From contig NZ_FRBS01000003.1 of the NCBI RefSeq assembly GCF_900142675.1, positions 124,001 to 188,000 of the forward strand: 64,000 nt of DNA, given 5' to 3'. The notes beneath the pieces are model-generated. The model saw only the letters and a program-made list of their open reading frames with translations, ran no database searches and had not been told where the DNA came from. The position numbers and the translations under genes are program-made. Below, piece by piece: positions 1-64,000 of this stretch. Position 1 is the stretch's first letter, and each line of letters starts with the position of its first letter. The stretch comes from Shouchella rhizosphaerae (GTDB lineage Bacteria; Bacillota; Bacilli; Bacillales; Bacillaceae_D).

Positions 1-1225
1 AGTGGGCCGTCGATAAAAACAACCCTTCAAACTGCGATGGGGCAAGAGAGATGCCCTCTGCCAACATTCCGCGGAAATAGGCGGCAAACAAATCCAAGTC
101 GGACGTCTGCGCTTTTTCAAAGTTATACACGCGCTCGTCTGTAAAGAATAAGCCAATCATCGAACCAGCACGGTTAATTGAGTGGGGAATGCCATGCTGT
201 TTCGCTGCGGCTGAAAGACCAGCTTCCAAACGTTCTGCTTTACGAGCAAACTCGCTGTAATCTGCTTTTGTAAGCTGTGAAAGTGTGTAATAACCTGCCG
301 TCATCGCAAGAGGATTTCCAGAAAGGGTTCCTGCTTGGTAAATCGGTCCGCTTGGGGCGATTTGCTCCATAATTTCCCGTTTGCCGCCAAAGGCGCCGAC
401 AGGAAGGCCACCACCGATTACTTTCCCAAGGCATGTGAGGTCAGGCGTTACGCCAAATTCCCCTTGTGCACACGTATAGCCAACGCGGAAACCAGTCATG
501 ACTTCATCAAAAATCAGGAGCGTACCGTTTTCTTCCGTCCATGTTCGCAATGTTTCTAAGAAGCCTGGTTCTGGAGGGACAACTCCCATATTCCCTGCGA
601 CTGGCTCGACAATGACGGCTGCCAAATCATCTCCAAACGTCTCAAATACATAGCGGACGCTCTCCACATCATTGTAATGCACCGTCAGTGTATTTTGGGC
701 TACACTTTCTGGAACACCTGGACTATCAGGGAGGCCCAGTGTTGCCACACCTGAACCTGCTTTAATTAATAGCGAGTCGCCATGTCCATGGTAACAGCCG
801 ACAAACTTCAAAATTTTGTTTCGGCCTGTATAGCCCCGTGCTAGGCGCAATGCGCTCATTGTCGCTTCCGTCCCTGAATTGACCATCCGAACAACATCAA
901 TCGAAGGAACGCGCTCGATGACAAGTTTGGCAAGCCTCGTTTCATATTCGTGGGGAGCGCCAAAACTTGTTCCCAGTTCTGTTGCTTTTTTTAACTCTTC
1001 GACGACAACGTCATTGGCATGTCCTAAAATGAGCGGCCCCCAAGACAGGACATAATCAATGTATTCATTTCCGTCAATGTCTTTTATTTTTGCGCCTTTC
1101 CCCTCTTTCATGTAAACCGGGTTCATGCCTACTGATTTAAATGCCCGCACCGGGCTGTTCACTCCGCCTGGCATAAGCGGCTGTGCTTCTTTAAACGCTT
1201 CAATCGACTTTGTCCAATTTCCCAT
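1..1225 (-). CDS. hemL: Glutamate-1-semialdehyde 2,1-aminomutase, cut at the window edge
   Basis: This PLP enzyme converts glutamate-1-semialdehyde to 5-aminolevulinate, the step feeding HemB in the C5 heme pathway. The frame is open from ATG at 1225 to the left edge (408 codons). The family is usually about 430 residues, so roughly 20 C-terminal residues lie outside. Translation begins [20 protein letters not shown]. It carries the aminotransferase class III pattern, including [11 protein letters not shown] (cofactor Asp) and [16 protein letters not shown] with the PLP lysine. A Shine-Dalgarno AAGGGAG lies inside the end of hemB, whose stop is only 4 nt upstream, so the two are probably translationally coupled. 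It is the last gene of hemAXCDBL. Identity is secure; only the C-terminus is unseen. Confidence 0.95.
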
Positions 1226-1229
1226 GCTT

Positions 1230-2207
1230 TCAGCTCCCTTTAAGCCAGTTGGCTACATCTTTGGCATGATAAGTCAAAATCAAGTCTGCTCCTGCCCGCT
1301 TCATGCTAATTAATGTTTCCATTACCATTGCTTTTTCGTCAATCCAGCCATTTTGGGCGGCCGCTTTTACCATTGCATATTCGCCGCTTACGTTATAAGC
1401 GACAAGCGGCATGCCTGTTTCATTTTTGACTTCGCGGACAATATCCAGATAAGAGAGCGCAGGCTTGACAATTAAAAAGTCGGCTCCTTGTTCTACGTCT
1501 GAATGGGCTTCTCGCAAGGCTTCTTCACGGTTGGCAGCATCCATTTGGTACGTTTTGCGGTCACCAAAAGCAGGAGCGCTATTAGCCGCATCACGGAACG
1601 GGCCGTAAAACGCAGAAGCATATTTAACGGCATAAGACATAATTGGAATATCGGTAAAACCTGCCTCATCCAATCCGTTGCGGATCGCATAAACAAAGCC
1701 GTCCATCATATTGGATGGGGCAATGATGTCCGCCCCTGCTTCTGCTTGGGAAACAGCCGTTTTCGTAAGCAACGCTAAACTTTCATCGTTTAGGACATCG
1801 CCCTCTTTCACAAGTCCGCAATGGCCGTGGTCCGTAAACTCGCATAAACACGTATCGGCAATCACGACCATATTTGGAAACGCATGCTTTACTTGTCGAA
1901 TCGCACGCTGGACGATGCCTTCCTCCGCATACGCTTGTGAACCACAAGCATCTTTTTCTGACGGGATACCAAATAGAATAATAGCCGGGATCCCTAACTT
2001 TTCCACTTCTCCCACTTCTTCATTTAGGCGATCAAGTGAAAACTGATAGACCCCTGGCATCGACGGCACTTCTGTCTTCTTGTTTTTTTCTTCTGTCACA
2101 AAAAGCGGATAAATCAAATCATCAGCTTGTAATGTCGTTTCTCGAACCATGCGGCGAATCGCGGCACTTTGGCGTAAACGGCGGTGGCGCGTAAATGGTT
2201 GGTTCAT
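1230..2207 (-). CDS. hemB: Delta-aminolevulinic acid dehydratase (porphobilinogen synthase)
   Basis: Condenses two 5-aminolevulinate molecules to porphobilinogen in the cytoplasm. The 325-residue length is normal. The two Schiff-base lysines are visible: K195 in [12 protein letters not shown] and K248 in [12 protein letters not shown]. The cysteine cluster [12 protein letters not shown] (C120, C122, C130) matches the zinc-binding form of the family. The start ATG overlaps the hemD stop by 4 nt (ATGA) and hemL begins 4 nt after its stop, so it sits inside a tightly coupled operon. Nothing looks altered. Confidence 0.97.
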
Positions 2208-2962
2208 CGTTTCATTCCCCCGATATCGTTTAAAATCGTATCAATTAGCCCTTTAACAGTATATTCGCTCGCAGTCACTAGAGGAGATAGTCCGCATTGC
2301 TTTGCTGCTCGGGCTGTAACTGGGCCAATGCAGGCAATCGTTTTAGCGCGAATCCCAGCTGCAGGTGCGACATTGGCATAATGTACGGCCGCTGACGTAC
2401 TTGTCAGCGTAACGTAATCAAATGTCTTTTGTTGTAAACGTTTCGCCTGTTCCTCGGCACCAGCAGGGCATAGTGTATCGTATACGATCATTTCTGTAAC
2501 AGTGGCCTGTCTGTCAGATGATGAAAGGATGTCGCACACCGTTCTTTTAGCCAGTTGTCCCTTTACAACCAATACATCCGAATGTGGAGCAAGCAATGGG
2601 ACCAACTCTTTTGCGAGCGCTTCACCTGTATATTCACTCGGAATAAAATCGCAATGGAGCCCTTGTTCTTCAAGAAGTTGTGCTGTTTTTGGGCCAACAG
2701 CCGCTACTTTTGCCGTAAATGGCTGCCCTTTATACAGGTCAAAAAAAGCGCGCACGCCATTAGCGCTCGTAAAGACAACCCAAGCAAACTGGTGTAAATG
2801 AGCAAATGTTTCCCTCAGCGCCGGTGTCAAATTCCTCGTAACGCATTGAATGAGCGGCAAAGAATGAGGTATAGCGCCTAAAACAGCTAGCTCGGCTGCC
2901 CACCTTTCGTTTTGCCGCTCATCTCTCGTAATGAGAATATGTTTCCCCTTTAGCGGTTTCAT
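2204..2962 (-). CDS. hemD: Uroporphyrinogen-III synthase
   Basis: Closes and inverts ring D of hydroxymethylbilane to make uroporphyrinogen III. The family is poorly conserved, so the call rests on weak motifs plus position. The N-terminus [20 protein letters not shown] and the segments [14 protein letters not shown] and [14 protein letters not shown] are typical of the two Rossmann-like domains of HemD. At 252 residues it is of normal length. The ATG overlaps the hemC stop by 4 nt and its own stop overlaps the hemB start by 4 nt. Confidence 0.92.
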
Positions 2963-3894
2963 GACCCTTCCAGTTCGCTCCTGACCTTTTCAAGAATCGC
3001 TCCAGCCCCTTGTGCAGTCAACAGGCTAGACACCTCTTTCCCTAGCTCATCCGCAACCATTCCGCTTTTTCCTTCTTTTAGTATCGTTTTGCCGTCAGGA
3101 GAACCGACAAGCCCTGTCAGGAATACTGCGCCATCCTCAAGCACCGTTGCATACCCGCCAATCGGCACTTGGCAACCGCCGTTCATTTCCTTTAAAAAGG
3201 CTCGTTCTGCCAAAACGGCTTTTCCTGTTTCTTCATGGTGCAGCTTTGCTAACAGTTCCGTTGTTTCTACGTCATCCACACGGCATTCAAGCCCTAGCGC
3301 CCCTTGGCCAATCGCAGGCAAGCATACGTCTTTGTCTAAGTATTCGGTGATGACGTCCTCGCCATAGCCAAGCCGCTTTAACCCAGCTGCAGCCAAGACA
3401 ATCGCCGAAAAATCTTCCTCTTTTAGTTTGCGCAAACGGGTCTCCACATTGCCCCGTATCCATTTCACTTGCACGTCTGGGCGCCTATGTAAAATTTGCG
3501 CAGAACGCCGTAAGCTGCTCGTTCCGACAATTGCACCAGCTGGGAGCTCGTCCAGTGTGTGGCCATTTTCGCTCACAAGCACATCCCGTGGATCTTCTCG
3601 CTCTGTAATTGCAGCAAGAGTGAATTCTTCCAACAGTTCGGAAGGCACGTCTTTCATTGAGTGGACTGCAACGTCAATTTCCCCAGAGCGGAGCGCTGCT
3701 TCAATTTCTTTAACAAACAACCCTTTCCCGCCTACTTTTGATAACGTCACATCGAGAATGCGGTCGCCCTTCGTCACAATTTCTTTCACTTCAAACTCAT
3801 AGGGAACGCCAAGCTGTTTAAGCTGGTCAATGACCCAATTCGTTTGCGTTAACGCCAATTTGCTTCGGCGTGTGCCAATCACAATCTTTCGCAT
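2959..3894 (-). CDS. hemC: Porphobilinogen deaminase (hydroxymethylbilane synthase)
   Basis: Polymerises four porphobilinogens into hydroxymethylbilane. I place the start at 3894 ([17 protein letters not shown]), directly after TAAGGAGGAGCAC, a strong ribosome site. A longer in-frame reading begins inside hemX and has no such site. The resulting 311 residues fit the family. Catalytic Asp82 lies in MKDVPSE, the basic substrate-binding patch in [10 protein letters not shown], and the dipyrromethane-bearing Cys241 in [12 protein letters not shown]. It is followed by hemD with a 4-nt overlap. Confidence 0.96.
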
Positions 3895-3904
3895 GTGCTC
3901 CTCC

Positions 3905-4720
3905 TTATAACCATGTGTGAAAATCTGTATAACGGCCGCTGACAATATAATTAATGAGCAAAACGGCAAAGGCGCCTATATTAAGCCAAATCGACCGATA
4001 GCCTTTTCCGACAATCACCAGCCGCAAATAAAAATAAAGCCCATAAGCAGCAAGAACGGACAATGACCAAATCGTTTTGGCATCCGTCCACCAAACATGG
4101 TCATATTGGCTAATCGACCAAACGACGCCCCAGATGACGCCGACCAAATAGAACGGAAAACTGGCCACAGATGCGAAGTACGAAAACTTCTCCGTTTGTG
4201 GCAGCGAATCAAGGCGAATGAGCCGCTTCCCCCATAGCCGCCGCTTCAAAAGCTGGTGCGCCAGCAAATAGAGCACTGCAGCAGCGGCTGCGACAGTAAA
4301 ACCTGTGTAGGAAAGCAAAATAAACACAACATGCATGACAAGCAGTTCCGAGGCAAGCAAATCCATCGTTGCTTGTGTCACATCACCAGAAGGGACGAAC
4401 AAGCTGCCTGACATTACGGCAAAACCGAGGACATTTAGGACGAACACTAAAAAGGCCATTTTCACTTTCCAATTAATGAAAAGCGAAACGGTCACAATCG
4501 ACCATGCATAAAAAAACAGCCCTTCAAACGGAGTGATTAATGGGAGCCGGTCCAATTCAAACATCCGCATAACGAAGTAAACAGTTTGTAGCCCCCACAC
4601 AAACAAAAGCAACCAAAAGGCAATTCGGTTGGCTTTTTGGTTGTTAGTCAAAAAGTCGATAAAATATCCAATTAAGCTCAAACTATAGAGCAAGACGGTG
4701 ATTGGATAAACGAAATCCAT
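3905..4720 (-). CDS. hemX: HemX, CcsA-type cytochrome c assembly family membrane protein
   Basis: This 271-residue, strongly hydrophobic protein has about eight predicted membrane segments. It carries the Trp-rich stretch [14 protein letters not shown] typical of the CcsA/ResC/HemX family. In B. subtilis HemX is known to lower the amount of HemA, so a role as a membrane-bound regulator of glutamyl-tRNA reductase is inferred from its place between hemA and hemC. A heme-handling function is possible from the fold alone. GGTGAGGG precedes the ATG. The spacing is 16 nt after hemA and 10 nt before hemC. Confidence 0.9.
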
Positions 4721-4736
4721 TGGCCCTCACCACGCC

Positions 4737-6101
4737 CTATGTCCGCAACGCCATGCCTTGATTTAAGGAAGGGCGCTGCCCTTCTTTCCAAGATTGTTCC
4801 GCATGATCGGCTTCTGCCTTTTCAGCCAGTTCTATTTGTGCTTCAAGGGCGAAAATCGTCTTAAACAATTCAAGGGAATGCTTGGCATCTGGCTCAGCTG
4901 CAAGCTCTTTCACTCTCGTCAACGGGTCGCGGAGCAATTGATTGACAATGCTTTTCGTATGTTTGTTCAACACTTTTATGTCACGTTCTGATAAGTGAGG
5001 AAGCTTTCGCTCAATGCTTTCCATTGTATCGCCTTGGATTTGCAATGCTTTCTCACGCAAGGCTGTAATAAGAGGTACAACCCCTAGTGTGTTTAGCCAT
5101 GCTTTAAAGTCATCGATCTCTGCCTCGATCATAACACCGATTTTTTCAGCCTCTTTTTTGCGCTCTTTTTTATTCGTTTCAACAATGTTTTGTAAGTCAT
5201 CAATGTCGTATAAGTAAACGTCGCTAATCGTTGCAATTTCCGGGTCGATATCCCGTGGCACCGCGATATCAATCGCAAACAGCGGCCTGCCCTTCCGTTT
5301 TTTAAGGGCGTCTGCAGCATTTTCCTTTGTGACAACAAAGTCGCGGGCTCCTGTGGAGCTAATCACGACATCCGCTTCTTTCAAAGCATCATTCAATTCA
5401 GCAAAAGAGCGAGCCGTTCCGGCAAACTGGCTTGCCAGTTCCACCGCTTTTTCTTTTGTCCGGTTCATGACGCTAATCGAAGCTGCCCCATTCGCATAAA
5501 GATGTTTGGCCGTCAGTTCGCTCATTTTTCCAGCGCCTAAAATCAGCACATGTTTCCCTGAAAACGTACCGAAAATTTTCTTTCCCAGTTCTACGCCTGC
5601 ATAGCTAACAGAAACCGCTTGTGAAGAAATTTCGGTTGACGAGTGCACACGTTTGCCGAGCGTAACCGCTTGTTTAAATAGCTGGTTAAACACCGTGCCT
5701 GTAACTTTCTCTTCTTGCGCGAGCAAAAAGGCCTGCTTCACTTGTCCAAGAATTTGCGTTTCGCCGATTACCATTGAGTCTAGCCCACAAGCAACGCGGA
5801 AAAGGTGTTCAATAGCATGGTCATTTTCACGGATAACCAAATACGGCGTTACATCTTCCATATCGACAGAAAACCACTCTGCCAAAAAGGCTTTTGCAAA
5901 ATAGCGCCCAGTATGAAGCTGATCTGCGACTACATACAGTTCAGTCCGGTTGCAAGTAGAAAGGATAACGCATTCCATCATGCTTTTAGATGAGCGAAGC
6001 TTCTTAAGTGCTTCTGGAAGCTGGTGTTCGCTAAATACTAGTTTTTCCCGTATTTCTACTGGGGCTGTTTTATAATTTAATCCTATTGCGATCGTATGCA
6101 T
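4737..6101 (-). CDS. hemA: Glutamyl-tRNA reductase
   Basis: First committed enzyme of the C5 heme pathway: NADPH-dependent reduction of Glu-tRNA(Glu) to glutamate-1-semialdehyde. The start at 6101 gives [20 protein letters not shown] and 454 residues, the usual length, preceded by AGGGGGC. The longer reading from 6128 lacks a ribosome site. The thioester-forming Cys50 lies in [12 protein letters not shown], the NADPH Rossmann motif is [16 protein letters not shown], and a C-terminal helical dimerisation domain follows. It heads the hemAXCDBL operon, so promoter-level control acts here. Confidence 0.97.
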
Positions 6102-6162
6102 GTCATAGCCCCCTAAAGGTCGATCCAATTCTAGTTTCTCTACTTTACTTTGCCCAAAATCG

Positions 6163-6206
6163 ATTATAACATGTCTTAATTATAACATGTCTAAATAAGG
6201 ACTCAA
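6163..6206 (-). promoter_or_regulatory. Tandem -10-like repeat, likely hemA promoter region
   Basis: On the minus strand the 13-mer GACATGTTATAAT occurs twice (6179-6191 and 6163-6175, period 16). Each copy ends in a perfect TATAAT. The upstream copy has TTGAGT 16 nt before it (6201-6206). The downstream copy has only TAGACA at 19 nt, or GACATG at 17 nt. This suggests one or two sigma-A starts about 60-80 nt upstream of hemA. I do not see a convincing PerR box. Confidence 0.55.
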
Positions 6207-6276
6207 AAACATTTTGTGAACAAACAAAGAAAACGCTCTTATTTTGAATGAATGTAATCTAGGCTTGATCACTTGC

Positions 6277-6307
6277 AAAAAAAGCAGTGGAAGTTTACTC
6301 CACCGCT
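6277..6307 (-). terminator. Rho-independent terminator after ysxC
   Basis: Minus strand: AGCGGTGGA, a short loop, then TCCACTGCT followed by seven T. It directly follows the ysxC stop and separates the lon-ysxC unit from hemA. Confidence 0.85.
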
Positions 6308-6900
6308 CATTCGGTTACTTTTAAATGGTTCAAAATCGTTCGCCAAGCCTCATCTTTGCCGAGCCCTGTTGCAGAAGAAAAGAATAGCAACGGGTCACTT
6401 GCCTCTTTGTCCAACGTTTTGGCAATGGCCGTTAACTGCTTCTGCCATTTTCCTTTCGGGATTTTATCAGCCTTTGTCGCGACCAAAATGACAGGGATGC
6501 CGTAATGCTTCATCCAGTTGTACATAAGTTGGTCGTCTTCGGATGGGCGATGCCGAATATCAACGAGTTGCAACACGGCTTTTAGCTCTTCTCGCTCGGA
6601 CAAATACGTTTCAATCATTTTGCCCCAAGCAGCTCGTTCCGTTTTTGAGACTTTGGCATATCCATAGCCTGGAACATCCACAAAGTAAAGGCGTTCGTTA
6701 ATTTCATAGAAATTGAGCGTTTGTGTTTTGCCTGGTTGGCCTGACGTACGGGCAAGCCCTTTCCGATTTAGCATTTTGTTGATGAAAGAAGACTTGCCGA
6801 CGTTAGAACGGCCGGCAAGGGCAAGTTCAGGAAGCTGGTTCTTTGGGTATTGCTCTGCTTTTACAGCGACATGCGCTAATTCTGCCTTTGTTACTTTCAT
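6307..6900 (-). CDS. ysxC: Ribosome-biogenesis GTP-binding protein YsxC/EngB
   Basis: Small essential GTPase of the TrmE-Era-EngA family, needed for assembly of the 50S ribosomal subunit. At 197 residues it is of standard length. GTPase motifs are clear: G1 [14 protein letters not shown]3 DVPGYG and G4 TKADK. The N-terminal [18 protein letters not shown] is also typical. The ATG overlaps the lonA stop by 4 nt, so it is co-translated with lonA, as in B. subtilis, and it ends at a terminator. Confidence 0.96.
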
Positions 6901-9224
6901 TGGGTTTCCTCTTTCAACGCAACTTTCAATACTTCATCCAAATGGGAGACAGAAACAATCTTTAATTCCTTTCTGACGCTTTCTGGAATATCATCGACAT
7001 CCCGTTCATTGTCTTTCGGAATAATGATCGTCCTAATGCCAGCCCGATGAGCACTCATTGCTTTTTCTTTTAAGCCGCCAATCGGCAACACCCGGCCACG
7101 TAATGTAATTTCGCCAGTCATGCCGACTTCGCGGTCAACTTTCCTTCCAGTCAGTGCAGATATAAGTGCTGTCGCCATTGTAATCCCCGCTGACGGGCCA
7201 TCTTTCGGAGTCGCCCCTTCAGGTACGTGGATGTGTATGTCTGTCTTTTCATTAAACCCAGGATCAATCTCAAGCTCTTTTGACCGGGAACGGATATAGC
7301 TGAAAGCTGCTTGGGCCGATTCCTTCATGACATCGCCAAGCTTGCCCGTTAGCGTCAGCTTGCCTTTTCCAGGAACTGCTGAAACCTCAATTGCCAGCGT
7401 TGTCCCTCCAGCGGATGTATAAGCAAGGCCAGTCGCCGCGCCAACTTGGTCTTCCACTTCCGCCATCCCATAGCGAAAACGCGGTTTTCCTAGCATCGTT
7501 TCCACCATTTTTTCGGTAAGGACGACACGCTTTCTTTCATTCATCACAATCATTTTCGCGGCTTTGCGGCATAGTGTTGCTAGCTGCCGTTCAAGACCAC
7601 GGACACCTGCTTCTCGAGTATAGTAGCGGATTACTTTTTTAAGAGCTTCAGGTTTTGCTTGTAATGTGCTCTTTTTTAACCCGTGCTCGCTCACTTGTTT
7701 CGGCAGCAAGTAGCTTTGGGCAATCTCTAACTTTTCCAGCTCGGTATAGCCTGGGATTGAGATGATCTCCATTCGGTCAAGCAGAGGTCCAGGGATTGTG
7801 GCAATATTATTTGCCGTTGTCACAAACATTACCTTCGAAAGGTCATAAGCTTCTTCAAGGTAATGGTCGCTAAATGTACTGTTTTGTTCAGGGTCTAACA
7901 CTTCAAGCAAAGCAGATGCTGGATCGCCCCTAAAATCTTGGGCCATCTTATCGATTTCATCGAGGAGAAATACTGGATTGATCGTCCCTGCTCGTTTCAT
8001 TCCTTGGATGAGACGGCCTGGCATTGCGCCGACGTATGTGCGGCGGTGGCCGCGGATTTCTGCTTCGTCACGTACGCCACCTAGTGACATACGTACAAAC
8101 TCCCGGTTTAATGAGCGGGCAATGGAACGGGCCAGTGACGTTTTGCCGACTCCAGGTGGTCCAGCTAAGCACAGAATCGGGCCTTTCATGCTTTTTGTCA
8201 GTTGGCGCACGGCCAAATACTCAAGAACGCGCTCTTTCACTTTATCAAGTCCGTAATGGTCTTCATTCAAAATCGCTTCAGCGCGACCGACGTCAAGCTC
8301 ATCTTCTGTTTCGTTTTTCCATGGAAGTTGGATGAGCCAATCCAAATACGTTCTTAAAATCGAGCTTTCCCCCGCATTGGCTGGCATTTTTTCATAGCGA
8401 CCTAGTTCTTTGATCGCTTTTTCATACACATGTTCAGGCATGCCAGCTGCATCAATTTTTTCACGGAGCTCCGCAATCTCGCCCGTTCGCCCTTCACGGT
8501 CGCCTAATTCCTTCTGAATTGCCTTCATTTGCTCACGCAAGTAATATTCTTTTTGCGTTTTCTCCATTGCCTTTTTGACGCGCTGGCCAATTTTCCGTTC
8601 AAGCCCCAGCACTTCTTGTTCATTGCCTAATCGTTCAATCAGTTTATGGAGCCTTTTGTTGACATCAATCAACTCAAGCAATTCTTGCTTTTGCGTTAGT
8701 TTCAACGTTAAGTTCGCAGCAACGGTGTCCGAAAACAATTCAGGGTCTGTCGTTTCTCTAAGGGAATTAACCGTTTCTTGTGAAGCTCGTTTCGATTGTT
8801 TGGCAAATTGTTCATACATCGATAAAAGCGTGCGCATCAATGCTTCTGATTCAATATCGCCTTCCCGTTTTACTTCAAATAAGGAAACATCGACAACTAA
8901 GACATCGCCATAATCTTTAAAAGAAGTGATTTCCCCTCGTTGGATCCCTTCCACTTGTATTCTGACAGTGCCGTTTGACAATTTTGACGCTTGGTTGATT
9001 TTCGCAAACGTTCCTATTTTATACAAATCCTCTTGTTGAGGATCATCTAACGTCGTTTCTTTTTGGGTGGCCAAAAATAAGTGATGGCCATTGCTTTTCG
9101 CTTCCTCTAACGCTTTGACAGATTTTTCGCGTCCAACGTCTAAGTGCATGATCGTGCCTGGAAAAATAAGCACACCACGCAAAGGAAGGAGCGGAACACG
9201 TCGTTCCGAACGAATTTCACCCAT
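6897..9224 (-). CDS. lon: ATP-dependent protease LonA
   Basis: Cytoplasmic AAA+ serine protease that degrades damaged and regulatory proteins. At 775 residues it is of normal length. Order: N-terminal substrate domain (about 1-200), coiled coil, AAA+ module with Walker [10 protein letters not shown] and Walker [11 protein letters not shown], then the protease domain with catalytic Ser in [15 protein letters not shown] and the partner Lys some 40 residues on in [10 protein letters not shown]. The start is preceded by GGAGGTG. It lies 209 nt after lonB, so it may have its own promoter, with an overlap onto ysxC. No CtsR-type heptad repeat was visible upstream. Confidence 0.97.
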
Positions 9225-9433
9225 CCGTCATACACCTCCGCACAGTCTTCTCTAGAAGCCTTAATCCTTTTTGTTTTACCAGTGTATCCGAATGCAAGAA
9301 AAGATAATACTGTTTTCTTGCTTTCAAGCACACAACGCTTAGAGCGCCACTCAAATGATTGACGCTCTGTCATTTACATCATTTCTACTCATTCAACTTA
9401 TTTTAGCTTACTTACGCGCCCTTTGTCTAATAC

Positions 9434-11101
9434 TTAGATTGGAGAGGGATCGTATCCCACCGCAGACGCTGGGATCGCCTCTGTTTCAATTTTTTCCTCT
9501 ACGAGTGCAAGCTCAAGGACTTCATCAAACGTTTTCACGGGATGAATGGTAATCCCTTCTATTGTTTTCAAGAGCGCTTGTTCATTTTCTTTCGGAATAA
9601 TAATCCGTTTGGCTCCGGCTTGCTTTGCCGCTTTCACTTTTGCAATAACGCCGCCAATCGGTCGCACTTTCCCATGAACACTTAATTCCCCTGTCATCGC
9701 AACTTCGTTTGAAACGGCCTTTTGTTTAATACCCGAGTAAATACCAGTGGCAATGGCAATCCCGGCAGACGGGCCATCAACAGGCGTACCCCCTGGGAAA
9801 TTGACATGAATATCGTAGTCACCAGTCGGCAGCCCTTTCCGCTTCAGAACGGTAATGACATTTTCAACGGATGACCGGGCCATGCTTTTTCGTTTAATTG
9901 AACGCATTTGCGAACCGGACTGTTCTTCTTCCGCAATTCCTGTGATCGTCAGCGTACCATTCCCTGCCCGCTCTTGTACAAGCACTTCAATTTCCAGAAG
10001 GGCGCCGCTATTTGGCCCTGTTACTGCCAAGCCATTGACGAGGCCAACGGCAGGCTGTTCGTGGATGCGCCGTTCGGGCCGTGGCGACATTTGGCTCGAA
10101 TGGAGAACCCATTCAATATCATGCTTTTCAATGGAAGTGCGTTTATCGGCTCGGGCGGCTCCTACCGCAATTTGGACGACATTGACCGTTTCCCGGCCAT
10201 TGGTAGCATAGTCAGCAACCTTTTTGGCCGCTTCACTTGTTAACGCCATGCCCGCTTTATCAGCAGCTCTTTTTGCAATTTCCACAATCTCATCAGGATC
10301 AAGAGCCCGGAAAAACACTTCTAGACAGCGAGAACGAATGGCTGGTGGCATTTCTTCTGGCTGGCGTGTCGTCGCAGCGACTAGGCGAAAATCAGCAGGG
10401 AGCCCCCTTTTGAAAATATCGTGTATGTGAGAAGGGATTTGCTCGTTTTCCGAGCTGTAATAAGCACTCTCTAAAAACACTTTTCGATCCTCAAGCACCT
10501 TTAACAGCTTATTCTGCTGGATTGTATGAAGTTCGCCGATTTCATCAATAAACAAAATACCGCCATGTGCTTTTGTAACAGCCCCTGGCTTTGGTTGGGG
10601 AATGCCCGCTTGCCCCATTGAGCCCGCCCCTTGGTAAATCGGGTCGTGTACAGACCCAATAAGAGGATCAGCAATGCCCCTTTCATCGAAACGGGACGTG
10701 GCGCCATCCAATTCAACAAAAGCAGCAGTTGAGCGAAACGGCGAGTCTGCTTGGCGTTTCGCCTCATCAAGAACTAAGCGTGCTGCTGCTGTTTTCCCGA
10801 CTCCTGGAGGACCATATATGATCACATGCTGAGGGTTCGGCCCGCACAGCGCCATGCGAAGTGTTTTTAACCCATCTTCCTGACCAACAACTTCCGACAA
10901 ATGCTTCGGTCTCACTTTTTCAGCGAGGGGTTCTGTCAAACGAATGTCACGAAGCCGTTTCATTTTCTCTAATTCCACTTTTGATTCTTTATCAAGATAT
11001 GTTTTTTGGCTACGCTGGCTTTTTAACAAATTCCAAAAGTAAACACCAATGATAATTCCAAAAAACAGTTGCACAAACAAGGCAATGGTTGCAAAGCCCA
11101 T
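9434..11101 (-). CDS. lonB: Membrane-anchored Lon-like protease LonB
   Basis: Second Lon-type protease, 555 residues. It lacks the large LonA N-domain. It begins with one membrane-spanning segment (about residues 4-24, GFATIALFVQLFFGIIIGVY), then the AAA+ module with Walker [15 protein letters not shown] and Walker B ILFIDEIGEL, then the Lon protease domain with catalytic Ser in PVDGPSAGIAIATG. In B. subtilis the orthologue is made in the forespore. GGGAGGAAGG is a strong ribosome site. Its stop lies 209 nt before lonA. Confidence 0.93.
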   Translation of the reverse strand: MGFATIALFVQLFFGIIIGVYFWNLLKSQRSQKTYLDKESKVELEKMKRLRDIRLTEPLAEKVRPKHLSEVVGQEDGLKTLRMALCGPNPQHVIIYGPPGVGKTAAARLVLDEAKRQADSPFRSTAAFVELDGATSRFDERGIADPLIGSVHDPIYQGAGSMGQAGIPQPKPGAVTKAHGGILFIDEIGELHTIQQNKLLKVLEDRKVFLESAYYSSENEQIPSHIHDIFKRGLPADFRLVAATTRQPEEMPPAIRSRCLEVFFRALDPDEIVEIAKRAADKAGMALTSEAAKKVADYATNGRETVNVVQIAVGAARADKRTSIEKHDIEWVLHSSQMSPRPERRIHEQPAVGLVNGLAVTGPNSGALLEIEVLVQERAGNGTLTITGIAEEEQSGSQMRSIKRKSMARSSVENVITVLKRKGLPTGDYDIHVNFPGGTPVDGPSAGIAIATGIYSGIKQKAVSNEVAMTGELSVHGKVRPIGGVIAKVKAAKQAGAKRIIIPKENEQALLKTIEGITIHPVKTFDEVLELALVEEKIETEAIPASAVGYDPSPI

Positions 11102-11223
11102 AATTTCCTTCCTCCCTAATAGATGAATGATGCTGTTAGTATTTCCTAGAGCGTTTTCGTTAACCGAAAAACAACACGCTCATTTTTTCCAATTTCAATT
11201 GCACCTTTAGAGGAAGGAAGCGT

Positions 11224-11254
11224 AAAAACCCTCCGGCAGTTTGCCGGAGGGGGG
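11224..11254 (-). terminator. Terminator after clpX
   Basis: Minus strand: CCCTCCGGCAAACTGCCGGAGGG followed by TTTTT. It lies just downstream of the clpX stop and upstream of lonB, so clpX appears to be a single-gene unit. Confidence 0.9.
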
Positions 11255-11258
11255 CTAG

Positions 11259-12530
11259 CTATGCGCTTTCTTTCGGTTTATCCAACGTTAATTCTGTGCC
11301 GTCTGCTGATTTTAAAATCGGCGGTGCGTCATCTGTTACACATGCACCATGGATGATGCATTTGACTGCATCTTCTCGTGACGGCAAATCAAACATAACG
11401 TCGAGCATGATGCCTTCAATAATGGAGCGAAGCCCGCGAGCGCCTGTCTTACGTTCAATTGCTTTATTGGCAATTTCTCGCAACGCATCTTCGGTAAATT
11501 CAAGCTCTACATCATCAAGCTCTAGAAGTTTTTGATACTGCTTAACAAGCGCATTTTTTGGCTTTGTCAAAATTTCAACGAGCGCATCTGTGTCAAGCGG
11601 CGACAAACTTGAAATGATTGGCAAACGACCAATAAACTCTGGGATTAAGCCAAAGCGCAGCAAATCTTCTGGAAGCACTTTTGATAAATATTCACCTGGC
11701 TTCAGATCATCTTGCTTGGCATCGTCGGTACCAAAACCAATTACTTTCTTTCCAAGGCGCCGTTTAATGATTTGTTCGATCCCATCAAACGCCCCTCCAC
11801 AAATAAAGAGGACATTGGTTGTATCAATTTGGATAAATTCTTGATGGGGATGCTTGCGGCCGCCTTGAGGAGGGACGCTTGCCGTTGTTCCCTCTAGAAT
11901 TTTAAGCAATGCTTGTTGTACCCCTTCACCAGAAACATCGCGTGTGATCGATGGGTTTTCTGACTTGCGTGCAACTTTGTCAATTTCGTCGATGTAAATA
12001 ATGCCTTTTTCAGCCTTTTCCACATCATAATCGGCCGCTTGGATCAGCTTCAGCAAAATGTTTTCTACGTCTTCCCCGACATAGCCGGCTTCGGTAAGCG
12101 AGGTGGCGTCCGCAATCGCGAACGGAACATTCAAAATCCGCGCTAGCGTTTGTGCGAGCAACGTTTTCCCGCTTCCTGTTGGCCCGATTAAGGTGATGTT
12201 GCTTTTTGAAAGCTCTACATCTTCAGACCTAGACATGGAATTAATTCGTTTGTAATGGTTATAGACTGCTACAGAAAGGGACTTTTTTGCTTCTCTTTGC
12301 CCAATGACATAGTCATCCAAAATAGAGCAAATTTCATTAGGCTTTGGGATTTCTTCAATTTCTACTTCTTCATCCGTGCCTAATTCCTCTTCTACAATCT
12401 CTGTGCATAGTTCAATGCACTCATCACATATATACACACCAGGGCCAGCTACGAGCTTTCGAACTTGATCCTGAGTTTTTCCACAAAACGAACATTTTAA
12501 TTGGCCTTTTTCTTCGTTAAATTTAAACAT
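11259..12530 (-). CDS. clpX: ATP-dependent Clp protease ATP-binding subunit ClpX
   Basis: AAA+ unfoldase that feeds substrates to ClpP. At 423 residues it is complete. The N-terminal C4 zinc-binding domain is present (CSFCGK, then CDECIELC). Walker A is [15 protein letters not shown], the pore loop GYVGED, Walker [14 protein letters not shown], and the ClpP-docking loop region IGFG is present. The ATG follows AAGGGGTGAGGGC. It is flanked by terminators after tig and after clpX, so it is probably monocistronic. Confidence 0.97.
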
Positions 12531-12874
12531 GCCCTCACCCCTTACAGGATATTATTTTCTGTTGCTTGAGGAGCTCAAACAAAGAAAATCATTAACGTCA
12601 AATCATTGTAGCATATTCGCCGTTAACACTCTAGAAAAATGCTTTTTATGTACGTATTTTGCGATTTGCCTTAATTGTGGACTTCAAAAAGGAATGGATG
12701 CTCGCTTTGCCACATTATAATACTATTCAAGCAAACGATGCAAAAACCCTTTAAAATTTGCCTAGTTCCAGCATGTTCAATATCGGAACAGAACATACTA
12801 AAAATATGGAGAAAGGCATGGAACAATTCCATGCCAAGTTCACATACAAAGGCAGTGTAAGGCTCGTGCCGCCC
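12531..12874 (-). other. Intergenic region between tig and clpX
   Basis: This 344-nt gap holds the tig terminator (12803-12838) and a probable clpX promoter. Minus strand ATGCTACAAT has an extended -10 at 12605-12610, with only a weak -35 (TAGAGT) at 17 nt. I see no open frame with a ribosome site. The two overlapping plus-strand frames of about 60 codons look like chance. Confidence 0.5.
12803..12838 (-). terminator. Terminator after tig
   Basis: Minus strand: GGCATGGAATTGTTCCATGCC, then TTTCTCCATATTTTT. It is a strong hairpin with an interrupted T tract, about 40 nt after the tig stop. Confidence 0.7.
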
Positions 12875-14179
12875 TTATGATTCTGTTGTTACTTCTTTGC
12901 TGTTTTCGACAAGCACGTCAATCGCTTTGCGCAGTTTCAGATCGCCTTTTACATTGTCTGTGCCGCCTTGGGCAGCGAGCAATGCTTTGATTTCTTCCAC
13001 TGAACGCTGGTACATATCAGCCATTTTTTGGAATTCTTCTTCAATCTCTTCTTCGCTTACTTCGACATTTTCCGCTTCTGCAATTGCTTCGAGTGTCAAG
13101 TTTACACGAACGCGCTTTTCAGCATCCTCTTTAAATTGGTTGCGCATGTCTTCTTCCGTTTGCCCAGAGAACTGGAAGTACATATCCAAGTTCATTCCTT
13201 GCGCTTGTAGACGCTGACCAAATTCTTGCAACATACGGTCTGTTTCCGTTTCGATCATCGCTTCAGGCACATTGATGTCTGCTTGTTCTGCCGCTTTTTC
13301 AAGCAGTGAATCACGGACGGCATTTTCAGAAGCTGTTTTCTTTTGCTCTTCCAATGTAGAACGCAATTCGTTCTTCAGTTCGTCCAATGTTTCTACTTTC
13401 TCATTCACATCTTTTGCAAACTCGTCATCGAGTTCAGGCAACTCTTTGCGCTTAATGTCATGCACTTTCACTTTGAATGTCGCAGGCTTTCCGGCAAGTT
13501 CTTCTGCGTGGTATTCTTCTGGGAATGTGACTTCGACATCTTTTTCTTCCCCTGATTTCAAGCCGACAAGCTGTTCTTCAAATCCAGGGATAAAGGAATT
13601 TGAACCGATTTCCAATGAATAATTTTCAGCCGTGCCGCCTTCAAATGCTTCTCCATCTACATAGCCAGCGAAATCAATAACAGCTGTATCGCCATTTGCG
13701 ATTTCACCCTCTTCAAGAACAACGAGCTCTGCATGTTGTTCTTGTAGCTTTTTAAGCTCCGCTTCTACATCCTCATCGGTTACATCTGCGCTCGGCACTT
13801 CTACTTCAAGGCCTTTGTAATCACCAAGCTTGACTTCAGGCTTTACTGTAACGGTAGCTTTAACGATAAGCGGTTCATTTTTGCCAATGCTTTCTACATC
13901 GATTTCAGGACGATCTACAGGATAGATGCCTGTTTCTTCGACAGCATTTGCATAAGCTTCTGGCAACAAAATGTCAATCGCGTCTTGGTAAAGCGATTCA
14001 ACGCCAAACTGTTTTTCAAATAGGCCACGAGGCACTTTTCCTTTACGAAAACCAGGGACATTCACTTTCTTTACCACTTTTTTAAACGCTTTATCTAAAG
14101 CATCATTGACTTTATCTGCTTCGACTTCAATTGTTAAGACGCCTGTGTTCTCTTCTGTTTTTTCCCATTTTGCAGACAT
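12875..14179 (-). CDS. tig: Trigger factor, ribosome-associated chaperone and prolyl isomerase
   Basis: Binds nascent chains at the ribosome exit. At 434 residues it shows the usual three parts: an N-terminal ribosome-binding domain with the signature [10 protein letters not shown] (about 42-51), an FKBP-type isomerase domain around 160-245 ([25 protein letters not shown]), and a long acidic helical C-terminal chaperone domain. GGAGGGAA precedes the ATG. It has its own promoter and terminator. The trigger factor-ClpX pairing is conserved in Firmicutes. Confidence 0.97.
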
Positions 14180-14241
14180 GTTCTTATTCCCTCCAGCACT
14201 AAAATAGCAAAATCATTTCTCACGTTTTTGACAACCATTCC

Positions 14242-14269
14242 ATTATAACATAAAGGCGCCATCTTTCAA
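14242..14269 (-). promoter_or_regulatory. Sigma-A promoter for tig
   Basis: Minus strand: TTGAAA (14264-14269), 16-nt spacer, TATAAT (14242-14247) with TG one base upstream (extended -10). It lies between the ysoA stop and tig. Confidence 0.75.
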
Positions 14270-14290
14270 TCAGTTGCTTACTAAAATCTC

Positions 14291-15349
14291 TTATGTATGG
14301 AACCATTGGTTTTGATCTTGTGACTCAAGGAGAATATCCTTTTCCAACGCTTCGATTTCATTTGAAGCACATAGCACGTCAAACCGTTTGCAGCCATAAC
14401 AATCAACCATGTCCTCTTCATCTGTTTCTAAGCCAAGCTGTTCAGCAGCAACTAAATGGAAAGCACATGCCCATGCTTTTGGATTCGGCGGATCTGGTAA
14501 GAAAGGATACGTGATCAATAAGTATGTATGGTGTAGTTGTCTTGCCATTTGCAAGAGCACCGGGTCTTCCTGTTCAAGTTGTTCTTCCAAAGCTTGACGA
14601 ATCGCTTTGTCTATGTCCCGTTCTCCTGGTATCGGCAATTCGGCTGGTTGCACTTCCATGCTCCGCTCTTCCTTCTTAATGACGATCGGTAGCCGATCAT
14701 TCCAATCATGCAAGAGCACAAGGGCATACGTGCGCATAAGTGCCTTGGCGTTTTCATCGGCAGCTAACTCGCGCACGTCTTTCAGTAACGCCTTCACATT
14801 GAGCTGCTTCACCGTTTGCAATGCTTTCCATTTTGCTGGCTCATTCGTTGCATGCAGGCCAGCACGCAACTCCAGCTCTGTTTCTTTTTTATGTTCTTCA
14901 TCCAAGAGAGAGGCGTCATATGCTTGTGAGCTCGACATTTGCCTACTGAAATGGAGAAGTTCATAAAAAGTTTCCGCATGTTCAGATGGCAGCCGGTTTT
15001 CGCTGAGAACCGTTTCCAACAAGTGGACGACTTCCTCATAACGCGATAACTGTACAAGCAAAGACACATGGACTTGCAATGTTTCGTAGTAATCGCCAAT
15101 GCCTTCGTTTAATAGCGCTTTTGTTTTTTCTACCGCTTCCTCTTGACGGTTTAGCTCAATCAAACTTAGTACTACGCCAAAACGTGCTTGGGCGCTCGTC
15201 GGCTCATACGTTTCCGCTTGTGAGAAAAGCTGGAGCGCTTTTTGGCCATTTTTTTGTTTTAATTCATCCATGCCTTCCTCTACAAGCCGTTTCACGACTC
15301 CTGGAAAAAGGATAATGTTTTGTGGTTCATGGTGATGTTCATTCGTCAA
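14291..15349 (-). CDS. ysoA: TPR-repeat protein (YsoA-like)
   Basis: This 352-residue soluble protein has N-terminal tetratricopeptide-like helices (for example GQKALQLFSQAETYEPTSAQARFGVVLSLIE is a typical TPR pair, quoted only in part: FSQAETYEPTSAQARF). A later domain contains YGCKRFDVLCASNEIEAL. Position between ilv-leu and tig matches ysoA of B. subtilis, whose role is unknown. The open frame begins at a TTG with no clear ribosome site, so the start is uncertain and could lie further in. TPR proteins usually scaffold protein contacts, and no enzymatic motif is visible. Confidence 0.75.
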   Translation of the reverse strand: MTNEHHHEPQNIILFPGVVKRLVEEGMDELKQKNGQKALQLFSQAETYEPTSAQARFGVVLSLIELNRQEEAVEKTKALLNEGIGDYYETLQVHVSLLVQLSRYEEVVHLLETVLSENRLPSEHAETFYELLHFSRQMSSSQAYDASLLDEEHKKETELELRAGLHATNEPAKWKALQTVKQLNVKALLKDVRELAADENAKALMRTYALVLLHDWNDRLPIVIKKEERSMEVQPAELPIPGERDIDKAIRQALEEQLEQEDPVLLQMARQLHHTYLLITYPFLPDPPNPKAWACAFHLVAAEQLGLETDEEDMVDCYGCKRFDVLCASNEIEALEKDILLESQDQNQWFHT

Positions 15350-15469
15350 TGCAATCGCCCGCTTTCTGCCCGATTCCTTTAATGTATCACGGCTCCTCTA
15401 TCTTATACAAATCCCCATGTACTCCTATTCGCTATTCCTTCCCTATTCCCTTTTAAATCAAACTTAATC

Positions 15470-15498
15470 AAAGAAAGCCCCCAAAAGGGGACTTTCAC
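15470..15498 (-). terminator. Terminator of the ilv-leu operon
   Basis: Minus strand: GAAAGTCCCCTTTTGGGGGCTTTCTTTG, a tight hairpin with a short T-rich tail. It lies about 130 nt after the leuD stop, beyond the repeat-like element at 15499-15620. Confidence 0.75.
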
Positions 15499-15620
15499 AG
15501 ACTCTAGCCAAACACTACATTCCTACTTAGGAAAGCCCTAGGGAATGGGACTCTGTATATCGAACATAGCTCCAACCCTCGCGCTTCTCTCTCCACGCCT
15601 CGTCTAGCAAGCGTTTTGGT
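15499..15620. repeat. Non-coding element related to the one at 33.8 kb
   Basis: The left end reads AGACTCTAGCCAAACACT, 15 of 18 bases identical to the left end of the element at 33845. The right end CCTCGTCTAGCAAGCGTTTT is 18 of 20 identical to 33936-33955. AACCCTCG is also shared internally. It lies between the leuD stop and the operon terminator. There is no coding frame. Confidence 0.5.
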
Positions 15621-15625
15621 TGCTT

Positions 15626-16219
15626 TTATTTATTGACTGCTGACTGGCGGTGCTCGTATTTAGCAATTGCTTCTTCATATTGAAGGGTAAGGCTAATTTC
15701 ATCCCAGCCGTTGTAGAGCATTTGCTTCCAATACGAATCCATTTCAAACTTCGTTTCTAGCCCATTTTGCTTAATGAGCTGTTCGCCTAAATCGACCGTA
15801 ATCTCTTCTTGGCTTTCTTTCGCCCGTTCCATCCACAATTCCGTTTCTTCAGGCGAAAGGCGGATCGGCAACAAACCATTTTTTACGCAATTATTATAGA
15901 AGATATCGGCAAAACTTGGGGCTATAATGACGCGGAAACCATAATCATACAAAGCCCATGGCGCATGTTCCCGGGAAGAGCCGCAGCCAAAATTATGACC
16001 GGTAATTAAAATGCTTGCCCCTTTTGCTTCTGGCTGATTCAGCTCAAATGCCGGGTTATCTGCACCATCTGCTTGAAAACGCCAATCGTAAAACAAATAT
16101 TGGCCGAAGCCCGTGCGCTCTACCCGCTTTAAAAATTGTTTCGGGATAATTTGGTCTGTATCAATATTAACGCGGTCTAAAACAACTGCTTTGCCTTTAT
16201 GAACTTGAATCGGTTCCAT
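15626..16219 (-). CDS. leuD: 3-isopropylmalate dehydratase small subunit
   Basis: Forms with LeuC the isomerase that converts 2- to 3-isopropylmalate. I take the ATG at 16219 ([18 protein letters not shown], 197 residues), preceded by AGGTGA at 6 nt. A GTG two codons earlier sits too close to the same site. The start overlaps the leuC stop by one base (TAATG). The swivel-domain motif GHNFGCGSSREHAPWAL is present. It is the last gene of the ilvBHC-leuABCD unit. Confidence 0.96.
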   Translation of the reverse strand: MEPIQVHKGKAVVLDRVNIDTDQIIPKQFLKRVERTGFGQYLFYDWRFQADGADNPAFELNQPEAKGASILITGHNFGCGSSREHAPWALYDYGFRVIIAPSFADIFYNNCVKNGLLPIRLSPEETELWMERAKESQEEITVDLGEQLIKQNGLETKFEMDSYWKQMLYNGWDEISLTLQYEEAIAKYEHRQSAVNK

Positions 16220-17631
16220 TAACACTCACCTGCTTTTACCATTTTGCGGACGTCTACAAACCGACCAGCGATCGCGGCTGCTGCTGCCATTGCCGGGCTA
16301 ACCAAATGGGTGCGCGCTCCCTTTCCTTGCCTACCTTCAAAGTTTCGGTTGGAAGTCGAGGCACAACGTTCCCCTTCAGGAACAACGTCTGGGTTCATGC
16401 TCAAACACATGCTGCAACCTGAATCACGCCATTCAAATCCCGCTTCTTTAAATACTTGATCCAACCCTTCTTCCTCAGCACGTTTTTTGACACGTTGGGA
16501 GCCAGGGACAATAAGGGCACGGACGCCAGGCGCTACTTTCCGCCCGTTAATAACGGCTGCCGCTGCCCTTAAATCGCTCAAGCGTGAATTGGTACATGAC
16601 CCAATAAACACATGCTGGATTTCAATCTCGCTCAAAGGCGTGCCTGGTTTGATGTCCATATAATCAAGCGCTTGGCTAATGGCGCGCCGTTCTACTTCCG
16701 ATTTCGCATCGTCAAGCCGTGGTACAGCTTTTGAAATCCCTGCCCCTTGGCCAGGGTTGGTTCCCCATGTCACCATTGGTTCAATTTCCGCTGCATCAAT
16801 CGTCACTGATCGATCATAGGTGGCTCCTGGATCGGTTGCCAATTGGGCCCACTTCTCGACAATCTCGTCGTACGCCTCGCCTTTCGGAACGTTTGCTCTA
16901 CCTTGCAAATAATCGAACGTTACTTGGTCAGGGGAAATCAAACCTGCTTTCGCCCCTGCCTCAATCGACATATTGCAAATCGTCATCCGTTCTTCCATTG
17001 TCATACCGCGAATAGCTTCTCCAGTAAATTCAATGATGCTGCCTGTGCCAATATCGACGCCAAACTTGGCAATGATGGCCAAAATCACATCTTTAGCAGA
17101 TATGCCTTCGTTCAGGCGCCCAGAAATATGGACCTCGAGCGTTTTCGGCTTTGATTGCCAAATCGTTTGTGTGGCCAACACATGCTCAACCTCGCTTGTG
17201 CCAATCCCAAATGCAATAGCGCCAAATGCACCATGGGTCGATGTATGGCTGTCGCCACAGACGATTACATGCCCTGGCTGAGTCAAGCCCAGTTCAGGTC
17301 CAATGACATGGACAATTCCGTTTTCCGGGTGGTCTAAATCAACCATCTCGATTCCAAACTGCTTGCAGTTAGCAGCAAGTGTCTCCATTTGCGTGCGCGC
17401 GATTTGATCACGAATGTCATAACGATTCACTGTCGGGACATTGTGGTCCATCGTGGCAAACGTTTTATCTGGCCGCCTCACTGTTCTTCCTGCAAGTCGC
17501 AACCCTTCAAATGCTTGTGGGGATGTGACTTCATGCACCATATGCAAATCAACATAAAGCAAATTAGGTTTTCCTGATTCATCCACAACCGTATGCGATT
17601 CCCATATTTTCTCGATAATTGTTTTCGCCAT
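16219..17631 (-). CDS. leuC: 3-isopropylmalate dehydratase large subunit
   Basis: The aconitase-family catalytic subunit, 470 residues from the ATG at 17631 ([20 protein letters not shown]). The longer reading from 17694 runs back over the leuB end and lacks a site; GGGAGC precedes the chosen ATG. The [4Fe-4S] cysteines are seen in [13 protein letters not shown] and [12 protein letters not shown], and the substrate loop in [14 protein letters not shown]. It overlaps leuD by one base. Confidence 0.96.
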
Positions 17632-17647
17632 AACGCTCCCTCTTTTT

Positions 17648-18742
17648 TTAGCGGCTTGAGGCACTTTTAAGAGCAAGCGCCTCCATAACCGCATTTGTTA
17701 TTGCCGTTGTCGAAACAGCGTTTTCGCTTGCTTTTGCGATGTCTTTTGTCCGTACTCCTTGAGCGAGCACACGGTCGACTGCGACTTCGATTGCTTTTGC
17801 CTCGTCCGCTAACCCAAAACTATATTGCAGCATCATCGCTGCTGACAAAATCGTCGCTAGCGGATTGGCCGCGCCCGTCCCTGCTATGTCAGGAGCAGAG
17901 CCGTGCACAGGCTCAAACAAGCCGACTTTTGACGTATTCATGCTCGCCGAGGGCAATAAGCCCAAGGATCCGGTAATCATCGAAGCTTCATCACTCAAAA
18001 TATCGCCAAACAAATTTTCCGTTACGATGACGTCAAACTGCCTTGGATCACGAATAAGCTGCATCGCCGCATTATCGACAAGCATGTGCGAAAGCGTGAC
18101 GTCTGGATACTCGCGGGCTACTTCATCAGCAATTTCCCGCCATAACCTGCTCGATTCCAAGACATTGGCCTTGTCAACAGAGACTACCCGTTTCTTCCGC
18201 GTTCTTGCAAATTGAAACGCTTGGTGCACAATCCGCTCGATTTCACCCCTTGTATAAAGGAGTGTATCCACTGCCCCGTCTTCTCCATTGATTTGTCGCC
18301 GTTCACGCGGCTCGCCAAAATAAAGTCCGCCTGTTAACTCCCGTACAATCAACAAATCAACGTCGGCCAACACTTCCTCTTTTAAGGTGGATGCACCCAT
18401 TAACGGTTTCAGTACACGGACAGGGCGAAGGTTGGCGTAAAGGCCCAGTGCCTTGCGGATTTGCAGCAAACCTTTTTCTGGCCGTTTTTCAGGGGCATTG
18501 CCGTCCCACTTTGGTCCGCCGACTGCGCCAAGCAAAATTGCGTCGCTACCTTTGGCAAGATCCAGCGTCTCCTCAGGAAGGGGGCTGCCAGTTGCGTCAA
18601 TGGCATCACCGCCAATTCGCCCTTCAACAAACTGAAATGTATGGTGATACAGCCGGGCAATTTCTTCTAACACCCGTTTGGTTTCGGCAATAATTTCCGG
18701 GCCAATGCCGTCCCCAGGTAAAAGCAATATTTGTTTTTCCAT
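17648..18742 (-). CDS. leuB: 3-isopropylmalate dehydrogenase
   Basis: NAD-dependent oxidative decarboxylation of 3-isopropylmalate in leucine synthesis. The start at 18742 ([20 protein letters not shown], 364 residues) follows AAGGAGG. The track of codons upstream lies inside leuA and is unlikely to be used. The signature [19 protein letters not shown] and the substrate arginines near [10 protein letters not shown] are present. It lies 10 nt after leuA and 16 nt before leuC. Confidence 0.96.
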
Positions 18743-18752
18743 TGTCTCCTCC

Positions 18753-21312
<2,560 letters not shown>

Positions 21313-21350
21313 TCAATCTCCCCTTCAATTATTGTTTTTATATGGACTCG

Positions 21351-21869
21351 CTAATTAATCAGCGTTAGTCTTGACGTATCGGTGCTAGCTTTAGAGCTGC
21401 GATTAACAGCAGTCACGCCAGTGCGGGCCAGTTCTTGGATCCCATATGGTTTGACTAATTCAATAAATGCTTCAATTTTTTCGTTATTCCCAGTAATTTG
21501 CAATGTCATCGACTCTTTGCCGATATCGACTGCTTGCGCCCTGAATGTTTCAGCAAGGGAGGCGATTTCGCCCCGTTGTTGGGGCGTGGCTCCTACGCGG
21601 ACAAGGGCAAGTTCACGCTCGACAATCGCTTCATCGGTAATGTCTTTAATCTTTAACACATCGACTTGTTTATGAAGTTGCTTTATCATTTGCTCGACGT
21701 TTTCCATCGAGTCGACAAAAACCACAAATGTCATTCGCGAAATCGTTGGATTTTCGGTTACACCGACAGTGATGCTGTCAATGTTGTACTGCCTTCTTGC
21801 AAACAAGCCTGTCATGCGGTTTAGCACGCCTGATTTGTTGTTAACGAGTACGGTAATCGTCCGTTTCAT
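21351..21869 (-). CDS. ilvH: Acetolactate synthase small (regulatory) subunit
   Basis: Regulatory partner of IlvB that confers valine sensitivity. The start at 21869 ([20 protein letters not shown], 172 residues) follows GGAAGGAG and overlaps the ilvB stop by 4 nt (ATGA). The longer upstream reading is inside ilvB. The N-terminal ACT domain spans about residues 3-75, followed by the conserved C-terminal domain ending in [15 protein letters not shown]. Confidence 0.96.
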
Positions 21870-23596
21870 GATGGCTCTACTCCTTCCATACAGTGGTGAC
21901 CTGTGCCTGGGCAAACCATCGGGTAGACGTTTTCTTCTTTGGCGACACACACTTCCAACAATACCGGACCTGGATGCGCCAATGTTTCAGCAATCGCTTC
22001 GTCCAGCATCGACAGTTTGTCGACCTTTACCGCTTTAATGTTATAAGCTTCAGCGAGCTTAGCAAAGTTAGGCTGGATTGGGAAAAGCGAATGGGAATAG
22101 CGCTCGCCATGAAAACGTTGTTGCCATTGCCGTACCATTCCAAGGGAAGCATTGTTGACAATCACAATTTTGACTGGCAAATCCAGTTCTTGCAAAATCG
22201 ACATTTCTTGAAGCGTCATCTGAAAGCCTGCGTCACCAGTAATCGCCAATACCGGCAATTCCGGTTCAGCAATTTGCGCCCCAATTGCCGCTGGAAACCC
22301 GAATCCCATAGTGCCAAGACCACCTGATGTAATCCAGCGATTTGGTTTGTTAAACTTAAAATGTTGCGCCGTCCACATTTGATGCTGGCCGACGTCCGTC
22401 GTAACAATCGCCTCACCCTTTGTATGTTCATACAGTTTTTGGATCAGCTCCTGTGGCTTAATAACTTCCCCGTCGCGATGAAACCACAGCGGATAATCTC
22501 GTTTCCAATCGCTAACTTGTTTGCGCCACTCGTCGTGCTCATCTATAGCCCCGCTTCCTTTCACTAGCATCGCTAAAGCCTCTTTTGCATCCCCTACTAC
22601 CGGAATTTCGACATGAACGTTTTTGCCAATTTCAGCAGGATCAATGTCGATATGGGCAATACATGCCTCCGGAGCAAAATGTTCAAGGGCACCAGTTAAT
22701 CTGTCATCAAAACGAGAGCCAATGTTGATCAAAAAGTCTGATTTGTGGAGCGCCATGTTTGCAGCATATGTTCCATGCATGCCGGCCATCCCGAGATGCA
22801 ATTCCTCTTCGCCAGGAAAAGCGCCTAGTCCAAGCAATGTTTGAGCGACAGGGATTTGAAATTTACGAGCAAATGCAGTTAATTCCTCACTTGCTTGTGC
22901 ATGGAGGACACCAGCGCCGACAAGCAGGACTGGCCGCTTCGCTTCTTTAAACTTATCCAGAAGCTTGCGAATTTGCTGCTTATTCGGTTTAACGGTTGGT
23001 TGGTAGCCAGGCAAATGGACAGGTTCCTCATAATCAAAGATTCCCAGTTTTTCCGAAATATCTTTCGGCAAATCAATCAATACGGGTCCCGGCCGCCCGC
23101 TTACCGCAATATGAAACGCTTCTTTGACTGTTTGCGCTAGTTCTTCTATGGAACGGATTTGAAAATTATGCTTCGTGATCGGCATTGTAATGCCAAGCAT
23201 ATCGGCTTCCTGGAAAGCATCGGTACCAATCACTTTTGTAGCCACTTGGCCGGTGATGACGACCATTGGCAGCGAATCCATCATCGCATCCGCAATGCCT
23301 GTAACGACATTTGTTGCTCCTGGTCCCGAAGTGACGATGCAGACGCCTGGCTTTTGGGTAATGCGCGCATACCCTTCAGCCGCGTGGATTGCGCCTTGTT
23401 CATGGCGGGCTAGAATATGGTTCATTCCTAATTTATAAATCTCATCGTATGTTGGTAAAATCGCTCCGCCTGGATAGCCAAAAATGACTTCGACTCCTTC
23501 GCTGGCAAGTGCTTTTAATAAAATCTCAGAACCTGTGCAAACAGCCTGCTTGTTTTCAGCGGCTTGTGGCGTTGCCGCTTCATTGGAATGGATCAT
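21866..23596 (-). CDS. ilvB: Acetolactate synthase large (catalytic) subunit
   Basis: Thiamine-diphosphate enzyme making acetolactate from two pyruvates, the entry to valine and leucine synthesis. At 576 residues it is complete. The catalytic Glu region is in [20 protein letters not shown], the FAD-binding middle domain follows, and the ThDP-Mg motif is [13 protein letters not shown] with VIVNN. GGGAGGCGCGAG lies upstream of the ATG. It is the first gene behind the leucine T-box. Confidence 0.97.
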
Positions 23597-23647
23597 GTCT
23601 CTCGCGCCTCCCTTAGTTTTGATTTTCTATTTATTTATTTTCCGCCA

Positions 23648-23922
23648 ACAAAAAAGACTTTCTGCGCGCCCATGCTGGGATCCAGCAAGGGGCGAGAAAG
23701 TCTTCACGCGGTACCACCCTTTTTCGCTAACAATGGTTAGCCTCTAGCAAGCCGAAATCCGGCTTGCAGTTTTTATAACGAATGCGTTCACAGCATCCGG
23801 CGCTCTTACTACAATGTTCAGAGACGCACTCAGAGGTGAGTTTCATTTAAGCTTTAACACCGTTTTCCAGCAACCAACGGCTCTCTGTAGATAAAGCAAA
23901 AATTACTTTCCTCTTCATTGTG
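23648..23922 (-). promoter_or_regulatory. Leucine-responsive T-box leader of ilvBHC-leuABCD
   Basis: On the minus strand the T-box core AGGGTGGTACCGCG lies at 23707-23720. It is followed by a GC-rich terminator hairpin (GACTTTCTCGCCCC ... GGGCGCGCAGAAAGTC, then TTTTTTG; about 23651-23700). Stem I shows AGAGAGCCGTTGGTTGCTGG and the specifier loop GAAACTCACCTCTGAG. The codon in the specifier position is CTC (Leu), followed by the usual A. Known T-boxes read uncharged tRNA, so uncharged tRNA-Leu should promote antitermination. This fits a leu operon. Confidence 0.93.
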
Positions 23923-23931
23923 TTATCGTTA

Positions 23932-25596
23932 TTAGATTTTCATAACGCCGCCTGTATTGGCTGAAGTAACAAGTTTTGAGTAACGGGCCAAATAGCCTTT
24001 TTTGACTTTTGGTTCCGGCTCTGTCCATCCTTCACGGCGTTTTGCTAACTCTTCTTCGCTTATTTCCCACTCAATTGTGCGTTCGATTAAATCGATTTTG
24101 ATCATGTCGCCATTTTCCACGAAGGCGATTGGCCCGCCTTCTGCTGCTTCCGGCGATATATGCCCGATTGAAATTCCTCGTGAAGCGCCGGAAAAACGGC
24201 CGTCCGTAATGAGTGCAACTTTGGTGCCAAGCCCTCTGCCTTGAATGGCTGAAGTCGGTGCCAGCATTTCTGGCATTCCAGGACCGCCTTTAGGGCCTTC
24301 ATAACGGATAACAACAACTTGCCCTTCTTTCACAGCGCCGTTATTAATTTGCTCTTGCGCTTCTTCTTGGGAATTAAACACGATCGCTTCCCCAGTAAAT
24401 GTTTTAATCGAAGGGTCCACTGCACCTACTTTGATGACAGCGCCGTCCGGGGCCAAATTTCCATAAAGGATTGATAGACCGCCGACTGGACTATACGCAG
24501 TCTCTTTCGTGCGAATGACATCGGTATTTGTTATTTGAGCATGAGCGACATTTTCATAGAGTGATTTTCCTGTAATGGTGATCCGGTCGCCTTTGACCGC
24601 TCCCATTTCAATCAGCTCTTTCATGATCGCAGCTACACCGCCCGCCTTATGGACGTCGTCCATCGAGTAATCAGAGGCAGGGCTAATTTTGCAAAGGTAA
24701 GGCACTCGCTCAGCCACTTCGTTGATACGTGTCAAATCGTAGTCGATTTCGGCTTCATTGGCAATGGCCAATGTATGGAGCACTGTATTGGTAGATCCCC
24801 CCATTGCCATATCAAGGGCAAAGGCATCGTCAATTGTTTCTTCGGTAACGATGTCGCGTGGGCGAATATCTTTTTCAATCAAATTGATTAAATGCTTCGC
24901 TGCATCTTTAATCAAGTTATGACGTTCCGTAGATGTAGCGACAAGCGTTCCGTTTCCTGGAAGAGCCAGACCGAGCATTTCCATAAGCGAATTCATTGAA
25001 TTGGCTGTAAACATTCCAGAACAAGATCCGCAAGTTGGGCAAGCTAACTGTTCAATTTCAAGCAGCTCTTCCCTTGTCATTTTTCCTGACGAAAATGCGC
25101 CTACTCCTTCAAATACGGATACAAGTGAAAGGCTTTTTCCCTCTTTAGTACGGCCTGCTTCCATCGGACCACCAGAGACAAAGACCGCAGGCACGTTTGT
25201 GCGTACAGCCGCCATCAGCATTCCTGGCGTAATTTTGTCGCAATTCGGTATATAGAAGACGCCGTCAAACCAGTGGGCATTGATGACTGTTTCGGCAGCA
25301 TCACAAATAATTTCCCTGCTTGGCAGCGAATAACGCATGCCGATGTGCCCCATCGCAATTCCATCATCTACGCCGATTGTATTAAATTCGAAAGGAATGC
25401 CTCCGGCTTCAATAATGGCTTCTTTCGCCACTTCTGCAAATTTATTCAAATGCATATGCCCTGGGATGATGTCAATATAGGAGTTGCAGACGCCGATAAA
25501 CGGCTTATCCATATCCTCTTCTTTTACGCCGGCAGCCCGCAAAAGGCTTCGGTGAGGCGCTCGATCGATCCCTTTTTTAATCATGTTGCTTCTCAT
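23932..25596 (-). CDS. ilvD: Dihydroxy-acid dehydratase
   Basis: Iron-sulfur dehydratase giving 2-ketoisovalerate and 2-keto-3-methylvalerate. The start at 25596 ([15 protein letters not shown], 554 residues) follows GGGGAGCG. The reading from 25662 has no site. Cluster cysteines are seen in [16 protein letters not shown] and [17 protein letters not shown]. It is not preceded by a T-box. It ends only 10 nt before the ilvB T-box begins, so readthrough could join it to the ilv-leu RNA. Confidence 0.96.
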
Positions 25597-25716
25597 CGAA
25601 TCGCTCCCCAGTTCACTCAGTCTCTCTACTTTAATAAATTCCCGTTTTCTCTCGTTTCCCAAAAGGAGTTCCTTTCGAGAAAGACATCTGTTTTTATTAA
25701 ACTATTATTGCAATTT

Positions 25717-25745
25717 ACTATACGCTTCTTCTGTTTTGCGGTCAA
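25717..25745 (-). promoter_or_regulatory. Sigma-A promoter for ilvD
   Basis: Minus strand: TTGACC (25740-25745), exact 17-nt spacer, TATAGT (25717-25722). It predicts a leader of about 115 nt before ilvD. I found no clear CodY box, although CGAAAATTTCG occurs about 30 nt upstream of the -35. Confidence 0.8.
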
Positions 25746-25889
25746 CCGTTTTTTATCATAAAAAGATCGAAAATTTCGTTGAATGCGCTTCCAATGTGAA
25801 CAGGCCGCGTTTTTTGTTTTTTTATTTTTTTACTGAAAAAGGCTATAAAAATCGGAAAACCGGGGATAGTAAAAAAAGGGGGTGTTTAC

Positions 25890-26300
25890 ATGAATTTCTT
25901 TTATAAGCGGGTAAAGAACACGCTTGTCAAACTGCCATTCCTGGCCAAATTTTTAACAGATCGGCATAGGCCATCCCTTGTGCTTGTTACGAACCATTGG
26001 GAGCAATGCCCAAATGAGCCGGAACGCCAACTTTGTAGAGCGTTGCAGCAGAGAGGCTATTACGCTTCCCCAGAATACGCAATTGACCATCTGTCGATTG
26101 ATGTTGCCCTCGTTCCTTATCGCATAGCGCTGATGCGCGACACCACTCTCACACAAGAGCGAAAAATCGCTAGGTACCTTGAAAGAAAAGGCTGGACGCT
26201 CATTTTTTATGACGATAACCAAATTGATGGAAATATCGATCGACTCTTATATGAAGTGGACACGCTTGTTCACCCGCCAAAAAACGCCTCACTTACATAA
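25890..26300 (+). CDS. Small protein with a degenerate DUF559/Vsr-like nuclease fold
   Basis: This 136-residue protein starts at ATG after AAGGGGGTG. Residues 42-125 follow the pattern of the DUF559 (restriction-endonuclease-like, PD-(D/E)XK) family: a helix with E45 in PERQLCRALQQRGY, a strand with D71 in AIDHLSIDVALV, a central strand YRIALMRD (77-84) where active members have a xELDG-type motif, then RYLERKGWTLIFYDDNQI and NIDRLLYEV. The catalytic acidic pair and K/Q are not recognisable in the central strand, so cleavage activity is doubtful. The family link is my reading of the pattern, not a search. It is divergent from ilvD and ends in its own terminator. Confidence 0.6.
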   Translation: MNFFYKRVKNTLVKLPFLAKFLTDRHRPSLVLVTNHWEQCPNEPERQLCRALQQRGYYASPEYAIDHLSIDVALVPYRIALMRDTTLTQERKIARYLERKGWTLIFYDDNQIDGNIDRLLYEVDTLVHPPKNASLT

Positions 26301-26312
26301 GGCGTTTTTTTC
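26281..26312 (+). terminator. Terminator after the nuclease-fold gene
   Basis: AAAACGCCT, loop, AGGCGTTTTTTTCG. The stop codon of the preceding gene lies inside the loop. Confidence 0.9.
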
Positions 26313-26575
26313 GTTGTCATTTTCATCTTTTCACTTCATCCATTGCCCTTTTCCTGTTCCTCTTTTCCCCTAATCATGACGAATGCCTCTACTCCCATCT
26401 ATTCGACTAAAAAAATTCCATCTGTTTTCTATCAAGAAATGAATTACCTTTTTAATAGAGCGAAAAGATTGATTATCGCAGCAGGAGAAGCAATCTATTT
26501 TTAAGCATAGTTATTTTTTACTACGTATCGATCATAAACATCAAACAAGCATACACGGAAAATGGGGGTAGAGAA
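26313..26575 (+). other. Gap upstream of the glycosyltransferase
   Basis: About 260 AT-rich bases. TTGATT at about 26470 with TCTATT roughly 18 nt on is a weak promoter candidate. I see no coding frame with a ribosome site and no repeat. Confidence 0.3.
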
Positions 26576-28075
26576 TTGAGCACAGAACATTTGCTTCCAA
26601 TTACAAAAAATGCGTTTATGAAACCAAGAGTGGTTGCCTTCATTCCAGCACATAATGAAGAACAGTCGATTCGCGATTGTTTAGAAGGGTTAGCAGACCA
26701 GCAATTACCGGCAGGGGTTGACCTTGATGTGATCGTCATTGCCGATAATTGCACAGATCGTACGGCAGAAGTGGCCTTACATTGCGGGCAAGACCTCAAT
26801 TTGCAATTGATCGTGCTAAAAACGAGAAACAACAAAAAGCGAAAAGTCGGAGCATTGAACACTGCTTGGAAAAGCTTGTATGGCGATTTATTAGACATTC
26901 ACGCATCCAACTTAAGTCCGTACCAACAACTTTACAATAAATCGGTAAAGGCTATTTTAGGAATGGATGCAGATAGCAGAATGGCACCTGGAGCGCTTTT
27001 GCACCTGTGGGAAGGCTTAATGAGTGCCCGAAATATTGGCGGGGTAATGGCCAAGTACACGATGAGAATGCCTAAAAAGCTAAAAGAACTTTCTTTGGAC
27101 GATCCATACTATGAAGAAAAAATCGCTAGCGGCCAGTATGGGAACCCCTTTACTAGATGGTGGACGCACCAACAAAAACAAGATATGGCCAGTTGGCTTT
27201 TAACATTGCAATATAACGGGGGCAGCACTTACGTATTAGGTGGGCAAGCGACGCTCTTTCGGCCAGAGGCACTCCATGATATTGTGAACCGAAACAATCT
27301 AGACGGACCGTGGCAAGATGATAGTGACGTCGAAGATATGCTACTAACTTGGCAGCTGCAAAAAGCGAAATGGAAAACGCTGATCAGCCCAAACGCTCGC
27401 TGCTTTGTTGACTCGATGAAGACATACCACACGTTCCGCCAGCAACGATACAAATGGGATTCCGGCACAATCGATTTGCTTACGAACAGCGAATTGGACA
27501 TAAAAACAAAGCATCGATGGCGGATTTGGAGGGCGCAGTTTAGGTCATTGCTCGATTTAACGATTCGGATCTTGTTGGTCGTTTTGCTCGCTACTTCCCT
27601 TATTACTGCTCAGTTCTCCTGGAATTGGATTTGGGTCATTCCTATAGCAGTCGCCTCTCTCCTTAATTTGATTTTGGCCGTAAAAACGCCAATGAGAAGG
27701 CCAATCGATGTCATGCTTTCTGGCACGGTCATAAGTGCTGAAATCTATTTATGGGTGAAATTATCGATTTTTATTCATATTTGGCTAGACAAGCTTTCCA
27801 AAAACAAAAAAGACGGCTGGCATAATCAATACAACGCTGAGAAAGGACAAACACGGAGCAAACTGTTCGAATGGTGGTTTGTTCTTCTCATTTTGTTAGC
27901 TTTAATCGTTTTTGCAGCGTTCTATTTCAGGGATTTTTTCACTAGCTCCAAAGTGGTTGCTTTGTCAGCACCTTACTTAAAAGTCGGCTGGACGATTTTG
28001 AGCTATTTCACTGGATGGGCTACATTGTTAATGCTTTATCAGTTGTGGACATTGCGCAGGAAATACAAGGCCTAA
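26576..28075 (+). CDS. Membrane GT2-family glycosyltransferase
   Basis: This 499-residue protein uses a TTG start after AATGGGGGTAGAGAA. The first internal ATG (codon 15) has no ribosome site. An N-terminal GT-A domain begins VVAFIPAHNEEQSIRDC. It has the DxD motif GMDADSRM (131-133), then DSDVED (249-254) and QQRYKW (289-294), the Q/RxxRW-type motif of processive synthases such as cellulose, hyaluronan and poly-GlcNAc synthases. About five membrane segments follow (325-345, 349-369, 380-402, 434-452, 470-490). There are none at the N-terminus. The sugar product cannot be told. No partner genes for export or modification are adjacent. It lies upstream of cotA on the same strand, so a cell-surface or spore-surface polymer is possible. 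Confidence 0.85.
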   Translation: MSTEHLLPITKNAFMKPRVVAFIPAHNEEQSIRDCLEGLADQQLPAGVDLDVIVIADNCTDRTAEVALHCGQDLNLQLIVLKTRNNKKRKVGALNTAWKSLYGDLLDIHASNLSPYQQLYNKSVKAILGMDADSRMAPGALLHLWEGLMSARNIGGVMAKYTMRMPKKLKELSLDDPYYEEKIASGQYGNPFTRWWTHQQKQDMASWLLTLQYNGGSTYVLGGQATLFRPEALHDIVNRNNLDGPWQDDSDVEDMLLTWQLQKAKWKTLISPNARCFVDSMKTYHTFRQQRYKWDSGTIDLLTNSELDIKTKHRWRIWRAQFRSLLDLTIRILLVVLLATSLITAQFSWNWIWVIPIAVASLLNLILAVKTPMRRPIDVMLSGTVISAEIYLWVKLSIFIHIWLDKLSKNKKDGWHNQYNAEKGQTRSKLFEWWFVLLILLALIVFAAFYFRDFFTSSKVVALSAPYLKVGWTILSYFTGWATLLMLYQLWTLRRKYKA

Positions 28076-28080
28076 TTGCC

Positions 28081-28108
28081 CGAATCCGTTCTTCGGATTT
28101 TGCGGTTT
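28081..28108 (+). terminator. Probable terminator after the glycosyltransferase
   Basis: AATCCGTTCTTCGGATT followed by TTGCGGTTTT: a short stem with a UUCG-like loop and a T-rich tail, 8 nt after the stop. Confidence 0.6.
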
Positions 28109-28152
28109 TAAGAAAAAACGCTTTACCTATTTAGTGAAAGCGCCCAAGCAAA

Positions 28153-28180
28153 ACCGTCAAACGGAACATTCCATATACCA
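28153..28180 (+). promoter_or_regulatory. Candidate sigma-K promoter for cotA
   Basis: ACC (28153-28155), 16 nt, then CATATACCA (28172-28180). This resembles the mother-cell sigma-K pattern (AC, 16-17 nt, CATANNNTA), with a mismatch at the last two positions. cotA of B. subtilis is a sigma-K gene. The site is about 28 nt upstream of the start. Confidence 0.35.
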
Positions 28181-28207
28181 CTACCTACATGACAGGAGCG
28201 GATTTTT

Positions 28208-29737
28208 ATGGAATTAGAAAAATTTGTCGACCCTATGCCTATTATGAAAACAGCAATCCCTAAAAAAACAAGCAAGGATGGAGACTATTACGAAATTGAG
28301 ATGAAGGAGTTTTCACAAAAACTGCATCGGGATTTAAACCCGACTCGCTTATGGGGGTATGATGGCCAATTCCCTGGCCCCACGATTGAAGTGATGCGGG
28401 GAAAACCAGCTCGGATCAAATGGATGAACAACCTCCCTGATACCCACTTCCTTCCGATTGACCGATCGATACACCACGTTGCCCATGAACCAGAAGTCCG
28501 CACCGTCGTCCATTTGCATGGGAGCGAAACGACACCAGCAAGCGATGGCTACCCTGAAGCTTGGTTTACAAAGGATTTTGCAGAAGTGGGATCTTTTTTT
28601 GAACAAGAAACTTATGAGTACCCAAACGACCAAAGGGCTGCCACCCTCTGGTACCATGACCATGCGATGGGAATTACACGCCTTAATGTATATGCAGGGT
28701 TGAGTGGTCTATACATTATTCGTGACCCACGAGAAGAACAGTTAAACTTGCCAAAGGGAGAATTTGACATTCCATTGCTGATTCAAGACCGGTCTTTTAA
28801 CGACGACGGCTCTCTCTTCTACCCAGCCCAGCCAGCCAATCCCGCGCCAAACTTGCCGAATCCGTCGGTCTTGCCGTTTTTTGTCGGCGATACGATTTTA
28901 GTAAACGGAAAAGTTTGGCCTTACTTGCAAGTTGAACCACGGAAGTACCGACTTCGCATTTTAAATGGATCCAATTCACGTTCCTACCAGCTAGCCCTTG
29001 ATTCAGAAGCACCCTTTTATCAAATCGCTTCAGACGGCGGTTTGTTAAGAAGGACTGTTTCTTTGCAGGCATTCGATATCCGTCCAGCCGAACGGATTGA
29101 AGTCATCATTGATTTCAGTAAATTCGAAGGCCAAACGATCACACTGAAAAACAATGCAAGCACTGACGCCACAGCGGATGTGATGCAGTTTCAGGTCGTT
29201 CTTCCCTTATCCGGAGAAGACACAAGCATCATTCCTCAAAACCTATCTTATATCCCGTCGCTTCAGCAAAACGACGTCAAACGGATACGAAACTTAAAAA
29301 TTTCTGGGACGACGGACGAGTACGGCAGGCCTCTCCTTTTGCTCAATAACAAACTGTGGAGTGACCCTGTTGAGGAAAAACCGTGTTTAGGAACGACGGA
29401 AATATGGTCATTCGTCAATGTCACCAACGTCCCCCATCCCATGCATATCCACCTAGTCCAATTTCAACTCTTGGACCACCGGGCGTTTAACGTTGAGCTG
29501 TACAATGAAAATGGCCAAATCGAATTAGTGGGGCCGACTATTCCGCCTAAAATCAATGAGCGAGGCTGGAAAGACACAATCACTGCCCCTGCAGGGCAAA
29601 TCACTCGCGTCATTGCCCGATTTGCGCCGTTTTCCGGGTACTATGTATGGCACTGCCACATTCTCGAGCATGAAGACTATGATATGATGCGTCCTTTCGT
29701 TGTTATTGATCCGAAAACAGAGAAGGAAAGGCGATGA
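28208..29737 (+). CDS. cotA: CotA-type multicopper oxidase (spore-coat laccase)
   Basis: Three-cupredoxin laccase of 509 residues that oxidises phenolic substrates and reduces oxygen to water. In B. subtilis CotA is an outer spore-coat enzyme making brown pigment. All four copper motifs are intact: HLHG (102-105), WYHDH (148-152), HPMHIH (410-415) and HCHILEHEDYDMM (482-494), including the T1 Cys and axial Met. There is no signal peptide, as expected for a coat protein assembled in the mother cell. CAGGAGCGG precedes the ATG. It follows the glycosyltransferase after a terminator-like hairpin, so it probably has its own promoter. Confidence 0.95.
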   Translation: MELEKFVDPMPIMKTAIPKKTSKDGDYYEIEMKEFSQKLHRDLNPTRLWGYDGQFPGPTIEVMRGKPARIKWMNNLPDTHFLPIDRSIHHVAHEPEVRTVVHLHGSETTPASDGYPEAWFTKDFAEVGSFFEQETYEYPNDQRAATLWYHDHAMGITRLNVYAGLSGLYIIRDPREEQLNLPKGEFDIPLLIQDRSFNDDGSLFYPAQPANPAPNLPNPSVLPFFVGDTILVNGKVWPYLQVEPRKYRLRILNGSNSRSYQLALDSEAPFYQIASDGGLLRRTVSLQAFDIRPAERIEVIIDFSKFEGQTITLKNNASTDATADVMQFQVVLPLSGEDTSIIPQNLSYIPSLQQNDVKRIRNLKISGTTDEYGRPLLLLNNKLWSDPVEEKPCLGTTEIWSFVNVTNVPHPMHIHLVQFQLLDHRAFNVELYNENGQIELVGPTIPPKINERGWKDTITAPAGQITRVIARFAPFSGYYVWHCHILEHEDYDMMRPFVVIDPKTEKERR

Positions 29738-29753
29738 GGGGGGAAGGAGGTTG

Positions 29754-29781
29754 CCCCTGGCACCTACCCGATTGCCAGGGG
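29754..29781 (+). terminator. Inverted repeat after cotA
   Basis: CCCCTGGC, a 12-nt loop, GCCAGGGG, then ACCTGTGTTT. It is a strong hairpin 17 nt after the cotA stop with a poor T tract, so it is either a weak terminator or an RNA 3' end stabiliser. Confidence 0.45.
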
Positions 29782-29843
29782 ACCTGTGTTTAATGTCTGC
29801 TATCCTATTTAATCGAAAAACCAAAAATTTCATCTTTCACAAA

Positions 29844-29880
29844 ATAAAAAACTTCCAAACCATACAATTGGAAGTTTCAT
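29844..29880 (-). terminator. Terminator of the tRNA operon, probably bidirectional
   Basis: Minus strand: AACTTCCAA, 9-nt loop, TTGGAAGTT then TTTTATTTTG. It lies about 100 nt after the tRNA-Arg 3' end. In the plus direction the tail (TCATTTA) is poorer but could also stop cotA transcripts. Confidence 0.8.
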
Positions 29881-29976
29881 TTATGTAACGATATTTTTTG
29901 AAAAAGTATTTCCTTTAGTTAGACACCTTTTCGCTTTTGTCAGGCCTGAATTTATTAGGTTTTCTATGTTATAGAA

Positions 29977-30053
<77 letters not shown>

Positions 30054-30058
30054 ATGAT

Positions 30059-30132
30059 TGGAGCGGGTGAAGGGAATCGAACCCTCATCATCAGCTTGGA
30101 AGGCTGAGGTTTTACCACTAAACTACACCCGC
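30059..30132 (-). tRNA. tRNA-Gly (anticodon TCC)
   Basis: A 74-nt cloverleaf on the minus strand. The acceptor stem is GCGGGTG/CACCCGC with discriminator T and encoded CCA. The anticodon arm is CAGC-CTTCCAA-GCTG, and the T-loop GTTCGATTC. Its 5' half (30102-30132) is the part duplicated at 30257 and 30411. Confidence 0.96.
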
Positions 30133-30256
30133 ATATTAAATTAAGCTATTTTCTTTATTTCGAGCACCGTACTTTATGCCTCTTCCTCTGCTGGCTTAAT
30201 CGACGAAGCCAATGCGTCGAGGCAACTCGGGGCTTTTTCATGGATGTGTTGCTCGT

Positions 30257-30287
30257 GGCTGAGGTTTTACCACTAAACTACACCCGC
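30257..30287 (-). pseudogene. tRNA-Gly 5' half, copy 2
   Basis: These 31 nt are identical to positions 1-31 of the tRNA-Gly gene: acceptor 5' strand, D arm and first anticodon-stem strand. The sequence then changes to ACGAGC instead of the anticodon loop. It cannot form a tRNA alone. Confidence 0.9.
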
Positions 30288-30410
30288 ATTTTTATTAAGC
30301 TATTTTCTTTATTTCGAGCACCGTATATCATGCCTCTTCCTCTGCTCGCTTATTCAGCGATGTTCATGCGTCGAGGCAACTCGGGGATTATTCATGGATG
30401 TGTCGCTCGT

Positions 30411-30441
30411 GGCTGAGGTTTTACCACTAAACTACACCCGC
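30411..30441 (-). pseudogene. tRNA-Gly 5' half, copy 3
   Basis: A second 31-nt perfect copy of the tRNA-Gly 5' half, with the same breakpoint as copy 2. It is the first met by RNA polymerase coming from the promoter at 30588. Confidence 0.9.
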
Positions 30442-30561
30442 ATTTTCATTAAGCTATTTTCTCTATTTCGAGCACCCTATACCATGCCTCTTCCTCTGCT
30501 CGCTTATTCGATGAGGCAACTCGATGCCTATTGTCGGTGACCTTATTATGTAGATGCAAAG

Positions 30562-30616
30562 CGCCGCTTACAGCAGCGACGCTTATAACTATACAGGACA
30601 TTGAAAAGATTGTCAA
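30562..30616 (-). promoter_or_regulatory. Strong sigma-A promoter of the tRNA operon with initial hairpin
   Basis: Minus strand: TTGACA (30611-30616), exact 17-nt spacer, TATAGT (30588-30593). The first transcribed bases can form AAGCGTCGCT/AGCGGCGCTT. The predicted leader is about 450 nt before mature tRNA-Gly. Confidence 0.85.
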
Positions 30617-30639
30617 CCATTATTTGCAAAAGCAACCCT

Positions 30640-31149
30640 TTAGAGCGTGAAGTGCTTGTCCAAGTCTGTTGCTTTTTTGCCAGCGGTTGTCCAATAGTTG
30701 ATGTCGACATGTTCGTTTCCGATTGTTAGGCAGCAATATGTGCCTTCAGGGTACTGTTTTGGTAGGCGAACACTGCCAGGATTAATGAGGATGACACCAT
30801 CCTGCTCTTCTGCCTGGGCAATATGGCTATGGCCGTAGATGGCGATGCGTGCGCCTTTTTCTTTTGCACGGTCGATTAGTTTCGCAAGCGTCTGTTTAAC
30901 GCCATGGTGATGGCCGTGGGCGATGTAAGCGGTTGTTCCTTCCCATTGGCATTCTAGCTCATTTGGAAAAGAAGAGAACACATCGCAATTGCCCGCAACC
31001 ACATTAACCCCAGCCAGTTCTGGCGCGTGTTCAGGCAGTTCTGAATCGCCGACGTGGATGACTTGGTCCACCTCATGTTCGTGGCGGGAGATAATCGCCT
31101 TTAGCTGATCGGTCCAGCCATGGCTGTCGCTGATGACAAGAATATTCAT
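30640..31149 (-). CDS. ysnB: YsnB-like metallophosphoesterase
   Basis: A 169-residue calcineurin-like phosphodiesterase of the MJ0936/YfcE family. It starts MNILVISDSHGWTDQL, followed by the metal motifs VIHVGDSE, VAGNCD and YGHSHIAQ. I use the ATG at 31149; a GTG three codons earlier abuts the GAGGGAG site. The ATG overlaps the ysnA stop by 4 nt. The substrate is unknown, and cyclic dinucleotide or phosphodiester activity is only a family-level guess. Confidence 0.9.
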   Translation of the reverse strand: MNILVISDSHGWTDQLKAIISRHEHEVDQVIHVGDSELPEHAPELAGVNVVAGNCDVFSSFPNELECQWEGTTAYIAHGHHHGVKQTLAKLIDRAKEKGARIAIYGHSHIAQAEEQDGVILINPGSVRLPKQYPEGTYCCLTIGNEHVDINYWTTAGKKATDLDKHFTL

Positions 31150-31742
31150 TTCGGCCACACTCCCTCGATTGTTTCTTTTAAGGCTGTGAGGGCACGGGCG
31201 CGGTGGCTGAGCTGGTTTTTTGTTCCGGCTGATAGCTCTGCCATTGTTTGTCCGTGGCTAGGTACAAAAAAGATCGGATCGTAGCCAAAACCATTCGAGC
31301 CCGTTGGCTTTTCGGTAATGCGGCCTTCGCAAGCTCCTTCGGCAAAAATCGTTTCTTTTCCTGGTTCAGCCAATGCAATGACACAAAAGAAGCGGGCGGT
31401 ACGCTTCTGTGTCGGAACACCATCAAGCTCCGAAAGAACTTTGTCAATATTGGCTTGGTCGTTCTTCGGTTCACCAGCATAGCGAGCAGAGTATACTCCT
31501 GGTTTGCCGCCAAGGGCATCGATCAGCAGTCCTGAATCATCGGCAATGACCGGTTTTTGCAAATAGGCAGCCAGCGTTTCTGCTTTTTTGGCGGCATTCT
31601 CATGGAATGTGTCGCCGTCTTCAATAATCTCAGGGACTTCAGGGTAATCATAAAGTGATTTGACTATGTAACGATCCGTAAACAATGTTTGAAAGTCGGC
31701 AAGTTTGCCTTTGTTTTTTGTTGCTACAACCAATTCGTTCAA
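31146..31742 (-). CDS. ysnA: XTP/dITP pyrophosphatase (RdgB/HAM1 family)
   Basis: House-cleaning NTPase that hydrolyses ITP, XTP and dITP. At 198 residues it begins LNELVVATKNKGKLADFQ at a TTG start after AGGGGAC. Family motifs: VIADDSGLLIDALGGKPGVYSARYAG and GSNGFGYDPIFFVPSHGQTMAEL. It lies between rph and ysnB with 3-nt spacing upstream, so it is one unit with rph. Confidence 0.95.
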   Translation of the reverse strand: MNELVVATKNKGKLADFQTLFTDRYIVKSLYDYPEVPEIIEDGDTFHENAAKKAETLAAYLQKPVIADDSGLLIDALGGKPGVYSARYAGEPKNDQANIDKVLSELDGVPTQKRTARFFCVIALAEPGKETIFAEGACEGRITEKPTGSNGFGYDPIFFVPSHGQTMAELSAGTKNQLSHRARALTALKETIEGVWPK

Positions 31743-31745
31743 TGT

Positions 31746-32498
31746 TCATGTCCCCTTTTTTTCTTCAATCCAACTAGCTGCCTCGCCAAGAAACGGGCGT
31801 TGGATGTGAATCAATTGGTCAATGCCCTCTGCAGCGAGGTCAAGGAGCTCATTCAATTCACTGCGTGTATAAACAGCTTCTTCTCCACTGCCCTGCACTT
31901 CAACAAAATCGCCTGAACCTGTTTGGACGATATTCATATCGACCTTTGCCTGCGAATCCTCGCTGTAACACAGATCACACACCGCCCCTTCTTCAGGCAA
32001 AATGCCGACAGATATAGCTGCTAGAAAATCAGTAATCGGCCAAGCGCTAATTGTTTTTTCAGCGAACGCTTTTTGAACTGCGAGCACAAGCGCCACATAG
32101 GCACCTGTAATCGATGCGGTTCGAGTACCGCCATCTGCTTGGATAACGTCGCAGTCGATCCAAATCGTCTTTTCACCGAGCTTTTCTAAATCGACAACTG
32201 CCCGGAGAGCCCGGCCGATCAGGCGTTGGATTTCCATTGTACGCCCGCTCAATTTGCCTTTTGCGGCTTCGCGAATCGTTCGCTGGCCTGTCGCTCGTGG
32301 CAGCATCGAATATTCCGCCGCTAGCCACCCTTTATTTTGCCCACGTAAAAACGGGGGGACGCGGTTTTCAATGCTTGCTGTGCATATCACTTTTGTATCG
32401 CCAACAGAAATCAGTACAGACCCTTCGGCATGCTTTGTAAAATGAGGAATGATCTCAACCTCTCTTAGTTGATTTTGTTTTCGGCCGTCTTGGCGCAT
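31746..32498 (-). CDS. rph: Ribonuclease PH
   Basis: Phosphorolytic 3'-5' exoribonuclease that trims tRNA 3' ends. At 250 residues it opens [26 protein letters not shown] and the catalytic-region [20 protein letters not shown] are present. AGGAGGAAAACAA precedes the ATG. It is the first gene of rph-ysnA-ysnB, adjacent to the tRNA operon. An extended -10 (TGTTATACT, 32547-32555) lies upstream. Confidence 0.97.
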
Positions 32499-32565
32499 TT
32501 GTTTTCCTCCTTAGCAATGGAAAGCCCTCCAAATTGTATCGGCTCTAGTATAACATACCTAAACA

Positions 32566-32587
32566 GGCGCCTGCATATGCAAGCGCC
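32566..32587 (-). terminator. Hairpin between gerM and rph
   Basis: GGCGCTTGCATATGCAGGCGCC on the minus strand, a nearly perfect stem 13 nt after the gerM stop. The tail TGTTTAGG is T-poor, so termination would be weak. Confidence 0.45.
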
Positions 32588-32599
32588 TTGTCTGCTTCC

Positions 32600-33733
32600 C
32601 TATAGCGGCTTAGCATTCACGAGCTCAGGGCGAGTGACTTCTTCCACTTCAATGCCCGCCTCATTTACGCCTGCCTCTCCGTTCACTTGGATTGACACTT
32701 TTTCGATGCCGCCTTGCTCTGTTAATGTGAGCGCTAAGCTTTCCAATACACTAGTCGGAATCGCGCTGCCTTCGTTGGCCGATTGAATGGCTTCGTTAAA
32801 GTCTAAGACGACTTCGCCATTTTGCAGTTTAGGTTCATTAAGAAGTTCCACATCGCCTGACATTTCCGTTAGCAAATTTGTCATGAGCGATGGCCCGTCA
32901 ATCAATTCATTGATTGCCGCCTCTAGCTCATTGTCGACATTTTCAACCCTTTTCGTTACCGGTACATAGTATGTGTCCTCGTCATTTGCCCCAAGGAAAT
33001 AGAGGGTAATGTCCGTGCTGTTGGTAAAGTCGACTACTTCGCTTGTGTCGACATTTATGCCGTCTGCGCGACTTAGGTTTCCGACAAGCGGTTTCTCACT
33101 TTGTGGCATTTTATCGAGCTCATAACCGTTTACTTCGACTTTCACTTCTTCAACGTCAGGAAATTGCGTCAATGTCCAGGTGACAGCCTCAAAAATCTGC
33201 TTTTCATCTGCAAGATTGTAGTCATTAAACTCGCTTGAAAAATTGACAATCGCCAACTTTTCTTCTTTTAAGTGGTCGATATCGACTTCCGTTCCTGCTG
33301 GCAAGACGGCCCGGAAGCCGTTAGGAAGAATATCGTTGATTGGTCCCCCTTCTACTAAATACTCAAGCGCCTGTTTCATCACACTGTCTGTTTTTGGAAG
33401 CGTCAACGTTTGCGGGACGACTAGGCCATTGCTATCAATTAAATAGAGCTCTCGCTGATTTAATGATTCGGCAGCTTCATCTGGTGTTGTTTCATCTGTT
33501 GAGCCTGTTTCCTCCCCTGTTTCTTCCCCTGCTTCGCTTTCATCGGCTTGTTCTTCCGTTACATCCTCTTCAGGTTCATTTTCTTCGTTTCCAAAATCCT
33601 CTTCCGCATCCGTGTATGTGACTGGCGGTTCATCGAGTGTGTCCACAGCATCATTGGCTCCAAGTGAACAGCCCGTAGTAGTAAGTGCAAGTACAACAAC
33701 AAAAGGCGCGCTAACTCCAGCTAATTTACGCAT
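32600..33733 (-). CDS. gerM: Spore germination lipoprotein GerM
   Basis: Required for normal germination and cortex events in B. subtilis. It is 377 residues from the ATG at 33733 (MRKLAGVSAPFVVVLA), preceded by GGGGAGGG. A lipoprotein signal ends in LTTTGC with the lipidated Cys22. A Glu/Asp/Thr-rich linker (about 33-85) follows, then two GerMN domains (about 95-225 and 240-365), recognisable by the paired patterns NFSSEFNDYNLADE and LDFNEAIQSANEGS. It sits between trhO and rph; in B. subtilis it follows racE-ysmB directly. Confidence 0.93.
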   Translation of the reverse strand: MRKLAGVSAPFVVVLALTTTGCSLGANDAVDTLDEPPVTYTDAEEDFGNEENEPEEDVTEEQADESEAGEETGEETGSTDETTPDEAAESLNQRELYLIDSNGLVVPQTLTLPKTDSVMKQALEYLVEGGPINDILPNGFRAVLPAGTEVDIDHLKEEKLAIVNFSSEFNDYNLADEKQIFEAVTWTLTQFPDVEEVKVEVNGYELDKMPQSEKPLVGNLSRADGINVDTSEVVDFTNSTDITLYFLGANDEDTYYVPVTKRVENVDNELEAAINELIDGPSLMTNLLTEMSGDVELLNEPKLQNGEVVLDFNEAIQSANEGSAIPTSVLESLALTLTEQGGIEKVSIQVNGEAGVNEAGIEVEEVTRPELVNAKPL

Positions 33734-33813
33734 ACGTTTCCCTCCCCAGAATGGTTGTACTTCCATATATACGAGCTTTCTCTCAGATTAGACCAGCTTG
33801 TTTATACCTTGAA

Positions 33814-33843
33814 TAAAAAAAACGCCTCCCAAAAAGGAGGCGT
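33814..33843 (-). terminator. Terminator hairpin, distal copy
   Basis: Minus strand: ACGCCTCCTTTTTGGGAGGCG followed by TTTTTTTTAT. It is an efficient intrinsic terminator, but it lies about 185 nt after the trhO stop because of the element between it and the proximal copy. Confidence 0.9.
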
Positions 33844-33995
33844 CAGACTATAGACAAACGCTCGCATACTTCGTCGTTTGCCTCGGTCATATGCTCATGA
33901 ACCCTCGTTCTATTCGCATCTTCCCTCGGCTGCACTCCTCGTCTGACAAGCGTTTTCTATCAGTCTGATTGTTTGTCGACTTTGTCGACAACCTC
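33844..33995. repeat. Element between two copies of a terminator hairpin
   Basis: About 150 nt without coding capacity. The ends are imperfect inverted repeats: AGACTATAGACAAACGCT (33845-33862) and AGCGTTTTCTATCAGTCT (33949-33966). A perfect palindrome TTGTCGAC-TTT-GTCGACAA type stem follows at about 33971-33991. Both outer sides are the 20-base CGCCTCCCAAAAAGGAGGCG. Relatives of its ends occur at 15499 and 40271. Confidence 0.6.
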
Positions 33996-34017
33996 ACGCC
34001 TCCCAAAAAGGAGGCGT
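33996..34017 (-). terminator. Terminator hairpin, proximal copy without T tract
   Basis: ACGCCTCCTTTTTGGGAGGCGT on the minus strand, identical to the distal copy over 20 bases and 9 nt after the trhO stop. It lacks the following T run, so it probably no longer terminates. Confidence 0.7.
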
Positions 34018-34026
34018 GTCAATGAT

Positions 34027-34995
34027 TTATAATCGAGCAGGAAGCTTTTCTCCAAGAGCGTCAAGCCGCGCTTGGTGTTCTTCAGGAGAAAGCTGATGCT
34101 CTTTTACATAGAGATTGCGAGGGTGGACGCGGCATTCAGGTGTACAGCCGCGCAAATATTTATGCTCATTTTCCTCTGAACATAAAATTTGCTTGTTGCA
34201 TTCTGGATTCGCGCAATTGACATACCGCTCGCACGGTTTTCCGTCAAAGTAATCTTTTCCGACTACAGTTGGCGCTACGTGGTTAATCGGCACTGTTAGC
34301 CGCTCATCAAATACATAGCATTTGCCATCCCACAATTCCCCTTTTACTTCTGGGTCTTTTCCGTAAGTGACAATGCCGCCATCTAATTGAGCTACATCTT
34401 CAAACCCTTCTTTTTTAAGCCAGCCTGAAAATTTTTCGCAGCGGATTCCTCCTGTGCAGTAAGTAAGAATTCGTTTATTTTCAAATTGCTCTTTGTTTTG
34501 TCGAATCCAATCAGGCAGCTCCCTAAAAGCCTTAATGTCTGGGCGGATCGCTCCACGAAAATGGCCGACATCATACTCATAATCATTGCGGGCGTCAATG
34601 ACAACCGTGTCCTCTGCCAGCATTGCTTCACGCCATTCTTTTGGCGATAAATGCTTGCCTGTCAGTTCGTTTGGATTGACGTCGTCTTCATTCAAGCGAA
34701 GCGTTACCAGTTCTGGGCGAGGGCGTACATGCATCTTCTTAAATACGTGCTGCTCTTCTTCGTCCACTTTAAATACAATGCCTTCAAACAATGGGTTGGC
34801 TTTCATCGCCTCCATATAGGCATCGGTATGTTCCTTCAGCCCTGATACGGTTCCATTAATGCCTTCTTTTGCTACAAGTACTCGGCCTTTTAACTGCAAG
34901 CTTTTGCAAAAAGCGAGATGCTCTTTAGCAAACCCTTCTGGATCTTCAATCGTAGTGTAATAATAATACAGTAGTACACGGTAATCTTTAGACAT
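34027..34995 (-). CDS. trhO: tRNA uridine(34) hydroxylase, rhodanese-like (TrhO/YbfQ)
   Basis: Oxygen-dependent hydroxylation of wobble U34, the first step towards mo5U/cmo5U in tRNA. It is 322 residues from the ATG at 34995 ([19 protein letters not shown]). A GTG four codons earlier also has a possible site. Order: an N-terminal acylphosphatase-like domain, a rhodanese domain with active Cys in [16 protein letters not shown], and a Cys-rich tail ([24 protein letters not shown]). It is inserted between racE and gerM relative to the B. subtilis order. Confidence 0.92.
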
Positions 34996-35151
34996 ATACT
35001 CTTCCACCTATCTCCTTATATTTGCAAGATACAATGTGTAGGTGTCTTACCTAGTCAGCCACATCTGTGTCTCATGTTTTGCCAACCTATATTATACAAA
35101 AATTCGCCTTTTTGTCCAGTTCCTTGCTATTTTAACAAAAGCAAGCGAAAT

Positions 35152-35196
35152 GACCAAAACAAAAGCTCCCTCCCATGTTAAGGAGATGAGCTTTCT
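35152..35196 (-). terminator. Terminator after ferredoxin
   Basis: Minus strand: AAAGCTCATCTCC, loop, GGGAGGGAGCTTTTGTTTTGG. It lies about 45 nt after the ferredoxin stop. Confidence 0.75.
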
Positions 35197-35240
35197 ATCG
35201 TGGGCTACTTTGATAAATGTTGTTAGCGCCTTTCCAACTG

Positions 35241-35480
35241 TTACTCAATCCCAAAAAATTCTTCCGCTTTTTTCAAGAACTTTTGGTCTTCAGGGGCCAT
35301 CTCATATTCTTCCACAATGGCATCAACTGGGCATACGCCTTGGCAAGCGCCGCAATCAATGCAAATATCTGGATTAATAAAGTATTGGTCTTCTCCTTCT
35401 TCAATGCAGTCAACTGGGCATACATCGACACATTCCCCAGCTTTCTCCCCGATGCAAGGGCTCAAAATGACAAATGCCAT
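35241..35480 (-). CDS. fdxA: 7Fe-type ferredoxin
   Basis: This 79-residue electron carrier has eight cysteines. The first set CIGEKAGECVDVCPVDC (C9, C17, C21, C25) and the second CIDCGACQGVCP (C40, C43, C46, C50) give the spacing of Bacillus ferredoxins holding one 3Fe-4S or 4Fe-4S and one 4Fe-4S cluster. The acidic tail is typical. AAAAGGAGTG precedes the ATG. It probably forms a single-gene unit. Its redox partner is not evident; neighbouring trhO is not known to need it. Confidence 0.93.
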   Translation of the reverse strand: MAFVILSPCIGEKAGECVDVCPVDCIEEGEDQYFINPDICIDCGACQGVCPVDAIVEEYEMAPEDQKFLKKAEEFFGIE

Positions 35481-35611
35481 GTTTTACACTCCTTTAAAAG
35501 TCTCCTCTTTTAAGAAAACAGCAAAAAAGCCGTCTCTTCTTCTCAATCATTCTACTGCCTGTCTCTAGCATACACCCCTGCCTCAGAAACATAAAGGGGT
35601 TTGCCTGAATT

Positions 35612-36442
35612 TCACTTACTTTTCATCGTTGCTTGAACCGGCAATGGCCCATCAAGATGAATCGACGCGACTGAGTCTGTGTGAATGTTTAGCCAACTCG
35701 CCGCTAATTGCTTAAATTGATTCGCTTCTCCAGTCGTATAGAAACGATGTGTCGCCTTTGCCTGATGTTGTTCGTTCATTGAATGGTAAAACAGCAAACT
35801 GCTTACTTCCCTTGCTGTCTCCTCGCCTGATGAAATGACGGTAACGCCGGGCAAACACGCTTCAATGACAGGCTTTAACAATGGGTAATGGGTACAGCCT
35901 AAAATGAGCGTATCGAAACCGGCGCCTTGAAGGGGAGCGAGCGATTCGCGTACTACCGCTTCGGCTTCAGGTCCTTTAATCGTCCCCTGTTCAACAAGGG
36001 GCACAAATAACGGACATGCCAAGCTTTCAACCGTTACGTTTTCATCAATCGAATGGAGTGCCATCGTGTAGGCGTTGCTCGCAATTGTGCCTATTGTGCC
36101 AATGACAGCAACATGGCGATTTTCGCTCACTTGTATCGCGCTGATCGCCCCTGGACGGATCACGCCAACAACTGGAATGTCTAACTGGGCTCTTGCCTCT
36201 TCTAGCACAACCGCCGTTGCTGTATTGCAGGCAATCACAATCATTTTGACACCTTCATGTAAGAGACGTCCGATCATTTGCCACGTAAACGCCCGCACTT
36301 CTTCGACAGGGCGGGGGCCATATGGGCAACGGGCGGAATCCCCTATATATACAATCGGTTCTTTTGGCAATTGACGCATAATTTCCGAGGCGACAGTCAA
36401 TCCCCCTATGCCTGAATCAATAATGCCAATCGGTCTGTTCAC
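35612..36442 (-). CDS. racE: Glutamate racemase
   Basis: Makes D-glutamate for peptidoglycan. It is 276 residues. The catalytic cysteines are in VIACNTATAVVLEEA and LILGCTHYPLLKPV, with the N-terminal IGIIDSGIGGLTV. It lies 17 nt after the MarR gene ysmB, and the two are probably one unit. Confidence 0.96.
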   Translation of the reverse strand: MNRPIGIIDSGIGGLTVASEIMRQLPKEPIVYIGDSARCPYGPRPVEEVRAFTWQMIGRLLHEGVKMIVIACNTATAVVLEEARAQLDIPVVGVIRPGAISAIQVSENRHVAVIGTIGTIASNAYTMALHSIDENVTVESLACPLFVPLVEQGTIKGPEAEAVVRESLAPLQGAGFDTLILGCTHYPLLKPVIEACLPGVTVISSGEETAREVSSLLFYHSMNEQHQAKATHRFYTTGEANQFKQLAASWLNIHTDSVASIHLDGPLPVQATMKSK

Positions 36443-36459
36443 GCGTCTTTTCTCTCCCT

Positions 36460-36924
36460 TTATGAACGCACTTCACGCTTTTCCTTCATCGTTTTCAAAA
36501 GGAAATTTAAATTTTCTTCTAGATCGTTCACTTGTTCACTTGTAAAATGCTCAAGCATTTCCGCTAAATAATGTTGCCGCTTAGCGATCACTTCACGTAT
36601 GATCGTTTGACCTCTATCCAACAAATGAATTCGCACGACGCGCCGGTCTTGTTTGTCTTTTACCCGCATCACCAATCCATTTTTCTCCATTCGATCTACT
36701 AAGTCCGTAGTTGTGCTGCATGCCAGGTGCATATGATTAGAAAGTTCCCCTATGGTCATATCACCATATTCATTTAACCACTGCAGTGCAACAAATTGCG
36801 GAGTCGTTATCGGGAAATGCGCTAAAATTTCTCTGCCCTTTTGTTTCACTAAGTCAGCAATTTTACGGAGAGAGCGCTCAATCTCCTCGAATTGGTGACG
36901 ATTGTTGTCATAAGGTTTTTCCAA
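36460..36924 (-). CDS. ysmB: MarR-family transcriptional regulator (YsmB-like)
   Basis: Winged-helix regulator of about 154 residues. I propose the TTG at 36924 (LEKPYDNNRHQFEEIE), because GGAGGTG sits 8 nt before it. The in-frame ATG at 36939 includes that site in its own codons and has none upstream. The recognition helix region is MTIGELSNHMHLACSTTTDLVDRM and the wing KDKQDRRVVRIHLLDRG (quoted in parts). In B. subtilis the gene also sits next to racE; its targets are unknown. Confidence 0.85.
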   Translation of the reverse strand: MEKPYDNNRHQFEEIERSLRKIADLVKQKGREILAHFPITTPQFVALQWLNEYGDMTIGELSNHMHLACSTTTDLVDRMEKNGLVMRVKDKQDRRVVRIHLLDRGQTIIREVIAKRQHYLAEMLEHFTSEQVNDLEENLNFLLKTMKEKREVRS

Positions 36925-37035
36925 TCGTTGCACCTCCATCCAATCCTATCGGTTTCTATTCATTCTAAGACTATTGTACTAACCTCAACGCCTCTTATCA
37001 ACTAGATTTCTTAGATTGTCGACTAAACACATGGG

Positions 37036-37068
37036 AATAAGGACAAACGATTTCCGCTTGCCCTTATT
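37036..37068 (-). terminator. Possible terminator after ptsI
   Basis: Minus strand: AATAAGGGCAAGCG, GAAAT loop, CGTTTGTCCTTATT, with G-U pairs. There is no T tract after it, so the call is weak. Confidence 0.35.
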
Positions 37069-37071
37069 TCC

Positions 37072-38793
37072 TTATGATTGGCTGTATTTGCTGCGAACTA
37101 GTTGTTCGACTCCATCGGCCGTATCTTTTGTCAATGCTTCTTGCGCAAAAGATTCCAGTTCAGCTTTAGACAATTTGCTAATCTGGCTTCTAGCAGGGAG
37201 AATCGACGTGGCGCTCATGCTAAACTCGTCTAAGCCAAGACCGAGCAAAAGGGGAATCGCAATTTCATCACCGGCCATTTCGCCGCACATGCCGACCCAT
37301 TTCCCTTCTGCGTGGGCAGCTTGAATGACCATGTCAATTAGACGAAGAACTGCTGGATGGTACGGCTGGTATAAATAAGAAACTCGTTCATTCATACGGT
37401 CAGCAGCCATTGTATATTGAATCAAGTCATTCGTACCGATGCTGAAAAAGTCAACTTCTTTGGCAAACTGTGGAGCCGCCACCGCAGTCGATGGAATTTC
37501 CACCATAATGCCAACTTCCATCTCGTCGCTGACATCAACATTGCTCGCTTGCAGCTTGTCTTTTTCTTCGTGCAAAATTTGTTTAGCTTGACGCAATTCT
37601 TCCAACGTCGCAATCATCGGAAACATGATCTTTAAATTGCCATGTGCACTTGCGCGAAGCAAGGCGCGGAGCTGGGCCCGGAACATGTCCTGTTTTTCAA
37701 GGCAAAGGCGAATGGCCCGATGCCCTAAAAACGGGTTTAGTTCGTGTGGCAAATCCAAATAAGGAAGCTCTTTGTCGCCGCCAATGTCGAGTGTACGGAT
37801 GACGACTGGCTTTCCATCCATCCGTTCCACCACTTCTTTGTAAGCTTCGTATTGTTCTTCCTCACTTGGAAGCTCTGTCCGTCCCATATAAAGGAACTCT
37901 GTCCGATAAAGGCCGATCCCTTCAGCGCCATTGTTAATCACGCCGTCTAAATCTTTAGGCGTTCCGATATTAGCCGCTAGCTCAACGTGGTGCGTGTCTT
38001 GCGTTGTCGTCTTTTTGTTGACAAGTTTTGCCCACTCCGCTTTTTGCGCTTCATAATCAGCTTGCTTTTGCTCATAAGCAGCTAACTCTTCTTCGGTAGG
38101 GTTGACAATGACGTGGCCATCAATGCCGTCAACAATCACAAGTGCACCGTTTTCAATTTTGGCAGTAGCTTCTTTCGTCCCGACCACAGCAGGAATTTCC
38201 AAAGATCTAGACATGATGGCAGAGTGAGACGTACGACCGCCAATGTTTGTCGCAAAACCTTTGATAACGTCAGGATTTAATTGTGCCGTATCAGATGGTG
38301 TTAAATCATGGGCAATGATAATGGTGTCTTCTTCGATAGCGGCAAGGGAAACGACTTCAATTCCCATAAGGTGACCTAATACACGGCGAGAAACATCACG
38401 TATATCCGCTGCTCGCTCTTTCATATATTCATTGTCCATGTTTTCAAACATGGTAATGAACATATTGGCGACTTCGTTCAATGCAAACTCCGCTGTTACG
38501 GAGTCTTCATTTACTTTTGCTTTCACAGCGTCGACCAACTCAGGATCGCTTAACACAAGCAAATGGGCTGAAAAAATTTCAGCCTTGTCCTCGCCTAATT
38601 CATTAAGCGCCTTTTCCTTAATAGCCGTCAATTCTTCACGAGAAATAGCCAGTGCTTCGTCCAGACGCTTGATCTCATCACTGGGGTTTTTGGCCTCTTT
38701 TTGTTTGATTGTAAAATCAGGCTCTTCGTGCACAAAGGCTTTGGCAATTGCTACACCCGCAGATGCAGCAATGCCTTTAAGAGAATGAAGCAT
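37072..38793 (-). CDS. ptsI: PTS enzyme I (phosphoenolpyruvate-protein phosphotransferase)
   Basis: Transfers phosphate from PEP to HPr, the first step of all PTS sugar uptake. At 573 residues it is complete. The phospho-accepting His lies in [18 protein letters not shown]. The C-terminal PEP barrel has [31 protein letters not shown] and the Cys in GMCGEMAGD. Its ATG overlaps the ptsH stop by one base (TAATG). Confidence 0.97.
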
Positions 38794-39056
38794 TATTCGC
38801 CAAGTCCCTCTTTAATCACTTCTTCAATAGCTGAAAGCGCTTCATCTGCGTCTGAACCTTCCGCTTTGATTGTTACTTCTGCGCCTTGTCCAACACCAAG
38901 AGACATGACACCCATGATCGATTTAAGATTGACTGATTTCCCTTTGTATTCCAAAGTGATATCAGACGAGAATTGGCCAGCTTTATTAACAAGCTGTGTA
39001 GCTGGACGCGCGTGAATGCCCGTTTCTGCAGTAATTTTAAATGTTTTTTCAGCCAT
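38793..39056 (-). CDS. ptsH: Phosphocarrier protein HPr
   Basis: An 87-residue phosphocarrier. His15 in [11 protein letters not shown] receives phosphate from enzyme I. Ser46 in [12 protein letters not shown] is the HPrK site that makes it the CcpA co-repressor. AGAGGAAT precedes the ATG. No ptsG lies next to it, unlike in B. subtilis; it sits between ysmB-racE and gerE. Confidence 0.97.
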
Positions 39057-39253
39057 AGTAATTCCTCTTTTCTATTAGTATTTACTCATTGGTAAAGCCC
39101 TTGTACAGCGGGTCGCCTTTGCACAAATCACGACTGATTCTTACTAAGTATCGTACCCTGCAATGAGCTGCTCTAGCCAATTTATTTTTCTTTTTTGCTA
39201 AGCAATGCACTTTATTCAGCTGCAAAACCCTCTTATAAAAGAGCTTTATAAAC
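39057..39253 (-). other. Long untranslated leader of ptsHI
   Basis: Nearly 200 nt lie between the predicted start point and ptsH. It holds small inverted repeats (AGCTCTTTTATAAGAGGGTTT; TGCAGCTGAATAAAGTGCA) and no terminator-plus-antiterminator pair that I can identify. No open frame with a ribosome site was seen. Confidence 0.4.
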
Positions 39254-39259
39254 ATCGTC

Positions 39260-39288
39260 ATTATAGCATGGGGGGTAATCCCTTTCAA
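39260..39288 (-). promoter_or_regulatory. Sigma-A promoter for ptsHI
   Basis: Minus strand: TTGAAA (39283-39288), 17-nt spacer, TATAAT (39260-39265). Confidence 0.85.
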
Positions 39289-39365
39289 CAAAAAAACAAG
39301 GGCCCTATCAAAAAAACGACTAAATTCGACAATAATGAAAACGTCCTATTCGCAAATGAACGCTC

Positions 39366-39393
39366 ACACCTTTTTCATACACAACATATACTG
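39366..39393 (+). promoter_or_regulatory. Candidate sigma-K promoter for gerE
   Basis: ACA (39366-39368), 16 nt, CATATACTG (39385-39393), close to the sigma-K pattern. gerE is a sigma-K gene in B. subtilis. The leader would be about 65 nt. Confidence 0.45.
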
Positions 39394-39458
39394 TCTTGAC
39401 TAAAGCCTTTCAGGTCAGCGTTGACCTGCTCTTAGCCCGGCATGAAGGAGTGAACATA

Positions 39459-39683
39459 TTGAAGGGAGCAGACTTCGGACCAAAACCTTTGCTTACGAAA
39501 AGGGAACGCGAAGTATTCGAACTACTCGTCCAAGACCAAACAACAAAAGAAATTGCTAATCACCTTTTTATTAGTGAAAAGACCGTACGCAACCATATTT
39601 CGAACACAATGCAGAAGCTGGGAGTAAAGGGGCGCTCTCAAGCCGTTATCGAACTTATACGTCTAGGTGAATTGACCATTTGA
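39459..39683 (+). CDS. gerE: Spore-coat transcriptional regulator GerE
   Basis: LuxR-type DNA-binding protein acting late in the mother cell on coat genes. The TTG at 39459 follows AAGGAG at 8 nt and gives exactly 74 residues, the length of B. subtilis GerE. The frame from 39396 has no site and adds an unrelated stretch. The protein is almost all one HTH domain: LLTKREREVFELLVQDQTTK and FISEKTVRNHISNTMQKLG. A terminator follows at once. cotA in this window is a likely late coat gene of the same regulon. Confidence 0.96.
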   Translation: MKGADFGPKPLLTKREREVFELLVQDQTTKEIANHLFISEKTVRNHISNTMQKLGVKGRSQAVIELIRLGELTI

Positions 39684-39709
39684 AAAAAGCCTGCTATGCA
39701 GGCTTTTTG
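39684..39709. terminator. Bidirectional terminator between gerE and ysmA
   Basis: AAAAAAGCCTGCTATGCAGGCTTTTT: symmetric stem with A tract and T tract, serving convergent gerE and ysmA. Confidence 0.9.
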
Positions 39710-40165
39710 CTATGTAGTTTTTTTACATGCTAGTTTAGCAAGCATCTTCTCAGAGAAAGGGAGTGCTTTGCCTGTCTGTTTGTCAACTTGCACCACTGTG
39801 CCTCTCCCTGTTAAACAAATATCAGTGTTTCTTTTTGCTACATAATGAATGTCCAATGAAGAACGCCCGATTTTATCCACTTTTACCCCTACTTGTAACG
39901 TATCCCCGTATTGAATTTGGGCCACATAATTACATTGCAAATCAGCAGTAACGACAATGGCATCATTGCTAATCGCGGCCCAATCTTCCATTAAGCCGCA
40001 AGACTCAAAAAATTCAAGCCTTGCGTGTTCAAAATAAATAAACGCAGACGTATTATTCACATGGCCAAATGCATCTGTTTCCGAAAAGCGGACTTTGATG
40101 GGAACAAAAAATGTAAATGAGTCTTCCCATGCGCTTATTTCATTGATATAAGCAGGCACTTTCAT
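39710..40165 (-). CDS. ysmA: Acyl-CoA thioesterase of the hotdog fold (YsmA-like)
   Basis: A 151-residue protein of the 4-hydroxybenzoyl-CoA thioesterase family. The motif VRFSETDAFGHVNNTSAFIYFEHARLEFFE contains the catalytic Asp-region (partial quote: FSETDAFGHVNNTSAF). AAGGAGCG precedes the ATG. It lies between sdhB and gerE, the B. subtilis ysmA position. The substrate is unknown. Confidence 0.88.
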   Translation of the reverse strand: MKVPAYINEISAWEDSFTFFVPIKVRFSETDAFGHVNNTSAFIYFEHARLEFFESCGLMEDWAAISNDAIVVTADLQCNYVAQIQYGDTLQVGVKVDKIGRSSLDIHYVAKRNTDICLTGRGTVVQVDKQTGKALPFSEKMLAKLACKKTT

Positions 40166-40270
40166 CGTTCATCGCTCCTTTTTTTGACAAATCTCAGCTT
40201 AATTGAAAAGGCTTAGTAGACGGGAATAATGGAGAGGAAAATGGAAATAGAAATGGGATTGACGTAAGCG

Positions 40271-40284
40271 GCGTTTGTCTATAG
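40271..40284. repeat. Short copy of the element end
   Basis: CTATAGACAAACGC (minus strand) is a 14-base exact match to 33849-33862. It lies directly beyond the sdhB terminator hairpin, the same placement as at 33.8 kb. Confidence 0.5.
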
Positions 40285-40287
40285 TTG

Positions 40288-40312
40288 AACGAGGCTGCTT
40301 CGCAGCCTCGTT
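40288..40312 (-). terminator. Hairpin after sdhCAB
   Basis: AACGAGGCTGCGAAGCAGCCTCGTT: an 11-bp stem 7 nt after the sdhB stop, with little T tract. Confidence 0.65.
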
Positions 40313-40318
40313 GTATGA

Positions 40319-41071
40319 TCATATGCTTCCAAAGAAGTTTTTAAAGGACTGCAATGCCGTCGCGCGGTTTAATGCAGCAATGGATGTTGTAAGCGGAATG
40401 CCTTTCGGGCAAGCTTGCACGCAGTTTTGTGAGTTTCCACAATTGGCAAGACCGCCGTCTGTCATAATCGTAGCCAACCGTTCTTCTTTATTCATTTCAC
40501 CAGTTGGGTGGGCATTAAAGAGGCGAACTTGAGATAGTGCTGCTGGCCCAATAAATTCAGATTTTGAATTGACGTTCGGGCAAGATTCTAAGCAGACGCC
40601 GCAAGTCATACATTTAGACAGCTCATAAGCCCATTGGCGTCTTTTTTCTGGCATGCGCGGTCCAGGACCTAAATCATACGTGCCGTCAATTGGAATCCAA
40701 GCTTTTACTTTTTTCAGAGAATCAAACATTCTGCTGCGGTCGACGACAAGATCACGAACAACAGGGAATGTCCTCATTGGCTCAAGCCGAATGGGCTGTT
40801 CCAACTTATCAACGAGCGCGGTGCACGACTGTTGTGGTTTGCCATTAATAACCATTGAACAAGCGCCACATACTTCTTCTAGGCAGTTCATATCCCACGT
40901 GACAGGCGTTGTCTTCTCACCCTTAACATTGACAGGGTTGCGGCGAATTTCCATTAAGCAAGAAATCACATTCAAGTTTTGCCGGTAAGGGATAGCAAAC
41001 TCTTCTTCATAGGAGCCGCTGTCTGGTCCATCTTGCCTTGTCACGATAAGGCGAATTGTTTTTTCACTCAT
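40319..41071 (-). CDS. sdhB: Succinate dehydrogenase iron-sulfur subunit
   Basis: Carries the 2Fe-2S, 4Fe-4S and 3Fe-4S clusters passing electrons from SdhA to menaquinone. It is 250 residues. The plant-type cluster motif is CLEEVCGACSMVINGKPQQSC. The C-terminal CMTCGVCLESCP and CGNSQNCVQACPKGIP bind the other clusters. The ATG overlaps the sdhA stop by 4 nt. Confidence 0.97.
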   Translation of the reverse strand: MSEKTIRLIVTRQDGPDSGSYEEEFAIPYRQNLNVISCLMEIRRNPVNVKGEKTTPVTWDMNCLEEVCGACSMVINGKPQQSCTALVDKLEQPIRLEPMRTFPVVRDLVVDRSRMFDSLKKVKAWIPIDGTYDLGPGPRMPEKRRQWAYELSKCMTCGVCLESCPNVNSKSEFIGPAALSQVRLFNAHPTGEMNKEERLATIMTDGGLANCGNSQNCVQACPKGIPLTTSIAALNRATALQSFKNFFGSI

Positions 41072-42837
41072 TTGCTTCCAGCTCCTTGCTTTTTCTGTGA
41101 GTAGTCGCGTTTGCGTGGTTGAATCAACGATGTGTCGACTTCCTCATATTCAAAGTCCGGCGCGCCGGTGCTCGGATTGTACCAAGCTTTTGTTGTTTTC
41201 AAAAACTCTTCGTCGTTTCGTTCTGGAAACTCCGGCTTGTAATGGGCGCCACGGCTTTCATTGCGGTGGTAAGCGCCAAGCGTGATCACACGGGCTAGAT
41301 TGAGCATTCCCCCAAGCTGGCGCGTAAATGCCGCTCCTTGGTTCGACCATTTAGCCGTATCATGGATGTTAATGTTTTGGTAACGTTCCATTAACTCCTG
41401 GATCTTTTCATCTGTTTTTAACAGCTTGTCATTGTAACGCACAACTGTGACGTTGTCCGTCATCCACTCGCCAAGCTCTTTATGAAGGACATACGCATTT
41501 TCCGTACCATCCATGCGCAAAATCGCGTCGAATTGGTCTTGCTCTTTTTTCACTTGCGCTTCAAATAGCGAAGACGACAAATCTTCAGTAGCTGTGTTCA
41601 ATCCACTAATGTACTCCACTGCCTTCGGCCCAGCAACCATACCGCCATAAATGGCCGATAACAGCGAGTTTGCACCTAAGCGGTTTGCACCATGCTGAGA
41701 ATAATCGCATTCGCCGGCGGCAAATAAACCAGGAATATTCGTCATTTGATCATAGTCTACCCACATGCCGCCCATCGAGTAATGAACAGCAGGGAAGATT
41801 TTCATCGGCACTTTCCGCGGATCATCGCCTGTGAACTTTTCATAGATTTCAATAATGCCGCCAAGCTTAATATCTAATTCTTTTGGATCCTTATGGGATA
41901 AATCCAAATAGACCATGTTTTCGCCATTAATGCCAAGCTTTTCGTCTACACACACATGGAAAATTTCCCTTGTAGCAATGTCACGCGGGACAAGGTTACC
42001 ATACGCCGGGTATTTCTCTTCAAGAAAATACCACGGTTTTCCGTCTTTGTATGTCCATACGCGCCCACCTTCTCCACGGGCAGACTCGCTCATCAGGCGA
42101 AGCTTGTCGTCGCCTGGAATTGCAGTCGGGTGGATTTGGATAAACTCGCCGTTCGCATAGGCAACGCCTTGTTCGTACAATTTTGCTGCAGCGAAGCCGG
42201 TATTAATCATTGAATTCGTCGATTTGCCAAAAATGATTCCTGGTCCACCAGTTGCCATAATAACGGCGTCAGCTGAGAAACTGCGTATTTCTGCTGAATT
42301 CAGCTCTTGTGCTGTAATGCCACGGCACGCGCCCTCATCGTCGATCACAGCAGATAAAAACTCCCAGCCTTCGTATTTCGTTACAAGCCCTTGCACTTCG
42401 TAACGGCGTACTTGTTCGTCCAGTGCATACAAAAGCTGCTGTCCAGTCGTGGCCCCAGCAAAAGCGGTGCGATGGTGTTGTGTACCGCCAAAACGACGGA
42501 AATCGAGGAGCCCTTCAGGGGTACGGTTAAACATAACGCCCATGCGATCCATTAAATGAATAATCGCCGGAGCTGCTTCGGTCATTGCTTTAACAGGTGG
42601 CTGGTTCGCTAAAAAGTCGCCACCGTACACAGTATCATCAAAATGTTCGTAAGGGGAATCCCCTTCTCCTTTTGTGTTGACAGCGCCGTTTATGCCGCCT
42701 TGCGCGCATACGGAGTGGGAACGTTTCACCGGTACAATCGAAAACAAATCGACCGGTACCCCTTTTTCTGCCGCTTTAATCGTTGCCATTAGCCCGGCTA
42801 ACCCGCCGCCTACTACAACAATTTTCCCTTTACTCAT
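41068..42837 (-). CDS. sdhA: Succinate dehydrogenase flavoprotein subunit
   Basis: Catalytic FAD subunit of complex II. It is 589 residues from the ATG at 42837 (MSKGKIVVVGGGLAGLMATI), preceded by GGAG at 8 nt; a GTG three codons earlier is less likely. The covalent FAD histidine lies in RSHSVCAQGGINGAVN and the active-site region in GGLHTDY-like MGGMWVDYDQM with HPTAIPGDDKL. It is followed by sdhB with a 4-nt overlap. Confidence 0.97.
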   Translation of the reverse strand: MSKGKIVVVGGGLAGLMATIKAAEKGVPVDLFSIVPVKRSHSVCAQGGINGAVNTKGEGDSPYEHFDDTVYGGDFLANQPPVKAMTEAAPAIIHLMDRMGVMFNRTPEGLLDFRRFGGTQHHRTAFAGATTGQQLLYALDEQVRRYEVQGLVTKYEGWEFLSAVIDDEGACRGITAQELNSAEIRSFSADAVIMATGGPGIIFGKSTNSMINTGFAAAKLYEQGVAYANGEFIQIHPTAIPGDDKLRLMSESARGEGGRVWTYKDGKPWYFLEEKYPAYGNLVPRDIATREIFHVCVDEKLGINGENMVYLDLSHKDPKELDIKLGGIIEIYEKFTGDDPRKVPMKIFPAVHYSMGGMWVDYDQMTNIPGLFAAGECDYSQHGANRLGANSLLSAIYGGMVAGPKAVEYISGLNTATEDLSSSLFEAQVKKEQDQFDAILRMDGTENAYVLHKELGEWMTDNVTVVRYNDKLLKTDEKIQELMERYQNINIHDTAKWSNQGAAFTRQLGGMLNLARVITLGAYHRNESRGAHYKPEFPERNDEEFLKTTKAWYNPSTGAPDFEYEEVDTSLIQPRKRDYSQKKQGAGSK

Positions 42838-42875
42838 AAAGTCCACTCCCTAAAAAATTCGCTAGTTGCTGATTT

Positions 42876-43484
42876 TTATACGAAAGCAAATGCAGCGGAA
42901 ACACCTACATAGGTAAGTGCTGCAAAAACGATAATTGATACATATGTCATAATTTGTTGTGAACGAGGTGTTACGGTGATGCCCCATGATACAGCGAATG
43001 ACCATAGTCCATTGGCAAAGTGGAACGTCGCAGACACAATGCCGACTATGTAAAATGCCATCATCCAAGGGTTTTGCAAAATATTTGCCATCATATCGTA
43101 GTTGACTTCATGACCAAACAGCGCTTGGATCCGCGTGTCCCAAACATGCCAAGAAATGAAAATTAAGAGAAAAACCCCTGTCCACCGTTGGATGCGGAAC
43201 ATCCAATTTCGGAATGTGCCAAAGCGGCTCGTATTGTTTTTTGCTTGCATCGCAATGTAAATGCCATAAATCGCGTGATAAAGAATCGGAATAAAAATGA
43301 TGAGCAATTCTAACGCATAACGAAAGGGCAGACTCTCCATAAAATGGGCTGCCTGGTTAAATGCTTCCGGTCCTCTTGTTGCAAAGTGGTTGACTATTAA
43401 ATGCTGAATTAGAAAAATTCCAATTGGTATAACTCCTAGCAATGAATGAAGCCTACGATTAAAGTACTCTCGATTCTCAGCCAT
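42876..43484 (-). CDS. sdhC: Succinate dehydrogenase cytochrome b558 subunit
   Basis: Membrane anchor with two b hemes and about five membrane segments. It has 202 residues from the ATG at 43484 (MAENREYFNRRLHSLLGVIP), preceded by GGAGGG. The reading from 43517 adds residues without a site. Conserved histidines in RRLHSLLG, IQHLIVNHF, YHAIYG, SWHVWDTR and FHFANG are candidate heme ligands. It is the first gene of sdhCAB. Confidence 0.95.
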   Translation of the reverse strand: MAENREYFNRRLHSLLGVIPIGIFLIQHLIVNHFATRGPEAFNQAAHFMESLPFRYALELLIIFIPILYHAIYGIYIAMQAKNNTSRFGTFRNWMFRIQRWTGVFLLIFISWHVWDTRIQALFGHEVNYDMMANILQNPWMMAFYIVGIVSATFHFANGLWSFAVSWGITVTPRSQQIMTYVSIIVFAALTYVGVSAAFAFV

Positions 43485-43603
43485 ACACGTTCCCTCCACG
43501 ATATTTTTCCTCATCAAGACCCCTTATACAAATTCGTGCGTTTTTCTCTCTCTTATAAACGTACCCCCTGATATGGATTATGAATGACTTTCATTGAAAA
43601 ACT

Positions 43604-43631
43604 GAAACTGTGAAATCTATTTGACAGTTTC
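43604..43631 (-). promoter_or_regulatory. Inverted repeat at the sdhC transcription start
   Basis: GAAACTGT, 12 nt, ACAGTTTC: an 8-bp perfect inverted repeat beginning immediately downstream of the -10 box, where an operator or a 5' stabilising hairpin would lie. Confidence 0.5.
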
Positions 43632-43660
43632 ATTTTACTCCTAGGGAAAATCCGAGTCAA
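43632..43660 (-). promoter_or_regulatory. Sigma-A promoter for sdhCAB
   Basis: Minus strand: TTGACT (43655-43660), 17-nt spacer, TAAAAT (43632-43637). The leader is about 140 nt. Confidence 0.8.
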
Positions 43661-43742
43661 GAAAACGGATTCAATTCATCTTGATTTTAAAGGGTTTTGA
43701 ATGTTCTTTCTACATAAACCGACAGAAATCGGCTGCTTGGCG

Positions 43743-45098
43743 CTAGCCGATAATGACTGGTTCTGTCGGATAATGGTAATGGCTTTTCGTATGTTTCTTT
43801 TTAAAGGAGAACAGCATAGCGACAATCCCTACTCTGCCAATAAACATTAAGCACATTAAAATGATTTGGCTTGGATAGGAAAGGGAGCCAGTCTCCCCCA
43901 TTGTTAGGCCGCAAGTCCCAAAGGCAGAGGCGACTTCCACAATTAAAGCAAGTAAACGTATGCCGCTGTCTCGTTCAAAAAAAGCGATGCTAATTAAAGA
44001 AACGGCAATGAGCAATGCTGCAACAGACAAAACGATAAACGCCTTTTCCTGGTCATCTTTATGGATTTGCCGCCCAAATGCATTTACGCGGTTGCGCCCT
44101 AAAGCGTAGCCCCTGATTGTCAAAACCATTACAGCAAGGGTAGTCGTCCGTATCCCGCCGCCAACGCTTGAAGGGCTCGCTCCGATAATCATCAGTCCCG
44201 ACATAAATAGCAGCGTCGACTGCTCAAATTGACTTATATCTATTGTTGATAACCCGGCACTTCTTGTTGTGGCCGATTGGAACAAGGAATGGCCAAACTG
44301 TTCAAACCAAGGCAAGCCAGCAAAAGCTCCAAACGACTCGAACAGCCAAATGCCAAGTGCCCCAATGGCGAAAACGAGAAAATAAGTGGAAACGGTCAAT
44401 TTTGTAAACAAGCTGAAACGGAATCCGGCTTTCCGCTTTAACAAAAACTCCCTGCACTCTACAAGAACAGGAAACCCAATCGAGCCGGCTATGATCAACA
44501 AGATCATCACAAGCTGGACAACTGCGTCGCCGGCAAACGGTTGGAGTGATTGCCCGGTGAGGTCAAAGCCAGCGTTAGTAAACGCACTCAACGCAGCAAA
44601 AAATCCTTGAACATAAGCCTCCGTCCATGTGTCAAAGTAGCGCAAATAATAAGTACCGAGTACAAGCCCTCCAACACACTCGATCGCAAGCGCAAGTAGC
44701 AAAAGCTGCCTCATGAGCAAAACAAGGCCACTCATATGGTTTTGGACGCGATTTTGGTCGGCGATGATAAGCATGCGCTGGGCAAGGTTTATTCGCTTTC
44801 CTAATACGATCCAAGTGAATGTTCCGAGTGTCATAATGCCAATGCCGCCTAACTGAATCGCAAGGGAAAGCACCATAATGCCCGTTCCATTAAACGTGTC
44901 GGCAACAGATATTGTCGTTAGCCCCGTTACACTGACGGCACTAACCGCTGTAAACAAAGAATCGCGATAGGCAAGCGTTACGCCGTCTTGATGAAACCAG
45001 GGAATCATTAAAAGCAGACTAAACAAAAAAATCGTCAGCAAATAGGCAGTAATAATAATTTGGAATGAATTGCTTAACCGTGCATGCTTATTGTCCAT
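43743..45098 (-). CDS. Ktr/Trk-type potassium transporter subunit
   Basis: A 451-residue membrane protein of the TrkH/KtrB family with about eight to ten hydrophobic segments. Four pore loops with the selectivity glycine are visible: VSVTGLTTISV, FTNAGFDLTG, TTRSAGLSTID and SAFGTCGLTMG. The start at 45098 (MDNKHARLSNSFQIII) follows GAGAGGT. No RCK partner (KtrA/KtrC) is in the window, so it may use one encoded elsewhere, as KtrD does with KtrC in B. subtilis. It separates yslB from sdhC. Confidence 0.93.
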   Translation of the reverse strand: MDNKHARLSNSFQIIITAYLLTIFLFSLLLMIPWFHQDGVTLAYRDSLFTAVSAVSVTGLTTISVADTFNGTGIMVLSLAIQLGGIGIMTLGTFTWIVLGKRINLAQRMLIIADQNRVQNHMSGLVLLMRQLLLLALAIECVGGLVLGTYYLRYFDTWTEAYVQGFFAALSAFTNAGFDLTGQSLQPFAGDAVVQLVMILLIIAGSIGFPVLVECREFLLKRKAGFRFSLFTKLTVSTYFLVFAIGALGIWLFESFGAFAGLPWFEQFGHSLFQSATTRSAGLSTIDISQFEQSTLLFMSGLMIIGASPSSVGGGIRTTTLAVMVLTIRGYALGRNRVNAFGRQIHKDDQEKAFIVLSVAALLIAVSLISIAFFERDSGIRLLALIVEVASAFGTCGLTMGETGSLSYPSQIILMCLMFIGRVGIVAMLFSFKKKHTKSHYHYPTEPVIIG

Positions 45099-45199
45099 GG
45101 CACACCTCTCATTTATCACCAGTTAGTATATCACTGTCTGGGCTCCTTTACTATATCGCCTAGGTTCCATTTGCCGTGAAAAATTAGACAGAAGAACTA

Positions 45200-45228
45200 C
45201 TGACAAAATCGCTAATCACAGGTAGTAT
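45200..45228 (+). promoter_or_regulatory. Sigma-A promoter for yslB
   Basis: CTGACA (45200-45205), 17-nt spacer, TAGTAT (45223-45228). Confidence 0.6.
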
Positions 45229-45266
45229 AGGAACATGGAAAGCTATCGAAAGGTTGAGGTGTGACA

Positions 45267-45689
45267 ATGAGCGGGGAAGACAACAAGGAGCAAACAGCAG
45301 GGCAATATGGCTATGATTTAATCCGTAATGATATCCTGCGCACGATTCTCGGAGACGAGCACGACAGATTGCTTTATTGGGTAGGCAAAAAAGTCGCGCG
45401 CGACAACCCACTTGAATCCGTTGAAGAATTAATTTCGTTTTTTCAACGTGCCGAATGGGGGCAACTCCAGCGTCTAAAAGAAAAACGGAGCGAATACATT
45501 TTTGAACTAACAGGAGATTGGATGGGACGAAAAGATAGGCGCTGTTACCAGCTTGAGGCTGGCTTTTTAGCGGAAACATTTGAAGTGTGGCATGAGGTAA
45601 CAACGGCCGTTACATATACGCAAAAACGAAACAGCACGATTTTTACGGTGCATTTTGACCGAAATGATACTGTCAACGTAGGCGACTAA
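45267..45689 (+). CDS. yslB: YslB family protein (DUF2507)
   Basis: A 140-residue soluble protein. I use the ATG at 45267 with GAGGT 6 nt upstream; a GTG two codons earlier also fits the frame. The family pattern includes GYDLIRNDILRTILGDEHDR, LLYWVGKKVARD and FELTGDWMG with a Cys in RRCYQLEAGFLAE. The overall shape resembles V4R/bacteriochlorophyll-reductase-like ligand-binding folds. The role is unknown. It is the only plus-strand gene between gerE and sspI. Confidence 0.85.
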   Translation: MSGEDNKEQTAGQYGYDLIRNDILRTILGDEHDRLLYWVGKKVARDNPLESVEELISFFQRAEWGQLQRLKEKRSEYIFELTGDWMGRKDRRCYQLEAGFLAETFEVWHEVTTAVTYTQKRNSTIFTVHFDRNDTVNVGD

Positions 45690-45702
45690 CAGGAGGGCAC
45701 TA

Positions 45703-45738
45703 AAAAACAAGCCGTTAAGCATTCGGCTTGTTTTTGTT
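45703..45738. terminator. Bidirectional terminator between yslB and uvrC
   Basis: AAAAAACAAGCCG, loop, CGGCTTGTTTTTGTTT. The uvrC stop falls inside the hairpin. Confidence 0.9.
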
Positions 45739-47499
45739 TAATGTGTGATGAATGGTTTCTGCCAGTTTGGTTGGCACGTGTTTGCTTAAGTCCTCAATGG
45801 AAGCTTCCTTGATTTTTTTTACTGAACCGAACGTTTTAAGAAGCGCTTTTCTCCGTTTCTCCCCTACGCCAGGGATGTCGTCAAGTGCTGATTGCAAAAA
45901 CGATTTCGCCCGTGTTTGGCGATGGAATGTGATCGCAAAACGGTGCACTTCATCTTGGATGCGTTGCAACAAATAAAATTCATGGCTGTCACGCTGTAAA
46001 GGCACGACTACCGGAGGAGACCCCATTAATAATTGCGACGTCCGGTGTTTATCATCTTTAGCCAAACCGCAGACAGGGATAGCTTGGCCAAGCTCGTCTT
46101 CAATCACTTCTTTAGCTGCAGCAATTTGCCCGGCGCCCCCATCAATGACAATCAAATCAGGCAATGGCCGTTTTTCCTTTAAAAGGCGGACGTAGCGGCG
46201 ACGCACGACTTCACGCATCGATCCATAATCATCAGGGCCCTCTACCGTTTTGATTTTATACTTTCGGTACTCTTTTCGCTGCGGCACGCCGTTTACAAAA
46301 ACAACCATAGCAGATACTGGGTCAACGCCTTGAATGTTCGAATTGTCAAATGCCTCGATCCGGTAAGGCGCATTTATTCCGATTGCCTCCCCGAGACGTT
46401 CGACTGCTTTCACCGTTCTCTGTTCATCACGTTCAATGAGCGAAAATTTCTCTTTTAAAGCGAGAGCAGCGTTTTCTTCAGCTAAATCAAGCAACGCTTT
46501 TTTTTGGCCTCGTTTCGGCTGTGTGACGCGCGTCTCAAGCAACTCTTCCAGCAATTGTTTATCGACGCTTTCAGCAACAAAAATTTCTTTTGGCTTAATA
46601 TGGTTTTTTTCTAAATAAAACCGGGCAATAAATGTTAACAGCTCTTCGCTTGCCTCCTGGTAAAAGGGGAAAATGGACACGTCCCGTTCAATGAGGCGGC
46701 CTTGGCGAATAAAGAATACTTGGACGCACATCCATCCTTTATCATAGGAAAAGCCAAATACGTCCCTGTCCGTTTTGTCAGCAAACGCCATTTTTTGCTT
46801 TTCCATTACTTTTTCCATTTGTGCAATCGTATCCCTTAATTCTTTAGCCCGTTCAAAGTCGAGGTCTTCGGCCGCTTTTTCCATTCGTTCGCGAAGTTGC
46901 TCTTTTATATCGCTATGACCATTTTTCAAAAACTTTGTGATCTCATTCACCATAGTTTGGTTGGTTTCTTCACTCACTTCGTATACGCAAGGAGCAAGAC
47001 ATTGGCCGATGTGGTAATACAAACAAACGGAGTCCGGCATTTTCCGGCATTTACGCAATGGATACAGGCGGTCTAACAGTTTTTTCGTCTCCGTAGCCGC
47101 GCCTGCATTTGGATAAGGGCCAAAGTACTTTGCCCCGTCTTTTTTCACTTTCCGCGTAATTAATAAACGAGGGTGACGCTCATTCGTGATTTTAATATAC
47201 GGATACGTTTTGTCGTCTTTTAACAACACATTGTATTTGGGATCATGCTTTTTAATCAGTGTAAGCTCTAAAATCAATGCTTCGATGTTACTGGAAGTGA
47301 CGATGTACTCAAAATCGCAAATTTCTCCAACAAGGCGTTGTGTTTTGCTATCGTGGCTCCCCGTAAAGTAGGAGCGCACTCTGTTTTTTAACACTTTTGC
47401 CTTACCAACATAAATAATCGTCCCTTGGCGGTCTTTCATCAAATAGCAACCAGGCTTGTCAGGCAAGAGAGCCAACTTATTGGTAATGGTTTCGTTCAA
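45715..47499 (-). CDS. uvrC: Excinuclease ABC subunit C
   Basis: Makes the dual incisions in nucleotide excision repair. It is 594 residues from a TTG start after GGAGGAGGAACGA. Order: GIY-YIG domain ([20 protein letters not shown], residues 13-32), UVR motif (about 195-230), the RNase H-like domain with [18 protein letters not shown] and [15 protein letters not shown], and C-terminal helix-hairpin-helix [17 protein letters not shown]. It lies 55 nt after the trxA stop, beyond a terminator. Confidence 0.97.
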
Positions 47500-47514
47500 T
47501 CGTTCCTCCTCCTG

Positions 47515-47547
47515 TAAAAAGTCCGCCTTTTTTAAGAAAGGCGGACT
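47515..47547 (-). terminator. Terminator after trxA
   Basis: Minus strand: AGTCCGCCTTTCTTAAAAAAGGCGGACT followed by TTTTA. Confidence 0.9.
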
Positions 47548-47554
47548 GCTAGGA

Positions 47555-47869
47555 TTACATTTGTTTATTCAACAGCTCTTCCAATGCTTCTTTCGGTTGG
47601 AAGCCGACCGCTTTGTCAACCACTTCGCCGTCTTTTAAAACAAGCAGCGTTGGAATGCTCATAACTCCAAATTTCCCTGCGGTTTCTTGGTTTTCGTCGA
47701 CATCGACTTTTACGATTTTCGCCTTATCGCCAAGATCACCGTCGAGCTCTTCTAATACTGGAGCGATCATTTTGCATGGTCCACACCAAGGAGCCCAAAA
47801 ATCTACAAGAACGAGGCCTTCCTTTGTTTCCTCCGTGAAGTTTTGGTCAGTCGCATTGACAATTGCCAT
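47555..47869 (-). CDS. trxA: Thioredoxin
   Basis: General cytoplasmic disulfide reductase of 104 residues. The active site WCGPCK is in [18 protein letters not shown], and the cis-Pro loop in [21 protein letters not shown] precedes the ATG. An extended -10 promoter (TGGTATACT) lies 35-45 nt upstream, so it can be made apart from etfA. Confidence 0.97.
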
Positions 47870-47903
47870 TTGCCAAATCCCCTTTCATTGATAACATATT
47901 TAC

Positions 47904-47912
47904 AGTATACCA
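47904..47912 (-). promoter_or_regulatory. Extended -10 promoter for trxA
   Basis: Minus strand TGGTATACT (TATACT at 47904-47909). The -35 (TTTTCT, 17 nt) is poor, as is common with extended -10 boxes. Confidence 0.6.
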
Positions 47913-47989
47913 TTCCGTAAGCATGTAGAAAAATATGCTGCTTCTCTGGAATAGATTACCCACTGTCGACTAATCATAAACGATTTTTT

Positions 47990-48024
47990 CCAAAATAGAA
48001 AGCCACTTGCTCACGCAAGCAGCA
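47990..48024 (-). terminator. Terminator after etfA
   Basis: Minus strand: GCTGCTTGCGTGAGCAAGTGGC then TTTCTATTTTGG. It lies about 70 nt after the etfA stop. The stretch before it holds two more small hairpins (CGGCAGAAGCCG; GACTAGAAGCCAGTC). Confidence 0.75.
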
Positions 48025-48095
48025 TAAGGCGAAAGACTGGCTTCTAGTCGGCTTCTGCCGTCATGGGTGCTACCCGCTAGCGCAAGTAGCTGTTG

Positions 48096-49073
48096 TTATT
48101 TAGAGACAAGCACGGCTTTTAATTCTTCTGTAAGAAGGGGCACCACTTCAAACAAATCACCGACAATACCATAATCAGCAACTTCGAAAATAGGGGCTTC
48201 TGGGTCTTTGTTAATGGCTACAATCACTTTCGAGTTGGACATCCCTGCTAAATGCTGGATCGCTCCTGATAGGCCGACGGCAATGTATAAGTCTGGTGTG
48301 ACGACTTTGCCTGTCTGGCCAATTTGTAATGAGTAATCACAATATTCGGCGTCACAGGCTCCGCGGGAAGCTCCGACTGCCCCGCCAAGAAGGTCCGCAA
48401 GCTCTTGCAGTGGCTTAAAGCCATCTGCGCTTTTCACACCCCTGCCGCCAGCTACAATAATATTGGCCTCAGACAAATCGACGCCGCCAGTCGCTTTTTT
48501 GACCACATCTTTCACGATCGCGCGCAAATCTTGGATGTCAACAGAGTGTGTTTCCACTTCACCAGAAGCGCTTTCCTCTTTAGCTAAAGCAGCAATGTTG
48601 TTCGGCCGGATTGTGACGATGTAAGGCCCTTCCTCAACAGCTTTGCGCTTTTCAAATGCCTTCCCTGAGTAGATTGGCCGTGTAAATACAGGCGTGTCGC
48701 CTGCCTCGATTGCAACGACATCAGAAAAGAGCGCTCCATCCAGTTTAACAGCCAAACGCGGCGATAGGTCTTTGCCAACTGAAGTGTGGCCAAGAACGAC
48801 AATGTCTGGATTTTCTTTGTCAAACACTTGCAAATACGCTTGTTTATATGCGTCTGTTGTGTAATTTGCTAGCTCAGGGTGTTCCACGACAATAACCCGG
48901 TCTGCTCCGTATTGAAATAACTGTTCGCCAAGACTTGCAATCGCCTCCCCAGCAAGAACGGCTGTCACTTCGCCGCCATCCGCAAGCTCTTTTGCAGCAG
49001 CAATCGCTTCAAATGACACATTTCGTAGCTCATTGTTTTTCGCTTCTGCCAAGACAATTATTTTTTTCGCCAT
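48096..49073 (-). CDS. etfA: Electron transfer flavoprotein alpha subunit
   Basis: With EtfB accepts electrons from acyl-CoA dehydrogenases during beta-oxidation. It is 325 residues. The C-terminal FAD domain shows the family signature [18 protein letters not shown] and [30 protein letters not shown] precedes the ATG. It is the last gene of the fadR-fadB-etfB-etfA set. Confidence 0.97.
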
Positions 49074-49086
49074 ATTCCTCTCCCCC

Positions 49087-49857
49087 TTAAAGCACTTTTG
49101 CTTCTGTTTTTAACAACGAGACGAGTTCTTTCACTTGCTGAGATGGCTCTCCTTCTAGCTTTTTGCCTGCTTGCTTTTCAGGCGGCAAATAGACATCAAC
49201 TACCGTGGTTTTTGCCGCTACGTCTTCTTCCTCTACATCTAAATCGTCTAAATCAAGCACCTCAAGTGGCTTCTTCTTCGCTTTCATAATTCCTGGAAGC
49301 GACGGATACCGAGGGTCGTTTAAGCCTTGTTGGGCAGTGACAAGGAGCGGCAGCTTCACTTCCAGTTTTTCTTCGTCCCCTTCGACATCACGAACAATAT
49401 GAGCGGTTTGCCCCTCAATAGAAAGCCCGGTAATCGTCGTCACTTGGGCGATGCCAAGCAATTCGGCAAGCCGTGGGCCAACCTGGCCTGAACCGCCGTC
49501 AACCGCTACATTGCCAGCCAAAATAATGTCGACTTCTTTGTCCTTAAAGTAGGCATACAATAGCGCTGCTGTTGTTGCAGGATCGCTCTCTTCAAGCTCT
49601 TCTCTATCAATCAAAACAGCTTTGTCTGCTCCCATTGCCAATGCTGTACGAAGTTGCTTTTCTGCTTCCTCTTCTCCAACTGTGACGACTGTGATCTCTC
49701 CGCCATGTGCTTCTTTCAGCACAAGGGCTTCTTCGACAGCATACTCATCATACGGGTTAATAATAAACTCGGCGCCCTCTTCTTGGACTTTACCGTTTTG
49801 AATGGTAATGGCTTCCTCTGTATCAAATGTTCTTTTTAACACAACGAAAATATTCAT
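49087..49857 (-). CDS. etfB: Electron transfer flavoprotein beta subunit
   Basis: AMP-binding partner of EtfA. It is 256 residues from the ATG at 49857 (MNIFVVLKRTFDTEEAITIQ), preceded by TAGGAGGAAT. The frame from 49929 has no site. The family signature is near VAVDGGSGQVGPRLAELLG. It lies 13 nt before etfA and 28 nt after fadB. Confidence 0.96.
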   Translation of the reverse strand: MNIFVVLKRTFDTEEAITIQNGKVQEEGAEFIINPYDEYAVEEALVLKEAHGGEITVVTVGEEEAEKQLRTALAMGADKAVLIDREELEESDPATTAALLYAYFKDKEVDIILAGNVAVDGGSGQVGPRLAELLGIAQVTTITGLSIEGQTAHIVRDVEGDEEKLEVKLPLLVTAQQGLNDPRYPSLPGIMKAKKKPLEVLDLDDLDVEEEDVAAKTTVVDVYLPPEKQAGKKLEGEPSQQVKELVSLLKTEAKVL

Positions 49858-49885
49858 GGGAATTCCTCCTATAAACTCGTAGTGA

Positions 49886-50656
49886 CTATTTGCCGCGAAA
49901 AACAGGCTTGCGCTTTTCAATAAAAGCATTGACGCCTTCTATGCGATCCTCTTTCTGATAAACTTCAGAAAAATAAGCGATCTCCTTATCTAAGCCTTCC
50001 TTCAGAGCGCCTTCGCTCATTTTCGTAAGCTCCAATACGCGCTTGACCGTTAACGGGCTCTTCGCAGCAATCGTCCTTGCCATTGCCCTTGCTTCCTCCA
50101 GCAGATGATCTTCATCGCACACTTTATTCACAAGTCCAACGTTAAGCGCCTCTTCGGCCGTAATAGGAGCGCTTGTCAGCATCATTTCCAACGCTTTCGG
50201 CTGGCCAACAAGCCGTGGCAACCTTTGCGTCCCGCCAAAGCCTGGGATCAACCCGAGGTTCAGTTCTGGCAAGCCCAGTTTTGTCTCTGGTGCCGCCAGA
50301 CGAATATGGCAAGCCATAGCTAGTTCAAGTCCGCCGCCGAGCGCGGCGCCATGGATAGCAGCGATAACGGGCTTCGGAGCTGCTTCAATTTTATTGAACG
50401 TATCTTGCCCTTTTTTGCCAAGTTGGGCAAACTCTTCGCTGTCGCCTACTTCTGTAAATTCTTTAATATCTGCCCCTGCCGCAAAAAAACGGCCTTCTCC
50501 GTAAATGATTGCCACTTTAATTGCATCATCGTTGTATACGTTTTCAAAAACTTCGCTCAGCTCTTCGATCACAGACCGTGCAAGCGCATTGGCAGGGGGC
50601 CGCTTTAACCCGATCTCTGCGATGCCGTCTGTGACTTTCCATGTTATGTTTTCCAC
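49886..50656 (-). CDS. fadB: Enoyl-CoA hydratase (crotonase family)
   Basis: Hydrates enoyl-CoA in fatty-acid beta-oxidation. It is 256 residues from a GTG start after AAAGGAGGACTACTA. The crotonase signature AAIHGAALGGGLELAMACH forms the oxyanion hole, and the catalytic-Glu segments LGLPELNLGLIPGFGGTQRL are present. It lies within fadR-fadB-etfBA, as in B. subtilis, where FadR controls the set. Confidence 0.95.
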   Translation of the reverse strand: MENITWKVTDGIAEIGLKRPPANALARSVIEELSEVFENVYNDDAIKVAIIYGEGRFFAAGADIKEFTEVGDSEEFAQLGKKGQDTFNKIEAAPKPVIAAIHGAALGGGLELAMACHIRLAAPETKLGLPELNLGLIPGFGGTQRLPRLVGQPKALEMMLTSAPITAEEALNVGLVNKVCDEDHLLEEARAMARTIAAKSPLTVKRVLELTKMSEGALKEGLDKEIAYFSEVYQKEDRIEGVNAFIEKRKPVFRGK

Positions 50657-50761
50657 TAGTAGTCCTCCTTTACTGTAAACCTATAATAAGAGCAATTGCC
50701 CCTTTTCAAGCAAGTCAAAACGTAGTCGTTATCGGTGTTGCAGTCACCTTGCGCTCAAACG

Positions 50762-51349
50762 TTACTTCCCTCGCAACCCGTGGAGGAGCAAATGATAGAC
50801 ATTTTCAGCTTGTTTCTTCAACGGAAACTTGCCTTCTGCCATGACCCAATTGGAGACTACTTCATCCATAACGCCAAATACCATTTGTCTTGCTAAAAGC
50901 GGGTCCAGTTCAGGGTGAAAGCAACCTTCTGCTTTCCCTTCTGCTATTAATTCATCTAAAAGTGTCAAATATCCTTTTAAAACTTGATTGATTCGTTGGC
51001 GTAATTCCGATTTAGATTGGCGCAATTCAAGCTGTGTCACCACTGCAAGATCGTAATTGTCTTCTAGCTGTGAGAAATGAGATTCAACTAAAAGGCGGAA
51101 TTTCGCTTCTATTGAGTGTTCCTTGGCCAATCTTCTCCTGCTTTTTTCGACAAAAGCGCCTAGCTTCTTGTCAAATAGCGATACGAGCAAGTCTTCCTTG
51201 TTTTTAAAATACAAATAAATTGTTCCATCGGCAACGCCCGCTTCTTTTGCTATTTTTGATACTTGCGCTTGATGGAAACCGTGCTTGGCGATCACTATGA
51301 CCGCTGCATCAATGATTTGGTCATACTTTTGACCTCTCTTTTTACTCAA
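50762..51349 (-). CDS. fadR: Fatty-acid degradation repressor FadR (TetR family)
   Basis: Long-chain acyl-CoA-responsive repressor of beta-oxidation genes. I propose the TTG at 51349 (LSKKRGQKYDQIIDAAVIVI, 195 residues), which lies 8 nt after AAGGAG. The ATG two codons upstream is only about 2 nt from it. The N-terminal HTH is VSKIAKEAGVADGTIYLYFKNKEDLL (quoted in part: AKEAGVADGTIYLYFKNK). A matching operator lies just upstream, implying autoregulation. Confidence 0.93.
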   Translation of the reverse strand: MSKKRGQKYDQIIDAAVIVIAKHGFHQAQVSKIAKEAGVADGTIYLYFKNKEDLLVSLFDKKLGAFVEKSRRRLAKEHSIEAKFRLLVESHFSQLEDNYDLAVVTQLELRQSKSELRQRINQVLKGYLTLLDELIAEGKAEGCFHPELDPLLARQMVFGVMDEVVSNWVMAEGKFPLKKQAENVYHLLLHGLRGK

Positions 51350-51375
51350 AACCATCTCTCCTTAACTCCGTAACA

Positions 51376-51393
51376 TGAATGAATGTTCATTCA
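51376..51393. promoter_or_regulatory. FadR operator
   Basis: TGAATGAATGTTCATTCA, one base off the published Bacillus FadR consensus TGAATGAMTANTNATTCA, inside the longer palindrome CATGAATGAA-TG-TTCATTCATG. It overlaps the predicted transcription start of fadR. Confidence 0.9.
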
Positions 51394-51401
51394 TGTTATT
51401 T

Positions 51402-51430
51402 AGTATAGTACGGGAAAGGGCGATTGTCAA
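51402..51430 (-). promoter_or_regulatory. Sigma-A promoter for fadR
   Basis: Minus strand: TTGACA (51425-51430), 17-nt spacer, TATACT (51402-51407). Confidence 0.9.
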
Positions 51431-51444
51431 ATGATAACGGCGCT

Positions 51445-51484
51445 TAAAAAGGTTTCTCTACATGGGCGCATGTAAAGAAACCTT
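51445..51484 (-). terminator. Terminator after lcfA
   Basis: Minus strand: AAGGTTTCTTTACATG, 4-nt loop, CATGTAGAGAAACCTT then TTTAAG. It isolates lcfA from fadR. Confidence 0.9.
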
Positions 51485-51488
51485 CCCT

Positions 51489-53189
51489 TTATGCTTCCTG
51501 CTGCGCTTGTTCTTCCTTGCGTGCTTGTTCTTCACTAATGAGCACCCGTTTTAAAATTTTCCCTGTTAGCGTTGTTGGCAGCTCATCCCTAAATTCATAC
51601 AGTCGTGGAATTTTATAAGCGGCCAATTTTTGTCGACAGTACGCTTCCATCTCTTTTTCAGATATCGTTTCTCCTGCTTTTAACACAATAAACGCTTTCA
51701 CCGTTTCGCCCCGATACTCGTCAGGAACACCAATTACGGCTGCTTGGACAACCGCTTCATGTTCAAACAACACTTCTTCTACTTCACGGGGATAAATATT
51801 AAATCCCCCTGCAATAATAATTTCTTTTTTTCGATCAACGATATACACATAACCCTCTTCATCCATACGGGCCATATCTCCTGTTTTTAGCCACTCGCCA
51901 TGAAACGTTTGCGCCGTTTCTTCAGGTCTCATCCAATATCCTTTCATCACTTGTGGGCCGCGGACAAACAGTTCGCCAACCTCGCCAATTTCTGCTTCCC
52001 CGTCTTTTTCAAGTGAATACACCATTACATCTGTGTCTGGCCAAGGAATGCCGACACTGCCCGTTTTCCGCTTTTCCCAGATCGGATTGGCACAGACAAC
52101 TGGCGACGTCTCAGTTAACCCGTATCCTTCTACGATTCTGCCCTTCGTTTGTGCTTCGAACTTTTGCTGTACTTCAAGGGGCAAGGCGGAAGCACCGCTA
52201 ATGCACGCTTTTATCGAAGTCAAATCGTATTGATGAATACGTTCATTGTTTACGAGGGCTACATACATCGTTGGCGCTCCAGGGAAAAGTGTAATTCTTT
52301 GCTTTTCAATCGTTCTTAATACTTCTTCTGGCTTGAATTTCGGCAATAGCACCATTGTCGCTGCCGTTTTAACCGCGAAATTCATCACTGTCGTCATCCC
52401 GTACACATGGAAAAATGGCATGACGCCAAGCACCCGTTCACTTCTCTCTTCTGTTTTGTAAAGCCAAGCGTCACATTGCACTGCGTTGACCACCAAATTC
52501 CGATGTGTGAGCATTACGCCTTTGGCAAGCCCCGTTGTCCCTCCAGTATATTGGAGCAACGCCAAATCGTCTGCGTTCATTTCAACTTCAGGCTCCAACG
52601 CTTCTCCCTCTTTTACAAGCCGAGCAAACGGCAATACCCGCTCCGAATACGTCACTTTCACTTTTGGAATCCCTTGCTTTTTTTGCACAAAGGGAAAGAG
52701 CATATTTTTGGGGAAAGGAAGGTATTCAGCGATGCTCGTCACAATCACCAATTCAAGTGACGTACGCGCCATCACCTTTTCAACTTTAGGCAAGACCGAA
52801 TCCAGGCACAAAATGACTTTTGCCCTCGCGTCTGCGAGCTGGTGCTCCAGTTCCCTTTCGACATAGAGTGGGTTCGTTTGAACGACGACGCCCCCTACCA
52901 TGAGCACCGCATAGTAACCAATCACCGATTGGGGGCTATTGGCGAGCATAATTGCCACACGGTCGCCTTTTTTCACGCCCAGTTTTTGCAGTCGATTCGC
53001 AAACCGGAGCGTCTGGTCATACAATTCCTCGTAGCTTAATGTTTTCCCTAAGAAGTGGATCGCCTCGTGTTGCGGAAACCTGTTAGCTGATTGCTTGAAA
53101 AAATGCTGCAACGGCACATCCTCATAGTCCAAAAAGGGGCGGACTTGCTTCGGATAATGCTGAAACCACCTTTTTTCATCGCTCGCCAT
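51489..53189 (-). CDS. lcfA: Long-chain fatty-acid-CoA ligase
   Basis: Activates fatty acids for beta-oxidation by adenylation and thioesterification. It is 566 residues. The AMP-binding P-loop is LLQYTGGTTGLAKGVMLTH, with VEGYGLTETSPVV, and the C-terminal KTGDMARMDEEGYVYIVDRK and LTGKILKRVL with the catalytic Lys. AAGGAGGAGAACC precedes the ATG. It has its own promoter with a cre site. Confidence 0.95.
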   Translation of the reverse strand: MASDEKRWFQHYPKQVRPFLDYEDVPLQHFFKQSANRFPQHEAIHFLGKTLSYEELYDQTLRFANRLQKLGVKKGDRVAIMLANSPQSVIGYYAVLMVGGVVVQTNPLYVERELEHQLADARAKVILCLDSVLPKVEKVMARTSLELVIVTSIAEYLPFPKNMLFPFVQKKQGIPKVKVTYSERVLPFARLVKEGEALEPEVEMNADDLALLQYTGGTTGLAKGVMLTHRNLVVNAVQCDAWLYKTEERSERVLGVMPFFHVYGMTTVMNFAVKTAATMVLLPKFKPEEVLRTIEKQRITLFPGAPTMYVALVNNERIHQYDLTSIKACISGASALPLEVQQKFEAQTKGRIVEGYGLTETSPVVCANPIWEKRKTGSVGIPWPDTDVMVYSLEKDGEAEIGEVGELFVRGPQVMKGYWMRPEETAQTFHGEWLKTGDMARMDEEGYVYIVDRKKEIIIAGGFNIYPREVEEVLFEHEAVVQAAVIGVPDEYRGETVKAFIVLKAGETISEKEMEAYCRQKLAAYKIPRLYEFRDELPTTLTGKILKRVLISEEQARKEEQAQQEA

Positions 53190-53239
53190 GGTTCTCCTCC
53201 TTATAAAGGCCCCTTTCGCAAGAAATTCTCCTCTCTTTC

Positions 53240-53269
53240 ATTGTATTGTAATCGCTTACATGATTTCAA
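53240..53269 (-). promoter_or_regulatory. Promoter of lcfA
   Basis: Minus strand: TTGAAA (53264-53269), 18-nt spacer, TACAAT (53240-53245). The cre site fills the spacer. No FadR-type palindrome was seen here. Confidence 0.65.
53247..53260. promoter_or_regulatory. cre site (CcpA) in the lcfA promoter
   Basis: TGTAATCGCTTACA, a symmetric match to the CcpA consensus, between -35 and -10. Repression by CcpA with Ser46-phosphorylated HPr (ptsH is in this window) is expected. Confidence 0.8.
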
Positions 53270-53324
53270 ATGTTTTTTTCTTTTTTTGCACATTTATGCC
53301 AAGCGATCATTTCTTGCGAATGGC

Positions 53325-53360
53325 AAAAGCGCCTCCCCCAGCGAGAGGGAAACGCTCCTT
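53325..53360 (-). terminator. Terminator after the mutS2-yshE unit
   Basis: Minus strand: AGCGTTTCCCTC, loop, GGGGGAGGCGCTTTTGCC, with G-U pairs. It lies 5 nt after the small ORF at 53365. Confidence 0.7.
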
Positions 53361-53364
53361 AATG

Positions 53365-53448
53365 CTATGCGTATAAAATTAAGAACACGATTCCAGCAAT
53401 GGCAAATAATCCACAACTAATGTATAAAATTCGTATCAACCGTTCCAT
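53365..53448 (-). CDS. Putative 27-residue single-span membrane peptide
   Basis: An ATG at 53448 opens 27 codons: MERLIRILYISCGLFAIAGI then VFLILYA, stop TAG. Two N-terminal arginines precede a continuous hydrophobic span, so the N-terminus would face the cytoplasm. It begins 18 nt after the yshE stop and ends just before the terminator, so it lies inside the transcript. The ribosome site is weak (AGG at 10 nt, GTGAG at 3 nt), so translation may depend on coupling to yshE. I do not recognise a family. Confidence 0.5.
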   Translation of the reverse strand: MERLIRILYISCGLFAIAGIVFLILYA

Positions 53449-53466
53449 GCACTCACAACCTATTCT

Positions 53467-53877
53467 CTAAGCGGTTATACTTGCACTAATGACAAACGAA
53501 AGGCCGACAGACAGCAGCAGTGACAGCAAGCCAACTGCGCGGTTGTCGTTTTTGATTTCCTCGTCGACCTTGAAACCTGGTGTTAGAAATTCAAAAATAA
53601 AGTAGCTAAATAACAATAACGCAAACCCAAAAATTCCCCACATCAGCATAACTAGTAAACCATCGGCATGCTGGATCGTCGCAGCAAAAATGTTTGCTGT
53701 CCCGACAATTTTCCCGCCTGTAGCCATGGCAACGGCCACGTTGCCTCTTTTGATCTCTTCCCAGTTATTATAGCGCGTCACTGTTTCAAAAACGGCAAGA
53801 AAGACGACTAGCATTAAGATCGTTACACTGTAGTTTGCTACGGTTTGAATCCATTCATTTTGAAGGAGAACGTCCAT
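53467..53877 (-). CDS. yshE: DUF350 membrane protein (YshE-like)
   Basis: A 136-residue protein with four hydrophobic segments (about 15-33, 48-68, 75-98, 115-135) and the family pattern NVAVAMATGGKIVGTANIFAA. AAAGGAGCTAGAC precedes the ATG. It lies 13 nt after mutS2. The function is unknown. Position matches B. subtilis yshE. Confidence 0.85.
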   Translation of the reverse strand: MDVLLQNEWIQTVANYSVTILMLVVFLAVFETVTRYNNWEEIKRGNVAVAMATGGKIVGTANIFAATIQHADGLLVMLMWGIFGFALLLFSYFIFEFLTPGFKVDEEIKNDNRAVGLLSLLLSVGLSFVISASITA

Positions 53878-53890
53878 GTCTAGCTCCTTT

Positions 53891-56254
53891 CTATTTAAGC
53901 TCGATTACTGTATTGCCAAGTCCGCCTTCATTCATGCCGCCGTCACGGGCAGATTTAACACGTGGATGGTTGGCAACGAACTGTTTCACGCCTTTGCGCA
54001 AGGCGCCTGTCCCTTTTCCATGAATAATCGAGACTTGATGGTATCCAGCAAGCAACGCATCGTCAATGTATTTTTCGACTCGGCGCATCGCGTCTTCATA
54101 CCGTTCCCCACGAAGGTCGAGCTCTGCTTTGACGTGTGCATCATTTCCACGTATCGTCGTAATTGCTTTTTCTGGCTGGCGCCGCTCCTGTTCAAGCAAT
54201 TGAATGTCATCAATAGGGACGGCCATTTTCATAATGCCCAGCTGTACTTGGTACTCATTATCGCCTATTTTTTTCACGACTGTGCCTTTTTGGTTAAAAC
54301 TTAACACTTTGACTTCGTCGCCTGGCTCTGGCAGACGTTTCGCCTTTTCTGCCTGCTTTTTTACTTGCTTGCGCTTTTTAGAGACAAGTTTTGGCGCCGC
54401 TTCCTCCAGTTGTTTCCGCGCTTCAATGAGCTGGTGCTCTTTTACAGCTACCCCTTGCTTTTGCAAATCGCGCAGCTCGGAAATGATCAATTCTGCATTT
54501 TCTTGTGCGGCAGCAACTACTTTTTCCGCCTTCTGTTCGGCTTTTTGCAAAGCCGCTTCTTTCATTTCTTCGAAAGAAGCCATCCGTTTTTCCAAGTCTC
54601 GTTTTAATGCTTCCGCTTCACGGCGGACCGCCTCCGCTCGGCTCCATTCGCTTTGTGCTGATTTTTGGCTATCTTCCAGGGAAGCAATCATTTTTTCTAC
54701 TTGGGACGCATCGCTGTCAATTTGCAGTTTGGCCTGATCGATAATGCGTTCGTCTAGTCCGAGGCGCCTTGAAATCGCAAACGCATTGCTGCGCCCAGGG
54801 ACGCCGACAAGCAAGCGATACGTTGGCCGCAGCGTCTCGACATCAAATTCAACACTCGCATTTAAGGCGCCTTCGCGGTTGTAGGCATAGCCTTTCAACT
54901 CGCTATAATGGGTAGTTGCCACAGCAAGCGCTCCCCGTTTATAGACATGGTCTAATATTGAAATGGCTAATGCTGCCCCTTCAGTTGGGTCTGTTCCTGC
55001 TCCTAGCTCGTCAAACAATATGAGGCTATTTTCATTCATTTCATTTAAAATCGAGACAATGTTTTTCATATGGGACGAAAATGTGCTCAAGCTCTGTTCT
55101 ATGGACTGCTCGTCGCCAATGTCGGCAAAAATATGTTCAAAAACGGCAAGCTCCGTTTCTTCAGCAGCAGGAACAAACAGACCAGACTGGGCCATTAACG
55201 TCAGCAACCCAATCGTTTTCAGCGTAACCGTCTTGCCACCTGTATTTGGTCCAGTAATAACTAGCGAACGGACCTGGTCGCCGATCGCCATATCACTCGG
55301 TACGACTTTGTCTGGAGGCAAAAGGGGGTGACGCGCTTGCCGCAAATCCAAATACCCACGGTCATTTAACGTTGGCTTCACTGCCTTAACAGCTTTGGCA
55401 TAATAGGCTTTCGCACATATGAAATCCAGTTGCGCCAGCTTATCGACATTAAGGAGCAGCTGCTCGCTTTCCTCTGCTACTTTTGCCGACAGTTCTCTCA
55501 AAATCCGTTCAATTTCCCGCTTTTCTTTTGCCTTGGCTTCTGTTAATTGGTTGTTTAGCGTCACAATCGCTGCCGGTTCAATAAACAGCGTCGCCCCAGA
55601 GGATGATTGGTCATGGACGATGCCGCCAAATGTCCCCCTGTATTCTTGTTTAACAGGGAGCACGTAACGGTCACTACGAATGGTTACAATTGCATCAGAC
55701 AACATTTTCCGTGTATTGGACGAACGGGTTAACTGGTCAAGCTTGGACTTGATCCCGGATTCATAGCTGCGGATTTGATGCCGCACTGTCCGTAAACTCG
55801 TACTAGCTGAGTCAAGGACATAGCCGTTATCATCAATGCATTGTTTAATGGCTTTTTCAATTGGTGAAAGGGGCTCCATTTGCTCTACATGCCCTGCTAA
55901 AATCGGCACTTCGATATGACCGTCTTCAATGATCGTTTCGATAAACTGCTTCACCCTTTTTCCACCATATAATGTCGAAGCAATTTCAATCAATTCAGTT
56001 GCCGACAACACTCCGCCAATCGCTGCACGCTTAATATGAGGGCGGACATCTGAAATGCCTCCAAGAGGGACATGTCCCTTTAACCGTAAAACATTTGCTG
56101 CTTCAGCTGTTTCATCTTGGAGATAGCGGACTTCTTCTAAAGACGTAGAAGGGACAAGCTCGTTGACTTTCTGCCTGCCAAGGGATGAAGCAACATGTTC
56201 AAGCAGTTGCTGTTTCATTTTGTTGTATTCTAAAACGCGCTGCACACGTTCCAT
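53891..56254 (-). CDS. mutS2: Endonuclease MutS2
   Basis: MutS-family ATPase with an Smr nuclease. In Firmicutes it acts on recombination intermediates and collided ribosomes, not on mismatches. It is 787 residues from the ATG at 56254 (MERVQRVLEYNKMKQQLLEH), preceded by GGAGGTTG. Walker A is VITGPNTGGKTVTLKTIGLL and Walker B LILFDELGAGTDPTEG. A coiled coil (about 520-630) precedes the C-terminal Smr domain ELDLRGERYEDAMRRVEKY, with IIHGKGTGALRKG. Confidence 0.95.
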   Translation of the reverse strand: MERVQRVLEYNKMKQQLLEHVASSLGRQKVNELVPSTSLEEVRYLQDETAEAANVLRLKGHVPLGGISDVRPHIKRAAIGGVLSATELIEIASTLYGGKRVKQFIETIIEDGHIEVPILAGHVEQMEPLSPIEKAIKQCIDDNGYVLDSASTSLRTVRHQIRSYESGIKSKLDQLTRSSNTRKMLSDAIVTIRSDRYVLPVKQEYRGTFGGIVHDQSSSGATLFIEPAAIVTLNNQLTEAKAKEKREIERILRELSAKVAEESEQLLLNVDKLAQLDFICAKAYYAKAVKAVKPTLNDRGYLDLRQARHPLLPPDKVVPSDMAIGDQVRSLVITGPNTGGKTVTLKTIGLLTLMAQSGLFVPAAEETELAVFEHIFADIGDEQSIEQSLSTFSSHMKNIVSILNEMNENSLILFDELGAGTDPTEGAALAISILDHVYKRGALAVATTHYSELKGYAYNREGALNASVEFDVETLRPTYRLLVGVPGRSNAFAISRRLGLDERIIDQAKLQIDSDASQVEKMIASLEDSQKSAQSEWSRAEAVRREAEALKRDLEKRMASFEEMKEAALQKAEQKAEKVVAAAQENAELIISELRDLQKQGVAVKEHQLIEARKQLEEAAPKLVSKKRKQVKKQAEKAKRLPEPGDEVKVLSFNQKGTVVKKIGDNEYQVQLGIMKMAVPIDDIQLLEQERRQPEKAITTIRGNDAHVKAELDLRGERYEDAMRRVEKYIDDALLAGYHQVSIIHGKGTGALRKGVKQFVANHPRVKSARDGGMNEGGLGNTVIELK

Positions 56255-56277
56255 CGTGCAACCTCCTTTATTCAAAG

Positions 56278-57993
56278 CTAATGCTTGCGTTTAAGCCATT
56301 GCTGCAATTTTTCCAATGGCCAAGTATTCAACACTTGGTCAGGCAACAACATCGCTTTTCTTGCATGAGCATAGCCATATTCAACATTTGCCAGCGTACC
56401 GATTCGATGTGCGTCTGAATTGATGGCGATCGGCACGCCTGTTTCTGCTGCTAACTTTAACCATGGGACTTCTAAATCCAGACGCCTCGGACTTGCATTC
56501 AATTCGAGTGCGCAACCAGCTTCACTCGCCCATTGAATTAGTGTGGGCACATCAACGGCATAGCCTTTGCGCTTGCCAATAAGCCGGCCTGTTGGATGAG
56601 CAACCAGGTCCACATGGGGGTTGAAAATCGCTGCTTGCAATCGTTCCATTAGTTTCTCCTCACTTTGCGAAAAAGCAGAGTGGATCGAGGCGATTACAAA
56701 ATCGATTTCTCTTAACAGCTCGTCTGGATAATCAAGCTCCCCATTAGGGAGAATGTCCATCTCAATTCCTGTTAATATCGTAATTCCGTTATTTTGTTGA
56801 TTGTACTTCCTGATGTATTCATGTTGTTGTTTTAAGCGTTCAATCGATAAGCCGTTGGCTACTTTTAGAAAGCGGGAATGGTCAGTAATGGCAATATGGG
56901 TATAACCACGCTTCTTTGCTGCTTCCGCCATTTCTTCAAGCGAATGGGCGCCATCGCTCCACGTCGTATGCATATGCAAATCCGCTTTCGCATCGATGAA
57001 AGAAACCTCTTCTGCCGTCTCGCGGTAGCGTTCTAGTTCACTGCCATCTTCTCTTGCCTCCGGTGAAATATAAGGCAAGCCAAAATGGGCAAAAAAAGCT
57101 CGCTCATCGGGAAATGTTTGAATTGCGCCTGTCTCGACCGTTTCAATTCCATATTCATTAATTTTTTCGCCACGTTTCTTAGCGAGTTGCCGCATACGGA
57201 CGTTGTGGTCTTTGGAGCCAGTAAAATGGTGCAGCGCTGTTGCAAATGCTTCATCAGGGACAAGGCGAAAATCAACGGAAATCGTATGTTCTTCAAGGTC
57301 AAGTTCAACAGATACTTTGCCATTTCCTTTCGCAATAATGTTGGCAATCCCTTCAAGCTGCAAAATTTGGTCCTTAACCGAAGATGGGTTATCAGTCGCA
57401 ATGATATAATCTAAGTCTTTGACCGTTTCCCGCATTCTTCGTAAACTGCCTGCTCGAGAAAAACGTATCACATCGTCGAAGCCAGCAATCTGTTGTTCAA
57501 GTTGCTCGGAAAACGGCAGCACGTCAGCAACAGGAAGGCGCTCTGGCCGCACGTTCCAAACGGCAAGCGCTTCGATCATGTTGTCTTCTGATTTTTTTCC
57601 AAATCCTGCAAGCGCGCGAATTTGCCCAGCTTTAGCTGCCTGAAGCAAGCTTTCTGCGTCGGTAATGCCAAGTTCTCGGTAAAGCTTGCCGACCTTTTTG
57701 CCACCAAGCCCAGGAATCGTTAGAAGCGGCAATAACCCTGCCGGCAATTGTTGTGCCAATTCATTCAGCAACGATGACGCTCCTGTTTCCTTTAATTCCT
57801 GGATGACATCGGCCGTTGCTTGGCCGATGCCAGTAATCGCCGTTGGGTCATCTATTTCCGCTAGCGTGCGGCCGTCTTGTTCCAATGCCTGGGCTGCCCT
57901 CCGGTAAGCAGCTATTTTAAAAGGGTTCTCCCCTTTTATTTCCATGTAAGTCGCGATAGTTTCTAACACTTGGATCGCTTGTTTTTTGTCCAT
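56278..57993 (-). CDS. polX: DNA polymerase/3'-5' exonuclease PolX
   Basis: Family X repair polymerase fused to a PHP exonuclease, 571 residues. N-terminal helix-hairpin-helix pieces (TGIGQATADVIQEL, IPGLGGKKVGKLYRELG) are followed by the nucleotidyl-transferase palm with GSLRRMRETVKDLDYIIA and VSVDFRLV. The C-terminal PHP domain begins DLHMHTTWSDGAHSLEEM, with ITDHSRF and NSDAHRIG metal ligands. It lies 23 nt before mutS2, and both form one unit. Confidence 0.95.
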   Translation of the reverse strand: MDKKQAIQVLETIATYMEIKGENPFKIAAYRRAAQALEQDGRTLAEIDDPTAITGIGQATADVIQELKETGASSLLNELAQQLPAGLLPLLTIPGLGGKKVGKLYRELGITDAESLLQAAKAGQIRALAGFGKKSEDNMIEALAVWNVRPERLPVADVLPFSEQLEQQIAGFDDVIRFSRAGSLRRMRETVKDLDYIIATDNPSSVKDQILQLEGIANIIAKGNGKVSVELDLEEHTISVDFRLVPDEAFATALHHFTGSKDHNVRMRQLAKKRGEKINEYGIETVETGAIQTFPDERAFFAHFGLPYISPEAREDGSELERYRETAEEVSFIDAKADLHMHTTWSDGAHSLEEMAEAAKKRGYTHIAITDHSRFLKVANGLSIERLKQQHEYIRKYNQQNNGITILTGIEMDILPNGELDYPDELLREIDFVIASIHSAFSQSEEKLMERLQAAIFNPHVDLVAHPTGRLIGKRKGYAVDVPTLIQWASEAGCALELNASPRRLDLEVPWLKLAAETGVPIAINSDAHRIGTLANVEYGYAHARKAMLLPDQVLNTWPLEKLQQWLKRKH

Positions 57994-58112
57994 CGGCGTC
58001 CTCTCCTTCTTGCTCCTTCCCTATCATACCGACTTTTGCTCTTCAAACGCAAACAGCAACCGCAAAAATCGAGTGGTTCCAGCGGAAAACGCACACCGAA
58101 ACTAGGTGGAGC

Positions 58113-58140
58113 CAAAAAGCAGCCCGCTATAGCGAGCTGC
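58113..58140 (-). terminator. Terminator after yshB
   Basis: Minus strand: GCAGCTCGCTATAGCGGGCTGC followed by TTTTTGG, 3 nt after the yshB stop. Confidence 0.85.
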
Positions 58141-58143
58141 CAA

Positions 58144-58683
58144 TTAAAACGTTGGCCTTACCCATAAGTCATTTAACCAATCAGACAGATAAGGCGTATG
58201 GTTAATCATAAATTCTGCGACAACGGACGATTGCAACGCCGATTGCACTTCGTTTATAGGCAATGCTGTTGCTACAAAAAGCAATACAAACAGCAGCAAA
58301 TAAAACTCAACGAAGCCGAGCACGCCGCCAAGCAAGCGGTTGAGTGTATGCAATATCGGCAAATGGGAAACAAAATCAAGCATTGATCCAATAATATGAA
58401 GCAAGATTTTCGTCCCAAAAAATAAAATCGCAAATGCAATCGCTGAATAATAGACGCTTTCTGCGTCAAAGGCTTGGATAATCATGCCGAATGCCCCATC
58501 AGCCGAAAATTCCGGATATGGAATATAGAGACGGATGGTACGGGCAAGGGGCTCATAGTAATTCCAAGCGACAAATATCGCTACAAAAAAGCTAACCAGA
58601 TGGATAAATTGTAAAATAAAACCTCTACGCCGGCCAATTAAAAAGCCAACTAGAAGCAACAGCATAATAACAGCACTAACCAT
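58144..58683 (-). CDS. yshB: CvpA-family membrane protein (YshB-like)
   Basis: A 179-residue protein with four hydrophobic segments (about 2-15, 22-42, 74-97, 115-140). It begins VSAVIMLLLLVGFLIGRRRG, typical of CvpA/colicin V production-family proteins. The role in Bacillus is unknown. It starts 1 nt after the zapA stop, so it is coupled to zapA. Confidence 0.88.
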   Translation of the reverse strand: MVSAVIMLLLLVGFLIGRRRGFILQFIHLVSFFVAIFVAWNYYEPLARTIRLYIPYPEFSADGAFGMIIQAFDAESVYYSAIAFAILFFGTKILLHIIGSMLDFVSHLPILHTLNRLLGGVLGFVEFYLLLFVLLFVATALPINEVQSALQSSVVAEFMINHTPYLSDWLNDLWVRPTF

Positions 58684-58684
58684 G

Positions 58685-58921
58685 TTATTCTCCTTCGTAT
58701 TGGCGTTTCAATTTTAAGTATTCATCAGCAATGTTTAAGGCAGTAAGAACAGCTAGTTTTGTTGAATCCAAATACGGATTACGCTTCTTTAGCTCCTCCA
58801 TTTTTTTATTCATGTAGGAGGCTACTTCTTTTACATGAGCTGGTTCCTCACTGCTCACCACTTTGTAAGTTTGTCCTTGTATACGGACAGTTGCTCTTTT
58901 TTTATTATTGTTCTTCTCCAC
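58685..58921 (-). CDS. zapA: Cell division protein ZapA
   Basis: FtsZ-ring stabiliser. I place the start at the GTG at 58921 (VEKNNNKKRATVRIQGQTYK, 78 residues), 7 nt after AGGAGGTTC. The frame reaching 58993 has no site and an unrelated N-terminus. The family core TVRIQGQTYKVVSSEE, YMNKKMEELKKRNPYLDSTK and AVLTALNIADEYLKL forms the dimer coiled coil. Confidence 0.93.
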   Translation of the reverse strand: MEKNNNKKRATVRIQGQTYKVVSSEEPAHVKEVASYMNKKMEELKKRNPYLDSTKLAVLTALNIADEYLKLKRQYEGE

Positions 58922-59005
58922 GAAAGAACCTCCTAGCGCACATTGATTGTGCCCTACCCTAAAACTAATGTTCATCATACCATGCGAAAGCAAAATTGGA
59001 AACTG

Positions 59006-59035
59006 CTAAAAAGCGATTGCTAAATGCAATCGCTC
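59006..59035 (-). terminator. Terminator after pheT
   Basis: Minus strand: GAGCGATTGCATTTAGCAATCGC followed by TTTTTAGC. Confidence 0.9.
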
Positions 59036-59062
59036 CATTGTTCTATTGCTTTCCATTTTAAC

Positions 59063-61489
59063 CTATGCCCGCAACACGGCACCCGTTTGCTTTTGCACTT
59101 CTGCCACTATCCCTTCATGGGCCAAAGATGCTTCTTCGTCCGTTAATGTCCGTTCCGCATGGCGGTAAGTGAGAGAAAAGGCGATTGATTTCTTCCCGCT
59201 TTCCATATGCTCACCTTCGTACACATCGAAAATGGAAACTGTTTCTAATAATTCTCCGCCAGCTTCACGGATTATTGCCATTAATTCAGCTGCCGTCGTT
59301 TCTTTTGAAACAACTAGAGCCATATCGCGGGTAATTGCTGGATAGCGAGGGATCCCTCTATATATGAGCGCCTCTGTCTCAGCGGCAAAAAGCGCATCGA
59401 CATTTAATTCCAACACGTATGTCTCATTTAAATCAAGTGCTTTTTGCGTACTCGGATGGACTTGGGCTAGAAACCCAATTGACTCGCCTTTGAGCAACAC
59501 ATTGGCGGTACGACCTGGATGGAAGCCTGGGCGCACATCCGGTTTGTATTCAATTTGTTCACTTAGACCAAGCGTTTCCATTAAACCTTCGGCAATCCCT
59601 TTTAGCACATAAAAGTCGACTGCTTTTTTCTCACCTTGCCACGGATGGCTCATATATGTCCCACTTAATAGGACAGCAAGACGTTCCTGTTCTGTAGGCA
59701 GTTCAGTCAACGTTTCTTGCTCGCTCAAAAACACTGAGCCACGTTCATACAGGAGGACGTCATTGTTTTTTCGATTCAAATTGTACGTGCAAATATCGTA
59801 TAAATGAGGAAGCAAACTTGTACGCATTGTGCTCCGTTCTTCGCTCATTGGCATGGCCACTTGGATCGGCTTAATCGTTTCCGCAGCAAACAACGCTGCT
59901 TTCTCCGAACTGGTTAACGCATACGAAATCGCTTCAGAAAGGCCAGCACTTCTTAAATACGCCTCCATTTTCCGACGTTTTGCTTGTTCAGCGGTCCGCT
60001 TCCCTTGTGTAGTGTTGCCAACAGGTAATGTTGAAGGAAGCTCGTCATATCCATAAAGGCGTGCCACTTCTTCGTACAAATCCTCTGGAATCGTAATATC
60101 GCCGCGGCGATGCGGAACGGTTACATGTAGATCAGAGCCAACTTTTTCACACGGAAACTGGAGGCGTCTCATTAGTGCCGCAACTTCCATGATGGACAAA
60201 TTTGTCCCAATACGCTCATTCATTTTGTCCAAATCAAGGGCAATCACTCTCTCCGAGCGAACACGCGCATCCGCAATGGCCGCTCCGCTTAGCACGATCC
60301 CGCCAGCTATTTCTTGGATTAAGTAAGCAGCTCGTCGTGCTGCCTCTGACACCCGTTCCTGATTAATGCCTTTTTCGAATCGAGCGCTAGAGTCACTGCG
60401 TAAGCCAGCAAGACGAGCTGAGCGTCTGACCACTGTCGGATGGAAGGCGGCAGCCTCTAATACGACCGTCGTTGTCGCCGCTGTTACCTCTGAATGAAGG
60501 CCGCCCATTACACCAGCAAGCGCGACTGGTTCGCGCCCGTTTGTGACCACTAACTGTTCAGGCGATAGTGTCCGCTTCTCGCCATCTAGTGTCGTAAACG
60601 CCTCTTCTGCTTTCGCGCGACGCACATGGATTGATTTCGAGGCAAGGGCATGGTAGTCAAACGCATGCAGTGGTTGCCCATATTCAAGAAGCACGTAGTT
60701 GGTGACATCAACGACGTTGCTGATAGGACGGATACCTGCTGCCATGAGACGGTTTTGCAGCCATGAAGGCGATGGCCCGATTTTAACGTCTTTTATTACA
60801 AGTGCTTGATAAAACGGTGTATCTTCGCCATTTTCGACGCTCACATTGATATAACCGTCAGCAGATTCGATGACTTCTTTCACTTTGGTTTTCGGCATTT
60901 TTATTGGCCGATCATAAAGGGCAGCCAACTCATAAGCAACGCCAAGCATATGCATGCAATCAGAGCGATTCGGTGTTAAATCAAGTTCCAGCACACTATC
61001 GTTTAACTCGAAAAGTGCTAACGCATCTTGTCCAGGTTCAACGCTTTGTGTTTCCGGGAATACATAAATCCCGTCAACATAACCTTTTGGCACTAGTTTG
61101 CTGTCAATACCGAGCTCTTGCAAAGAGCAAATCATCCCGTTGGAGTGCTGTCCGCGCAATTTCGCTTTTTTAATTTTGATGCCACCAGGCAAACGCGCCC
61201 CTACTTTGGCAACGGCGACATACTGGCCAGAGCTAACATTCGGCGCCCCGCAAACAATTTGGACACGTTCTTCCTCGCCAATATCAACTTGACATACATT
61301 TAGCTTGTCCGCATCAGGATGAGGGGCTACTTCAGCCACATAACCGACAACCACATTGGTTGCCCCTTTATTCCGTTCGTGAATAAAGTCAATTTCTATA
61401 CCGCTCCGCGTCATTTTCTCAGCAATCTCTTGCGGGCTAATATCACCAATCTCTATATATTCTTGTAGCCATTTATATGAAACGAGCAA
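59063..61489 (-). CDS. pheT: Phenylalanine-tRNA ligase beta subunit
   Basis: Editing and tRNA-binding subunit of the (alpha beta)2 synthetase, 808 residues. Order: B1 and the EMAP-like tRNA-binding domain (about 40-155, GYVAEVAPHPDADKLNVCQV), B3/B4 editing domain (about 210-380), B5 (about 400-475), catalytic-like core and C-terminal anticodon-binding FDX-ACB domain (from about 715, YPAITRDMALVV). It lies 13 nt after pheS. Confidence 0.97.
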   Translation of the reverse strand: MLVSYKWLQEYIEIGDISPQEIAEKMTRSGIEIDFIHERNKGATNVVVGYVAEVAPHPDADKLNVCQVDIGEEERVQIVCGAPNVSSGQYVAVAKVGARLPGGIKIKKAKLRGQHSNGMICSLQELGIDSKLVPKGYVDGIYVFPETQSVEPGQDALALFELNDSVLELDLTPNRSDCMHMLGVAYELAALYDRPIKMPKTKVKEVIESADGYINVSVENGEDTPFYQALVIKDVKIGPSPSWLQNRLMAAGIRPISNVVDVTNYVLLEYGQPLHAFDYHALASKSIHVRRAKAEEAFTTLDGEKRTLSPEQLVVTNGREPVALAGVMGGLHSEVTAATTTVVLEAAAFHPTVVRRSARLAGLRSDSSARFEKGINQERVSEAARRAAYLIQEIAGGIVLSGAAIADARVRSERVIALDLDKMNERIGTNLSIMEVAALMRRLQFPCEKVGSDLHVTVPHRRGDITIPEDLYEEVARLYGYDELPSTLPVGNTTQGKRTAEQAKRRKMEAYLRSAGLSEAISYALTSSEKAALFAAETIKPIQVAMPMSEERSTMRTSLLPHLYDICTYNLNRKNNDVLLYERGSVFLSEQETLTELPTEQERLAVLLSGTYMSHPWQGEKKAVDFYVLKGIAEGLMETLGLSEQIEYKPDVRPGFHPGRTANVLLKGESIGFLAQVHPSTQKALDLNETYVLELNVDALFAAETEALIYRGIPRYPAITRDMALVVSKETTAAELMAIIREAGGELLETVSIFDVYEGEHMESGKKSIAFSLTYRHAERTLTDEEASLAHEGIVAEVQKQTGAVLRA

Positions 61490-61502
61490 TGTGTCGCCCT
61501 CC

Positions 61503-62537
61503 TTAAACGTCTTTAAATTGCATTAGAAACCGAAGATCATTTGCATAAAATTGGCGGATGTCGTCTATATCATATTTCAACATTGCCAAACGCTCTACGC
61601 CCATACCGAAGGCAAAGCCGCTATACTCATTGGCATCAAAGCCGCTCATTTCAAGGACACGGGGGTGAACCATTCCTGCCCCAAGCACTTCAATCCAACC
61701 AGATTGTTTGCATACTCGGCAACCTTTTCCGCTACATATTCCACAAGATACATCGACTTCCACTGATGGTTCCGTAAACGGGAAGAAACTTGGGCGCAGG
61801 CGAATGGAACGGTCTTGGCCAAAAAATTGTTTCGCGAATGTTTCGAGTACCCCTTTCAAGTCGCTCATACGCACTTTTTTATCAACATAAAGCCCTTCCA
61901 CTTGCATGAATTGATGCGAGTGGGTTGCATCGTCATCATCGCGGCGAAATACTTTCCCAGGAACAACGACTTTAACTGGGCCTTTTCCTGCAAATTTTTC
62001 CATTGTCCGCGCCTGGACTGGCGATGTTTGCGTCCGCAACAACAAGTCCTCTGTTACATAAAACGAATCCTGCATATCTCTTGCCGGGTGGTCTTTTGGC
62101 AAATTCATTGCTTCAAAGTTGTAATAATCCGTTTCAATTTCTGGCCCTTCCCCAATCGAAAAACCAAGCCCTAAAAAGATTTCTTCGATTTCCGTGACAA
62201 CCGCAGTCAATGGGTGAATCGCGCCTTGAAGCGCCGGGCGACCTGGCAACGTCACGTCGATTGATTCTTGTTCAAGCTGCTGTTTAATCGCAGCTTCTTG
62301 AAGTTTTTTACTTTTTTCATCCAATTTGTTTTTGATTTCATCACGCACTTCATTGGCGAGGGCACCAATAATTGGGCGTTCTTCCGCTGACAATTTCCCC
62401 ATGCCGCGAAGGACTTCGGTAATCGGCCCCTTTTTCCCTAAATAGGCAACGCGAATCGCTTGAATATCTTGCTCTGATTTCGCTACCTCGGCTTTGTCCA
62501 ACGCCTCATGCTTTAATGCCGTTAGCTGTTCTCGCAT
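61503..62537 (-). CDS. pheS: Phenylalanine-tRNA ligase alpha subunit
   Basis: Catalytic subunit charging tRNA-Phe. It is 344 residues from the ATG at 62537 ([20 protein letters not shown]), preceded by AGGAGGC. The open frame continues upstream to 62762, but that part is the T-box. An N-terminal coiled coil is followed by class II motif 2 [19 protein letters not shown] and motif 3 [31 protein letters not shown] insertion with four Cys is normal for Firmicute PheS. Confidence 0.97.
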
Positions 62538-62574
62538 GGCAATGCCTCCTTGTATCCTTTCTTTCCTTTTAAAC

Positions 62575-62832
62575 AATAAAAAAAGCCTTCTACTCCCTAA
62601 AAAGGGACGAAAGCTCCGTGGTACCACCCTTCGTTTGCACTTGCTAAAAAAGTGCAACTTCATTGTCCATAACGGCTCTAAACCGGGAACATCTTTTAGA
62701 GATGCCAGCTCAAGAGTGAATTCGGCCCATCCTACCATAGAAACGCTTCCAGTCTTTGGCATTCCCTCCCTGAAAGGCGGTTTTAAGCTTACTACTCTCT
62801 ATCAACGCTTTTTATCCTATACAATTACGATT
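62575..62832 (-). promoter_or_regulatory. Phenylalanine-responsive T-box leader of pheST
   Basis: Minus strand T-box AAGGGTGGTACCACGG (62613-62628) is followed by the terminator stem AGCTTTCGTCCC-TTTTTAGGGAGTAGAAGGCT type hairpin and TTTTTTT (about 62579-62612). Upstream, stem I shows AGAGAGTAGTAAGCTT. The specifier loop GAATTCACTCTTGAG has TTC (Phe) followed by A. Known T-boxes of this layout let uncharged tRNA-Phe prevent termination. Confidence 0.93.
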
Positions 62833-62839
62833 GCTTTTT

Positions 62840-62868
62840 ATTATAATCAATTGCCACACAAGCTGCAA
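62840..62868 (-). promoter_or_regulatory. Sigma-A promoter for pheST
   Basis: Minus strand: TTGCAG (62863-62868), 17-nt spacer, TATAAT (62840-62845), 2 nt after the ysgA stop. Confidence 0.85.
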
Positions 62869-62870
62869 GC

Positions 62871-63611
62871 TTAACTTTTCAAGGCAAATAGCAAAATACC
62901 GGCAGCTACAGAAACGTTTAATGATTCTGCTTTCCGGTTTTGGCGGATAAATAGGTTCTCCGTAGCAGCATCCAACAAATGGCTTTGCACGCCTTCCCCT
63001 TCATTTCCAAGCAAAAGCGCAAACTGTTCTTGGGAGTGGAACTGATCATGTGGCGTAGCATCCTGTAAAGATGTTCCGTAAACCGGAATACCACTTTCTT
63101 TGAGCGCCTCTATCCAGGTAACTAGATCGCCCATATAAACAGGTAAATGAAACAATGCCCCTTGTGTTGCTCGGATCACTTTTGCATTAAATAAATCAGC
63201 ACAACCACTGCCTAAAACAACTCCTGCTGCATCAGCAGCCAATGCCGTGCGGATAATCGTTCCGACATTGCCTGGGTCTTGAACCCGGTCAAGAAGAACA
63301 AACCGCCCTTTCAACCGTTCTGGGGTATGCCACTGTTTTTTTTGACATACAGCTACAATGCCTTGAGGGCTTTTCGTTTCCGATAACTCCTTCATGACGG
63401 CTTCAGAAACGCCTATGCATTCCCCGGGAAATAAGCTTGCATCGTCTGCAGTCGTAAGCACCGTTTCTACTTTCCAATCTGATTTCCACGCTTCTTCAAC
63501 TAAATGTTCCCCTTCTATTAAAAACCGTCCTGTCTGGTCACGTCCTTTTTTGCTATGTAATTTTTTCCATGCTTTAATACGTTCATTTTTGACTGATTCT
63601 ATCCGTTTCAT
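62871..63611 (-). CDS. ysgA: TrmH-family RNA 2'-O-methyltransferase (YsgA-like)
   Basis: SpoU-class methyltransferase of 246 residues. The start at 63611 (MKRIESVKNERIKAWKKLHS) follows AAGGGGCC; the frame from 63683 has no site. The N-terminal RNA-binding domain (about 1-95) precedes the knotted SPOUT domain with motif 1 LLDRVQDPGNVGTIIRTALA, motif 2 LLLGNEGEGV and motif 3 ESLNVSVAAGILLF. The RNA target is not known from sequence. Confidence 0.92.
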   Translation of the reverse strand: MKRIESVKNERIKAWKKLHSKKGRDQTGRFLIEGEHLVEEAWKSDWKVETVLTTADDASLFPGECIGVSEAVMKELSETKSPQGIVAVCQKKQWHTPERLKGRFVLLDRVQDPGNVGTIIRTALAADAAGVVLGSGCADLFNAKVIRATQGALFHLPVYMGDLVTWIEALKESGIPVYGTSLQDATPHDQFHSQEQFALLLGNEGEGVQSHLLDAATENLFIRQNRKAESLNVSVAAGILLFALKS

Positions 63612-63672
63612 GACCAATGGCCCCTTTTTATGCTGTTGTCGACATTTACTAACAGAATAGCTTGTTTTCGAT

Positions 63673-63701
63673 TTATAATCCACCTTAGTTCGGGAATACT
63701 A
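63673..63701 (+). promoter_or_regulatory. Candidate forespore (sigma-G/F) promoter for sspI
   Basis: TTATA (63673-63677), 17 nt, AATACTA (63695-63701), close to the sigma-G pattern GHATR/CATWHTA with one mismatch in each box. sspI is forespore-expressed in B. subtilis. Confidence 0.4.
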
Positions 63702-63736
63702 CTAGTCGATTCACCATTTTAAAGGGGGTTATTTCA

Positions 63737-63946
63737 TTGAGCTTTAATTTGCGCAACGCGATTATGGCGAATATACAAGGCAGTTCCCAACAAGAAGTCG
63801 AAGCAACAATCGTCGATGCCATGGAAAGTGGCGAAGAAAAAATGTTGCCGGGACTTGGCGTGCTTTTTGAAGTCTACTGGAAACATGCAGATGAATCCCA
63901 AAAAGACGAGCTTTGTGCTGAAATTAGCAAAGGGCTTAATGAATAA
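63737..63946 (+). CDS. sspI: Small acid-soluble spore protein I
   Basis: Minor forespore protein of 69 residues from a TTG start after AAAGGGGG. The SspI hallmark GEEKMLPGLGVLFEVYW is intact, with LRNAIMANI and IVDAMESG before it. It is not related to the DNA-binding alpha/beta SASPs. It is divergent from ysgA and monocistronic, with its own terminator. Confidence 0.95.
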   Translation: MSFNLRNAIMANIQGSSQQEVEATIVDAMESGEEKMLPGLGVLFEVYWKHADESQKDELCAEISKGLNE

Positions 63947-63976
63947 GCGAGCAGGATTTTCCTGTTCGCTTTTTTC
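63946..63976 (+). terminator. Terminator after sspI
   Basis: AGCGAGCAGG, ATTTT loop, CCTGTTCGCT then TTTTTC, starting at the stop codon. Confidence 0.9.
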
Positions 63977-64000
63977 ATAATCGCTTTAGTCAAGGACAGC

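Follow-up and report, generated by a model that had tools for sequence, protein, structure and literature searches.

In Escherichia coli, the tyrT repeats (rtT RNA) are tandem units located next to tRNA-Tyr, each of which contains the 3' end of the tRNA. Insertion sequences of the IS200/IS605 group and their small derivatives insert 3' of a short target, do not duplicate that target, and form structures as single strands. According to the respective publications, genomic islands integrate in tRNA genes via tyrosine integrases (Islander, PMC4383910), group I introns occur in bacterial tRNA genes (PMC3984707), bcr1 is specific to the B. cereus group (title cited in PMC2267715), and a survey from 2008 contains a Bhal-1 family, otherwise undescribed, of 74 nt with 36 copies in B. 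halodurans (PMC2267715). That survey filtered out tRNA sequences and dropped tRNA-related clusters (PMC2267715).

The repeated tRNA halves at a tRNA-Gly locus of Shouchella rhizosphaerae are the left flank of a small structured DNA/RNA element of about 80 bases. As in the tyrT repeats, tandem repeats lie by a tRNA and each includes a copy of part of it; whereas the tyrT units carry the 3' end of tRNA-Tyr, downstream of the gene and at one locus, the units described here carry 5' pieces of many tRNAs, lie upstream and share an element, and Rfam scans of the window give no match to rtT. Genomic islands resemble the present case in that they insert in a tRNA gene, leave a displaced tRNA fragment and regenerate an intact tRNA (as outlined in PMC4383910); here as well, the junction is inside the tRNA gene and an intact tRNA stands beside the displaced fragment. 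In contrast to islands, which bear genes, the unit is an element of only about 80 nt that contains no integrase gene, it is the 5' piece that is displaced, and the junction differs with the tRNA type. Precise insertion in tRNA genes is shared with group I introns (as outlined in PMC3984707), but the expressed tRNA is uninterrupted here, an extra 5' part standing ahead of it, and no group I intron is matched in the Rfam scans of the window. Like the element, bcr1 and Bhal-1 are short, intergenic, structured and repeated, and Bhal-1 (PMC2267715) might be related to it.

Our literature searches, in one of which unrelated papers took up most of the ranking, listed nothing that describes the element. 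About one in two genomes sampled from a well-studied bacterial order carries the element in its tRNA operons, and the element has no convincing match in Rfam. If mobile, it would be very small for a mobile element and would raise the question of how insertion in a tRNA gene brings about a duplicated 5' part; if functional, it would be an overlooked component of tRNA operon leaders.

The array upstream of tRNA-Gly

Within the window, i.e., the whole stretch of 64,000 nt that was analysed, a direct-repeat search finds three 36-nt copies of the 5' part of tRNA-Gly(UCC), located at 30102, 30257, and 30411, with copy-to-copy spacings of 155 and 154 nt; two of the three are 97% identical to the reference, the single mismatch being a leader position. 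Tandem Repeats Finder describes the array by a period of 154, 2.6 copies and 91% matches, and ARAGORN calls one tRNA-Gly and one tRNA-Arg at the locus, both on the minus strand, and no tRNA at the extra tRNA-Gly copies. These three programs bear out the preliminary description, in which the 5' part of tRNA-Gly was seen in three tandem copies with only one running into a tRNA, and both extra halves do end after nt 31 of the tRNA as stated there. When the first 18 nt of tRNA-Gly were searched in the window with up to three mismatches allowed, three sites were obtained, all of them exact, whereas 0.03 sites are expected by chance and three were reached in none of 100 shuffles; the repeat is not due to chance. 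On the minus strand, the order is promoter candidate, degraded element, piece, element, piece, element, tRNA-Gly, tRNA-Arg, with the following features:

29977-30053, minus strand: tRNA-Arg (UCU), the next tRNA downstream (ARAGORN)
30059-30132, minus strand: intact tRNA-Gly (UCC), its first 31 nt being 30102-30132 (ARAGORN; Rfam RF00005, 74.6 bits)
30133-30176, minus strand: tail of 44 nt from the gene-proximal element to tRNA-Gly (sequence; comparison of tails)
30177-30256, minus strand: gene-nearest element copy, 80 nt (cmsearch with model R1, 87.9 bits; copy also in the training set of the model)
30257-30287, minus strand: nt 1-31 of tRNA-Gly as a 5' piece joined to the element (repeat and 18-nt searches)
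30288-30330, minus strand: tail of the second unit, 43 nt (sequence, direct repeat)
30331-30410, minus strand: second element copy, 80 nt (cmsearch with model R1, 89.5 bits; copy also in the training set of the model)
30411-30441, minus strand: second tRNA-Gly 5' piece, nt 1-31 (repeat and 18-nt searches)
30442-30484, minus strand: tail of the degraded third unit (direct repeat D2)
30485-30546, minus strand: degraded third element without tRNA piece (cmsearch with model R1, 31.5 bits, E 1.7e-6)
30588-30616, minus strand: promoter candidate TTGACA-17-TATAGT (motif search; similar sequence by eye in the loci of 18 relatives)

The spacers between the halves thus contain a conserved element (30177-30256 and 30331-30410), which had gone unnoticed in the preliminary description, as had the third, degraded copy without a half at 30485-30546. 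Of the contrast drawn there, between halves that are kept and spacers that drift, the second part is wrong, since the spacer contains a widely conserved structured element. A promoter upstream of the array had been proposed as well, and a candidate is present at 30616-30588; two such sites occur in the stretch as compared with 3.1 expected from shuffles, and a promoter-like TTGAC...TAT...GTC precedes the tRNA, as judged by eye, in 18 sister loci without extra pieces.

Distribution, junctions and structure of the element

Every half adjoins an element of about 80 nt, ACGAGC...CGAGUUGYCUCGACGCA...AGAGGAAGAGRCA, the ends of which are sharp (ACGAGC...GAGRCA). In the S. rhizosphaerae genome, the spacer is found at further tRNA-Gly loci and, in addition, following nt 1-14 of tRNA-Met, where the units stand singly, in pairs or in threes. 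With a covariance model built from 113 diverse copies (an alignment that leaves out a short tRNA-Met form and near-duplicates), 11 matches are obtained in this genome, at tRNA-Gly and tRNA-Met loci. Ten of them could be placed, four at tRNA-Gly pieces and six behind tRNA-Met pieces, each with the piece of its own tRNA, and the eleventh is presumably the degraded copy at 30485-30546. The exact core pattern occurs in 13 of 40 genomes, that of S. rhizosphaerae included, and gives no match when read backwards; it is found in at least 115 stretches of named records, and Geobacillus, Anoxybacillus, Parageobacillus, Cytobacillus, Halalkalibacter, Evansella, Shouchella, Anaerobacillus, and Neobacillus are represented among the matches listed. 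Of 150 genomes from the order, 75 contain a model match under strict filters, and in a class-wide sample seven of 250 genomes were matched, all of them from the same order.

Several observations were made in the course of these searches. At tRNA-Met units of Shouchella (L006, L008, L013, L017), the element has a shortened form, ACGARCGAARYGAG..., in which some 17 nt are missing from the first half and which stands in two to four tandem units. A stretch of Anoxybacillus voinovskiensis (L112, 1-4916) contains eight pattern matches ahead of several different tRNAs. Two further records matched by the core pattern (L109 and L127) bear the titles of a Bacteroidia MAG and of an isolate of Pseudomonas; their contigs are possibly mislabelled or contaminated. 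Phages or plasmids were considered as carriers and were not retained: in searches of more distant sequences most of the matches listed are short and resemble tRNAs themselves, and although four stretches of viral contigs carry the pattern, the three distinct units analysed there precede tRNAs. Two plasmid matches remain, both from Anoxybacillus amylolyticus, in which NZ_CP015440.1 (H1) covers 95% of the repeat region and NZ_CP015439.1 (H2) 79%, with 77% identity, and therefore the element may travel on plasmids.

Among 183 distinct units, which were collected by the exact core pattern so that the conservation of their core is partly ascertained, 170 have a tRNA downstream on the same strand within 700 nt and 13 do not. 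At least ten tRNA types are preceded by the element, and a duplicated 5' part of the tRNA in question accompanies it. Even for model matches that seemed dispersed, a tRNA lies just downstream in 19 of 20 hand-chosen regions, which adds Val and further Ala and Arg cases; in the regions measured, the element shares the orientation of the tRNA, which follows at a distance of 33-65 nt. The junction is found after nt 31 in Gly, 14 in Met, 24 or 25 in Thr, and 17 in Asn, after nt 17, 24 or 26 in Lys, and after nt 17 or 27/28 in Arg. What these positions share is that they lie 3' of AGNN, AG being present at -4 and -3 in 157 of 160 units, as counted over those of the 183 units whose ACGARC start can be read, which leaves out 23.

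In most units, the bases after the element continue the tRNA for one to eight positions, in most Gly units for a single one. Position +1 matches in 53 of 53 Gly units and in 95% of 20 Met units, +1 and +2 in 13 of 13 Thr(24) units, +1 to +3 in 75% of eight Asn units, and six bases in all four Lys(17) units, whereas non-cognate tRNAs match in 2-31% at +1, although at Met +2 this control already reaches 51%. At one locus (L051), two whole elements, three tRNA bases apart, stand behind a single tRNA-Arg piece. Since the tRNA continues directly after the element, the arrangement looks like an insertion without target duplication. The tails, however, contain no recognisable decayed tRNA 3' half beyond 8 nt (the own tRNA was above the mean of the others in 47 of 107), and so they do not account for the duplication at tRNAs.

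Dozens of copies lie away from tRNAs in Evansella vedderi and likewise in G049, a genome for which the model gives 57 matches, and those that were read sit in a palindromic intergenic repeat; none of 30 G049 loci examined has a tRNA within 1.5 kb. The repeat of Evansella is found both without the element, as CCAGCG directly followed by GGAAAAGC, and with it, as CCAGCG, element, GG, and in one further Evansella copy the element occupies another place of the same repeat. Flanks in G049 indicate three insertion places within the repeat, one of which breaks the AGNN rule, with AACA or AATA as flanks in eight of 20 tabulated cases. Unlike at tRNA sites, no duplication accompanies the element in the intergenic repeats. 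A second, shorter motif around CGAGTAATCGCAG recurs in and near the palindromic repeats of E. vedderi (L185, L188, and L191) and is perhaps another module.

The only stem with covariation support is at the 3' end of the element, and other conserved letters lie outside it. Among 79 matches, the terminal stem is UGCUUC/GAAGCA in 31, UGUCUC/GAGACA in 18, UGCCUC/GAGGCA in 11, UGUCCC/GGGACA in eight, and UGUUCC/GGAACA in three, the other eight rows being single types. Stem cells are paired in 99.4% as compared with 90.7% in shuffles, and 81 cells show double changes as compared with 28 (none of 500 shuffles was as high in either case), in an alignment that was fitted to the structure and some rows of which also built the model. 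The covariation score exceeds all 500 shuffles, and three of the seven stem pairs change on both sides in a compensatory manner; two of the five measures are not above shuffles (double-change pairs, 3 versus 2.6; further pair types, 9 versus 9.0), and the 31 of 79 rows that share one type are typical of the single genome G049. In the first alignment (n = 113), pair 38-83 is C-G in 81 rows and U-A in 32, with no mixed case. These patterns support a terminal stem that would form in a single strand, either RNA or ssDNA.

Rfam gives no gathering-level match on the element in the window; at E up to 5 there are two chance-level overlaps, one of 14.0 bits on the opposite strand (gathering 50) and one of 11.5 bits (gathering 48). 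At ten further loci, none of the 150 matches listed of 185 covers the element, and Bacillaceae-1 RNA, which had been suspected from loop motifs, is absent from the Rfam matches listed. We found no convincing match that would assign the element to a known Rfam RNA family.

Turnover of units and conservation of the tRNA halves

Behind the YsnB-like gene, 18 of 27 orthologous loci have no extra piece and nine have one or two, the 27 being those with a tRNA-Gly (three of 30 had none). Comparison of Alkalihalophilus pseudofirmus OF4 (L321) with L270 provides one tRNA site with and without the unit: 89 nt upstream are identical, and the difference consists of element, tail and a second copy of tRNA nt 1-31, placed between nt 31 and 32 of the tRNA, which could reflect a loss instead of a gain. 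Another locus, L269, shows an apparent deletion scar.

Elements at different tRNAs of one strain have a mean distance of 0.215 (89 pairs), those at the same tRNA in different genera one of 0.254 (1365 pairs), with strain labels assigned by hand; such closeness within strains is as expected if elements spread within genomes. Across genera, units of the same tRNA nevertheless resemble each other somewhat more than expected by chance (8 of 300 shuffles of the labels were as low), so the tRNA type carries some signal and part of the pattern is therefore inheritance.

Of 70 Gly units, 52 have a piece that equals its own tRNA at all 31 positions and 62 one that does so at 29 positions or more, as against 55% agreement over 20 nt of leader. 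Eight units fall below 27 of 31, five of which have an unreadable element start and hence an uncertain register (the piece of L105 reads intact), and clearly decayed halves with 21-23 of 31 stand beside well-kept elements at L060, L065, and L068. The comparison among relatives by which the preliminary description was open to refutation is divided in its outcome, copy number being erratic, yet the halves far better kept than the leaders. Where tRNA-Gly departs from the common sequence, the half agrees with it at 20 of the 21 places, which represent three positions in 11 loci; this is concerted evolution with the intact gene, for which unequal exchange between direct repeats would account, as it would for the varying number of units. 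Selection on the pieces may also contribute, above all for those of tRNA-Met, which are just 14 nt, short for homologous exchange, and yet intact in most of the units listed. Predicted pairing between element and half shows a mean cognate gain of -0.51 kcal/mol over six tRNA types (row and column means removed), with about zero for Arg and Lys.

Mobile element or leader RNA

We infer that the spacer is probably a small non-autonomous mobile element, or a mobile structured RNA module, of the Bacillaceae. Its insertion sites, 3' of AGNN, would lie in tRNA genes, which it would enter in their own sense, and in palindromic repeats as well; the order seen at tRNAs is leader, tRNA from nt 1 to the junction, element, a few continuation bases, tail, and complete tRNA. 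As a complete tRNA follows the tail, the tRNA would stay whole and the 5' piece would be left upstream. Piece and gene would then act as direct repeats, between which unequal exchange may add or remove units and keep the pieces identical to the gene. With IS200/IS605 elements it would share insertion 3' of a short target and a structure formed as single strand, but it has no transposase, its only covarying stem is at the 3' end, where hairpins near both ends would be expected, part of the tRNA and the leader are duplicated at tRNA sites, and G049 provides exceptions to AGNN. The Y1 transposase family PF01797 co-occurs with the element (71 of 125 versus 4 of 25 genomes, Fisher p 0.0003, in a table that compares two genome lists and in which genome G155 was placed because it is not listed). 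We take this as no more than a lead, because the genome of S. rhizosphaerae has one broken match and genome G034, with 17 element copies, has none, and the co-occurrence may only mark repeat-rich genomes. A more specific scheme, in which an 80-nt RNA mobile element without a protein of its own is transcribed in tRNA precursors and copies itself into hairpin loops 3' of AGNN, in tRNA genes and palindromic repeats, with the duplicated 5' part sparing the host tRNA, seems unlikely to us as it stands.

The main rival reading is that of a cis-acting RNA with a function in the leaders of tRNA operons, engaged in processing, antitermination or regulation and spread by recombination, with the tRNA piece as part of it or travelling along. 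We consider this doubtful, although such an RNA would fit the tRNA sense and the fairly constant distance of the element in the regions measured, its strong conservation with unpaired motifs and a covarying stem, its location ahead of ten or more tRNA types, and Gly pieces that agree with their tRNA at no fewer than 29 of 31 positions in 62 of 70 units, as against 55% for 20 nt of leader. It is harder to reconcile with the half of the 150 genomes that have no match under strict filters, with the absence of the extra piece from 18 of 27 sister loci, with the dozens of copies far from tRNAs (no tRNA at any of the 30 G049 loci), with clearly decayed pieces beside well-kept elements, and with a mean cognate pairing gain of just -0.5 kcal/mol.

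Two further explanations concern the tRNA halves. That the halves themselves are selected, as decoys, as stable 5' tRNA halves or as alternative partners of the 3' half, is in our opinion very unlikely: the agreement of pieces with their tRNA at 20 of the 21 places that vary, and short tRNA-Met pieces that are mostly intact, would be in line with it, but the length of a piece is set solely by the junction position in each tRNA and three Gly pieces at 21-23 of 31 stand beside well-kept elements. The preliminary description had offered selection for alternative pairing or decoys as one of three options, and it is not borne out here, as piece length varies with tRNA type from 14 to 31 nt, some Gly halves are decayed, and cognate pairing barely beats non-cognate. 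Both other options fit, namely gene conversion, given that the half carries the same change as tRNA-Gly at 20 of the 21 departures, and the footprint of a tRNA-targeting element with its crossover in the anticodon arm, given the junctions and the sites with and without the unit; as a whole, that earlier reading is partly supported. Plain tandem duplication of the leader and the tRNA 5' half without any element could explain array units that are 90% identical and unit numbers that differ between close relatives, and yet it is scarcely credible, being contradicted by the recurrence of the same element in many genera, where it stands within intergenic repeats or follows pieces of other tRNAs.

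Other features were met during the analysis. In the window, Rfam matches two T-box leaders on the minus strand, at 23685-23927 (125.3 bits) and 62600-62814 (98.7 bits), and the ORF at 28208-29737 on the plus strand encodes a protein of 509 aa whose sequence resembles a CotA-type multicopper oxidase. A match to the sRNA BsrG (53.9 bits, gathering 55) lies at L009, 1415-1669 on the minus strand, near a 5S/tRNA cluster.
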